Below, in pieces: positions 1 to 37,690 of a stretch of 37,690 bases of DNA. Source of the DNA: a virus; IMG/VR virus record IMGVR_UViG_3300047495_000027, positions 1-37,690 of that record; one strand, written 5' to 3'. Under the pieces are notes generated by a model. That model saw only the letters and a program-made list of their open reading frames with translations. It did no database searches and was not told the origin of the DNA. The translations under genes were made by a program, and so were the position numbers. Positions within the stretch are counted from its first letter, which is position 1; the number at the start of each line of letters is the position of its first letter.

Positions 1-127
1 GCAGATCAAAGTCGTTGGCGATGGTAAGATTTTTGACGATGTACGGGCTGTGATCAAGCAATGCGCGGACGTGTTGGTTCCCCTGAAAGAGGGAAGGTCG
101 GTAGATAAGACCGCCGCCACCGATGCC
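1..127. repeat. Left copy of 127-bp terminal direct repeat (circular overlap)
   Basis: These 127 bases are identical to the last 127 bases of the window. The length equals a common maximum assembler k-mer, so the repeat is most simply the duplicated overlap of a circular contig and not a biological terminal repeat. The reading frame of the Ala-rich gene continues exactly through the join, which supports circularity. Confidence 0.93.
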
Positions 128-364
128 GCCCGTGCCGCTGCCTATGCCGCCGCCGATGCCGCCGACTATGCCGCCGACTATGCCGCCGATGCCGCCCGCG
201 CCGCCGCTTCTTCCGCCGCCCGCTCCGCCGCTGCCTCCGCCGCTGCCTATGCCGCCGCCGATGCCGCCCGCGCCGCCGCCCGCGCCGCCGCCGCCGATGC
301 CTACACGAAGATGGCGGACAAGTTGCTTAATCTGATCAAAGCCGCGCCGGTGGTGAAGCCATGA
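1..364 (+). CDS. Ala-rich repeat phage protein, C-terminal part (gene wraps the contig end)
   Basis: This is the 3' part of the gene that starts at 37235. Joined across the circle it encodes about 230 residues. The reading frame enters at base 2. The part up to about base 115 has ordinary composition and ends in a motif like CADVLVPL. It is followed by about 60 residues of short Ala-rich repeats (patterns such as AAADAA, DYAAD, ARAAA) coded mainly by GCC, then a short tail (MADKLLNLIKAAP). Many tailed phages carry proteins with this layout: a conserved N-terminal domain followed by an Ala-rich, probably helical repeat. Their function is not known. The stop overlaps the next start as ATGA. The Pro-rich frame over the repeat is a shadow of the GCC tract. 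Confidence 0.85.
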   Translation, partial: QIKVVGDGKIFDDVRAVIKQCADVLVPLKEGRSVDKTAATDAARAAAYAAADAADYAADYAADAARAAASSAARSAAASAAAYAAADAARAAARAAAADAYTKMADKLLNLIKAAPVVKP

Positions 365-417
365 CCACCGACCTCTCGACGCTCACCGAGAAGAACTTTG
401 TTCGGGTGGGATCATGA
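361..417 (+). CDS. Tiny ORF, 18 aa, coupled to the Ala-rich gene
   Basis: The ATG overlaps the stop of the Ala-rich gene (ATGA), and its own stop overlaps the next start in the same way. It is too short to recognise. It may be a real coupling peptide or only a ribosome bridge between its neighbours. The only support is the perfect overlap on both sides. Confidence 0.3.
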   Translation: MTTDLSTLTEKNFVRVGS

Positions 418-512
418 GAACGCTTTGCCATTTTTCGTGCGGTATCACCAGTTGGTTTGATGCCAAGCGGTACTACACGAAAACCCTCAAGACGCGGGAG
501 GCAGGCAAATGA
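414..512 (+). CDS. Small ORF, 32 aa
   Basis: It starts within ATGA at the end of the 18-codon ORF, behind GGGTGGG, and ends within ATGA at the start of the 81-aa gene. It contains two Cys (LCHFSC) and a basic C-terminal half (KRYYTKTLKTREAGK). No family was recognised. The double overlap is the main evidence that it is translated. Confidence 0.4.
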   Translation: MRTLCHFSCGITSWFDAKRYYTKTLKTREAGK

Positions 513-754
513 CCAACGATAACGAACGCCCGGCGCTCCGGTTCAGCTTCCTGGTCGATGGCATGTGCCGCGCTGTCTATGGCCCGGACTATGACCGCTT
601 CGACCTGTTCATGAAGAACATGCTGCGCCGGGAGACGACGGAGAAACTGCTCTGGCTGGCCGATAACGTCACCCCGGCGATGGAAGAAGCTGCCGGCGTG
701 GATTGTGTGAGGCTGGGCGCGGCGCTGCGAGCGGCAGTGGGGGCACGGCCATGA
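509..754 (+). CDS. Small phage protein, 81 aa, unknown
   Basis: The start lies in an ATGA overlap with the ORF before it and follows a purine-rich GGGAGGCAGG. The stop overlaps the next start as ATGA. The protein is acidic in its first half (PALRFSFLVDG, YGPDYDRFDLFM) and probably a small soluble alpha/beta protein. I recognise no family. A long minus-strand ORF over this stretch (589-942) is a shadow. Confidence 0.6.
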   Translation: MTNDNERPALRFSFLVDGMCRAVYGPDYDRFDLFMKNMLRRETTEKLLWLADNVTPAMEEAAGVDCVRLGAALRAAVGARP

Positions 755-987
755 TCGGTGACCTGAAAACTATTATCGACTGGCAGAACCACAACCCCGA
801 TGCGGCGCGGGCGCTGATCGAGGGCACGGCCGCCGTGATCCCGCTCAAGACGTTCGGCGCGAGGCCGGACAGCCCGTGGGCGGAGTTCCTGACCAACGGC
901 TGTTATCGCAAGCAACTGGCCGAGGAGCGGCTGGACAAGCACGACAGTATGGGCAAAAGCAACCAGCCATTTTACGGAGAACTTTGA
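751..987 (+). CDS. Small phage protein, 78 aa, unknown
   Basis: I chose the ATG at 751 over an upstream in-frame start at 703 because it overlaps the previous stop as ATGA and follows GTGGGGG. The protein begins MIGDLKTIIDWQNHNPD and looks soluble and helical. The stop TGA shares its last base with the next ATG (TGATG). No family was recognised. Confidence 0.6.
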   Translation: MIGDLKTIIDWQNHNPDAARALIEGTAAVIPLKTFGARPDSPWAEFLTNGCYRKQLAEERLDKHDSMGKSNQPFYGEL

Positions 988-1088
988 TGTCCGAACGCTT
1001 TTTTAAATCCTGCTTTGGCTTTTGCCTGCTCAGCCTTACCGCATCGACATCCGCCCGGCTTATTTACGCAATGTGGAGCCATTTATGA
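987..1088 (+). CDS. Small membrane or exported peptide, 33 aa
   Basis: It is preceded by GGAG at good spacing and joined to both neighbours by overlapping stop/start codons. The sequence has a basic N-terminus (MSERFFK) followed by a hydrophobic, Cys-containing stretch (FGFCLLSLTAS), like a signal peptide or a single short transmembrane segment. Function unknown. Confidence 0.5.
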   Translation: MSERFFKSCFGFCLLSLTASTSARLIYAMWSHL

Positions 1089-1528
1089 CCGCTGAAGAAC
1101 ATAAACCAAACCCGTCTGCCTTATGCAACGAGGCTAGTAACATAAATCAGGCGCGGGTAGATAGCGGCCTAAAGGTAATGCTTGAGTTTTGCGGAGATCG
1201 TATGCCAAGCGACCAAGAGCTGGTTGAGCGCATTATTGTCGCCGATCCTGCCACCGCCGAGATCGAGCGGCTTCTAAAGCATCAAGCCGACGTGGCCCAG
1301 CGCGTCGATGCCTTGCATGGGCTGCTTGACAGCATGAACCAGACGAACGCGGCGATGGGCAAGCGGTTGAAAGAGATGGAGGCGCAGCTGGAGGAGATGG
1401 GCCAGAAGCACGGGCGCATCGCGGAACGGTATCTGATTGCGAAAGAGGCTCTACGACATTATGCTAGAAGCCTTGACGGTGATGTTGCCCGTGAAACACT
1501 CAACCGGCTGGATAAAAACGATGGATGA
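1085..1528 (+). CDS. Coiled-coil protein, 147 aa, unknown
   Basis: The start at 1085 (MTAEEHKPNPS) is preferred to the in-frame ATG at 1022 because it overlaps the previous stop as ATGA. The N-terminal third contains MLEFCGDRMPSDQELVERII. Residues ~60-125 are rich in Glu, Lys, Leu and Met in heptad-like order (IERLLKHQADVAQRVDAL, RLKEMEAQLEEMGQK), which predicts a coiled coil. Its role is unknown; such proteins usually form oligomers. Confidence 0.65.
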   Translation: MTAEEHKPNPSALCNEASNINQARVDSGLKVMLEFCGDRMPSDQELVERIIVADPATAEIERLLKHQADVAQRVDALHGLLDSMNQTNAAMGKRLKEMEAQLEEMGQKHGRIAERYLIAKEALRHYARSLDGDVARETLNRLDKNDG

Positions 1529-1694
1529 AGCTGAAATGCGGGTATGGGCGTGGGAAGAAGCTTACCGCTGGGGCGATAAGGCAAAGGACGATCCGCGCAT
1601 GGGGGATCATGAGAGAATTGCGAACTGCCTCGTTCGGTATCTGCAAACGGGCGATGTGAGTGTCCAAGAGAATGACCATCCACCACTCCGCTAA
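1521..1694 (+). CDS. Small phage protein, 57 aa, unknown
   Basis: The ATG lies 8 bp before the end of the coiled-coil gene. The protein (MDEAEMRVWAWEEAYRWG...) is Trp-rich and acidic and looks soluble. The upstream in-frame start at 1437 would overlap the coiled-coil gene heavily, so the shorter form is preferred. No family was recognised. Confidence 0.5.
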   Translation: MDEAEMRVWAWEEAYRWGDKAKDDPRMGDHERIANCLVRYLQTGDVSVQENDHPPLR

Positions 1695-1851
1695 CGGTTT
1701 GCCAAACCAGCGCACGATGTGCGGCATCGAAGACCCTGAACGGTCGGTCGATTATGATGCTTTCGTTAAGAATAAGCTTAAGGTTCGTTGCTGGAAATGC
1801 GGCGATCTAATAGCCAAAGAGACGGAAAGGCAGCGCAAGTGGAGCATTTAG
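1672..1851 (+). CDS. Mini zinc-binding protein, 59 aa
   Basis: The protein has one early Cys (RTMCGI) and a later C-x2-C (RCWKCG), plus His residues near the start, so a small metal site is likely. The ATG at 1672 overlaps the previous gene by 23 bp; a GTG at 1660 is an alternative start. It is followed 2 bp later by a second protein of the same layout, suggesting a tandem pair. Function unknown. Confidence 0.5.
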   Translation: MTIHHSANGLPNQRTMCGIEDPERSVDYDAFVKNKLKVRCWKCGDLIAKETERQRKWSI

Positions 1852-1853
1852 TT

Positions 1854-2024
1854 ATGTCTGGCAAAACGGCCATTTGTGGAGAGCTGGTCAAGAACAGCAA
1901 ACCGCAGATGATCAAGGAATGGATCGGTCTGCCGCCAGGAGACCGCTGCAAGCGCTGTCGCAATGAATATCGTGAGGCAGTTCGACGTGTCCATTTGCGT
2001 AAGTGGCTGGGTGAGCCGCAATAA
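1854..2024 (+). CDS. Mini zinc-binding protein, 56 aa, second of the pair
   Basis: The start at 1854 follows GTGGAG at good spacing. The protein opens MSGKTAICGE and carries the motif WIGLPPGDRCKRCRNE, which I recognise from other short phage proteins. The Cys arrangement (CG, then RCxxC about 25 residues on) parallels the gene just upstream. The C-terminus is basic. Metal or nucleic-acid binding is an inference from the Cys pattern and charge. Confidence 0.6.
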   Translation: MSGKTAICGELVKNSKPQMIKEWIGLPPGDRCKRCRNEYREAVRRVHLRKWLGEPQ

Positions 2025-2029
2025 TCCTG

Positions 2030-2057
2030 TTGCAAAGCCGTTATTTTATGGTATTTT
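2030..2057 (+). promoter_or_regulatory. Possible sigma70 promoter after the small-gene chain
   Basis: TTGCAA at 2030-2035 and TATTTT at 2052-2057 are spaced 16 bp, with a TG one base before the -10 (extended -10 form). It lies just after the stop at 2024 and would feed the 2.1-3.4 kb genes. Confidence 0.35.
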
Positions 2058-2110
2058 AGACGAATGCCGTCCCGCGAAGCCTCCGTTGATAAGATTCCCG
2101 TGGGGCAGCC

Positions 2111-2182
2111 ATGCTGATATTCTCACCGTATCAAGTGCCGTGGGATGCGCTGCTGTCGTTTTGGAGCGGAGTGAGGCATTGA
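2111..2182 (+). CDS. Tiny ORF, 23 aa, unknown
   Basis: It encodes MLIFSPYQVPWDALLSFWSG plus three residues. The start overlaps the stop of an upstream 17-codon ORF (ATG at 2064), and its own stop overlaps another ATG at 2182. The Trp-rich sequence looks non-random but is too short to place. The stretch 2025-2341 holds no larger convincing gene, only this peptide and two promoter candidates. Confidence 0.3.
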   Translation: MLIFSPYQVPWDALLSFWSGVRH

Positions 2183-2286
2183 TGCAATGGTATCCAATTG
2201 ATCAATTACCACCTGAAAAGAAAAGTCATTCTTTTGAAATTCGTTCTTTCATCATATGCCTGTATCTGTACTTCCAAAGATACCAC

Positions 2287-2314
2287 TTGACGCCGTGTAG
2301 TTTGGGAATATCCT
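2287..2314 (+). promoter_or_regulatory. Putative sigma70 promoter upstream of the 95-aa gene
   Basis: TTGACG at 2287-2292 and TATCCT at 2309-2314 are spaced 16 bp. The predicted start near 2321 would leave about 20 nt of leader containing the GGAG that precedes the ATG at 2342. Confidence 0.45.
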
Positions 2315-2341
2315 ATTGCAACCTACCAACTGGAGCCAAAA

Positions 2342-2629
2342 ATGTCAGACGAATCGTTCAAAGCCAAGGTCGAAGCCAAGCTACATGAACTGGTTGAAAT
2401 GTTTCGTGGTGAGCATGGCGAAGGCCACCCTCTAACTACAGCGGTTGAGGCGCATGCCAATACGATTACCAATCAAGTAACGCAGGCTGACAGTCCCGCG
2501 CTGGCTACGCTACCGGCTGATGTTCCTAGCGAGGTCAATCCGGTCAAGTCTGGCGTCGCAGTTGCCAATCCGGCTACTTCAACCGAGACCGAAATTCCGG
2601 AAGAACAAAAGGGCGTATTGGATACCTAA
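2342..2629 (+). CDS. Hypothetical protein, 95 aa
   Basis: The ATG follows GGAG and a promoter candidate. The N-terminal ~35 residues are helical and charged (SFKAKVEAKLHELVEMF). The rest is Pro-, Ala-, Val- and Thr-rich and probably disordered. The stop overlaps the next start (TAATG). No family was recognised. Confidence 0.6.
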   Translation: MSDESFKAKVEAKLHELVEMFRGEHGEGHPLTTAVEAHANTITNQVTQADSPALATLPADVPSEVNPVKSGVAVANPATSTETEIPEEQKGVLDT

Positions 2630-2820
2630 TGCCACGCGGAAGACCAAGAAAAAACGCCGAACCGGCGACACCGACTGAACGCCAGTACGATCTGGATTTG
2701 CGCCAGATCGTTATGCGTTTGATCGAAGTGGTCAATGTGCAGGGCAACGCGCTTGCGGCACTTGAGCATGAGGTTGAAAAGCTTAAAAATCCCGCCCCGG
2801 CACCGAAAATTGTTCACTAA
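2629..2820 (+). CDS. Hypothetical protein, 63 aa, AT-hook-like N-terminus
   Basis: It is coupled to the gene before it through TAATG. It begins MPRGRPRKNAEP, and a GRPRK core flanked by Pro is the classic AT-hook pattern. A helical stretch follows with heptad-like spacing (MRLIEVVNVQGNALAALEHEVEKL). It could be a small dimeric DNA-binding protein, which is an inference from these two elements. A minus-strand ORF covering the same bases is a shadow. Confidence 0.6.
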   Translation: MPRGRPRKNAEPATPTERQYDLDLRQIVMRLIEVVNVQGNALAALEHEVEKLKNPAPAPKIVH

Positions 2821-2865
2821 GCCTCTTACAAGATCGTTTGACGGTATAATTCAGGGGGTTTCTGA

Positions 2866-3432
2866 ATGTCAAAGAAGCGCCGTCCGGGAAAACGCAGGGG
2901 TAGAACGCGCATCATTGCGGATCGTTTACCCTGTGGACAACCTAAGGACGCAGAGATTACGGCAACGCCTGAACTCCTTGCGCGGCGCGCTGCTATTGCA
3001 AGGCATGGAGACCCGGTAAAGTCGATTACGCCTATTCTGGCGATGAATGCCAGGGGCTTGCTGACCGATTGGGAAACGAAGGCTTGCGAGCGATATTGCA
3101 GCGATTACAAGCTGGTTTGGGGGGCCGGATTTCCCAAAGAATCTTCATTCAGCCAAAAAATCCGTGAAACGAGTGACATTTTTGATGTGACGCAAGATGC
3201 TTATAATCGGCTGAAGATTGCCGAACCGGTTGTTAATGCGTATAATCGGTCGTTTTTTAAGCGTACAGTGGTAGATTGTATTTTTCCTGATTGGATGGTC
3301 AGTGACGTGCAATTAAGTGAGGTTGACCTGCGCAATATGAACAGTTTAATGCAGACTGCCTTTGATTTGAGTGATCTTTATGCTGGGCGCTGGTCGCAAA
3401 AAGTTGTTGAAGTTTATAAAAATGTAGTGTAA
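2866..3432 (+). CDS. 188-aa protein, candidate late-gene regulator (Q-like by position)
   Basis: The start follows GGGGG, and the first ~16 residues are very basic (MSKKRRPGKRRGRTR). The body contains ILAMNARGLLTDWETKACERYCSDYKLVWGAG and a helical C-terminal half. I do not recognise the sequence. The position is suggestive: it is the last gene before a strong intrinsic terminator, a promoter candidate lies over its 3' end, and the whole virion gene block begins right after the terminator. In lambda-type phages that place is held by the Q antiterminator. Q-like activity is an inference from context and basic character only. Confidence 0.65.
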   Translation: MSKKRRPGKRRGRTRIIADRLPCGQPKDAEITATPELLARRAAIARHGDPVKSITPILAMNARGLLTDWETKACERYCSDYKLVWGAGFPKESSFSQKIRETSDIFDVTQDAYNRLKIAEPVVNAYNRSFFKRTVVDCIFPDWMVSDVQLSEVDLRNMNSLMQTAFDLSDLYAGRWSQKVVEVYKNVV

Positions 3433-3435
3433 AAC
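3407..3435 (+). promoter_or_regulatory. Candidate late promoter (PR'-like)
   Basis: TTGAAG at 3407-3412 and TAAAAC at 3430-3435 are separated by 17 bp. It overlaps the 3' end of the 188-aa gene. The predicted transcript would start near 3442 and meet the terminator at 3472 after about 30-60 nt, as in lambdoid late leaders. Confidence 0.35.
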
Positions 3436-3471
3436 GACATTAATTCAGGTTTACGAACTATGCCTTTTAAC

Positions 3472-3507
3472 AACCCCGACCGGTTTCCGGCGGGGTTTTT
3501 GCTTTTT
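3472..3507 (+). terminator. Strong intrinsic terminator before the late genes
   Basis: AACCCCG (3472-3478) pairs with CGGGGTT (3491-3497), and an inner CCGG/CCGG (3480-3483 with 3487-3490) closes a TTT loop. A T-rich tail (TTTTTGCTTTTT) follows. It overlaps the 5' end of a longer reading frame from 3460, which is why the next gene is taken to start at 3517. Confidence 0.85.
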
Positions 3508-3516
3508 GGAGATCGC

Positions 3517-4242
3517 ATGTCAAATCCGCTAAGTACGCAGGGAGTTGGAACGGTAGTTCAAGACCCCGGCAGCTTGTATTGCCTGAAGGTCAATAGCGAT
3601 GGCTCGATCAATGTTAGTGGCGGTGGCGGTGGAGGCGGTACAGGCACGAACGGTTCGACCGCACCGACAACCTCTGTCAGCAATGGATATACGAATGCAG
3701 CCGGTAATCAAACAGCGGTAAGCCCGACAACTCCACTGCCAGAGCAGATGTACGGTGTGTACAACACGACACCGCCGACACTGACGAATGGCACAATTGG
3801 TGCTGCCCAGCTGGATACCCAAGGTGATATCAAGGTTTACCTCGCCAGTATAACGGCTGGCGAGGACCTGACGAACAACGTCGAAGGCGTAATGTTCAAG
3901 CAGGTGGTGAATGCCACTTACAGCCGCCTCCCTTTTGATGGATTTGCAGTAACTACGCAAAACATTAAAAATACGGCAGGTCTTCTTTCGTCTTTGAATG
4001 TCGATAACCTTGCGGCCAGTGTCGTGTATGCTCAGGTCTGGGATACGACAGGTGCTGCTGGCACGGGAACACGCAAATACTCAAAGTACATTCCAGCGAA
4101 TAGCACAATTATTCTGGATGATACGTTTTTTGGAAAAAATGGTATCTATTGCGCCACTGGCATTGCGATTGGCATATCATCGACTGCCACAACTTATACG
4201 GCGGCAGGAACAGCTGGTAACATCGGCGGAACGTACATCTGA
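3517..4242 (+). CDS. Virion accessory protein, 241 aa, with a Gly linker
   Basis: I start it at 3517 (MSNPLSTQG), behind GGAG and after the terminator. The in-frame ATG at 3460 would translate through the terminator stem. A poly-Gly linker lies near residue 40, followed by a Thr-, Ser- and Asn-rich region and a C-terminal domain with beta character (TRKYSKYIPANSTIILDD). Such composition is typical of phage surface or tail-associated proteins. Its position, first in the late block and coupled to an esterase-type virion protein by TGATG, supports a structural role. No exact family was recognised. Confidence 0.65.
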   Translation: MSNPLSTQGVGTVVQDPGSLYCLKVNSDGSINVSGGGGGGGTGTNGSTAPTTSVSNGYTNAAGNQTAVSPTTPLPEQMYGVYNTTPPTLTNGTIGAAQLDTQGDIKVYLASITAGEDLTNNVEGVMFKQVVNATYSRLPFDGFAVTTQNIKNTAGLLSSLNVDNLAASVVYAQVWDTTGAAGTGTRKYSKYIPANSTIILDDTFFGKNGIYCATGIAIGISSTATTYTAAGTAGNIGGTYI

Positions 4243-6047
4243 TGCCTTATTTAACCGATACTTTCAACCGTGGTACCACGAGTGCCGGAGGCGCAGGAAC
4301 GACAACGGGGGTCGGCAACGGCTGGATAGACCGGGTAGGTAATACATGGTCGCTTTCCAGCAACGTGCTGGTAGCCACGAACGCCAATTACCTGACCAAC
4401 TGGCTGGTGCGCCCGACCTCCGAAAACTCTGTTTATCAGCGGGCAGTCTGGACGTTTGCGGCGCTTGGCACCAACTACACGCCGCTGGTACTGCTGCGCG
4501 TCAATAGTTCTGCTGATAATGCCTACGCTGCCTATATCGACAATACTGGCACTCTGCACATCGCCAGCCTGATAAACGGCGTCAATACCGCACTTGCCAG
4601 CGCCTCTTTCACCTATTCCAGCAGTGCTAGTTATATCGTCGATTTCACAGCCAGCGGCAGTTCCGGCACCAACCTGACGGCGGTGGTCTACAACGCCACT
4701 GCTCCGACCACGGCACTGGCTACCGCAACGGTGACCGGCGATACGACATCCGGCCTGCAAACCGCGCTTACCTATGGCGTAGCGTCGGCGAACGGCTTCC
4801 CCGGCTCACAGTCGGCGGTGTTGTATAATACAGCCGGGACGCCATCGCTTTCGATAAGCCCAACGTCCGCTGGTATAAATGACGGGGCAGTACAGGCACT
4901 GACGCCGACGCTGACCAACTCCAGCGCCAGCCTTGCGGCTTCCGTTTCTGGTGGCGGCACAATATCGACGGCAGCACCGACCAGTGGCACGGCCTTCAAC
5001 TACACCGCGCCAGCCACCGGCTCAGGTACGGCGACAGTGACCGTGACGGATGCTACGGACAGTCTGACGGCTACGGCCAGCATTGCTTATGCCCCATCTG
5101 GTACTTCTTCTGTTTCCTGCTCGCCAAGCAGCTTCCCGCTGGGTGTTGCAACCCCATTTACCCTGACAGGGACGAACACGATCTGGACGAGCAGCACGAA
5201 GCCGACCGTTGCCGGCGGCACTGGTGCTTATGTTTCTAACATGCTCCAATCGGGACAAACTCTTTTGGGCACACTTTACCCCGGTTCGGCTGCCGGTACT
5301 CTGACTATGGGCGACAGCACCGATACTGCCACCATCGGCGTCACGGCGACGGCGAACGCGGTAAATAATATTGTGTGGAGCGGCGACAGCCTGACCTACG
5401 GGCAGAATGGCAACAATCCCGGCACGACCAGCGCCACGCGGCTGGCGGTCGTTTTGAACGGGTTAGGGCCTTCCTGGAGCGGCACCAACACCGGTGTGGC
5501 CGGTCAGACCCTGACGCAGATGACAGCCCAGTTAGGATCGCAAATAAACGCGCTCTATAACAGTTCTGCCCAGAATAACTATCTGGTGGTGCAGGGCGGG
5601 CACAACGATATCGGCAGCGCCGGGCCGTACCTGACGGCGGCGCAGGTGATCGCGAATATTAAAACGTACCTGACAACGGCATTTGCCGCCCATACGTGGA
5701 AGATCATCTGGTGCACCGAGCCGCCAGCCGCATATCCGGGCGCATATCCCTATAATTTCGATCAGATACGCGATGCCGTTAATGCTTACATGCGGGCCAA
5801 CTGGCAGTTTCTGGGGATTACGGCGCTGTCAGATTTTGCCTCCAGCCAGATTATGGGGCAGGATGGACAGGAATATAATGCAACATATTACAGTAATTCA
5901 GATTTTACCCATCCCACGAATGCTGGTTATACGATTTGGGGACAATACGATCTGGCAGCTATTCAGAATTCGTTTACGGCGGCACCGCGCCGATTGGTGC
6001 AGGGCACCCGCAATTCCGCAACCGGTAGATATCTGGTGAATAACTGA
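4242..6047 (+). CDS. Virion protein with C-terminal SGNH/GDSL hydrolase domain, 601 aa
   Basis: The C-terminal ~220 residues carry the SGNH blocks: block I GDSLT with Ser383, block II G in GVAGQT, block III GGHND (Asn455), and block V DFTH with Asp554 and His557. This predicts an esterase or deacetylase active on acylated sugars. The first ~200 residues resemble a beta-sandwich, lectin-like domain (FNRGTTSAGG..., AYAAYIDNTGTLHIASL). Two Ig-like, Thr/Ser-rich stretches follow (~205-370). The layout of a binding domain, spacers and an enzyme fits a particle-borne enzyme that trims O-acetylated surface polysaccharide during adsorption. The substrate is inferred. The stop overlaps the next start. 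Confidence 0.85.
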   Translation: MPYLTDTFNRGTTSAGGAGTTTGVGNGWIDRVGNTWSLSSNVLVATNANYLTNWLVRPTSENSVYQRAVWTFAALGTNYTPLVLLRVNSSADNAYAAYIDNTGTLHIASLINGVNTALASASFTYSSSASYIVDFTASGSSGTNLTAVVYNATAPTTALATATVTGDTTSGLQTALTYGVASANGFPGSQSAVLYNTAGTPSLSISPTSAGINDGAVQALTPTLTNSSASLAASVSGGGTISTAAPTSGTAFNYTAPATGSGTATVTVTDATDSLTATASIAYAPSGTSSVSCSPSSFPLGVATPFTLTGTNTIWTSSTKPTVAGGTGAYVSNMLQSGQTLLGTLYPGSAAGTLTMGDSTDTATIGVTATANAVNNIVWSGDSLTYGQNGNNPGTTSATRLAVVLNGLGPSWSGTNTGVAGQTLTQMTAQLGSQINALYNSSAQNNYLVVQGGHNDIGSAGPYLTAAQVIANIKTYLTTAFAAHTWKIIWCTEPPAAYPGAYPYNFDQIRDAVNAYMRANWQFLGITALSDFASSQIMGQDGQEYNATYYSNSDFTHPTNAGYTIWGQYDLAAIQNSFTAAPRRLVQGTRNSATGRYLVNN

Positions 6048-7129
6048 TGAGCAGCCAAACAGCCAATCCGCAGTCTCAGGCTTCTTTATTCGGCACGGGT
6101 GCCGATGGGAACGTCACGATTTCCAGCGGCACGACCACGCTGACGCGAGACATGCATTATGCCAATCTGACGATCAGCGGCACGGGGAATATCCAGACGA
6201 ACGATTTCCGGATTTTCGTTGCCGGGATTCTCGATCTGTCGAATGCGCCGGTTGCTGCAATAAACGGCGGCACGGCATCTGTTCAGGCGGGCGGCAATGC
6301 GACGGGTTTAACAGGCGGTAGTGGCGGTGCGGCGGCGCAGGGCGGCACTAACAGCACCACACCGCGAGCGGTTAATCCGGGCGGGGGCGCTACGGGAACA
6401 ACAGGTGCCGGGACGAATGGCGCTAACGCTTCTGCCGCTACTAATTCGGTGGGCGGACAGTCTGGCAGTTCCGGGGCCGGTGGTTTTGCCTCGGCCGGGG
6501 GCACAGCTGGCGGAGTCGGAAACGCTACGACCGGCAGTTCATCCCCAGTGGTATTTCCGGGCCCGGTGCTTTATTTTGTCTATAACAACCCGGGTGCGGC
6601 TATTCCCGCCGCATCGTCTTCGGCTAATGGCGGATCGTCGGGAGCGGGCGATGGCACGAACAACGGCGGCGGCGGGGGCGGGGGCGGGTGCGGTGGACAA
6701 AGCGTTTGTCTTTATGCCAATACGATTTATCGCGGTACCAATGCCAACACCTCGGTTATTCAGGCCGTGGGCGGTACGGGCGGGAATGGCGGCACTGCGA
6801 GCGGTGGCAATGCCGGTGGGGGTGGCGGTGCTGGCGGTGCGGCTGGCGGCTTCGTTTACATTCTTGCGGGTTCGCTGACTGGCAGCACGATTACAAACGG
6901 CATCGATGTATCGGGCGGTGCTGGCGGGACTGGCGGCAATGGGCTTGGTACCGGCAGGGGTGGGAATGGTGGCAACGGCGGCAATTCCGGCATGTATGAT
7001 TTGATCGTGCTATCGCCGGCCAGTTTTTCATCCGGCACCAATAATCAGGCTGGCACAGCCGCGACCGCCGCTACCACAACGGCGGGAACGGCTGGCGGCG
7101 CTGGCTTTACGGCGCGATATAACCTCTAG
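6047..7129 (+). CDS. Gly-rich virion/adhesin-like protein, 360 aa
   Basis: It starts within TGATG at the end of the esterase gene. The N-terminal ~85 residues look like beta strands (TLTRDMHYANLTISGTGNIQ). Most of the rest consists of Gly-rich tracts (GGGGGGGGCGG, GGTGGNGGTASGG, GGAGGTGGNGLG) separated by short non-Gly pieces. Similar Gly-rich blocks occur in phage adhesins such as the gp38 type, where they pack as polyglycine-II helices. The fold assignment is by composition only. The Gly-tract frames produce Pro-rich and Arg-rich shadow ORFs. Confidence 0.75.
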   Translation: MSSQTANPQSQASLFGTGADGNVTISSGTTTLTRDMHYANLTISGTGNIQTNDFRIFVAGILDLSNAPVAAINGGTASVQAGGNATGLTGGSGGAAAQGGTNSTTPRAVNPGGGATGTTGAGTNGANASAATNSVGGQSGSSGAGGFASAGGTAGGVGNATTGSSSPVVFPGPVLYFVYNNPGAAIPAASSSANGGSSGAGDGTNNGGGGGGGGCGGQSVCLYANTIYRGTNANTSVIQAVGGTGGNGGTASGGNAGGGGGAGGAAGGFVYILAGSLTGSTITNGIDVSGGAGGTGGNGLGTGRGGNGGNGGNSGMYDLIVLSPASFSSGTNNQAGTAATAATTTAGTAGGAGFTARYNL

Positions 7130-7137
7130 GAGCACTT

Positions 7138-7629
7138 ATGAGTCAGGATCAATATGGCCGCACAGTAACGCAAACGACCGCCAATGGCTTCGATAACTAT
7201 GCCGTGACGGATGGTTCGGGAAACAGTTTTTCTGTGTCTTTTCCGACCGGAACATCAAGTGCGCCAGTTTATTCGACGATCAACGCCATGGCACCTCCGA
7301 GTTTTTCTCCTTCAAATTTTGTCTCTAGCTTCAGTGGAAGCTATACCCCGATCACGATTACCAGCAATACGTTCACGCTCACACAAGCCAATGACCTGAT
7401 CGAGGTTAACAAGACGACGGGTAGTCCGACAGCTATCATTTTGCCGCCCATGACGATCGATCATGATTATAATGTAATTGATGCAAAAGGCGACGCTGGC
7501 ACGAATCCCATTACCATCACGACGACCAATGGTAATGGTTTGATCGATGGTGCCAGCAACTGGATAATCCAGAACAACAATGCATCCAACAGTTTTGTCT
7601 TCGATGGTACGACGACAAGGGTAGATTAA
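7138..7629 (+). CDS. Virion accessory protein, 163 aa
   Basis: A clear AGGAG precedes the ATG. The C-terminal part (TQANDLIEVNKTTGSPTAIILPPM... NPITITTTNGNGLIDG) has the look of short beta-strand repeats found in phage fibre or neck proteins. It sits in an unbroken run of structural genes. Exact role unknown. Confidence 0.65.
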   Translation: MSQDQYGRTVTQTTANGFDNYAVTDGSGNSFSVSFPTGTSSAPVYSTINAMAPPSFSPSNFVSSFSGSYTPITITSNTFTLTQANDLIEVNKTTGSPTAIILPPMTIDHDYNVIDAKGDAGTNPITITTTNGNGLIDGASNWIIQNNNASNSFVFDGTTTRVD

Positions 7630-8238
7630 ATGTCCTATCTTAATTATCTCACTCTTGGATTGGTGACAAGTGCCGGTTTATCCAGTGCGGTAGTTGGGAT
7701 CAGGCAACTTTTATACGCACAGAAAACAGTCAAATCTGGCGATACGATCAGCAATACGACTAGTCGAACCCCTTTCGCCAGCCAGTATCTAATTCCGGCC
7801 AATACTTTTGTGGCAGGACAATTATATCGGGTAAAGGCTTATGGTACTTACAGTGCGCCTTTATTGAATTTTGGGACGACGACTTACAGCTTGCAGTTTG
7901 TAAATCAGACCACCTCCGCGACAGTCCAGGCTGTAACAGCACCTGCGCTAAATAATGCGGCGAATGTAACAACAATGCCGTTCGAGCTGGAAGCTGATAT
8001 TGTAGTCCAAGCGACGGGCACAAGTGGCATTATTCGATCAGGAGGACGGATCGTTTTCAATACGACATTGGGGGGATCGACCGTTACGGCTTTCGTGCCG
8101 GTTGTTGCCACCATCGATACCACTCAACCACAATGGTTGCAGGTGACAGTGCAATTCAGCATTGCAGCTACGACCATCAACAGTACGTTACAGATTTTTT
8201 ATGTCGAAACATTGCAGCCTGTTGCTGCAAGTAACTAA
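7630..8238 (+). CDS. Virion accessory protein, 202 aa
   Basis: It begins directly after the previous stop (TAAATG). It has a hydrophobic N-terminal stretch (YLTLGLVTSAGLSSAVVG), then a beta-rich body (FVAGQLYRVKAYGTYSAP..., WLQVTVQFSIAATTINSTLQIFYVETLQP) that could be a jelly-roll-like domain. No family was recognised; the structural role comes from context. Confidence 0.65.
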   Translation: MSYLNYLTLGLVTSAGLSSAVVGIRQLLYAQKTVKSGDTISNTTSRTPFASQYLIPANTFVAGQLYRVKAYGTYSAPLLNFGTTTYSLQFVNQTTSATVQAVTAPALNNAANVTTMPFELEADIVVQATGTSGIIRSGGRIVFNTTLGGSTVTAFVPVVATIDTTQPQWLQVTVQFSIAATTINSTLQIFYVETLQPVAASN

Positions 8239-8251
8239 AAGGGAAATGACG

Positions 8252-8710
8252 ATGGCTGGTTTTTACTCTCCGAATCAAGTTCAAGAAGCCGTTCTGACTG
8301 GCAACGAACGTGTGCCTATGGACACCGGATTAGCTGGTGGCGGTCAGCCTGCGACCGTCTATGCGACAAGCTCGCAACTTGGCAATTTCTACGGTACGCC
8401 GACCGCAATCACGTATGCGGCGACAGTTACGCCCAACATCATGACCAGTGCCTATCAGACGATCATCCTGACGGGCAATGCCACGTTTGCTGCTTTTGCC
8501 AATCCCGCGCCCGGCCAGGAATTAATGCTGGAAATCCAGCAGGATGGTACTGGCAGCCGAACCGTGACATGGAACGCCAATGTGTCATGGCCAGGCGGCA
8601 CTGCTCCTACACTTTCGACGGCTGCAAATGCAATCGATGTTTTCCGCTTTTCCTACAATTCGGTTGCGAACAAATGGCGTGGCGAGACTGTTGGCAAGGC
8701 TTACGCTTAA
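8252..8710 (+). CDS. Virion accessory protein, 152 aa, first of two tandem paralogues
   Basis: I chose the ATG at 8252 (MAGFYSPNQ) because it follows AGGGAA at the right distance and matches the start of the neighbouring paralogue (MGGFYNNQ). The shared core includes LTGNA, ANPA, EIQQDGTGSRT and APTLSTAANAIDVFRFSY. It is probably a small beta-sandwich structural protein. An in-frame start at 8162 lies inside the previous gene and is rejected. Confidence 0.7.
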   Translation: MAGFYSPNQVQEAVLTGNERVPMDTGLAGGGQPATVYATSSQLGNFYGTPTAITYAATVTPNIMTSAYQTIILTGNATFAAFANPAPGQELMLEIQQDGTGSRTVTWNANVSWPGGTAPTLSTAANAIDVFRFSYNSVANKWRGETVGKAYA

Positions 8711-8731
8711 CTTTTCCTAAGGAGATCAAAA

Positions 8732-9184
8732 ATGGGTGGTTTTTATAATAATCAGGCTAACGCCGAAAGCGCACCGCTGACGGGGAATGAAACTTTTGTT
8801 GCCGAGACCGGCGGTGTTGGCGGAGCTGCGCCAGTTACGGTATCGGTAACGCCGATGGCTTTGCATACATACGCTGTTCCGGTTTCAACTCTGGCCTACG
8901 CAGCAACAATCACGCCAGACGTTTCCACCAGCAGTGCTTTCACTACGACCCTGACGGGTAATGCCGTTTTGGCTAATCCTGCCAACTTGACTTCAGGCCG
9001 CGTCTGGCGTGTTGAGGTTAAGCAGGATGCCACTGGCAGCCGGACGCTGACTTATGGCAACCTGTACAAGTGGGTTGGCCGCACGGCTCCGACGCTCTCC
9101 ACCACTGCCAACTACATTGACGTGCTATCGTTTTTCTATGATGGCAACATTATCGTCGGCAGTGCGCAGCTGAATATCGGTTAA
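8732..9184 (+). CDS. Virion accessory protein, 150 aa, second tandem paralogue
   Basis: AAGGAG precedes the ATG. It aligns along its length with the gene just upstream: GGFYNNQ, LTGNE, LTGNAVLANPANL, EVKQDATGSRTLTY and APTLSTTANYIDVLSFFY. A tandem duplication followed by divergence explains the pair. It lies immediately before terS. Confidence 0.7.
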   Translation: MGGFYNNQANAESAPLTGNETFVAETGGVGGAAPVTVSVTPMALHTYAVPVSTLAYAATITPDVSTSSAFTTTLTGNAVLANPANLTSGRVWRVEVKQDATGSRTLTYGNLYKWVGRTAPTLSTTANYIDVLSFFYDGNIIVGSAQLNIG

Positions 9185-9186
9185 TC

Positions 9187-9636
9187 ATGGCAACCAAAGA
9201 GTACGATAAAGCCAAAGAGCCAGCCTATATAAAAGCTACTCCTGAACTTTATGACAAGATCATTCAATTGCTGATTGAAGGTCACTCGATGGTTAAGATT
9301 ATCAGGATGGAAGGTATGCCCTGCCGGAAGACGCTTTTTAGCTGGCGTATCCGTGATGAGGAATTTGGTCGCCGGGTAGACGAGGCCCGCAAGGCGAATA
9401 TAGAATTTCTTGTCGATGACATGCTGGATATTGCCCGCGAAAAACCTGAAGATGATATGGATGCCAAAGGCAAGCGCCTCTATATGGACACGCTAAAGTG
9501 GGTTGCCTGTAAGATTGCTCCGAAGCTTTATGGCGACAGGCTAGCGATGACGGATGCAGATGGCGGTAACCTGCCGCCGACAGAGATCAGGGTGACGATG
9601 GTCAGGCCGCAGGCCGATGACACAAGTACAGGTTGA
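9187..9636 (+). CDS. terS: Terminase small subunit, Sf6/P22-like
   Basis: A 149-aa protein directly before terL, overlapping it by 20 bp. The N-terminal half fits a DNA-binding helical bundle: ATPELYDKIIQLLIEGHSMVKI, then MPCRKTLFSWRIRDEEFGRRVDEAR, a pattern I associate with Sf6-type small terminases. The C-terminal tail (TEIRVTMVRPQ) is also typical of these proteins. It would recognise the packaging site and load the large subunit. In P22 the pac site lies inside this gene; I could not identify one here. Confidence 0.85.
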   Translation: MATKEYDKAKEPAYIKATPELYDKIIQLLIEGHSMVKIIRMEGMPCRKTLFSWRIRDEEFGRRVDEARKANIEFLVDDMLDIAREKPEDDMDAKGKRLYMDTLKWVACKIAPKLYGDRLAMTDADGGNLPPTEIRVTMVRPQADDTSTG

Positions 9637-10906
9637 ACTGCCTGAAAAGCTAGGACAGCTTTTCAATCCATCCCGTTATAAAGTTTTGTATGGGGGACGG
9701 GGCGGAGCCAAAAGCTGGGGTATTGCCACGGCTTTGCTTATTTTGGGAGCGCAAAAGCCGCTAAGCATTTTATGCGCCCGTGAGTTTCAGGACTCGATGG
9801 AAGACAGCGTTCACAAGCTTTTGGTCGAGCGGATCAACGATCTGGGGCTGGATAATTTTTACAGTGTCCTGAAAAAGGAAATCACTGGCATAAACGGCAC
9901 ACATTTTGCATTCAAGGGAGTCCGCCATAATGTCTCTAAGCTCAAAAGTTTTGAAGGCGCTGACATCTGCTGGGTTGAGGAAGCGGCGAACGTCAGCAAA
10001 GGATCATGGGAAACACTTATCCCCACCATCCGAAAAGCCGGAAGTGAAATCTGGATTAGCTTCAATCCCGAACTCGAAGACGACGAAACATACCAGCGAT
10101 TCGTAAAAAACCCCCCGTCAGATGTAATTCAGGTTCCGATAGGGTGGCGGGATAATCCGTGGTTTCCGGAGGTTCTCCGCAAGGAAATGCTGGAAATGAA
10201 GGCCCGCGATCCTGACGCGTGGTTGAATGTTTGGGAGGGCCATTGCCAGCAGGCGCTACAAGGTGCGGTTTACGCCGATGAATTGCGGGCAGCAACTGAG
10301 CAGGGCAGGATTTGCAAAGTGCCGTATGAGCCAGCCAAACCGGTGCATACGTTTTGGGACTTGGGCAAGCGCGATGCGACGGCGATCTGGATGGCGCAGG
10401 TAGTAGGCTTCGAGTTTCGAATTATCGACTATTACGAAAGCACGGGTAAGCAGCTGGAGCATTATGTGCAGGAGTTGCAGCGCCGCCCTTATTTGTGGGG
10501 TGATGATTGGATGCCGCACGATGCTTTCTATGATACGATGCATAGTCCGAAGATCATTGCCGATCAGGTAAGGGCTATGGGTCGGAAAGTCAGGGAAGTG
10601 CCGAAAATGAGCATTCCTTCTGGCTTGAATGCCGTACGCACGATGTTTCCGAAGTGCTGGTTCGATGCCGACAAATGCGCCGATGGGCTGCAAGCGTTGC
10701 GACATTATCAGTGGGAATTGAGCGATACCATCGATCCGCGTACGGGCCAGAAACAGAAAAGCAAGGAACCAAAACACGATTGGTCTTCTCACGCTGCCGA
10801 TGCGTTAAAATACATGGCAATTACATTAACCGAAAAAGCAGAGAAAAAGCCTTTGAAACTCAATCAGCCCGTTTACGCGCAGAGTTTAGGCTGGATGGGA
10901 AAATAA
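9617..10906 (+). CDS. terL: Terminase large subunit (PBSX/Sf6-like)
   Basis: 429 aa, the usual length for this group. The ATPase domain shows Walker A at 26-33 (GGRGGAKS), an adenine-motif-like Arg/Glu pair (CAREFQDS), and Walker B at 116-122 (DICWVEE). The C-terminal nuclease domain shows acidic motifs: FWDLGKRDATAIW, and HDWSSHAADALKY near the end. It pumps DNA into the procapsid and cuts it. With a P22-type portal and a circularly permuted assembly, headful packaging is the natural reading. It overlaps terS by 20 bp; the portal follows immediately. Confidence 0.96.
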   Translation: MTQVQVELPEKLGQLFNPSRYKVLYGGRGGAKSWGIATALLILGAQKPLSILCAREFQDSMEDSVHKLLVERINDLGLDNFYSVLKKEITGINGTHFAFKGVRHNVSKLKSFEGADICWVEEAANVSKGSWETLIPTIRKAGSEIWISFNPELEDDETYQRFVKNPPSDVIQVPIGWRDNPWFPEVLRKEMLEMKARDPDAWLNVWEGHCQQALQGAVYADELRAATEQGRICKVPYEPAKPVHTFWDLGKRDATAIWMAQVVGFEFRIIDYYESTGKQLEHYVQELQRRPYLWGDDWMPHDAFYDTMHSPKIIADQVRAMGRKVREVPKMSIPSGLNAVRTMFPKCWFDADKCADGLQALRHYQWELSDTIDPRTGQKQKSKEPKHDWSSHAADALKYMAITLTEKAEKKPLKLNQPVYAQSLGWMGK

Positions 10907-13063
10907 ATGTCCAAAGACGACAAGATCATTGATGAGGCCAAGAAGCGCTTTGAGTTCGTGCAGGACTATGAAAGCAATGCGCGGCAGCTTGCTCTGGAAG
11001 ACACGCGCTTTGCCGAAGGCGACAGCGACAACAACTATCAGTGGCCCGATACGCTTTATGCGACGCGGCAAACCGATGGGCGTCCGTGCCTGACGCTGAA
11101 TATCCTGCGCCAACACAATTTGCAGGTCATCAATGACGCCAAGCAGAACACGCCAGGGATCAGCATCCGGGCAACGGGCGACAAAGCCACTAAGGAGGCC
11201 GCTGACGTATATGAAGGTCTTGTCAGGTACATCGAGCGCCAGTCAATGGCGCAAGCGATCTACAACAAAGCTACGGAGACACAGGTAAAAGCTGGTCTGG
11301 GCGTCTGGCGCGTGGTGACGGAATATATCAGTGACGATAGCTTCGATCAGGATATTTATATCAAGCTGATTAACGATCCGTTGAGCGTCTATTTTGACCC
11401 GGATTGCAAGGAGCCGGATAAGTCGGACATGAAGTACTGCTTCATTTTTGACAATGTGCCGAGGGATGAGTTTAACAAGTCATATCCGAAGTTCAAGCGC
11501 GAGCCGCCCGGCCCAGCGCTGAATAACGAAGATGATTGGGATACCGAGAATTACGTACGCGTGGCGGAGTATTTCCGCCGCAAGCAAGTCGAGGATGAGT
11601 TGGTTTCGTATGTGATACCTGAAACGGGTGAGCGGGCTTTCATCAAAATGTCCGATCTGCGCAAGCAGAACGACGAAGAAGCGGTCAAGGCCATTCTTGA
11701 CGATCCCGAGACGAAAACCCGCGAATCGACTACGTGGCAGGTGGAGTGGTTCAAGCTGGCGGGTGACGAAATTATCGACCGGCGCGAGTTTCCGAACCGA
11801 CAGTATATTCCGATTGTACCGCTGGTGGGCGAGGAAGTCGTTATCGACAATACGTATGACCGGAAAGGCCACACGCGGGCGATGAAAGACGCTCAGCGCA
11901 TGTATAACTACAATGCGTCTGGTTCGGTCGAGTTTGGGGCGTTGCAGACGAAGGCCCCGTGGATCGGGCCTGCGCGGGCGATTGAGGGGCTTGAGACGTA
12001 TTGGGCGAATATGAACACGACCAATCCGGCTATGATTCCGTATAACGATACGGATGACAGTGGGCAGCCGATTGCCCCGCCGCAGCGGGTCGATCCGCCG
12101 CAGATTTCATCGTTTTTCCAGCAGGCAATGGAAAACTCGGCGAATGATCTGCAACTGGTATCCGGCCAGTTTCAGGCGCAGATGGGCGAACCGTCGAACG
12201 AGCGCAGCGGGATCGCGATCAATGAGCGCAAAAAGCAGGGCGATAATGCGACGTATCACTACGCCGACCAGCTTTACAATGCGATCACGTTCACTGGGAA
12301 AATCCTGCTTGAGACGATCCCGGATGTTTATGATACGCCACGCGTCATGCATATTCTGTCCGAGGATGGAGCGGAAACGGAGGTTCAGCTTGATCCACAG
12401 GCCGCACAAGCGCACCAGGAAATGCTGAAGCGTAATAGCCAGGAGGTTGAACAGATCATTTTCAATCCGAATGTCGGCAAGTACGCGGTCGAAGCCGATA
12501 CCGGACCAGCCTATGCCACGCAGCGCCAGCAGGCGTTCGATGTCTACAGTCAGATCATCGTGAGCAAGCCGGAGTTGTTGCCGCTGATAGGCGATATCGT
12601 GTTCAGCAATCTCGATGCGCCGGGTGCAGAGGAAATTGCCGAGCGGTTCAAGAACATGATCCCGCCGCAGGCTTTGGGCCAGCATGGGCCGAATCCGCAA
12701 ATGGTCGCCCAGCAGCAGCAGATGCAGAAATTGCAGCACATGCTGCAAGAACTGGCTCAGCGCAATTACATGCTGGAAATTGCCAACAAGGGGAAAGATG
12801 AGAAGCGCGAAATTGATGTCTACGGTGCGCAGACTGACCGCCTGAAAGTCATGCTGGATCACATGAGCAAAACCAAGCTTAGTGAAAAAGACATGGCGCA
12901 GTTGTGGCATGAGTGGTCGTTGCAGGATCGTGGGGCGCAGATCGACAATATCAGCGCGGTCAACAGCCATGCAATTAACATGGATGCGCAAGCGCAGGAT
13001 CAACAGTTCCAGCAGCAAATGGCGCAGCAAGCACAACAGAATTCGCCCCAGCAGGGGCAATAG
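10907..13063 (+). CDS. Portal protein, P22-like
   Basis: 718 aa, close to the 725 aa of P22 gp1. The N-terminal region (FVQDYESNARQLALEDTRFAEGD...W...RPCLTLNILRQHNLQVINDAKQN) and the section LINDPLSVYFDPDCKEPD...KYCFI are characteristic of the P22 portal family. The last ~100 residues are Gln-rich and helical (QQQQMQKLQHMLQELAQRN, ending in Gln-rich repeats), matching the C-terminal barrel of P22-type portals. It forms the dodecameric vertex ring that binds TerL and then the tail hub. A 388-aa antisense ORF here is a codon-bias shadow. Confidence 0.95.
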   Translation: MSKDDKIIDEAKKRFEFVQDYESNARQLALEDTRFAEGDSDNNYQWPDTLYATRQTDGRPCLTLNILRQHNLQVINDAKQNTPGISIRATGDKATKEAADVYEGLVRYIERQSMAQAIYNKATETQVKAGLGVWRVVTEYISDDSFDQDIYIKLINDPLSVYFDPDCKEPDKSDMKYCFIFDNVPRDEFNKSYPKFKREPPGPALNNEDDWDTENYVRVAEYFRRKQVEDELVSYVIPETGERAFIKMSDLRKQNDEEAVKAILDDPETKTRESTTWQVEWFKLAGDEIIDRREFPNRQYIPIVPLVGEEVVIDNTYDRKGHTRAMKDAQRMYNYNASGSVEFGALQTKAPWIGPARAIEGLETYWANMNTTNPAMIPYNDTDDSGQPIAPPQRVDPPQISSFFQQAMENSANDLQLVSGQFQAQMGEPSNERSGIAINERKKQGDNATYHYADQLYNAITFTGKILLETIPDVYDTPRVMHILSEDGAETEVQLDPQAAQAHQEMLKRNSQEVEQIIFNPNVGKYAVEADTGPAYATQRQQAFDVYSQIIVSKPELLPLIGDIVFSNLDAPGAEEIAERFKNMIPPQALGQHGPNPQMVAQQQQMQKLQHMLQELAQRNYMLEIANKGKDEKREIDVYGAQTDRLKVMLDHMSKTKLSEKDMAQLWHEWSLQDRGAQIDNISAVNSHAINMDAQAQDQQFQQQMAQQAQQNSPQQGQ

Positions 13064-13103
13064 GTAGCGGCGACTTACACCGTGTAAATAAGTGGAAATC
13101 ACT

Positions 13104-13850
13104 ATGTCAGATGAAACCAACGTCCCGCAGGACGTGGCGCAAGCCGAACCTGTGTCAAATGAAGCCGTTGTTCCCGCTATAGAGGAACAGGATTTACCTG
13201 CATCGACCGAAGAAACTTCAGAGGAAAAATCAGACCCGGTCGAAGAAGCGAAGTCAGAGCCGGAAAAAGTCAAAAAGACTCCGTGGTATCAGTCTCGCCT
13301 CAACGAAATGGCTACTCAGAAGAACGAGGCGATTGCAAGGGCAGCAGCGTACGAAGCTCAATTGGCAAATCTGGCGTCTGGCAAACCAGCGGTGGCAACA
13401 CCGGAGGTTATCAGGGCCGAAGCTGCCAAGCTGGTATCGGAAGAAAAGTACAACGCCAAATGCAATGAAGTTTTTCAGGCTGGAACCGCAAAACATGCCG
13501 ATTATGGCGTGGCTCTCGGCAATTTTCAGCAGATCGGGGGCGCTCCACGCGAGATGCTGGAGATTGTGACCGATCTGCCGAACGGCGCTGACATTCTTTA
13601 TCATTTGGCGAACAATCTTGACGATGCCTACGAACTGACACGTCTGCCGCCGCACAAAATGGCTTTGGAAATGGGGCGTTTATCCGAAAAACTCGGCAAA
13701 GCACCTGCCCCGAAGCCTGTTTCAAACGCCCCTGCCCCTCTCAAAACCGTCAATGGACGCGGAACGGTCGATGCCGAACCGCCGGAAACTGATGTGGATG
13801 CGTGGCGGGCATGGGATCGCAAGCAACGCGCCAAACGCAACTCTGCGTAA
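13104..13850 (+). CDS. Scaffolding protein, P22 gp8-like
   Basis: 248 aa between portal and coat, where P22 gene 8 lies. The N-terminal ~60 residues are very acidic and disordered (EEQDLPASTEETSEEK...). The middle is helical. The C-terminal tail is basic (WRAWDRKQRAKRNSA), as in P22 scaffold, whose C-terminal helix-turn-helix binds coat protein electrostatically. The ATG at 13104 is preferred over the GTG at 13092, which would add only VEIT and leaves no Shine-Dalgarno. Confidence 0.88.
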   Translation: MSDETNVPQDVAQAEPVSNEAVVPAIEEQDLPASTEETSEEKSDPVEEAKSEPEKVKKTPWYQSRLNEMATQKNEAIARAAAYEAQLANLASGKPAVATPEVIRAEAAKLVSEEKYNAKCNEVFQAGTAKHADYGVALGNFQQIGGAPREMLEIVTDLPNGADILYHLANNLDDAYELTRLPPHKMALEMGRLSEKLGKAPAPKPVSNAPAPLKTVNGRGTVDAEPPETDVDAWRAWDRKQRAKRNSA

Positions 13851-13875
13851 GGCCTAAAGAAAGAAAGTTGAGAAG

Positions 13876-15141
13876 ATGGCTAATACCTTACTCACGACGC
13901 AAAAGATCACGAACCGTGCTCTTGAGATCGCGATGAACACCAACGCGTTCATCGGTGCAATCGATAAGCAGTATGACGATAGTTTCGGCGTGGCCGGGGC
14001 TAAAATCGGTAGCACCCTGCGTATCCGCTTACCGAATGATTACACTGTTACCTCCGGCCCTGCCGCGTCGTTTCAGGATACGGTCGAACGCAACACGACT
14101 CTGACGCTCTCGCAGCAGAAGCACGTCGATGTGGCGTTTACCTCGGTCGATTACACCTTGTCGCTGGATGACTTCACCGAGATCGTGCTGGCTCCGATGG
14201 TCAATGACCTGATGGGTGCAGTTGCCGGTGATGTGATGAGCGGTGCGGAAGCTGGTACTGCCAACTTCACGGCGAACATCGATTTGGCGGCGACCAACAA
14301 CGTCATTACACCGACTGCACAGACGTTCCTGCTGGCTGGTGCGATCCTCGACAACAATTCGTCGCCGCGCGGTGGGATGGGCAAGCGCAGTATCGTACTT
14401 GATCCGCTGACGATGGCCCGCGCCACTGCCAGCCTGACCGGCTTGTTCAACCCGCAGGTTAAAATCTCCGATCAGTACCGCAAGGGCTTGCTGACCAGCG
14501 ATACTCTGGGTTTTGATTTCATGGTCGATCAGACCGTGATCAAGCACACCACGGGTACTGCTACCGGTACTCCGGCGGTTACGGTTGGTACGGTCAACGG
14601 TGCTGGTCAGGCGACCAACAACCTGACTGTCAATACCTTGGCTGGTGCGCTCAACGTGGGCGATATCATCACGATTGCCGGTGTCTATCAGGCCAACACA
14701 ATCACCAAGACCACGGTCGGCGTTCTGCGCCAGTTCGTGGTGACGGCGAACGTGGCGGCTGGTGCGACCAGCATTCCGATCTACCCGGCGATCATTCCGC
14801 CGACGACGGTCAGTGGCACCACCTATGCCGTACAGTACCAGACGGTCATGCAGTCGCCGGCCAATGCTGCGACGATCAGCCTGGTGACCAACAGCGGCTC
14901 TGTCTATCGTAAGAACCTCGCGTTTGCTCGCGATGCAATCACGATGGGGACTGCCGATCTGGTGTTGCCGCCGCGTCTGGATGCCGCCCGTGCTGCCTCG
15001 AAGGTGGATGGTATTTCCCTCCGCTTTATCAAGGACTGGTACAATCCGCAGACCGATCAGATGTTCAGCCGTTTGGACATTCTGTATGGCTACACTTACG
15101 TCCGGCCTGAATGGGTTGTGGCAATTGGTGATGCACTCTAA
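13876..15141 (+). CDS. Major coat protein, P22 gp5-like
   Basis: 421 aa (P22 gp5: 430). The start MANTLLTTQKITNRALEIAMNT and the segment LTLSQQKHVDVAFTSVDYTLSLDDF are typical of the P22 coat family. An inserted segment at roughly residues 230-330 (GDIITIAGVYQANTITKTTVGVLRQFVV) corresponds to the telokin-like I-domain of P22 coat. It builds the HK97-fold icosahedral shell with the scaffold. Its own Shine-Dalgarno is weak but the start is unambiguous. Confidence 0.95.
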   Translation: MANTLLTTQKITNRALEIAMNTNAFIGAIDKQYDDSFGVAGAKIGSTLRIRLPNDYTVTSGPAASFQDTVERNTTLTLSQQKHVDVAFTSVDYTLSLDDFTEIVLAPMVNDLMGAVAGDVMSGAEAGTANFTANIDLAATNNVITPTAQTFLLAGAILDNNSSPRGGMGKRSIVLDPLTMARATASLTGLFNPQVKISDQYRKGLLTSDTLGFDFMVDQTVIKHTTGTATGTPAVTVGTVNGAGQATNNLTVNTLAGALNVGDIITIAGVYQANTITKTTVGVLRQFVVTANVAAGATSIPIYPAIIPPTTVSGTTYAVQYQTVMQSPANAATISLVTNSGSVYRKNLAFARDAITMGTADLVLPPRLDAARAASKVDGISLRFIKDWYNPQTDQMFSRLDILYGYTYVRPEWVVAIGDAL

Positions 15142-15155
15142 GAAAGGTTAAAATT

Positions 15156-15464
15156 ATGGAAGACTACGAAAAAATGGCTAACAAGCCATACGTGTTCAAG
15201 GAATATCCGAAGCACGTAACGACCATCGACGGAAAAACCGTTGAGGTATTTTCGGCGGAACAGGAAGAAGAAGCGCTTTCCAGCGCTTTTTCGACCGAAG
15301 AACCGGCTAATCGTTCGACTCGCAAGCCAAATGTCAACAAGTACCAGGTTGACATGAAAACCGGCGTTACGAGTGAGCCGGATGTTGGTGAAATGCCGGA
15401 AAAGAAGCCTGAAGAAGTCGAAGAACACGACGAAGGCCAGTCTGAAGGGCATGAGGAAGGCTGA
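15156..15464 (+). CDS. Small protein between coat and tail-hub genes, 102 aa
   Basis: AAAGG precedes the ATG, and the stop overlaps the next start (TGATG). The N-terminal half holds YVFKEYPKHVTTIDGKTVEVFSAEQEEEAL; the C-terminal half is acidic and disordered (PEKKPEEVEEHDEG...). P22 has no equivalent gene between 5 and 4. It could be a minor head or assembly factor, judged by position only. Confidence 0.7.
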   Translation: MEDYEKMANKPYVFKEYPKHVTTIDGKTVEVFSAEQEEEALSSAFSTEEPANRSTRKPNVNKYQVDMKTGVTSEPDVGEMPEKKPEEVEEHDEGQSEGHEEG

Positions 15465-16180
15465 TGGCAACCGCCAACGATCTGATCAAACTGGCACTTA
15501 AACAGGTTGGTGTGATCGCTGTTGGCGAAACGGCAGCAGCCGAAGACGTGAACGATGCCCTGACATTGCTTAACAGCATGTTGGGGCAATGGTCACGCAA
15601 GCGCTGGCTGACCTACCACTTGCAGGAAACTGCGGTGGTAGGCACCGGTGCGCTTAGTTACACGGTCGGTATTGGCGGAGCGTTTAATATTACCCAGCCT
15701 GACCGGCTGGAAGATGCGTTTGTTAGATTGCTAAATACGACCGGCACAAACCAAGTCGATTATCCGCTGACCATTTTGGAAAGCCGGCAGGACTACGATC
15801 AGATTGCCCTCAAATCCCTGCAATCACTGCCGCAATTTGTCTTTTATGACGCCAATTATCCGATGGGTAATCTATATGTCTGGCCTTTGCCGACAAGCCT
15901 GTATGAAGTGCATATCCTGACCAAAGCACCTCTGAACGGGTTTACGGCACTTAGTCAGGTGATCAACATTGCCCCTGAATACATGGAAGCGCTTTATTAC
16001 AATCTGGCTTGCCGGTTACGGGCGCAGTACCGGTTGCCGCCGGATGATAGTCTGGTTGGCTTGGCACGCGCGGCTTTGGCGACGATCCGGGCCGAGAATA
16101 CGGCCATTCCGAACCTGCGAATTCCGCAGACCTTGCTTGGGATCGGCGGGCGCTACAACATTTACAGCGATAACAACTGA
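15464..16180 (+). CDS. Head-to-tail adaptor / tail accessory factor, P22 gp4-like
   Basis: 238 aa. The N-terminus (TANDLIKLALKQVGVIAVGETAAAEDVNDALTLLNSMLGQWSRKRW) is the hallmark of the P22 gp4 family, which forms the dodecameric ring under the portal. It is longer than P22 gp4 (166 aa), with an extra beta-rich middle (LPTSLYEVHILTKAPLNGF). It is coupled to neighbours on both sides by overlapping stop/start codons. Confidence 0.9.
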   Translation: MATANDLIKLALKQVGVIAVGETAAAEDVNDALTLLNSMLGQWSRKRWLTYHLQETAVVGTGALSYTVGIGGAFNITQPDRLEDAFVRLLNTTGTNQVDYPLTILESRQDYDQIALKSLQSLPQFVFYDANYPMGNLYVWPLPTSLYEVHILTKAPLNGFTALSQVINIAPEYMEALYYNLACRLRAQYRLPPDDSLVGLARAALATIRAENTAIPNLRIPQTLLGIGGRYNIYSDNN

Positions 16181-17607
16181 TGCGGGCGGCACTGGATGTC
16201 GGGGCATATCAGGCTCGTAGCCGGATCGCCAGTGCGCAGAGATGCGTCAATTTGTATGCCGAGACAAACCCTGAAGATGCGCCCGTCAAGTTTACTTATT
16301 ATCCGGCACCGGGCCATACATTGCTGGCAGCTTGCCCGACCCCCGGAATAGCCAGAGGTCACTATCGCACCAGCCAAGGCACGGAATATGCCGCAGTTGG
16401 TATGTTTCTTTATTCGATCGGCACCAGTGCTGTCTGGACGCAACTGGGCATGATTAGCAATCTGACAACGCCGGTCGATATGACCGACAACGGCACCACG
16501 CTGATTGTAGTCGATGGGACGGTAACCGGTGGCTGGCAGGTGACATTGGCGACCAATGCATTCAGCCAGATTACCGATCCTAATTTTCTTGGCGGTGTCA
16601 GATGCGATTTTATTGACACTTATTTTATGATTAACCAGCCGAATACGCCGAACTGGTATATCAGCCTATCGAATTCGGCAGCCTTCGACTCTCTGGATTT
16701 CGCTGGCAAGACTGGTTATTCAGACGGGATCAGTGGGGTCATTGCCCTGCATGATGAGGCATGGCTGATCGGTAATCTGACAACGGAAGTCTGGTATAAT
16801 TCCGGCGCTTCCAATTTCACGTTTCAGAAACAGGCCGGCGTTTTTATCCATCACGGCTGCATCGCGCCGTACTCGATCTGCAAGCAGGATCAGGCGATTT
16901 ACTATGTGAGCCAGGATGAGCAGGGCCAAGGCATACTCGCCAAGACTGTGCCATATGAACAGACCCGCATATCGACCCACGCGATAGAAGCGCAGCTGGC
17001 GACCTATCCGACGCTCGCCGACTGTATTGCTTATTGCTGGCAGCAAAACGGGCATAGTTTCGTGACGTTCGATTTTCCAACGGCGGATAAAAGCTGGACG
17101 TTCGATGAATCGACCCAGCAATGGCATGAGAGAGTATCGATCGATAGTAATGGGAATGAACATCGGCCTGTTGGAGCATTTATCATAAATTGCTACAATC
17201 AAAATCTATGCCTCGATCATGCAACCGGCGCTCTTTATCGGCTTGATCAAACCAATTTTACCGATAATGGCATGGCAGTTGTTCGAAGGCGGGGATTTCC
17301 GCATAATCTGGAAGATGGAAAACGGGTGTTCTATACGAATTTCGTTGCCGATCTGGATTGCGGACAGGTTGCCGCGACCTTGAGCAGTAACCAACCGCAA
17401 ATCTACCTGCGCCGGAGCAAGGATCGCGGCTATAGCTGGACGGATGCGACAGGCAGGCCGATGGGATCGACGGGCCAGTACAATGTGCGGCCTTCGTGGT
17501 GGCGCATGGGGATGGCCCCGGACATGGTGTTCGAGTTGTTCTGGTCGATTAATTCTTTTACGGCGCTAAATGGCGCTTTTGTGCAGTTCGATAGTGCCGA
17601 GACGTGA
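16180..17607 (+). CDS. Tail hub / packaged-DNA stabilisation protein, P22 gp10-like
   Basis: 475 aa, nearly the length of P22 gp10 (472). Features of the family are the N-terminal GAYQARSRIASAQRCVNLYAETNP, repeated beta-propeller-like strands in the middle (VIALHDEAWLIGNLTTEVWYN, KTWTFDESTQQWHE-like motif), and the C-terminal IYLRRSKDRGYSWTD with RPSWWRMG. It forms the hexameric hub under the gp4 ring and attaches the tailspikes. It follows gp4 directly, as in P22. Confidence 0.92.
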   Translation: MRAALDVGAYQARSRIASAQRCVNLYAETNPEDAPVKFTYYPAPGHTLLAACPTPGIARGHYRTSQGTEYAAVGMFLYSIGTSAVWTQLGMISNLTTPVDMTDNGTTLIVVDGTVTGGWQVTLATNAFSQITDPNFLGGVRCDFIDTYFMINQPNTPNWYISLSNSAAFDSLDFAGKTGYSDGISGVIALHDEAWLIGNLTTEVWYNSGASNFTFQKQAGVFIHHGCIAPYSICKQDQAIYYVSQDEQGQGILAKTVPYEQTRISTHAIEAQLATYPTLADCIAYCWQQNGHSFVTFDFPTADKSWTFDESTQQWHERVSIDSNGNEHRPVGAFIINCYNQNLCLDHATGALYRLDQTNFTDNGMAVVRRRGFPHNLEDGKRVFYTNFVADLDCGQVAATLSSNQPQIYLRRSKDRGYSWTDATGRPMGSTGQYNVRPSWWRMGMAPDMVFELFWSINSFTALNGAFVQFDSAET

Positions 17608-17969
17608 GCAACTTTATTGGTTTTCCGAATATCAGCGCGCCGTTTGTCGATCAGCAGGGTCGCATAACTCTTTCATGGTTAAGGTTCTTACAGGCGATCT
17701 TCCAAAGGTCGGGTGGCACCACCGGGAGCATTTCGGATGCGCCGGCTGTCGTTGTTACGCCGACAGGTTCTCCTTTTACTTTTACGGCGACCGCAACGGG
17801 GAGCTTGCTGGTATCTGGTGGAGGGGTTAGCAAAATGACTTTCACGCGAGATGGGGTAAATTTTTATAAAGTCGGGCATTTTTATTGCGCTCATCCGGTC
17901 GATACAAACGATAGTCTGATAATCACCTATCCCTATGGTGCGCCGACAATGGTGTTCATACCGACATGA
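17604..17969 (+). CDS. Small tail-region protein, 121 aa, in the tail-needle position
   Basis: The GTG start overlaps the gp10 stop. The N-terminus (SNFIGFPNISAPFVDQQGRITLSWLRFLQ) looks like a conserved short phage tail peptide. The rest is beta-rich (FTFTATATGSLLVSGGGVS). P22 has the trimeric coiled-coil needle gp26 (233 aa) at this site; this protein is half as long and shows no coiled coil. It may be a different plug protein or a fibre-attachment piece. The stop overlaps the next start as ATGA. Confidence 0.7.
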   Translation: MSNFIGFPNISAPFVDQQGRITLSWLRFLQAIFQRSGGTTGSISDAPAVVVTPTGSPFTFTATATGSLLVSGGGVSKMTFTRDGVNFYKVGHFYCAHPVDTNDSLIITYPYGAPTMVFIPT

Positions 17970-18550
17970 TCAGCCGTCATTTCAACGCGGAGGAAATCAA
18001 CAAGGTTTGCAACGATCCAAGTGTCAAGCCGTGGTTGCTCATTCCGGGCATTGAAGAAGTGGATATCAGCCATTTCGCAGCCGATGACCGAAATTACATT
18101 CTCATGGGTGACGGCGGCGGGTGCTGGCTTCATTACCGCTTCACCGGCATCTATGAAGGCCATGTAGTGTTTGTCGATGGCAAGCGTAGCAAGGCAGCCC
18201 ATCAAACGACGGGCGAGGCTTTGCGATACATGTTCGTGCAGACGGACTGCATGGAAATCTACCTGCGCATACCAGGAAGTAATCTTAATGCCCAGAAATG
18301 GGCCGAGGCATTTGGCTTCAGTTTCGATTATTCGCGGCTTGCGTGGCCGGAATTGGATGGGCTGGGCGCTTTGCAGTACTATTCGATGACTTTCAACGAC
18401 TGGTTACGCAGCCTGGCAGGCGGCGAAGACCAAAAGCGCGAGGCCATATTTCAGGCCATGCTGGAGCATGGGCAGACGGACAAAGGATTTTACCTCTACA
18501 ACAAATGGGCGTTGCTGGTTGGCAAGCCCTTTCGGCAAAGGGTGCAATAA
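17966..18550 (+). CDS. P22 gp14-like protein (DUF2824, GNAT-like)
   Basis: 194 aa with the order and motifs of the DUF2824 family, which includes P22 gp14: GVWLHYRFTGIYEGHVVF-like segment at ~53-70, KAAHQTTGEALRYMF, TDCMEIYLRIPGSNLNAQKWAEAFGF. The pattern resembles an acetyltransferase-like fold (a strand-rich core with N-AxxxAxxxGF at the end). P22 gp14 is annotated as a head-assembly or ejection-related protein; its enzymatic activity is not established. The position before the ejection genes matches P22. Confidence 0.82.
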   Translation: MISRHFNAEEINKVCNDPSVKPWLLIPGIEEVDISHFAADDRNYILMGDGGGCWLHYRFTGIYEGHVVFVDGKRSKAAHQTTGEALRYMFVQTDCMEIYLRIPGSNLNAQKWAEAFGFSFDYSRLAWPELDGLGALQYYSMTFNDWLRSLAGGEDQKREAIFQAMLEHGQTDKGFYLYNKWALLVGKPFRQRVQ

Positions 18551-19342
18551 ATGGCGACACTAGCAACAGCATTTGAAGGCTCACAAGCCGTTGGCTCGGA
18601 AACTAGTAGTGCACAACAGGCACAGGCAGCGGAAACTGGTGGAGAAACGAACGCCCAAAACCAGTTAACTGGTGGTCTTAGTAATGCCAATAACGCTCTT
18701 AATACCGATTACGGAGTGGCAAACAATCTGCTGACTTCTTTCACCAATCAGGCGACCGGCCAGCTTACGCCATATCAGGCGACCGGTACGGCTGCCAATA
18801 CCCAGCTCTCCAATCTTCTGGGCTATGGTTCAGCTGGTGCCGGTGGTATGGAAAGCACTCTGGAAAACACTCCGGGCTACCAGTTCGCCTTGACGCAAGG
18901 TTTGAAGGCCGCGCAAAACAATGCAACCAGTACGGGTCTGGGTGTCTCTGGGAGCGCCCTAAAGGGTGCCGAACAGTATGCAACTGGCTTGGCCGATCAG
19001 ACCTACCAGCAGCAAGTCGGAGATACCTACAACGCCGCTAATATGGGGTTGAATGCCGCGACGAATTCGGCGGGTATTTATGCCCAGACTGGTGGAAATC
19101 TTTACAATGGCACGAATGCTTTAGGGACTAACCTAAGCAACAACTATCTGACTGCCGCAACGCAGGGTGCCAACTACAACAACGAGCTTGGTCAGTCGCT
19201 GGCCGGTCAGTACAACCTCATTGGCAATGCGAATGCCACGGCGGATTATGCGGGGGCGCAGTCTGCGCAGCAGGATCAGAAGGAATTGTTAAGCATGTAT
19301 AGTTCCGGTGGATTTAGTGGTGGCGGTAAAGGGAGCAAATAA
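18551..19342 (+). CDS. DNA ejection protein, P22 gp7-like by position
   Basis: 263 aa, Ala-, Gly-, Asn-, Gln- and Thr-rich, with almost no charged clusters. Helical repeats include NTPGYQFALTQGLKAAQNNA and GVSGSALKGAEQYATGLADQTYQQQVGD, a motif common in phage internal/ejection proteins. A Gly/Ser-rich tail ends the protein. It stands where P22 gene 7 stands (14-7-20-16). Such proteins leave the particle with the DNA and help build the transenvelope channel. Confidence 0.78.
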   Translation: MATLATAFEGSQAVGSETSSAQQAQAAETGGETNAQNQLTGGLSNANNALNTDYGVANNLLTSFTNQATGQLTPYQATGTAANTQLSNLLGYGSAGAGGMESTLENTPGYQFALTQGLKAAQNNATSTGLGVSGSALKGAEQYATGLADQTYQQQVGDTYNAANMGLNAATNSAGIYAQTGGNLYNGTNALGTNLSNNYLTAATQGANYNNELGQSLAGQYNLIGNANATADYAGAQSAQQDQKELLSMYSSGGFSGGGKGSK

Positions 19343-21003
19343 TGGCTGCATATATTCCTCAATCATCTGTAGTTCCGATTGGCAGCATGGCTGGCACGGA
19401 CATGTCTGGGGCGGTTGCTATCGGTCGGCAGGTTCAAGGGCAGAATGCCTTAGCCCAAGCTGCGAATGGTGCGGTCGATCCCACTACCGGACAAATCGAT
19501 CCTAATCAATTAGTCGCTAATGCAGCGCAAAGCGGTAATGGTTTGGCTATTGGTCAGGCAGCAGATTTGGCTGGAAAGCTGACCCAAAATCAGCAATCAG
19601 CGTTTAACCTGCACCAACAGGAAATTAACTCGGTTCTTAATAGTGTTGCAGCAGAAAACGATAACGCTGACATTGGGCAAACTATAAAGGATATTCAGGA
19701 TCATTTTGATAGATCGGCTGCCGCCGGAGCGGGCTATAGCCCGCAGCTTCAGGCAACGGTGATTAATCAGGCAACCCAAGCTGATGCAAATGGTCAACTA
19801 TCGGGTTGGCGGCAGAAAATGCGGGCACGTGCATTAGATGCGCAAGGCCAGATCAATTATCGGCAGGGAAATATCAGTCTTCAACAGAATGGGCCAAGTT
19901 TGGTTCCGGTTGCAACAAGTGGCCTTGGCGCTAGTGGATTACCAACGGTACAAGTTGGTACGGGATCAGTGCCGCTTGGGCTTACACCGGGTGAGGCTGC
20001 GTCGCTCGTGCAGCTTAAGAATACAGACGGTACGGTAGTTAATACCAATCTCGCCAACTATAACCATGGCCTTCCGGGGAATGGTGGATACACACCACCA
20101 GCTAATAACTTAGCCGCTGCCACGCAGCCATCTAGCTTAAACAATGTCACGCCAGTTTCCAATAACGCTGTTGCCAATCTTATGAGCAATGCGACAGCTG
20201 GAAGTGGGCCAGATACACCTAGAGTAAATCTGCCACCATTACCGGATTCGGCTACCAATGCAGCAGCCCAGACTGCGCCGGTCAGTCCCAATCAGGCGAT
20301 GGCTAATCGGTTTGGCGGGGTTGTGGGTGGAACGCCTCTTGGGGCACCAGAAGCAGCGGCAGCCTCGGCACAGCAATATAATGACGATGCCGCAAAAGCC
20401 AAAAACATTAATACAACCCTTCAACCGCTTCAAAAAGCTGTATCGCTCCTGAATAACACTCAAACTGGTCAAGGTGCGGAAACAATCAATAATGTTAAGG
20501 GCTGGTTAGCAGCGGTCGAAGGGCCAAACTCTCAAGTTTATAATCAGGTGAGTAACGCACAAGAATTGAAGAAATACCTTATACAAGGTGCGCAAAACCG
20601 TGCAGCTGCTTTTGGCCCTCAAACGAATGAAAACCTTACAACGACATTTGGTGGAAGTCCAAATATGGGTATGACCGATATGGCAGATGGAAATGTTATG
20701 AAGGCGAATATTTCCTTAATAAGAGCAGACAACGCGTTACCCTTACTTGCTAATCAGTTAGGTGTTTCTCCTGGTAATTATGTAAGTTGGGCTGCACAAC
20801 AAGCGCAACAGCTTGATCCACGAGCATTCGGCGCAGATTACATGACAAAAGCGCAAGTTCAGGCAATACCTGGCTATAATGCCAATCCACCAAAGATTGC
20901 CCCTGATAGTCCATACGCCAAGTTCCGTTCGTCTTATACGGTAGCGCACCAGCTTGGGTTGACGGGTAATGTCGGCTCTCAATTAGGGCAGCAAGGACAA
21001 TAA
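19342..21003 (+). CDS. DNA ejection protein, P22 gp20-like by position
   Basis: 553 aa, coupled to the previous gene (TAATG). It is Gln-, Asn- and Ala-rich with long amphipathic helices, e.g. AFNLHQQEINSVLNSVAAENDNADIGQTIKDIQDHF and LQPLQKAVSLLNNTQTGQGAETINNVKGWL. Weakly structured Pro/Thr/Asn linkers separate them. Direct sequence identity to P22 gp20 cannot be claimed by eye; size, composition and gene order support it. P22 gp20 is 471 aa. Confidence 0.75.
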   Translation: MAAYIPQSSVVPIGSMAGTDMSGAVAIGRQVQGQNALAQAANGAVDPTTGQIDPNQLVANAAQSGNGLAIGQAADLAGKLTQNQQSAFNLHQQEINSVLNSVAAENDNADIGQTIKDIQDHFDRSAAAGAGYSPQLQATVINQATQADANGQLSGWRQKMRARALDAQGQINYRQGNISLQQNGPSLVPVATSGLGASGLPTVQVGTGSVPLGLTPGEAASLVQLKNTDGTVVNTNLANYNHGLPGNGGYTPPANNLAAATQPSSLNNVTPVSNNAVANLMSNATAGSGPDTPRVNLPPLPDSATNAAAQTAPVSPNQAMANRFGGVVGGTPLGAPEAAAASAQQYNDDAAKAKNINTTLQPLQKAVSLLNNTQTGQGAETINNVKGWLAAVEGPNSQVYNQVSNAQELKKYLIQGAQNRAAAFGPQTNENLTTTFGGSPNMGMTDMADGNVMKANISLIRADNALPLLANQLGVSPGNYVSWAAQQAQQLDPRAFGADYMTKAQVQAIPGYNANPPKIAPDSPYAKFRSSYTVAHQLGLTGNVGSQLGQQGQ

Positions 21004-21004
21004 G

Positions 21005-23479
21005 ATGGATTATTCTCCACTGGACGATCAGATCAGCGGAACGGGTGATCAGACTAGTGATGCACAACCTGTTGCGTCTGCTCCAGTTACGCCCTCTCCG
21101 CTCGATGCGCAAGTATCCGATGCCTCGGCCAGCCAAGCTGTGCCTGTAATCATTGGAAACCCCCATACAACCGCGTTAGGCCCGCTTGCAACCATCGGGA
21201 TGAAAAGTGTGTCTAATGTTGTTGGTATCCCCCGTGGCATTATTGAGGGAACGGGTATGCTGGCTAATTACATAGCAAGAAAGACAGGCGCGAATGTAAC
21301 GCCTGATCAGCGGGATAGCCTCGATGATTGGGCTGCGCAGCACCTGCCTAGTTCCGATGAGGCCATGCAGACGTTTAACCATGCTACAGGCACAACTCCT
21401 TATCAGTTTCAAACGCCTGTCGGTCGAATTGCGGCTGCGGGTGCATCAGATGTTCTGCCAGCCTTACTAAGCCCTGTTGGCAATCCTATAACTAACGCCA
21501 TTACTGGGATGGCAGGTGGTAGTGCAGGGCAGACCGTGAATGAAGTTTTGCCGGGACACCCCGGATTAGCTGCTTTAGCATCTTTAGCCGCTGGCGGTGG
21601 TGTGCAGTTAGGAGCAGGCGGCGTAAATAAACTGAATAGTGCACTGAATGTTGAAAATTCTGCCAATCGAGCGGCAGCAGCTACTGTTGTCAAAGCATCG
21701 AGCCAAAGCCCGAATGAACTTATTTCTTCTATTCAATCTACTGCCCCAGATGATGGAATACAGCTTAGCTTGGGTGCGCAAACTGGCAACTATGGTTTGC
21801 AAAATGCAGAATATAATCTCCGGGCGACAGATGGCGTTGCAAACGATACGCGGGTTATGAACTCTGGAAACAACCAGATTTTCGACAAAAAGATCGATCG
21901 AATTGTTGCCGATCAGTCACCTGCCCCCACTGAAACAATGCCGCAGACAGTTCCTGCTACTGAAGTTCAGGGTGCAGTTAGTAATCTTGGGACAGGATTG
22001 CCTGCCGAGGATGCCGGTCAAGCTATCCAAAATCAGCTTACTGCAAATCTCAACGCTGCAAAAACTGCACGGCAGACTGCTTTTCAGCCTTATGAAGATG
22101 CAGTAAAGAACAGTTCTGCCACTGTTGATCTAACGCCTGTTGTTCAACGGCTTGACGATCAGATTGCTGGAAGTAGTGGCGAACGGCTTGCTGCCTTACA
22201 AAAAGCAAGAGCACAATTTGCACCGCCGCAAGGGGCTATCCCCGCAAATCCTCCAGCCCCGACTGTAGCAACAATCTTGGGGCCGGATGGTCAACCGATA
22301 GCTTCCAATATCGAGACATCGTTAGGGCCGACCAATATTAACCATGCACAACAGGTTCTGGAAAACTTGGGCGATGCAGCAGATAGCTTCCCTATAGGAA
22401 GCAAACAGCAGCAAGCTGTTATTGCTGTACGCAAGGACTTGTCCCAGCATCTTCAGGATAATGCTCCTTTGGTGATGGATCGCAACAATGCGTATGCAAA
22501 TCTGAGCCAGCCCTTAGACATTTTTACAAAACCGAATGAGGGCAGCGGTGTAATCAGTTCGATTGTCGCGAAAGATAAGAACGGTGATTTTACCGGGCCA
22601 GTCCCAAGTGCCATTCCCGACAAGATCATGACAGGCCAAGGCGTTCCTGAGAAGATGGCCGATTACATGCAGGCGCATGGCAACGATCCAGCGGCACAAA
22701 TTCCTTTACAGCAGCACATTACCCAGCAAATTAATGACAATGCCATTAATGACGATGGTACTCTTAATCAGGCTGCTTTCAACAAGATCACAGGCAAGTA
22801 CGGAACAGCTTTAGATCAAATGCCAGAGTATCAGGCCAAGCTACAAGCTATTCAGGATGCAGAAAATAGCCGTCAGACCTTACAGGCGGCTGAAAATGCG
22901 AGAGCAGCAGCCGCACAAACTAAACAAGACTTGCTTAGCGATCTGGATACGAAGTTTAGAACCCATGAATTGGATCAGAGCGGTAACAACATAATAGGGA
23001 TGAAATTTACCAACTTTATCAGAGGAAATGACGATCTCATTAGGGGCGTTTTAGGTGATACACATGCTGATGTTTTAAATAACATTGCCGACACGATTGA
23101 ACAGCAACAGCAGCCTAATTGGGCGAAAGCTTCCGGCACAAGCGGCACGGCCCAAACAGCGACAAATCCGAATGGATCAGTGTTAAAATCACTAAGCCGC
23201 CTTTATATAACTAACGCACTTGGTGCAGCCGGAGCTTTTCTGACTAAAAATCCCTTGGTTCAAAGTGCGGCAAACGTAGCTGGTTTAGCCAAAAATGTTA
23301 TTGAGCAGCAGCGGGCTGAGCAAACACAAAAACAGGTTGCTAATCTTCTTTTGCAACGCACCAATGTTGTACCATTTCTCAAGCAGTATACCCAGCAGCC
23401 ACAGACAAGCGGTAATCTGCTTCAGTCAGCCCTCGTACCGAGCATCGCGCCCGTTGTGAACCAGCTTACCTCGCAGTGA
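21005..23479 (+). CDS. DNA ejection protein, P22 gp16-like by position
   Basis: 824 aa, last of three ejection genes. The first ~110 residues are Ser/Ala/Pro-rich. Hydrophobic Gly/Ala-rich helices follow (LLSPVGNPITNAITGMAGGSAGQTVNEVLPGHPGLAALASLAAGGG), which could enter membranes. Long Gln/Asn/Ala-rich coiled regions make up the remainder. P22 gp16 (609 aa) can insert into membranes and is needed for DNA transfer. A minus-strand gene overlaps its last ~50 bp. Confidence 0.75.
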   Translation: MDYSPLDDQISGTGDQTSDAQPVASAPVTPSPLDAQVSDASASQAVPVIIGNPHTTALGPLATIGMKSVSNVVGIPRGIIEGTGMLANYIARKTGANVTPDQRDSLDDWAAQHLPSSDEAMQTFNHATGTTPYQFQTPVGRIAAAGASDVLPALLSPVGNPITNAITGMAGGSAGQTVNEVLPGHPGLAALASLAAGGGVQLGAGGVNKLNSALNVENSANRAAAATVVKASSQSPNELISSIQSTAPDDGIQLSLGAQTGNYGLQNAEYNLRATDGVANDTRVMNSGNNQIFDKKIDRIVADQSPAPTETMPQTVPATEVQGAVSNLGTGLPAEDAGQAIQNQLTANLNAAKTARQTAFQPYEDAVKNSSATVDLTPVVQRLDDQIAGSSGERLAALQKARAQFAPPQGAIPANPPAPTVATILGPDGQPIASNIETSLGPTNINHAQQVLENLGDAADSFPIGSKQQQAVIAVRKDLSQHLQDNAPLVMDRNNAYANLSQPLDIFTKPNEGSGVISSIVAKDKNGDFTGPVPSAIPDKIMTGQGVPEKMADYMQAHGNDPAAQIPLQQHITQQINDNAINDDGTLNQAAFNKITGKYGTALDQMPEYQAKLQAIQDAENSRQTLQAAENARAAAAQTKQDLLSDLDTKFRTHELDQSGNNIIGMKFTNFIRGNDDLIRGVLGDTHADVLNNIADTIEQQQQPNWAKASGTSGTAQTATNPNGSVLKSLSRLYITNALGAAGAFLTKNPLVQSAANVAGLAKNVIEQQRAEQTQKQVANLLLQRTNVVPFLKQYTQQPQTSGNLLQSALVPSIAPVVNQLTSQ

Positions 23480-23653
23480 GCCGCCTCGTATCCTGCCGGT
23501 AACCACCAAGTCCAATACCCTCAGAAAAAGCCAAAAAAATAGGCACAAAAGGTAAATATCCGGCAACGGCGATCCTGGTGGTTGCAAGGTAATCAGGAAC
23601 AGGAATGTTGCAGGAAACAAGCTTAGCAAAGCTAGTCGGTCAGCCCAGATCAT
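23426..23653 (-). CDS. Small two-helix membrane protein on the opposite strand, 75 aa
   Basis: The preferred ATG at 23653 has GAGGG seven bases upstream; an in-frame ATG at 23665 is an alternative. Two hydrophobic segments are clear, LALLSLFPATFLFLITL and IYLLCLFFWLFLRVLDLVV, followed by a basic tail. The pattern WADRLALL ... LFLRVLDL resembles short membrane proteins I have seen in phages and prophages of proteobacteria. It is the only minus-strand gene inside the late block and has a promoter candidate. In P22 this gap holds the immI/sieA genes, so a superinfection-exclusion or other moron role is possible but unproven. Confidence 0.58.
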   Translation of the reverse strand: MIWADRLALLSLFPATFLFLITLQPPGSPLPDIYLLCLFFWLFLRVLDLVVTGRIRGGSLRGKLVHNGRDARYEG

Positions 23654-23679
23654 CGTAACCCTCATAGAAAACGGATAAC

Positions 23680-23708
23680 ACTATGGCCTCTTTCATTCCC
23701 CCTGGCAA
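23680..23708 (-). promoter_or_regulatory. Possible minus-strand promoter for the small membrane gene
   Basis: Read on the minus strand, TTGCCA (23708-23703) and CATAGT (23685-23680) are 17 bp apart. Transcription would start near 23673, about 20 nt before the preferred start codon. It overlaps the ghost tailspike start on the other strand. Confidence 0.35.
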
Positions 23709-23739
23709 GCAAGATAGTGATTGGCGCGAAAAAAATTAA
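23683..23739 (+). pseudogene. Ghost of a tailspike start (18 codons)
   Basis: The frame reads MASFIPPGKQ and then diverges to a stop. The intact tailspike gene 106 bp downstream begins MASFIPPGRQ: nine of ten residues match, while the DNA differs at several wobble positions. This is most simply the left-over 5' end of a former tailspike gene, broken when a different tailspike allele recombined in. It is preceded by CGGA and could still be translated as a short peptide. Confidence 0.7.
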
Positions 23740-23749
23740 GATTTAAACT
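23721..23749 (+). promoter_or_regulatory. Possible promoter for the tailspike gene
   Basis: TTGGCG (23721-23726) and TAAACT (23744-23749) are separated by 17 bp in an AT-rich stretch. It would allow the tailspike to be transcribed separately from the long late operon. Confidence 0.35.
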
Positions 23750-23788
23750 GATTCTTCAACGTAAACAAACAACCTCTTAGGAGATACA

Positions 23789-24910
23789 ATGGCTTCTTTT
23801 ATTCCTCCCGGTAGACAAGTTTTCTTGGATGTAAATTCAAATCCCCTGACTGGTGGAACTGTAGTTACGTCAATACCAGGAACATCTACACCTAAAACTA
23901 CTTACCAAGATAGTGCTGGCACTATTGCAAATACAAATCCAATTGTATTAGACCAGAATGGATCATGTATAATACTAGGAACTGGAGCATATAGAGAACA
24001 AGTATATGATTCAAGTTCGAATTTGGTCTTTGATGCCGTAACCGGCACTCCACAATTCCAAGACTTGCAGGACAATGGCGGCACTGTCAGCATCCAGAAT
24101 CTGGCGGTAACGACCAATGGCACTAGCGTCACACCGACGGCTGGCGACAACTCGACCAAGATCGCGACTACTGCTTTTGTCAAAGCAGCGGTCGGCGTCA
24201 GCATGATCCAGCCGACGCTCTATGGCCTAATCCTGAGCAACGATGCGAGCAACCCAAACACCGTCCTCGATATTGCCCTAGGCGGAGCCGTAAACAGCAC
24301 TGGGGCTGTCTACATGAGTCTGGTCAGTGGAACGACCAAGACATTCTCAAACTTTGCCGCAGGGAATGGAAACGGGGCTTTGGATACCGGCACAAAGACC
24401 AGCAGCACCGGCTATCACGTCCACCTCATCGCGACTACATCTGGAACGGTCGATATCCTGTTTTCATTGTCTGCGACCGCCCCAACGCTTCCTAGCGGGT
24501 ACACGTATTTTGTGAATATCGGATGGGTTTATATCAACAGCAGCGGAAATATCCAGCTTTTCACCCAAAAAGGAAATAAGTTCTTTCAGAATGTTGTCGC
24601 TAATGATTATAATGCTACTGTTAGTACCACAACACTTACCATTACTCACAATGTTCCTACTGGAATAAACGTTGATGTTTTTGGCAACATATTCATGAAT
24701 TCGTCAACGACGGCTGTCATATATTTCCAATCTTTTTACGAAGTACCATTTTCAGGAATTACTGTAGGTAACATGTATGGCACAGCGACCCAGGCTGCAT
24801 TTACAAAAACAACAAACACTTTAGGCCAGACAAAGATTACGTCAAATACGGCTGGAGTGCCGGTCACCATCGAAAATCATGGCTTCATCTACCCTCGTGG
24901 CTTACAGTAA
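23789..24910 (+). CDS. Short tailspike/tail fibre with P22-like head-binding domain, 373 aa
   Basis: AGGAG precedes the ATG. Residues 1-~80 (FIPPGRQVFLDVNSNPLTGGTVVTSIPGTSTPKTTYQDSAG..., NPIVLDQNG, GAYREQVYDSS) are typical of the P22 tailspike head-binding domain that docks on gp10. A fibre-type linker follows (GTSVTPTAGDNSTKIATTAFVKAAVG), then a beta-rich C-terminal region of ~200 residues (VDVFGNIFMNSSTTAVIYFQSFY). P22 tailspike has 667 aa with a beta-helix endorhamnosidase; no such repeat is seen here. Base composition changes along the gene (AT-rich at both ends, GC-richer in the middle), suggesting mosaic origin. It may be a receptor-binding fibre without enzyme activity. Confidence 0.85.
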   Translation: MASFIPPGRQVFLDVNSNPLTGGTVVTSIPGTSTPKTTYQDSAGTIANTNPIVLDQNGSCIILGTGAYREQVYDSSSNLVFDAVTGTPQFQDLQDNGGTVSIQNLAVTTNGTSVTPTAGDNSTKIATTAFVKAAVGVSMIQPTLYGLILSNDASNPNTVLDIALGGAVNSTGAVYMSLVSGTTKTFSNFAAGNGNGALDTGTKTSSTGYHVHLIATTSGTVDILFSLSATAPTLPSGYTYFVNIGWVYINSSGNIQLFTQKGNKFFQNVVANDYNATVSTTTLTITHNVPTGINVDVFGNIFMNSSTTAVIYFQSFYEVPFSGITVGNMYGTATQAAFTKTTNTLGQTKITSNTAGVPVTIENHGFIYPRGLQ

Positions 24911-24913
24911 GCC

Positions 24914-25327
24914 ATGACAACCGAGAGCTGGCTCCAATTAGCACAATGGATAATCGGTGGTGCGGTCTGCGGAATTTTGCTACTTGTTGGCTGGGTTCAT
25001 AAAAACGGACGTGAAGAACGTGCCCGCATGGAAAAAAATGGCAACGAGGAACGGCAAAAATTATGGGATGCCCAGCATGATATGGAAAACAAAACCACGG
25101 CCTCCATGCTTAGGGTAAGTATGGATCACATGCAGTTAAAAGATGATTTCCAAAAAAATCAGATGACGGTTAGTGACCGGATCACGGCGCAGGGCGACGT
25201 GTTGCGGCAGGATATGCAGCGTACGGTCGATCCAATCAAGCAACAGCTTACTCAAGTACAAAGTTCCGTCGATTCGATGCGCGGCCAGTTCGATACCGTT
25301 ATTGACTTGTTGAGAGGGCAAAAATGA
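24914..25327 (+). CDS. Membrane-anchored coiled-coil protein at the start of the lysis block, 137 aa
   Basis: A hydrophobic helix lies at about residues 8-27 (LAQWIIGGAVCGILLLVGWV). A long charged, Gln-rich region follows with coiled-coil character (NGREERARMEKNGNEERQK, QQLTQVQSSVDSMRGQFDTVIDLLRG). The stop overlaps the lysozyme start as ATGA. It might be a holin, an antiholin or an unrelated membrane protein; one transmembrane segment and coupling to the endolysin support a lysis-related role. No family was recognised with certainty. Confidence 0.65.
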   Translation: MTTESWLQLAQWIIGGAVCGILLLVGWVHKNGREERARMEKNGNEERQKLWDAQHDMENKTTASMLRVSMDHMQLKDDFQKNQMTVSDRITAQGDVLRQDMQRTVDPIKQQLTQVQSSVDSMRGQFDTVIDLLRGQK

Positions 25328-25800
25328 CGATCCCACAATCAATCCTCTCCATCCTTGAGCCTTTCCTGATCCAATGGGAAGGCAAGGAATATCACGCCTA
25401 CCGTGACGGCGCAGGCGTGTGGACTATCGGCATAGGCTCTACCAGCAATGTACGGCCCGGCATGGTGATCGATGATGCGGGAATAGTCGAACGGCTCCAG
25501 AACGACACCACAACCGCTTATAATGGCGTCTTGGCCCATCTAGCGCCGGGTATAAAGCTAAATAACCATCAAAGTGCTGCGCTTATCAGTTTTGTGTTCA
25601 ATCTGGGGGTTGGCGCATTGGCCGTATCGAACTTGCTGAAGCACATCAATCAGGAAGATTATGACAATCTGGAAGCCGACTTTCTGGCATGGGATCACAT
25701 GCACGTGGACGGCCAGCTGGTAGAAAGCCCAGGATTGCGCAATCGACGGGAAGCAGAATATCAGCTATGGAGTACGCCGGATGAACCCACTGAAGCCTAG
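25324..25800 (+). CDS. Endolysin, GH24 lysozyme (T4/P22 type)
   Basis: 158 aa. The GH24 catalytic triad is visible: Glu19 (QWEGKEYHAYRD), Asp28 and Thr34 (GAGVWTIGIGST). The later motif NNHQSAALISFVFNLGVGAL and C-terminal GLRNRREAEYQLW are typical. It cleaves the MurNAc-GlcNAc bond of peptidoglycan. No signal peptide or SAR helix is obvious at the N-terminus, so a holin should be needed for release. It overlaps the next gene by 20 bp. Confidence 0.95.
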   Translation: MTIPQSILSILEPFLIQWEGKEYHAYRDGAGVWTIGIGSTSNVRPGMVIDDAGIVERLQNDTTTAYNGVLAHLAPGIKLNNHQSAALISFVFNLGVGALAVSNLLKHINQEDYDNLEADFLAWDHMHVDGQLVESPGLRNRREAEYQLWSTPDEPTEA

Positions 25801-25999
25801 ACTTCACGTTAATCCCCTGCACGCACTGGCCGAATGGAAAACATGGATGGCTTTATCTGCCCCACTTTGGGGATGGGGCATTCTGGAAACCGGCAAGCTG
25901 CATCTGGGGCTTTGCGGCGCGGCGACACTTTTTAATTGCATTGCGGCAATAATGCGGCAAGATTCCCCGGATGCAACTACGAACGAGCCGCAATCGTGA
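25781..25999 (+). CDS. Putative holin, 72 aa, two hydrophobic helices
   Basis: It starts inside the end of the endolysin gene and ends in a GTGA overlap with the spanin gene. It has two hydrophobic segments (about 21-38 WMALSAPLWGWGILETG, and 41-58 HLGLCGAATLFNCIAAIM), a basic N-terminus and a polar C-terminus. Size, topology and position between endolysin and spanins fit a holin. Another small membrane role cannot be excluded, since the upstream 137-aa protein is a competing candidate. Confidence 0.65.
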   Translation: MNPLKPRLHVNPLHALAEWKTWMALSAPLWGWGILETGKLHLGLCGAATLFNCIAAIMRQDSPDATTNEPQS

Positions 26000-26373
26000 C
26001 TTATTTTCTGATCGTTCTGGGTGTGATAATCGCCTGTCTGGGCGGTTTGGCTTATTGGGAACACCATGAAAACAGCATACTCACAGGCCAAATTGCGACT
26101 TATCAGGCGGATTTGGCAACGGCTCAATCGATCAATGCGGATAATGCAGTCCAGCTTGCCAAGCTTAAAATGGACGCCGACGAAGCGGGCAAGATCGTCG
26201 CCTCGGTCGATGAAAAGCAATTAGAGGATCAGAAAAACACCAACACCATTATCCAGAAAGTCCATGATGCGCCAAAATCTTCCTGTGTTGCTATGCCTAA
26301 CGCTATCCTCGTTGCTGTTAGCGGCGTGTACCAGCAACACACCAACCATGCTGGTACAGCAAAACGTAATTAA
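25996..26373 (+). CDS. Rz: Inner-membrane spanin (Rz-like), 125 aa
   Basis: The GTG start at 25996 is coupled to the holin-like gene by GTGA; the longer in-frame ATG at 25936 lies inside that gene. The N-terminal helix (TYFLIVLGVIIACLGGLAYW) anchors the protein. A periplasmic helical region follows (LTGQIATYQADLATAQSINADNAVQLAKLKMDADEAGKIV). An outer-membrane spanin starts within its 3' end in another frame, the classic Rz/Rz1 arrangement. Together they fuse inner and outer membranes in the last lysis step. Confidence 0.85.
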   Translation: MTYFLIVLGVIIACLGGLAYWEHHENSILTGQIATYQADLATAQSINADNAVQLAKLKMDADEAGKIVASVDEKQLEDQKNTNTIIQKVHDAPKSSCVAMPNAILVAVSGVYQQHTNHAGTAKRN

Positions 26374-26560
26374 GGAAGCCATACCTCCGGAGCTTTTGGT
26401 CATACCTCCGGAGCCTGATCTTCCAAACCTGACAAGTCCAACTGCAATTCAGATTGGGCAGTACATGGTTGAGGAACAGGCTTGGGCCTATCAGCTGGAA
26501 GATCGTTTGACCGCAATCAAAACGTGGAGTGATCAGGATGTCGAACCACCGCAAAAATGA
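26264..26560 (+). CDS. Rz1: Outer-membrane spanin lipoprotein (Rz1-like), 98 aa
   Basis: The start lies 110 bp inside the Rz-like gene in a different frame, and the gene runs past its end. A lipoprotein signal with lipobox LLAAC ends at Cys22. The mature part is Pro-rich (IPPELLVIPPEPDLPNL), as expected for Rz1 proteins, and ends with a helical segment. The partially overlapping arrangement (not fully embedded) is a known Rz/Rz1 variant. Confidence 0.88.
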   Translation: MMRQNLPVLLCLTLSSLLLAACTSNTPTMLVQQNVIKEAIPPELLVIPPEPDLPNLTSPTAIQIGQYMVEEQAWAYQLEDRLTAIKTWSDQDVEPPQK

Positions 26561-26684
26561 CCGGCCTTATGTGCGGCTGATCGTCATCAATACCAAACCA
26601 CTGCCGCCGGCAAAGCCCAAACCGACGCGGCTGGTATTGGTGCTAGCAAAGCCGCAGCCAGAATTGCTGCGTTTGGGAAGTTAG
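26538..26684 (+). CDS. Small basic, Pro-rich ORF, 48 aa
   Basis: It overlaps the end of the Rz1-like gene by 23 bp and starts behind GGAG at a fair distance. The peptide (SNHRKNDRPYVRLIVINTK..., PPAKPKPTRLVLVLAKPQ) is very basic. Its stop codon falls in the left arm of a long inverted repeat. No family was recognised; translation is plausible but unproven. Confidence 0.4.
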   Translation: MSNHRKNDRPYVRLIVINTKPLPPAKPKPTRLVLVLAKPQPELLRLGS

Positions 26685-26716
26685 CAAAGTTAGTGCCGAA
26701 ACGCTAACTTTGCTAA
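26681..26716. repeat. Perfect 13-bp inverted repeat, likely bidirectional terminator
   Basis: TTAGCAAAGTTAG (26681-26693) and its exact complement CTAACTTTGCTAA (26704-26716) flank a 10-nt loop. It sits at the end of the late operon and includes the last stop codon. There is no U-run, so a factor-dependent stop, an RNA-stability hairpin or a protein site is also possible. Confidence 0.6.
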
Positions 26717-27112
26717 TATGGAGTCGGGCGCGGTTACGATCCGCATTCGATCTGAGAGCAAGCCCAGCCATCGGCACCATGCCATACCCAACGTAATTGT
26801 GCAGCGGCCAGTCGCTACGCTGGCTCCCAACAGCTATCGTGGCTATGCAGGTCTGGGCAATGCATAGCATCTTGGTACGTCTGCTTTCCGTACTGCGCTG
26901 CACAGTTAACGGGGTTAATTATTCCAGTGTATCCATCATTCTAGATTAGCAATCCGGAAACCCCGTTAACTCTACAGCGATTGCGGGCCTTCCACCTGCC
27001 GGAACCGTGCGCACGGTCTCTGAAACTTCGCTCAACTTACGTTAAGTGGTCGGCATAGCTACAGTTCCCACTCGTATGCCCAAGCCGGAAAAAACCGATC
27101 CCGGCGAATCTC
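26685..27112. other. Convergent intergenic region with long inverted repeats, no convincing gene
   Basis: This 428-bp gap separates the 3' end of the late operon (+) from the 3' end of the leftward operon (-). It holds two long inverted repeats (26681-26716 and 26904-26971), a perfect 14-bp palindrome ACCGTGCGCACGGT at 27004-27017, and no T-tract. A 49-codon + ORF (26718-26867) and an 86-codon - ORF (26643-26903) are present but have no Shine-Dalgarno and no recognised sequence. No tRNA fold was seen. Confidence 0.6.
26904..26971. repeat. 13-bp inverted repeat with 42-nt centre
   Basis: AGTTAACGGGGTT (26904-26916) pairs exactly with AACCCCGTTAACT (26959-26971). The AT-rich 42-nt centre holds no gene. 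GTTAAC at the outer end of both arms is itself palindromic. It may be a terminator for the leftward operon or a binding site. Confidence 0.55.
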
Positions 27113-27289
27113 TTAAGCCGCTGGCTTATCATCCTCAGCCGGTGGCGTACCAGCCGCTTCCGCATCGGCAACCGTATAATCGACATGGTGTTCGGTTGAA
27201 ACAGTCGATTCGTGGTTTTCGCCAAAGAAAGCCTCGACAGCTTTCAGAAACTCGGCACCCTTGGTTTTCAGCTCTTCAAGTAAGTCCAT
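27113..27289 (-). CDS. Small acidic protein, 58 aa
   Basis: I start it at 27289 (MDLLEELKTKGAEFLKAVEAFF), where GGAG lies eight bases upstream; the longer frame to 27448 overlaps the neighbouring membrane gene and is rejected. It has a helical N-terminal half, then a Thr/His stretch and an acidic Pro-rich tail. It is the last gene of the leftward operon. Function unknown. Confidence 0.6.
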   Translation of the reverse strand: MDLLEELKTKGAEFLKAVEAFFGENHESTVSTEHHVDYTVADAEAAGTPPAEDDKPAA

Positions 27290-27291
27290 TT

Positions 27292-27477
27292 TCAGGCTCC
27301 GTGATAGATGGAAGGGGCGTACCCGGTTAGCATACCGACTAACCACAGAACAGCAATGACGATCAGGACGACGCGCACCACCTGACCAAACGGTGCTGGT
27401 AACGGCAGCAAACTGATCAAATACCAGATCAGGCCAGCGACGATGCAAAAGATTAGGATACTTATCAGGATGGACAT
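27292..27477 (-). CDS. Small two-helix membrane protein, 61 aa
   Basis: CGGAG precedes the start. Almost the whole protein is hydrophobic: ISILIFCIVAGLIWYLISLLPLP and VVRVVLIVIAVLWLVGMLTGY, with the motif LLPLPAPFGQV between them. I recognise this pattern from short phage and prophage membrane proteins of unknown role. Its place in the early leftward operon, away from the lysis genes, argues against a holin. Confidence 0.7.
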   Translation of the reverse strand: MSILISILIFCIVAGLIWYLISLLPLPAPFGQVVRVVLIVIAVLWLVGMLTGYAPSIYHGA

Positions 27478-27491
27478 GAGATGCGCTCCGG

Positions 27492-27932
27492 TTATTTCGA
27501 TAATAATGCGCTATTTCTGACTGGCTGGCAAGTCTTCAAGTATGGCTTGCAAAGAATCCACAGTTTCCTGAAGTTCTTCAAAGTTTCCTGAAGTTCTTCA
27601 ACCTTTTTTTCTAGTTCCTTAATACGCGCCTCTTTCTCGGCAATCGTGTCGATGAAAGGCACAGGATTTTTGGGAAACGCGGCCATTGTTTCACGTGAAA
27701 CATCGGCCTGTGCATTGAGGGAACTTTGCGATTGCCATCCCTGTTTTAAATAACCGAAGTCACGTGGTTCGGTAACGGACGCATGATTATGGCACACATT
27801 ACATTCGCCATAATGCCACGTCGATACGCCTTCACGCGGCTTTTGACCGTACTTTTTGCCACAGTGTTGGCATACCCAACTCGGTTGATGCTGCGTGATA
27901 GTCCGTTTTAGCTGGCGCGGTAAATTAACCAT
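27492..27932 (-). CDS. Zn-ribbon protein with frameshifted C-terminus, 146 aa as read
   Basis: The N-terminal part carries a clear zinc ribbon: WVCQHCGKKYGQKP...STWHYGECNVCHNHASVTEPRDFGYL, a motif of many phage proteins. A coiled coil follows (EKEARIKELEKKVEELQETL). An exact 20-bp tandem duplication (27562-27601) then shifts the frame, so the end reads LKNFRKLWILCKPYLKT... . With one copy the frame would continue as a regular coiled coil (ELQETVDSLQAILEDLPASQK) and stop at 27511. The function of the family is unknown; metal-dependent nucleic-acid or protein binding is likely. It overlaps the gene upstream by 8 bp. Confidence 0.75.
   Translation of the reverse strand: MVNLPRQLKRTITQHQPSWVCQHCGKKYGQKPREGVSTWHYGECNVCHNHASVTEPRDFGYLKQGWQSQSSLNAQADVSRETMAAFPKNPVPFIDTIAEKEARIKELEKKVEELQETLKNFRKLWILCKPYLKTCQPVRNSALLSK
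27562..27601. repeat. Exact 20-bp tandem duplication inside the Zn-ribbon gene
   Basis: AGTTTCCTGAAGTTCTTCAA occurs twice in a row (27562-27581 and 27582-27601). Twenty is not a multiple of three, so the number of copies sets the reading frame of the C-terminus. Confidence 0.9.
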
Positions 27933-28092
27933 AGTATACCGCCAGTCCCAGCAGGATAAGAGCTGCCAGTGCGATACAGCTGGTCAGGCAACAGACAGCC
28001 TCGCTGAACCGTTCACGCGGTTTATGGCGCTCTTGAAGCAGTTGGATGACAGGGCCGCCGTCGATGCGAAGGAATTCGATGTGTGTGGTCAT
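27925..28092 (-). CDS. Small tail-anchored membrane protein, 55 aa
   Basis: The start at 28092 overlaps the stop of the gene upstream as ATGA and has GGAG nearby; the longer frame to 28152 is rejected. The N-terminal half is polar (MTTHIEFLRIDGGPVIQLLQERHKPRERF). A single hydrophobic helix at the C-terminus (CCLTSCIALAALILLGLAVYY) would anchor it. Function unknown. Confidence 0.6.
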   Translation of the reverse strand: MTTHIEFLRIDGGPVIQLLQERHKPRERFSEAVCCLTSCIALAALILLGLAVYYG

Positions 28093-28532
28093 GCTACTCC
28101 CCATTCTTTTAAAATGTTTTCGCAAACTTCGTAAGATTTTTTGTCCCTCCAAGGAGTTGTGGAATCATTGTAAAACCATTTTTGACCTTTCCACTTAATC
28201 CATTCTTCAGGATCATTAGCTATGGGCTGATGATTTATATTTCGCGACCATATAGGCTGATAATCGCGATTAAACAAAACCTCACGTCCATCTTCACAAG
28301 TCCACATACCATAAGGCAATTTATGGCGTAATGGCTTCCAATCAGAGGGAAGTTGTTTTTTACATTTTACAATATCAGTCAACTCACATTCGCCCTCACC
28401 CCAATCTGTCAGAATTTTTACACTAAAGTAATTATCCTTGCTAATGACCTTACCATAATTGCATTCGCTACGAAGCGACCAAGAGCGGGGGCGCTTAATC
28501 CGAACGGTATCGCCTTCTTTAAGTTTTCTCAT
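28089..28532 (-). CDS. Conserved-type phage hypothetical protein, 147 aa
   Basis: AAGGAG precedes the start. The first ~55 residues look like a small beta-barrel (EGDTVRIKRPRSWSLRSECNYGKVISKDNYFSVKIL), similar to an SH3/KOW-type fold. The C-terminal half has WKGQKWFYNDSTTPWRDKKSYEVCENILKEWGV, which I recognise as a recurrent phage motif without known role. AT-rich compared with its neighbours. Confidence 0.7.
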   Translation of the reverse strand: MRKLKEGDTVRIKRPRSWSLRSECNYGKVISKDNYFSVKILTDWGEGECELTDIVKCKKQLPSDWKPLRHKLPYGMWTCEDGREVLFNRDYQPIWSRNINHQPIANDPEEWIKWKGQKWFYNDSTTPWRDKKSYEVCENILKEWGVA

Positions 28533-28550
28533 TTCACAATCTCCTTATGT

Positions 28551-29039
28551 CTAAAAGGGTATTTCATCATTTAAGTCCGTAGTATCAGCCACATAAGCAT
28601 TGGCCTTCGCCTTGCTATGCGCTGACTGCTTGACTGCGACCTGACCGACTTCTTCCAGCGTTTTTGGCCGTGATCGGTAGTAACCAACCTTGTTCTGCGG
28701 TTCGTACCCCGGTTGTGTTTCGATCTTGAGCGTTACCCGACCGGATTTTCCTTCCATCTCATGCGGCAATAGCTTGCCAGTGCCGTAAACCAAACCGACA
28801 CATTCGCAGAACTGCCGGATTTTCGGTGGATAGCTAGACGGCAGATAATCGAATACACCGCGCGAATGCCCCTGATTGTTGTAAACGGTCAGGTTCAGCT
28901 TGATGTAAGGGCCTTTCGCGCCGGCACCTTCGGTAGCAGACAAAACACTGAACTGGTATTCACCAGCCGGCCAAGGTTGAAACGCATTGTTGGCCTTGGC
29001 TTCTTCAATTTGCTCAGGTGTTTCTGGAATGTAGTCCAT
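28551..29039 (-). CDS. DUF669-type ssDNA-binding protein, 162 aa
   Basis: The start at 29039 (MDYIPETPEQIEEAKAN) overlaps the stop of the ATPase gene (TAATG) and has AAGGAA upstream. The sequence AFQPWPAGEYQFSVLSATEGAGAKGPYIKLNLTVYN, then RQFCECVGL and GRVTLKIETQPGYEPQNKVGYY, fits the DUF669 family, phage OB-fold proteins that act as single-strand DNA-binding partners. It ends with an acidic tip (DLNDEIPF), as SSB proteins do. Pairing with a RecA-like ATPase supports a recombination role. Confidence 0.82.
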   Translation of the reverse strand: MDYIPETPEQIEEAKANNAFQPWPAGEYQFSVLSATEGAGAKGPYIKLNLTVYNNQGHSRGVFDYLPSSYPPKIRQFCECVGLVYGTGKLLPHEMEGKSGRVTLKIETQPGYEPQNKVGYYRSRPKTLEEVGQVAVKQSAHSKAKANAYVADTTDLNDEIPF

Positions 29040-29929
29040 TATTTTGTTTCCTTCTTGCTCAGCGCCGCAATGCATTTCGCGGCTTGTTCGGTTGTCAGTT
29101 CTTCGAGGCTTTCGGCATTGGCTGCCTTAAACCACTTGGCTTTCAGATCTTCGCCATCTTTCCGCTCTTCGAGAATGAAGGTTAGCTCCTTTACCTGTTC
29201 AGCAGTCGCCAACACAATCGGAGCGGCCTCTTTGGCTATGATATCCTCACCGTAACGGCTGGCAAACTCGGCAAACGACCACGGGAATGTCTCTCCCATT
29301 GGGAAGCTGTCGAACCGGCTTTTCACAATGCGGGCAATGCGGACATTTGGACCAGGGTTCAGGATGTTCAGGCATAGATCGAGTTCATAGCCGACTTTCT
29401 CGAAAGCATCGAACGTCTTGCCAATTTCCTCACGCGAGCCGTTTGCCATGCCCCACTCGGCTTTCTCATGGGCGATGAGAACCACATTCATGTCGGCTCG
29501 GTTGACCCAGTTGAGCAGCTGCATGGTGAGCCGTGTGGCCGGCTTCTTGCTGGCTCCGAAAGCATCCTTGCTGCCAAGCCGTTCAGCCTCGTCGCTGATT
29601 GCGGAATTGTAAATGGCCGACAAGCTATCGATGATCAGGGTTTTGTATGGATGCTTGACAGTGGCGAGGGTTTTTACTTCTTCCACAACCGCCGCAAAGT
29701 CCCGGCTACCCTGTTCGGGGCCGAAATAAACGCCACCGCTGGCGATAAGCTTCTTGCGGTATTGATCCTGTTTGGCACCGCCTTCACTGTCTACATAGTA
29801 GCAGGACGGAAAATCAAGCGAGGCATGCGTTTTTCCACTGCCATATTTTCCGTAGATCAGGATTTTGGGGCGCACCGGCGCGATTTCAGTTGGCTTTACA
29901 GCTTTTAACGAACGTACTTGAGAGGACAT
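29039..29929 (-). CDS. RecA-like ATPase, AAA_24 / Sak4-type recombinase
   Basis: 296 aa. Walker A is at 27-34 (GKYGSGKT) and Walker B at 97-102 (TLIIDS), followed by a sensor-like VVLIAHEK. This is the layout of the phage NTP-binding AAA_24 family, which includes Sak4 single-strand annealing/RecA-core proteins. A C-terminal ~70-residue helical extension (EQVKELTFILEERKDGEDLKAKWFKAANAESLEELT) is typical of those next to SSB-like genes. It is the first gene after the leftward promoter and would act in phage recombination or replication repair. Annealing activity itself is inferred. Confidence 0.85.
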   Translation of the reverse strand: MSSQVRSLKAVKPTEIAPVRPKILIYGKYGSGKTHASLDFPSCYYVDSEGGAKQDQYRKKLIASGGVYFGPEQGSRDFAAVVEEVKTLATVKHPYKTLIIDSLSAIYNSAISDEAERLGSKDAFGASKKPATRLTMQLLNWVNRADMNVVLIAHEKAEWGMANGSREEIGKTFDAFEKVGYELDLCLNILNPGPNVRIARIVKSRFDSFPMGETFPWSFAEFASRYGEDIIAKEAAPIVLATAEQVKELTFILEERKDGEDLKAKWFKAANAESLEELTTEQAAKCIAALSKKETK

Positions 29930-29965
29930 TGTAGGGTTTCCTTATTCCCGTTGGTTTACTCGGTG

Positions 29966-29994
29966 AAGATAGGCGCATGAAAACAGCCTGTCAA
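29966..29994 (-). promoter_or_regulatory. Leftward early promoter (PL-like)
   Basis: On the minus strand, a perfect TTGACA (29994-29989) and TATCTT (29971-29966) are spaced exactly 17 bp. Transcription would start near 29959, about 30 nt before the ATPase start codon. This is the best sigma70 match in the window. Confidence 0.75.
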
Positions 29995-30001
29995 CACAAT
30001 T

Positions 30002-30033
30002 CGTTATGATAAATAATACATTGCGTTATGATA
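30002..30033. promoter_or_regulatory. Two operator-like direct repeats between divergent promoters
   Basis: CGTTATGATA occurs at 30002-30011 and 30024-30033, 22 bp (two helical turns) apart. They lie between the leftward -35 and the rightward -10, and the second overlaps the rightward -35/spacer. This is where a Cro-type regulator would bind to control both directions. Confidence 0.6.
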
Positions 30034-30049
30034 CTGCGCATGATATAGA
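30021..30049 (+). promoter_or_regulatory. Rightward early promoter (PR-like)
   Basis: TTGCGT (30021-30026) and TATAGA (30044-30049) are 17 bp apart, with TGA just before the -10. The predicted start falls on or next to the ATG at 30056, so the first transcript may be leaderless. Confidence 0.6.
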
Positions 30050-30055
30050 TACGGT

Positions 30056-30289
30056 ATGGAAATTGAACAAACCACACCATATGTCGCGCCTTACACGTTT
30101 GGCAAAACCAAGTTTGCTGATTGGTTGCGGGAAAATAGGTGGCATTGCGGCGGATTTGCACGGGATTACGGTTTCCATCCGTCTGAAATCCAGATGTTTG
30201 CTGGTGGCAGTCGCAGGCCGACATTGGAGAAGGCTTTGCGCATTGAGAAGATCACCAAGCGCAAGGTGAAAGTGCAGGATTGGATATGA
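30056..30289 (+). CDS. Small Cro-like HTH regulator, 77 aa
   Basis: The protein contains a helix-turn-helix-like region: TKFADWLRENRWHCGGFARDYGFHPSEIQMFAGGSRRPTLEKALRIEKIT, in which RDYGFHPSEIQMFAGGSRRPT matches the usual turn and recognition-helix layout of Cro/CI-type proteins. A basic tail follows (KRKVKVQDWI). It is the first gene to the right of the divergent promoter region. No Shine-Dalgarno precedes the ATG. It probably controls the two early promoters. No CI-type partner was found. Confidence 0.75.
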   Translation: MEIEQTTPYVAPYTFGKTKFADWLRENRWHCGGFARDYGFHPSEIQMFAGGSRRPTLEKALRIEKITKRKVKVQDWI

Positions 30290-30432
30290 ACAAAGAACTC
30301 GAACTCCTTCACAGCATCCGCGATGAGGTGCTTGCCAAGTGGCATTTGCGGCACAGCCGGAAGTACGCGCAGCAGCTTAAGGAGATTACGCTGTATGTGC
30401 TGCGGGCGGAGATGCGTGGTGCCATAACGTGA
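30286..30432 (+). CDS. Small helical protein, 48 aa
   Basis: The ATG overlaps the regulator stop (ATGA), and the stop overlaps the GTG of the methyltransferase (GTGA). The peptide (NKELELLHSIRDEVLAKWHLRHSRKYAQQLKEITLYVLRAEM) is charged and helical. Function unknown. Confidence 0.6.
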   Translation: MNKELELLHSIRDEVLAKWHLRHSRKYAQQLKEITLYVLRAEMRGAIT

Positions 30433-31175
30433 ACGTTCTTGACCTTTTCAGCGGAATTGGAGGCTTTTCTCTTGGCCTTGAACGGGCTGGAATGAAGACA
30501 GTCGCTTTCTGCGAGATAGATCCATTTTGCCGCAAGATTCTAAAGAAACATTGGCCGAAAGTCCCTTGCTATGACGATGTCCGAACCCTCACCGCCGAAC
30601 GCCTCTCAGCAGACGGAATTTCCGTGGATGTCATCTGCGGAGGATTTCCCTGCCAGGATTTATCAGCCGCAGGTTTACAAAAGGGGATTATTAAAGGGGA
30701 AAAGTCAGGATTATGGGGTGAGTTCAGCCGTCTTATTGGCGAGTTTAGACCAAAATTCATTATTGTGGAAAACGTCACAGCTCTCCTTTCAGGAGAATGC
30801 GGTTATTGGTTTAGCGAATTTCTCTCAAGCTTGGCCGTGCTCGGGTATGATGCGGAATGGCATTGCATACGAGCTTCCACGATTGGATTGCCCCATAGAC
30901 GAGATCGGGTCAGGGTTATTGCCAACCCCACTAAAAACGGATCAATTAACGATGATCCGTTTCTCAACCGCAACACAATTGAGATGTCATGGAAAGCACC
31001 AGAAGCGATTATGGGCAATCCTTCTTGGGAATGGCTACTCCTTAATGGAGACATGCGAGATTATAGAAAACATGATGGGCTTCCCCAGGCAGCATACCGA
31101 ATTGGAAGCTGCGGAAATGCCGTAGTACCGCAAATCCCAGAGCTAATTGGGCGCGCCATCATGGAATCTTTATGA
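30429..31175 (+). CDS. DNA (cytosine-5) methyltransferase, compact
   Basis: 248 aa with the ordered C5-MTase motifs: I at 4-14 (LDLFSGIGGFS), IV with catalytic Cys75 (GGFPCQDLS), VI ENV at 114-116, VIII around 156-162 (LPHRRDRVRVI), and IX/X near the C-terminus (YRIGSCGNAVVPQIPELIGRAI). The variable target-recognition region between VIII and IX is only about 50-60 residues, much shorter than in typical bacterial enzymes. No restriction enzyme gene is adjacent, so it likely protects phage DNA from host restriction. The target sequence is unknown. It starts with GTG. Confidence 0.92.
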   Translation: MNVLDLFSGIGGFSLGLERAGMKTVAFCEIDPFCRKILKKHWPKVPCYDDVRTLTAERLSADGISVDVICGGFPCQDLSAAGLQKGIIKGEKSGLWGEFSRLIGEFRPKFIIVENVTALLSGECGYWFSEFLSSLAVLGYDAEWHCIRASTIGLPHRRDRVRVIANPTKNGSINDDPFLNRNTIEMSWKAPEAIMGNPSWEWLLLNGDMRDYRKHDGLPQAAYRIGSCGNAVVPQIPELIGRAIMESL

Positions 31176-31540
31176 AGCTCACTTTCGCCATGACCCTGCC
31201 GCCCAGCGTAAACGGGCTTTACAGCACTGACTTCAAAACCAAGCGCCGGTTTATCAGCAAGGCATACGCTGACTGGACGAAACTTTCCCTGCAATCTCTG
31301 GCCCTAAGCGGCAACCTTCCTGATAAACTGATTACTGGCCCGGTCGAGGCCTGGTATCGATATGGCAAGCCTGACAACCGTCGCCGTGATGTCGAAAGCT
31401 ATGCAAAGGCTGTAAGTGATTTATTGGTCAAAGCTGCCGTGATTGCGGATGACAGCCAGATACAGAAACTTACGCTTGAATGGGTTGAAGGCATGCTAGG
31501 GCAGGCGCTGGTGACGGTTACCACACTTGACAATTCGTAG
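31172..31540 (+). CDS. rusA: RusA-type Holliday junction resolvase
   Basis: 122 aa, the usual RusA length. Typical elements are the N-terminal LPPSVNGLYSTDFKTKRRFISKAYADW and the metal-binding region RRRDVESYAKAVSDLLVKAAVIADDSQIQKL. One Asp of the usual D-x-D-N part is replaced by the RRRDVES form, which occurs in other phage members. It cuts four-way junctions or branched DNA before packaging. The start overlaps the methyltransferase stop (ATGA). Confidence 0.9.
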   Translation: MKLTFAMTLPPSVNGLYSTDFKTKRRFISKAYADWTKLSLQSLALSGNLPDKLITGPVEAWYRYGKPDNRRRDVESYAKAVSDLLVKAAVIADDSQIQKLTLEWVEGMLGQALVTVTTLDNS

Positions 31541-31559
31541 CGGCTTGTTACGAATGATG

Positions 31560-31624
31560 GACAGGGGAGTAGGCAGGCCAGCCGAAACAAGTGCCCATAC
31601 ACTTTTAGCCCCTGTCACTTTTTT
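31560..31624 (+). terminator. Structured leader/attenuator-like hairpin after rusA
   Basis: GACAGGGG (31560-31567) pairs with CCCCTGTC (31609-31616) and is followed by a six-T run (31619-31624). The 41-nt inside contains a second hairpin AAGTG/CACTT (31589-31593 with 31600-31604). It lies between rusA and the next gene of the same operon, so it may be a partial terminator or an attenuator. Confidence 0.5.
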
Positions 31625-31647
31625 ATGGGAAAACCTATGGGGGTTTT

Positions 31648-31998
31648 GTGTCTCAATCTGACTTTGATCTGGATAAGCTTATAAAGCTTTGCGGGATGTT
31701 CGGCTCCGAATTTGAGGGAGAACGCGCCAATGCTGCCATGATGGCAGATAAAATGTTAAAAAAAACCGGCATAAAATGGGAAAATTTGCTTAAAGCCGGT
31801 GATTTTTCTTCTACTCAATCGCATGACTATGCAGATGAATTGAGTGACCGTGAAAAGGTACGTTATATTTATGAAAATGGCGAAGCATTTTTGACAGAAT
31901 GGGAAGAAAATTTCATCGAATCCGTTATAAAACGGACCTATTTTTCCCATAAACAATCGGAAATTATTGATCGCATTTATGAAAAATGTATCGCATGA
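31648..31998 (+). CDS. Phage protein with DUF2786-like start, 116 aa
   Basis: GGGG precedes the GTG start. The N-terminal ~55 residues (DLDKLIKLCGMFGSEFEGERANAAMMADKMLKKTGIKWENLL) match a pattern shared by many phage proteins related to DUF2786. The remaining part is acidic and helical (KVRYIYENGEAFLTEWEENFIESVI). Its place between rusA and the initiator gene suggests a replication or DNA-metabolism helper. Function unknown. Confidence 0.75.
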   Translation: MSQSDFDLDKLIKLCGMFGSEFEGERANAAMMADKMLKKTGIKWENLLKAGDFSSTQSHDYADELSDREKVRYIYENGEAFLTEWEENFIESVIKRTYFSHKQSEIIDRIYEKCIA

Positions 31999-32687
31999 GC
32001 ATCAAGATCATGTCTCAAATCTGGCCCCTAAAAAGCTTGGGATCGTCCGAAAAACTGGTGCTGCTGCGTTTGGCAGATTTTGCCGATGCAGATGGAAAAT
32101 GCTGGCCGTCTATCCGACGCGTTGCAAACGAATGTTCATTGTCCGATCGACAAGTCAGAACCATCATCGGAGAATTAGCCAAAAATGGCTATTTGCAACA
32201 GGAAAGACGGCCAGGAAAGGTAGCAAACTATACCGTGACCCCTGCTGCTGGTTTCAGTACTGAAGTGGTTTCAGTACTGAAATCTGCGACAGTACAGTCC
32301 TGCAATGGTTTCAGTACTAGTACTGAAATTTGCGACATTTCCCCCATACCCCCATATATGGATAACCATCATCTTAACCATCATCAAACCACCACAGGGC
32401 GCGCCAGTCGTTTGAAAGCTGATTTTCAGATGCCCGCAAAATGGGCTGAATGGGCAAAGGGAAAAGGTTTGAATGACGGCCAGATTAAAACCCAGTTCGA
32501 TAAAATCGTCCGCTGGTCTCTGTCATCGCCCAAAGGCATAAAACTTGACTGGTTTGCTACGTGGCAAAACTGGATAGAAAAATATCTCGAAGATCATCCG
32601 ATCAAAAATTCAGCGGCCAAACCGTCTGTGGCCCAACAAATGGCAAACGCGAAAGGATTTGGCAATGCATCCCTATTCAACTCCTAA
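31995..32687 (+). CDS. Replication initiator, lambda O-like (HTH-36), 230 aa
   Basis: The N-terminal ~95 residues form a winged helix (GSSEKLVLLRLADFADADGKCWPSIRRVANECSLSDRQVRTIIGELAKNGYLQQERR), the HTH_36 type found in phage initiators. A variable middle encoded by iteron-like repeats follows, then a C-terminal helical domain (KWAEWAKGKGLNDGQIKTQFDKIVRWSLS...WFATWQNWIEKYL). The start is uncertain (31986, 31995 or 32010); I chose 31995 because it overlaps the previous stop as ATGA. It sits before a DnaB-type helicase, as O sits before P in lambdoids. It overlaps the helicase gene by 23 bp. Confidence 0.82.
   Translation: MSIKIMSQIWPLKSLGSSEKLVLLRLADFADADGKCWPSIRRVANECSLSDRQVRTIIGELAKNGYLQQERRPGKVANYTVTPAAGFSTEVVSVLKSATVQSCNGFSTSTEICDISPIPPYMDNHHLNHHQTTTGRASRLKADFQMPAKWAEWAKGKGLNDGQIKTQFDKIVRWSLSSPKGIKLDWFATWQNWIEKYLEDHPIKNSAAKPSVAQQMANAKGFGNASLFNS
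32252..32337 (+). repeat. Iteron-like repeats, candidate replication origin
   Basis: The palindromic unit TTTCAGTACTGAA occurs at 32252-32264 and 32269-32282, and an expanded form TTTCAGTACTAGTACTGAAA at 32309-32328. The second and third copies continue into the shared sequence AT(C/T)TGCGACA. They lie in the middle of the O-like gene, the position of the lambda ori iterons, so they are the best candidate for the origin. Confidence 0.7.
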
Positions 32688-33930
32688 AACACTTGATACC
32701 GAAGAAGCAGAGCAGGGATTGCTTGGCGCTTTGCTGGTTCGTCCCAAACTTATCAGGGATGTCACCGGCAACGTAGCTGCCAGTGATTTCTATATCCCGG
32801 TTCACGGGCGCATCTATGCCAAGCTTGCCGAATTGCTGGAAAAAGAAATGGTCGCCACCCCAGTCACGCTGGCCCCGTTTTTTGTCGGTGACTCCGATCT
32901 CGAGCATTTGGGTGGTGCCGCATATCTGGCCGAACTTTCCGCCAATGTGCTGACTTTCCACGGAATGGATGGTATAGCAAAATTCATTGCCTCGACTGCC
33001 CAGCGCCGAAAGCTAAGAATGCTTGCACAAACTGCATTCGAGGAAGCCGGCGATCCGGACATCGAATTTATTCCCATGCTGGCCGATCTCACAACCGAAC
33101 TGGAAAATCTCACCAAAGGTAAAAATGAGGCTGTTTCACAGCACGAAGTGATTGCCGATATTCTGGCCGATCTAAAACGACAGGATCAGGTGGAAAGTAC
33201 GGGCATTGCATGCATCGATAAAGCCATGGGAGGTGGATTATATCGTGGATTTACCTATTGTTTTGCAGCCAAGGCCAAAGCCGGTAAAACCACGCTGGCG
33301 CATTCGATCAGCTACAATCTCAATCAGGCTGGCGTAAAACATGCCTACATCGCTTTCGAAATGGGCCAAAAACAAATTGTCAGTAGGCAGATAGCCAGGC
33401 ATGCAGAGTTCAACAGCCTGGATTTTCTTACTCGCAAGGATGATTTTTTTGTTCAGGGCGTGGAAGCAGTTGGCATGGGTATGCCGAACAATTGCGTCTA
33501 CCTCGATATGGGACATGCCGACTTTGCTGAACTACGGCAGAAATTAGCTCATTCAGTGTTGAAAGATGGCATAAAAGGATTTTTCCTCGATTACTGGCAG
33601 CTTGTCAGAGGTCAGGAAAAGGGACAAACGCAGGAGGCACACTTGGCCTCGGTTGCTCAATGGATTGCCGGATTTGCTCGAAAACACAACGTATGGGCAG
33701 TTGTAATTGCACAACTTAATCGTGAAGATAATGCTTTTGGTAGTGCTGGCATCAATCGCGCCTGCGATCAGTTTTACAAACTTTATCGTGGAGAAATTGA
33801 AGGTTGCAAAGATCATTCATGGCTGGAACTTGAACATAGTCGATACACCTTTGCCGGTGAAGTTGGCAACGAAATGGTGCCGAGCCTGCGGCATGTTACT
33901 AATTACGGGCCTTTTATGGAGGATTTTTGA
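32665..33930 (+). CDS. Replicative DNA helicase, DnaB-like
   Basis: 421 aa from the ATG at 32665, which follows AAGGA; the in-frame TTG at 32659 is less likely. The N-terminal DnaB domain is seen at 11-~105 (DTEEAEQGLLGALLVRPKLIRDV). The RecA-type motor has Walker A at 203-210 (KAKAGKTT), a FEMG motif (AYIAFEMG), Walker B (FFLDYWQL) and a later VVIAQLNRE. It unwinds DNA at the phage fork and is loaded by the O-like protein or the host. Its presence with no polymerase gene implies use of the host replisome. Confidence 0.93.
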   Translation: MHPYSTPKTLDTEEAEQGLLGALLVRPKLIRDVTGNVAASDFYIPVHGRIYAKLAELLEKEMVATPVTLAPFFVGDSDLEHLGGAAYLAELSANVLTFHGMDGIAKFIASTAQRRKLRMLAQTAFEEAGDPDIEFIPMLADLTTELENLTKGKNEAVSQHEVIADILADLKRQDQVESTGIACIDKAMGGGLYRGFTYCFAAKAKAGKTTLAHSISYNLNQAGVKHAYIAFEMGQKQIVSRQIARHAEFNSLDFLTRKDDFFVQGVEAVGMGMPNNCVYLDMGHADFAELRQKLAHSVLKDGIKGFFLDYWQLVRGQEKGQTQEAHLASVAQWIAGFARKHNVWAVVIAQLNREDNAFGSAGINRACDQFYKLYRGEIEGCKDHSWLELEHSRYTFAGEVGNEMVPSLRHVTNYGPFMEDF

Positions 33931-34094
33931 TGATTAAATATCAAAACCAATCCGTACTATTTAGTGGACTACCTCACTACACCCATACGCTCACCAAACA
34001 CCTGTTGGCTACCCACCTACATGCAACAGGCGTTTCGCTTACCAGCGGTGCCTTTCCGTGCGATTTAGAGGCATTCTATGAAGGAGATGTATGA
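33930..34094 (+). CDS. Small phage protein, 54 aa
   Basis: An excellent GGAGG precedes the start, which overlaps the helicase stop (TGATG). The peptide (IKYQNQSVLFSGLPHYTHTLTKHLLATHLHATGVSLT) is His- and Thr-rich. Possibly metal binding; no family was recognised. Confidence 0.6.
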   Translation: MIKYQNQSVLFSGLPHYTHTLTKHLLATHLHATGVSLTSGAFPCDLEAFYEGDV

Positions 34095-34267
34095 TGTCAA
34101 TTTACGATGACGATCCCAGTTCGATTTTTCGCGCTGAAAAACTAAATCACGGTGTAAGTCTAGAATATTTACAAGAGATGATTAATCGTCCGATTAATCA
34201 AAGGATTATTTATGAGAAGTGGCTTAAAGAATATTTAGCTGACGCGCGTAATCCGGCAGGTGTTTGA
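34094..34267 (+). CDS. Small phage protein, 57 aa
   Basis: GAAGGAG precedes the ATG, and the previous stop overlaps it (TGATG); an ATG three bases earlier is an alternative. The protein (SIYDDDPSSIFRAEKLNHGVSLEYLQEMINRPINQRIIYEKWLKEYL) is acidic and helical. It overlaps the 3' end of the minus-strand gene by 33 bp. Function unknown. Confidence 0.6.
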   Translation: MSIYDDDPSSIFRAEKLNHGVSLEYLQEMINRPINQRIIYEKWLKEYLADARNPAGV

Positions 34268-34435
34268 GCCGCGATGCGTCATGGGCATGGTGAATTTGCG
34301 GCCTGTTCGTTTCATGCATTGCATGACAGCAACACGCGCACGAGTGATTTCTGTGATGTCGACTAATGTAAGATAATCGCCAATTTCCATGAGAGAAAAG
34401 GGCCATACCATAGCTGGATTTTTTCTACCGCCCAT
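34235..34435 (-). CDS. Small opposite-strand protein, 66 aa, possible DNA-binding
   Basis: The frame (GGRKNPAMVWPFSLMEIGDYLTLVDITEITRARVAVMQCMKRTGRKFTMPMTHRGSNTCRITRVS) has a layout I associate with short phage and plasmid proteins: WPF..., GDYxTL, then ARxAVxxxxKRTGRKFTM and a final strand ending in ITRV. The basic helix could bind DNA. It is isolated on the minus strand inside a + operon. The start is uncertain (34435 or an internal Met at 34411) as no Shine-Dalgarno is seen. Confidence 0.6.
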   Translation of the reverse strand: MGGRKNPAMVWPFSLMEIGDYLTLVDITEITRARVAVMQCMKRTGRKFTMPMTHRGSNTCRITRVS

Positions 34436-34506
34436 AATAGTTAGCTACAACATATTTTAGCTAAATGCAATCCTAAAAATAATTTCATCAAACATGCATT
34501 TTCTTA

Positions 34507-34535
34507 TTGACGGTATAGTGAACATGGTCTAGGTT
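34507..34535 (+). promoter_or_regulatory. sigma70 promoter 1 of a similar set of three
   Basis: TTGACG (34507-34512) and TAGGTT (34530-34535) are 17 bp apart. The spacer contains GTGAACATGGTC, closely matched in the promoter at 35033 (GTGGACATGCTC). Downstream CATCAACAACGGAGA also matches that promoter's leader. Confidence 0.55.
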
Positions 34536-34565
34536 AGGATCATCAACAACGGAGAGGTTAGTGCG

Positions 34566-34826
34566 ATGAAAACATGCATTATAACAGGTTTTATCATTAT
34601 TGGATTTGCCGGCGTGATATTCCTTTGCTTGCAAGCTTCTGCCGCTGAGCAACGAAAATGGGATGCTTTTTCCTTGGCGCATAATTGCGTAATCGCAGAC
34701 CAAAAATCTTCTCAAGTAGTTTCTGGTAATGCAATTAGTACTAGCGGAAACGTTCATTTTACGACCGCAACTATTCCTGCCCAAACCGGTTACAAGTGCG
34801 ATGATGGAGTGGAATATTGGAGATGA
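34566..34826 (+). CDS. Exported small protein with a Cys pair, 86 aa
   Basis: GGAGAGG precedes the start. An N-terminal hydrophobic signal (TCIITGFIIIGFAGVIFLCLQASA) is probably cleaved after ASA. The mature part has two Cys (HNCVIAD and YKCDDGVEYWR) that could form a disulphide in the periplasm. The pattern WDAFSLAHNC...YKCDDGVEYWR is one I recognise from other phage hypothetical proteins. Function unknown; an envelope role such as exclusion is possible. Confidence 0.7.
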   Translation: MKTCIITGFIIIGFAGVIFLCLQASAAEQRKWDAFSLAHNCVIADQKSSQVVSGNAISTSGNVHFTTATIPAQTGYKCDDGVEYWR

Positions 34827-35029
34827 CCCTCAATGAGATAGGCCGCGCTTTGTATGGCATGGACGCATTTCACGCACAGATGGCACGCGATCTTGGCGTA
34901 TCCAGGGAGTGGGTTAGCGGGCTGTGCAGCGGTAGGCACAAGCTAAGCACTGGTTTGGCAAGTAAGCTGGCTGTGCTGGTTAACCAGCGGCGATGTGAAA
35001 TAAAAAAAGTGGAGTTAGACGCAAAATAG
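34823..35029 (+). CDS. Small HTH protein, 68 aa
   Basis: The ATG overlaps the previous stop (ATGA). A classic helix-turn-helix is seen: YGMDAFHAQMARDLGVSREWVSGLCSGRHKLSTGLASKLAVLV. It resembles Cro/XRE-type or Rep-like DNA-binding modules. It may regulate the nearby promoters at 34507 and 35033. Confidence 0.75.
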   Translation: MTLNEIGRALYGMDAFHAQMARDLGVSREWVSGLCSGRHKLSTGLASKLAVLVNQRRCEIKKVELDAK

Positions 35030-35032
35030 TTA

Positions 35033-35061
35033 TTGACGCATGTGTGGACATGCTCCATAGT
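35033..35061 (+). promoter_or_regulatory. sigma70 promoter 2 of a similar set of three
   Basis: TTGACG (35033-35038) and CATAGT (35056-35061) are spaced 17 bp; the spacer holds GTGGACATGCTC. The leader CTATCAACAACGGAGAA repeats that of the promoter at 34507. Confidence 0.6.
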
Positions 35062-35086
35062 CACTCTATCAACAACGGAGAACGAC

Positions 35087-35266
35087 ATGAAAGCAAAATA
35101 TCGCCTTGACGTGTATAAAAAACACGATGACCACAATTTTCAGCAGCGGATTGAGATCAAGTATTTCAACAGCCGTTGGTTGAAGGCTGCTTATCTTCGT
35201 GCTTTGCACAAGCGTTACGAGGGTGATGATTTCGGTGGAAACTTATTTCAGCAGGTGACAGCATGA
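35087..35266 (+). CDS. Small basic protein, 59 aa
   Basis: CGGAG precedes the ATG at 35087; the longer frame from 35033 would begin in the promoter. The protein (KAKYRLDVYKKHDDHNFQQRIEIKYFNSRWLKAAYLRALHKRYEGDDF) is basic and may be alpha/beta. Its stop region overlaps the next gene's start. Function unknown. Confidence 0.65.
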   Translation: MKAKYRLDVYKKHDDHNFQQRIEIKYFNSRWLKAAYLRALHKRYEGDDFGGNLFQQVTA

Positions 35267-35571
35267 CCTACGAACAACGCGCCATCGACCTTGCCAGGCA
35301 GCTTGACGCAACCGATACACGCTACATTACGGCAGCGATGGGCGAGCAGATGGATGCTATCGGCGAGCTGGCTGGCGGGCTCTCGTTGCATGGATATCAA
35401 TCCGATCTGGAAAACTGGTGCGAACGAAAGGCGCAAGCAGCCATTGATAGGCTGGATGGCATTGAAGATGTTTCGCCAGTTTACGAGGCAGTTTATATCG
35501 ATGCGATTATTGAATGGTTTGACGCAGCCACCGCCATCATGGCGCAGACGAGCCAGCAGGTGGCGGCATGA
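35263..35571 (+). CDS. Small acidic helical protein, 102 aa
   Basis: The start overlaps the previous stop (ATGA) with GGTG upstream. The protein is mainly helical and acidic (EQRAIDLARQLDATDTRYITAAMGEQMDAIGELAGG..., AVYIDAIIEWFDAATAIMAQ). No family was recognised. Coupled to the next gene by overlap. Confidence 0.65.
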   Translation: MTYEQRAIDLARQLDATDTRYITAAMGEQMDAIGELAGGLSLHGYQSDLENWCERKAQAAIDRLDGIEDVSPVYEAVYIDAIIEWFDAATAIMAQTSQQVAA

Positions 35572-35783
35572 AAATGTATAAAGCAAGTCTGCATAATGGC
35601 ACGGTTGGCCTTTATTGGGCCGCTAACCATGGCAATGCCGTTAAGCAAGCGCTGGAAGACGAAGGCCGTAGCAATGTTCGATCCGTGGAAGATGCTACAG
35701 ATGAGGATATTGCCTGGGTTCGAGCAATGGGTGGATATGTTCCACGCGTCCGCAACGAAACCACAGCGGCGGGGGCGGAGTGA
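35568..35783 (+). CDS. Small phage protein, 71 aa
   Basis: Coupled to the gene before it (ATGA). It has an N-terminal beta-like part (KMYKASLHNGTVGLYWAANHGNAVKQALEDEG), then an acidic helix (EDATDEDIAWVRAMGGYVPRV). The pattern recalls short phage proteins that process or modify something by a beta-alpha-beta unit, but no family can be named. Confidence 0.6.
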   Translation: MKMYKASLHNGTVGLYWAANHGNAVKQALEDEGRSNVRSVEDATDEDIAWVRAMGGYVPRVRNETTAAGAE

Positions 35784-36010
35784 TGGATCGAGATGATATA
35801 ATTGCAGTCTTTGTTTTATTCGGCATTCCTTTTATCGCATTGATGGCCATCTGCATGTTGATGGATCGTGGGCAATGCCATGCCCGTTGGGATGGCCGGA
35901 TAAGTCATGTCGAGTGGGGCATCATGGAAGGTTGCATGCTTAAGACTGATGCTGGCGTTTGGATACCTGATGAGGCTTACGTTGCCAACGTGGTCAAGGT
36001 GCAGCCATGA
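35783..36010 (+). CDS. Small single-pass membrane protein, 75 aa
   Basis: The ATG at 35783 overlaps the previous stop (TGATG) and follows GGCGGAG. One hydrophobic helix lies near the N-terminus (IIAVFVLFGIPFIALMAICML). The rest is soluble with Cys residues (GQCHARWDG, EGCMLKTDAGVWIPDE). Function unknown. Confidence 0.65.
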   Translation: MDRDDIIAVFVLFGIPFIALMAICMLMDRGQCHARWDGRISHVEWGIMEGCMLKTDAGVWIPDEAYVANVVKVQP

Positions 36011-36165
36011 CTGACGAAGCCGTGGAAGCGCTGGCGATGCTAACGAAAGCTTACAAGAAAAGTTACTTGGCTGATGAGGTATGGTTTGCTGAGAGACATG
36101 CTAGAAGCATGTATGATTGGATAGATGCGCTTGGCTGGGAACTGCGGAAGAAAGAAGGAGATTGA
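36007..36165 (+). CDS. Small helical protein, 52 aa
   Basis: Coupled to the gene before by ATGA. The protein (TDEAVEALAMLTKAYKKSYLADEVWFAERHARSMYDWIDALGWEL) is helical and soluble. Function unknown. Confidence 0.6.
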   Translation: MTDEAVEALAMLTKAYKKSYLADEVWFAERHARSMYDWIDALGWELRKKEGD

Positions 36166-36166
36166 G

Positions 36167-36385
36167 ATGGGTGAAACAATTTCTCTGAATGATTATCGAA
36201 AAAAGCACGGCAATCCTATGTGGCTTATGTGTCCGAATTGTGAGGACGAAAGCATTATCGTCCCAATCGTCAAGCCGGACAGCAAAGGTGATCGCTTTAT
36301 TTCCGGATTGGTGTGTTTCGGTCCTCAATGCCCGGAAGAAGGAGGCTTTATGGCTGAAATCGTTAACGGGTATCCGCAGCCATGA
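36167..36385 (+). CDS. Zn-ribbon small protein, 72 aa
   Basis: AAGGAG precedes the ATG at 36167. Two Cys pairs are visible, MCPNCEDE and CFGPQCPEE, giving a probable zinc ribbon. The start LNDYRKKHG is polar. Similar small zinc proteins are common in phage accessory regions; the role is unknown. The stop overlaps the next start. Confidence 0.7.
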   Translation: MGETISLNDYRKKHGNPMWLMCPNCEDESIIVPIVKPDSKGDRFISGLVCFGPQCPEEGGFMAEIVNGYPQP

Positions 36386-36618
36386 TCTCCCCCGAAGCCG
36401 TGCAGGCCGCGCTGGGTGCTTATGATTATTGCGCTGATATGGACGCACCCGCCGCAGTACCAGAGGCCATGCAAGCCGCGCTCGAAGCCGCGTTCCCGAT
36501 CATGCTGCGGGAGGAACTGCATGTCGAAGCTGTCGAGCTTCGCAAGCTTTGGGTTGCGCCGGTCATCGAAACCGTGAAGAAGGGATATATAAAGCATGAG
36601 CATCCATCTTGCCCTTAG
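36382..36618 (+). CDS. Small acidic helical protein, 78 aa
   Basis: Coupled by ATGA. The N-terminal part has two similar helices (PEAVQAALGAYDYC, PEAMQAALEAAFPIM), suggesting an internal repeat. Function unknown. Confidence 0.6.
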   Translation: MISPEAVQAALGAYDYCADMDAPAAVPEAMQAALEAAFPIMLREELHVEAVELRKLWVAPVIETVKKGYIKHEHPSCP

Positions 36619-36748
36619 AATATGCGATTATATCATGTGGTTTGCTGGTTTAGAGGTCTCTTCGGCTTTTACTTCCACCGATGCAGTGACGGGCAAAACG
36701 ACCTATTGCACCGCGTCCTGGATCAGGAAAGGATCAAGGATACCATGA
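36596..36748 (+). CDS. Possible small ORF, 50 aa
   Basis: It starts behind GAAGGG inside the end of the previous gene and ends in an ATGA overlap with the next. The peptide has a Cys/Trp-rich middle (LRICDYIMWFAGLEV) and Thr/Ser-rich end. It competes with the N-terminal extension of the next gene from 36622; the Shine-Dalgarno favours this frame. Confidence 0.4.
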   Translation: MSIHLALRICDYIMWFAGLEVSSAFTSTDAVTGKTTYCTASWIRKGSRIP

Positions 36749-37011
36749 CAGTTCGCGATACCATCGTTGGCTTGATGAGATGCCCTACAGGTAGCCCCAA
36801 GCCGTGCCAGGCATGTTACTACGTTGTAGATGAGATTCTGGCGGCTATCGAGGCAGCCCTGCTGAGCAATGCGGCTGTCAAGGCTGCACAAGATAAACTG
36901 TGGAAGCAAAATGATCCATATGGCTGGGTTCCATGTAGTGATAATGAGCATGTAAGGGCAGCCCTGACTGGAGCCATCGAAAGCGTGAAGCATGGAGGGA
37001 AAGATGAATGA
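36745..37011 (+). CDS. Small Cys-containing protein, 88 aa
   Basis: The ATG at 36745 follows AAGGA; the longer frame from 36622 has no Shine-Dalgarno and is less likely. Four Cys occur (MRCPTGSPKPCQACYYVVDEIL, WVPCSDNE), so metal binding or disulphides are possible. The middle is helical. Function unknown. Confidence 0.6.
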   Translation: MTVRDTIVGLMRCPTGSPKPCQACYYVVDEILAAIEAALLSNAAVKAAQDKLWKQNDPYGWVPCSDNEHVRAALTGAIESVKHGGKDE

Positions 37012-37171
37012 TTGGCTTCCTTTGGGAATTCTTATCGGCGCTTTAATGGGCAAGTTTTTGTGTAGATTTGGCCGACCTAAAATATGCCCCCATTTTTGGG
37101 CGATGGGTAAGGCTCAACAGCAAGCGCAACAAAACTGTATGTATGATTTAGGTATCGATAGCCTAAAATAA
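37004..37171 (+). CDS. Small membrane-associated protein, 55 aa
   Basis: An excellent GGAGGG precedes the ATG. A short hydrophobic helix (WLPLGILIGALMGKFL) begins the protein. A Cys-containing basic part (LCRFGRPKICPHF) and a Gln-rich end follow. Function unknown. It is the last gene before the promoter of the Ala-rich gene. Confidence 0.55.
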   Translation: MNDWLPLGILIGALMGKFLCRFGRPKICPHFWAMGKAQQQAQQNCMYDLGIDSLK

Positions 37172-37175
37172 CCGC

Positions 37176-37203
37176 TTGACATCATCACGCATTGTGATAA
37201 TAT
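37176..37203 (+). promoter_or_regulatory. sigma70 promoter 3, with operator-like inverted repeat, for the Ala-rich gene
   Basis: A perfect TTGACA (37176-37181) and TAATAT (37198-37203) are spaced 16 bp. The spacer contains ATCAC-GCATT-GTGAT, a short inverted repeat that could be an operator. The leader CTCTATCAAC resembles that of the promoter at 35033. Confidence 0.65.
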
Positions 37204-37234
37204 GCCTCTATCAACCAAATAAAAGGAAACTAAA

Positions 37235-37690
37235 ATGCTGGCTTATCACAACGATCCTGCGGTTAAGGAAAAATACCTCGGTCGCGTTCTCGCCCACCAA
37301 AAGGCTGATGAAATTGCCAAGGGCTTTTACTGGGAAGACGGACGTGGCTGTGCTGTCGGCTGCACTATTCATGGCAACGATCACATGACTTACGAGCCTG
37401 CGCTTGGGGTGCCGGTTATGCTGGCGCGGCTGGAAGATACGATTTTTGAGGGCTTACCGAATAAGCGGGCAAAGAAGTGGCCTGCGCATTTCCTGTCCGC
37501 AATTACGCCGGGTGCTGACTTGTCTAAAGTTGGCTGGCATTTTCTTCACTGGCTTCTCACAGAGCAGATCAAAGTCGTTGGCGATGGTAAGATTTTTGAC
37601 GATGTACGGGCTGTGATCAAGCAATGCGCGGACGTGTTGGTTCCCCTGAAAGAGGGAAGGTCGGTAGATAAGACCGCCGCCACCGATGCC
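37235..37690 (+). CDS. Ala-rich repeat phage protein, N-terminal part (continues at base 1)
   Basis: The ATG at 37235 follows a good Shine-Dalgarno (AAAGGAAA) and a sigma70-type promoter at 37176-37203. The first ~110 residues form a conserved-looking domain with a Cys pair (GRGCAVGCTIHG), the motif LARLEDTIFEGLP, and a Trp/His-rich stretch (GWHFLHWLL). The frame runs off the contig end and continues exactly at base 2 to the stop at 364. I recognise this N-domain plus Ala-rich tail layout from other phage hypothetical proteins. Nothing visible here gives the biochemical role. Its own strong promoter and its place at the head of a small-gene chain suggest early expression. Confidence 0.85.
   Translation, partial: MLAYHNDPAVKEKYLGRVLAHQKADEIAKGFYWEDGRGCAVGCTIHGNDHMTYEPALGVPVMLARLEDTIFEGLPNKRAKKWPAHFLSAITPGADLSKVGWHFLHWLLTEQIKVVGDGKIFDDVRAVIKQCADVLVPLKEGRSVDKTAATDA
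37564..37690. repeat. Right copy of 127-bp terminal direct repeat
   Basis: This is an exact copy of bases 1-127. Removing one copy leaves a 37,563-bp circle. Headful packaging, expected with P22/Sf6-like terminases, gives circularly permuted DNA that assembles in this way. Confidence 0.93.

Follow-up and report, generated by a model that had tools for sequence, protein, structure and literature searches.

A 20-bp tandem duplication that shifts the reading frame near the end of a zinc-ribbon gene on a P22-like phage contig

Introduction

Short frameshifting duplications that arise spontaneously within genes take the form of an exact head-to-tail copy whose length is not a multiple of three, with the ancestral frame persisting downstream. 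In phase-variable contingency loci, which change by slipped-strand mispairing, the copy number of a coding tandem repeat sets the reading frame. The -1 frameshifting site of the Escherichia coli dnaX type consists of an A_AAA_AAG heptamer plus a stem. A fourth point of comparison is provided by the phage zinc-ribbon proteins that carry the motif VTEPRDFGHLK.

Here, we describe a gene for such a zinc-ribbon protein whose 3' part contains a short tandem duplication. The DNA analysed (hereafter, the window) is a 37,690-base virus record from IMG/VR, with no isolate behind the contig as far as we have seen. The contig is P22-like, with head genes for terminase, portal (phrog_156), capsid (phrog_283) and head closure (phrog_578). 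The zinc-ribbon gene belongs to a block of minus-strand genes (about 27.3-29.9 kb), together with those for a Sak4-like recombinase and a weakly SSB-like protein and with small genes of unknown function.

Results

The sequence AGTTTCCTGAAGTTCTTCAA is present twice in the assembled sequence, head to tail and with 100% identity, at positions 27562-27601 near the 3' end of the zinc-ribbon ORF (Table 1). Because the length of the unit is not divisible by three, translation changes frame beyond the first copy, and the displaced frame remains visible in the DNA downstream. This confirms the duplication reported in an initial annotation of the sequence, and the two stop codons, one in each frame, are located where that annotation had placed them. 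Identity extends over exactly 20 bases, so the duplication has no microhomology at its boundaries. A search of the window that allowed up to 3 mismatches detected no further copy of the unit (expectation from shuffled sequences, 0.00), and the window contains no other complete and exact tandem duplication with a unit longer than 12 bp. When the 20-mer was scanned in IMG/VR, the sole other exact match was in one unrelated contig, and a scan with the tail codons likewise gave one. The other exact tandem units in the window are of 12 bp and lie in a GC-rich tandem array with periods of 12 and 33 bp (GCCGCCGCCGAT...), in an open frame at the left end of the contig.

Table 1 Features of the zinc-ribbon gene and other sites in the window.
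Feature	Position	Strand	Description
GC-rich tandem array	113..301		12-bp and 33-bp periods
Second parS-like site	1483..1498		2 mismatches
Next gene	27292..27477	-	61-aa hydrophobic protein, phrog_23151; GGAG upstream of its ATG (start 27477)
Zinc-ribbon ORF	27492..27932	-	146 aa as sequenced; residues 17-66 form the zinc-ribbon domain, followed by a linker, a predicted helix (97-134) and a basic end
Stop codon, frame as sequenced (frame 0)	27492..27494	-	
Stop codon, displaced (single-copy) frame	27511..27513	-	
DNA after the repeat	27514..27561	-	VDSLQAILEDLPASQK in the -1 frame, probably the ancestral coiled-coil end; WILCKPYLKTCQPVRN in frame 0
Second copy	27562..27581	-	Identical, one frame off, reads LKNFRKL
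First copy in reading direction	27582..27601	-	Frame 0 reads (V)EELQET
A_AAA_AAG heptamer	27603..27609	-	In frame at codon 109, shortly before the repeat; UGA would be met two codons after a -1 slip
Exact parS consensus	27687..27702		16-bp palindrome
Conserved ribbon	27735..27884	-	About residues 17-66, CxxCG...WH.G.CxxC....VTEPRDFGYL; ~400 viral-contig matches
ORF with iteron-like repeats	31986..32687		HTH_36, weak DnaD_N
Iteron-like repeats	32249..32337		

In the stretch before the repeat, frame 0 scores clearly as coding (+8.7 bits; the other two frames, -25 and -27) and reads IKELEKKVEELQET, which follows a heptad pattern. After the repeat, the displaced -1 frame has a codon score of +3.5 bits and the actual frame one of -2.9 bits; were the actual frame truly coding, only ~1% of wrong frames would exceed it by this margin of 6.4 bits. 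The displaced frame also keeps the upstream heptads in register, with 4/4 a/d positions filled (V, L, L, L) compared to 1/4 in frame 0. A fit of 4/4 was obtained for 0.07% (shift 2) to 0.7% (shift 1) of the out-of-frame stretches in the genes of this phage, and for 0.05-0.2% when only stretches with equally few hydrophobic residues elsewhere were counted. The two tests, on 16 codons (codon usage) and 11 codons (heptads), are not fully independent and point in the same direction. Given the heptads in register and the better codon score, both internal to this gene, the single-copy frame is probably the ancestral coding frame, in agreement with the coiled-coil end that the initial annotation had read from one copy. 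The duplication is probably recent, because the copies are identical and the displaced frame has not decayed. Separately, a compensating shift through a homopolymer error in the A7 run was considered and rejected, as both other frames hit a stop within ~10 codons of the run.

The ribbon itself is well conserved. Its two CxxC knuckles (C21, C24 and C44, C47) and the residues V53, T54, E55, P56, R57 and D58 directly after the second knuckle are invariant in 33 aligned sequences, and the cysteines suggest zinc binding. Single-sequence and peptide-pattern searches of viral and genome collections returned no relatives of the whole protein. The ribbon was recovered from phages by tblastn at 29-47% identity, and a search with the ribbon alignment yielded 399 viral-contig matches in IMG/VR and a single genome-contig match (a bacterial MAG contig); by a similar pattern, it was confirmed once among 84,980 bacterial and archaeal genomes. 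No significant match in PHROGs is shared by the family, and the best Pfam match, DUF4428 (7.5e-5), was obtained for few members only. A weak match of the window protein to the phrog_95 'integrase' (E 8e-4, 19 bits) was set aside, being common to 0/32 other family members. The VTEPRDFGHLK zinc ribbon represents a common and apparently phage-specific family, unnamed, with neither a PHROG nor a convincing Pfam model.

The tail of the window protein is absent from the best 81 loci of the 399 viral matches. Most of the 82 readable ORFs at these loci stop within ~30 residues of VTEPRDFGHLK, and the few long tails among the relatives (six loci) are different in sequence. As the ribbon relatives mostly end soon after VTEPRDFGHLKxGW, the tail appears to be lineage-specific and is plausibly weakly constrained. 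The initial annotation had suggested comparing the gene in relatives; since these end before the tail begins, they give no evidence for or against the direction of change. The closest phage relatives by Sak4-like recombinase, portal and capsid share 60% protein identity at best. Neither the ribbon gene nor its neighbour was found in 20 records related by capsid, portal or recombinase, which is a weak negative. The searched collections may omit near-identical records, and the absence of close relatives therefore carries little weight.

With regard to the protein product, the sequenced tail is basic, carrying a net charge of +7 in the 29 residues that follow the first copy, and the tail in the other frame has a net charge of -2 over 16 residues. 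The ribbon was modelled confidently by AlphaFold2 with 33 sequences (block pLDDT 91-97), and the two-copy protein was modelled with one long helix at residues 97-134 (block pLDDT 93 at 121-130 and 71 at 131-140). Read in the new frame, the second copy adds a heptad-like turn, LKNFRKL. The model thus predicts that the helix is lengthened by the second copy and then followed by the basic end, rather than simply destroyed. The shifted basic tail proposed in the initial annotation stands with respect to its charge, with the amendment that the helix is first predicted to extend to about residue 134. A PDB fold search with the protein gave no match at E<=0.001. The ribbon part, including the four cysteines and VTEPRD, is untouched by the duplication, and the next gene is overrun by neither stop of the zinc-ribbon ORF.

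The zinc-ribbon ORF also contains, at the border of ribbon and tail, an exact 16-bp palindrome (TGTTTCACGTGAAACA) identical to the bacterial chromosomal parS consensus (PMC10197239); even at 3 mismatches, only 0.15 matches would be expected. A second parS-like site with 2 mismatches (TGTTGCCCGTGAAACA) is located near the left end of the window. No ParB domain was detected in the window proteins scanned, and no such parS site was found in the other 136 loci. Based on the predicted parS, the phage may borrow the ParB of its host. Elsewhere in the window, iteron-like repeats around TTCAGTACTGAA lie inside an ORF that directly precedes the DnaB-like helicase gene, and these look like a lambda-O-type origin inside a replication gene.

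Discussion

We consider a real, recent and near-neutral tandem duplication to be the best explanation, with a probability of roughly 0.6; both the reality of the mutation and its near-neutrality are what we infer from the evidence above. A 20-bp stretch in the 3' part of this small phage zinc-ribbon gene would have been tandemly duplicated recently, and the acidic coiled-coil end that was probably ancestral would have been replaced by a longer, basic one. The change was probably tolerated, since the ribbon domain is intact and the next gene is not overrun, and it may have little effect. A fresh mutation was among the origins listed in the initial annotation, and it is supported by the identical copies, the coiled coil that is still readable and in register in the displaced frame, and the codon usage.

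The strongest alternative is an assembly artefact, in which the true genome is single-copy and an untrimmed overlap printed the 20 bases twice. When a de Bruijn graph is built with k=21, adjoining segments share exactly 20 bases (k-1), and a unit of exactly 20 bp with no boundary microhomology is what would be expected of an overlap error; the displaced frame giving the better protein and the origin of the window as an IMG/VR contig are also consistent with this. However, other viral contigs totalling 316 kb contained no exact tandem duplication of 20 bp, so such an error is uncommon in the collection, and the 37.7 kb of the window hold no second one. Moreover, a tandem repeat of 20 bp is normally resolved by assemblers that finish at a larger k. 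Overall, we regard an artefact as possible but doubtful.

The initial annotation had also raised a slippage switch, with one, two or three copies toggling the end of the protein as in contingency loci. The tandem repeat is pure and lies in coding sequence, its unit is not a multiple of three, and the loss of one copy via 20 bp of homology is mechanistically easy. Nevertheless, there are two copies only and no microhomology that would favour gain from one copy, and a switch is therefore unlikely; moreover, neither the tail nor the repeat, at this or another copy number, was found in any relative, and the ribbon family is mostly tail-less. We thus consider a slippage switch very improbable, and judge in the same way a two-state repeat that would switch a phage accessory protein between an acidic coiled-coil end and a basic one, for instance altering the binding of a partner or of nucleic acid by the zinc-ribbon protein.

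It is just as hard to argue that the two-copy form is the old and normal state with a functional basic end. The confident helix that AlphaFold2 places through the second copy would fit such a state, but the copies are undiverged, and the codon usage and heptad filling after the repeat are poor in the frame as sequenced, with the displaced frame reading as coding. The weakest explanation, programmed -1 frameshifting at the heptamer with a hairpin of the copies as stimulator and a shorter protein ending in ELEKKG, is barely credible: the sole in-frame A_AAA_AAG/A among the listed genes sits here and the two copies can pair in a 6+7-bp stem starting 1 nt after it, but codon-shuffled versions of the gene set would be expected to contain 1.6 of these heptamers, random 20-bp tandem duplications fold equally well or better in 64% of cases, the 111-nt region has a z-score of -0.92, a 1-nt spacer is short for such signals, and the product would be tail-less at either copy number.

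The duplication looks ordinary in kind, either a recent mutation or an assembly error, with no support for a dedicated genetic switch. As a mutation it is of little weight, given that short frameshifting duplications are ordinary and that the conserved domain is spared. It does call for caution, as gene models on metagenomic contigs can carry a shifted end, and the tail is unfit for family building until confirmed by reads. Two by-products may outweigh the duplication, namely the common zinc-ribbon family and the exact parS consensus in this phage, the latter of which seems to us of more interest than the duplication.

Compared with other VTEPRDFGHLK phage zinc-ribbon proteins, the window protein has the same four cysteines, the VTEPRDFG motif and roughly 30-60% ribbon identity, whereas most of those proteins end soon after the ribbon and this one adds a tail of ~75 residues that carries the duplication. 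The E. coli dnaX-type site is matched in its heptamer, its frame, a stem nearby and a stop soon after the slip, but here neither the heptamer nor the stem exceeds chance expectation, and only 1 nt separates them. Like phase-variable contingency loci, the gene contains a coding tandem repeat whose copy number sets the frame; unlike them, it has two copies rather than a multi-repeat tract, and no homologous locus with another copy number was found. The spontaneous short frameshifting duplication is represented here by one assembled contig only, with no single-copy parent found in the searched collections, but the likeness is close: an exact head-to-tail copy within a gene, of a length that is not a multiple of three, with the probable ancestral frame persisting downstream.
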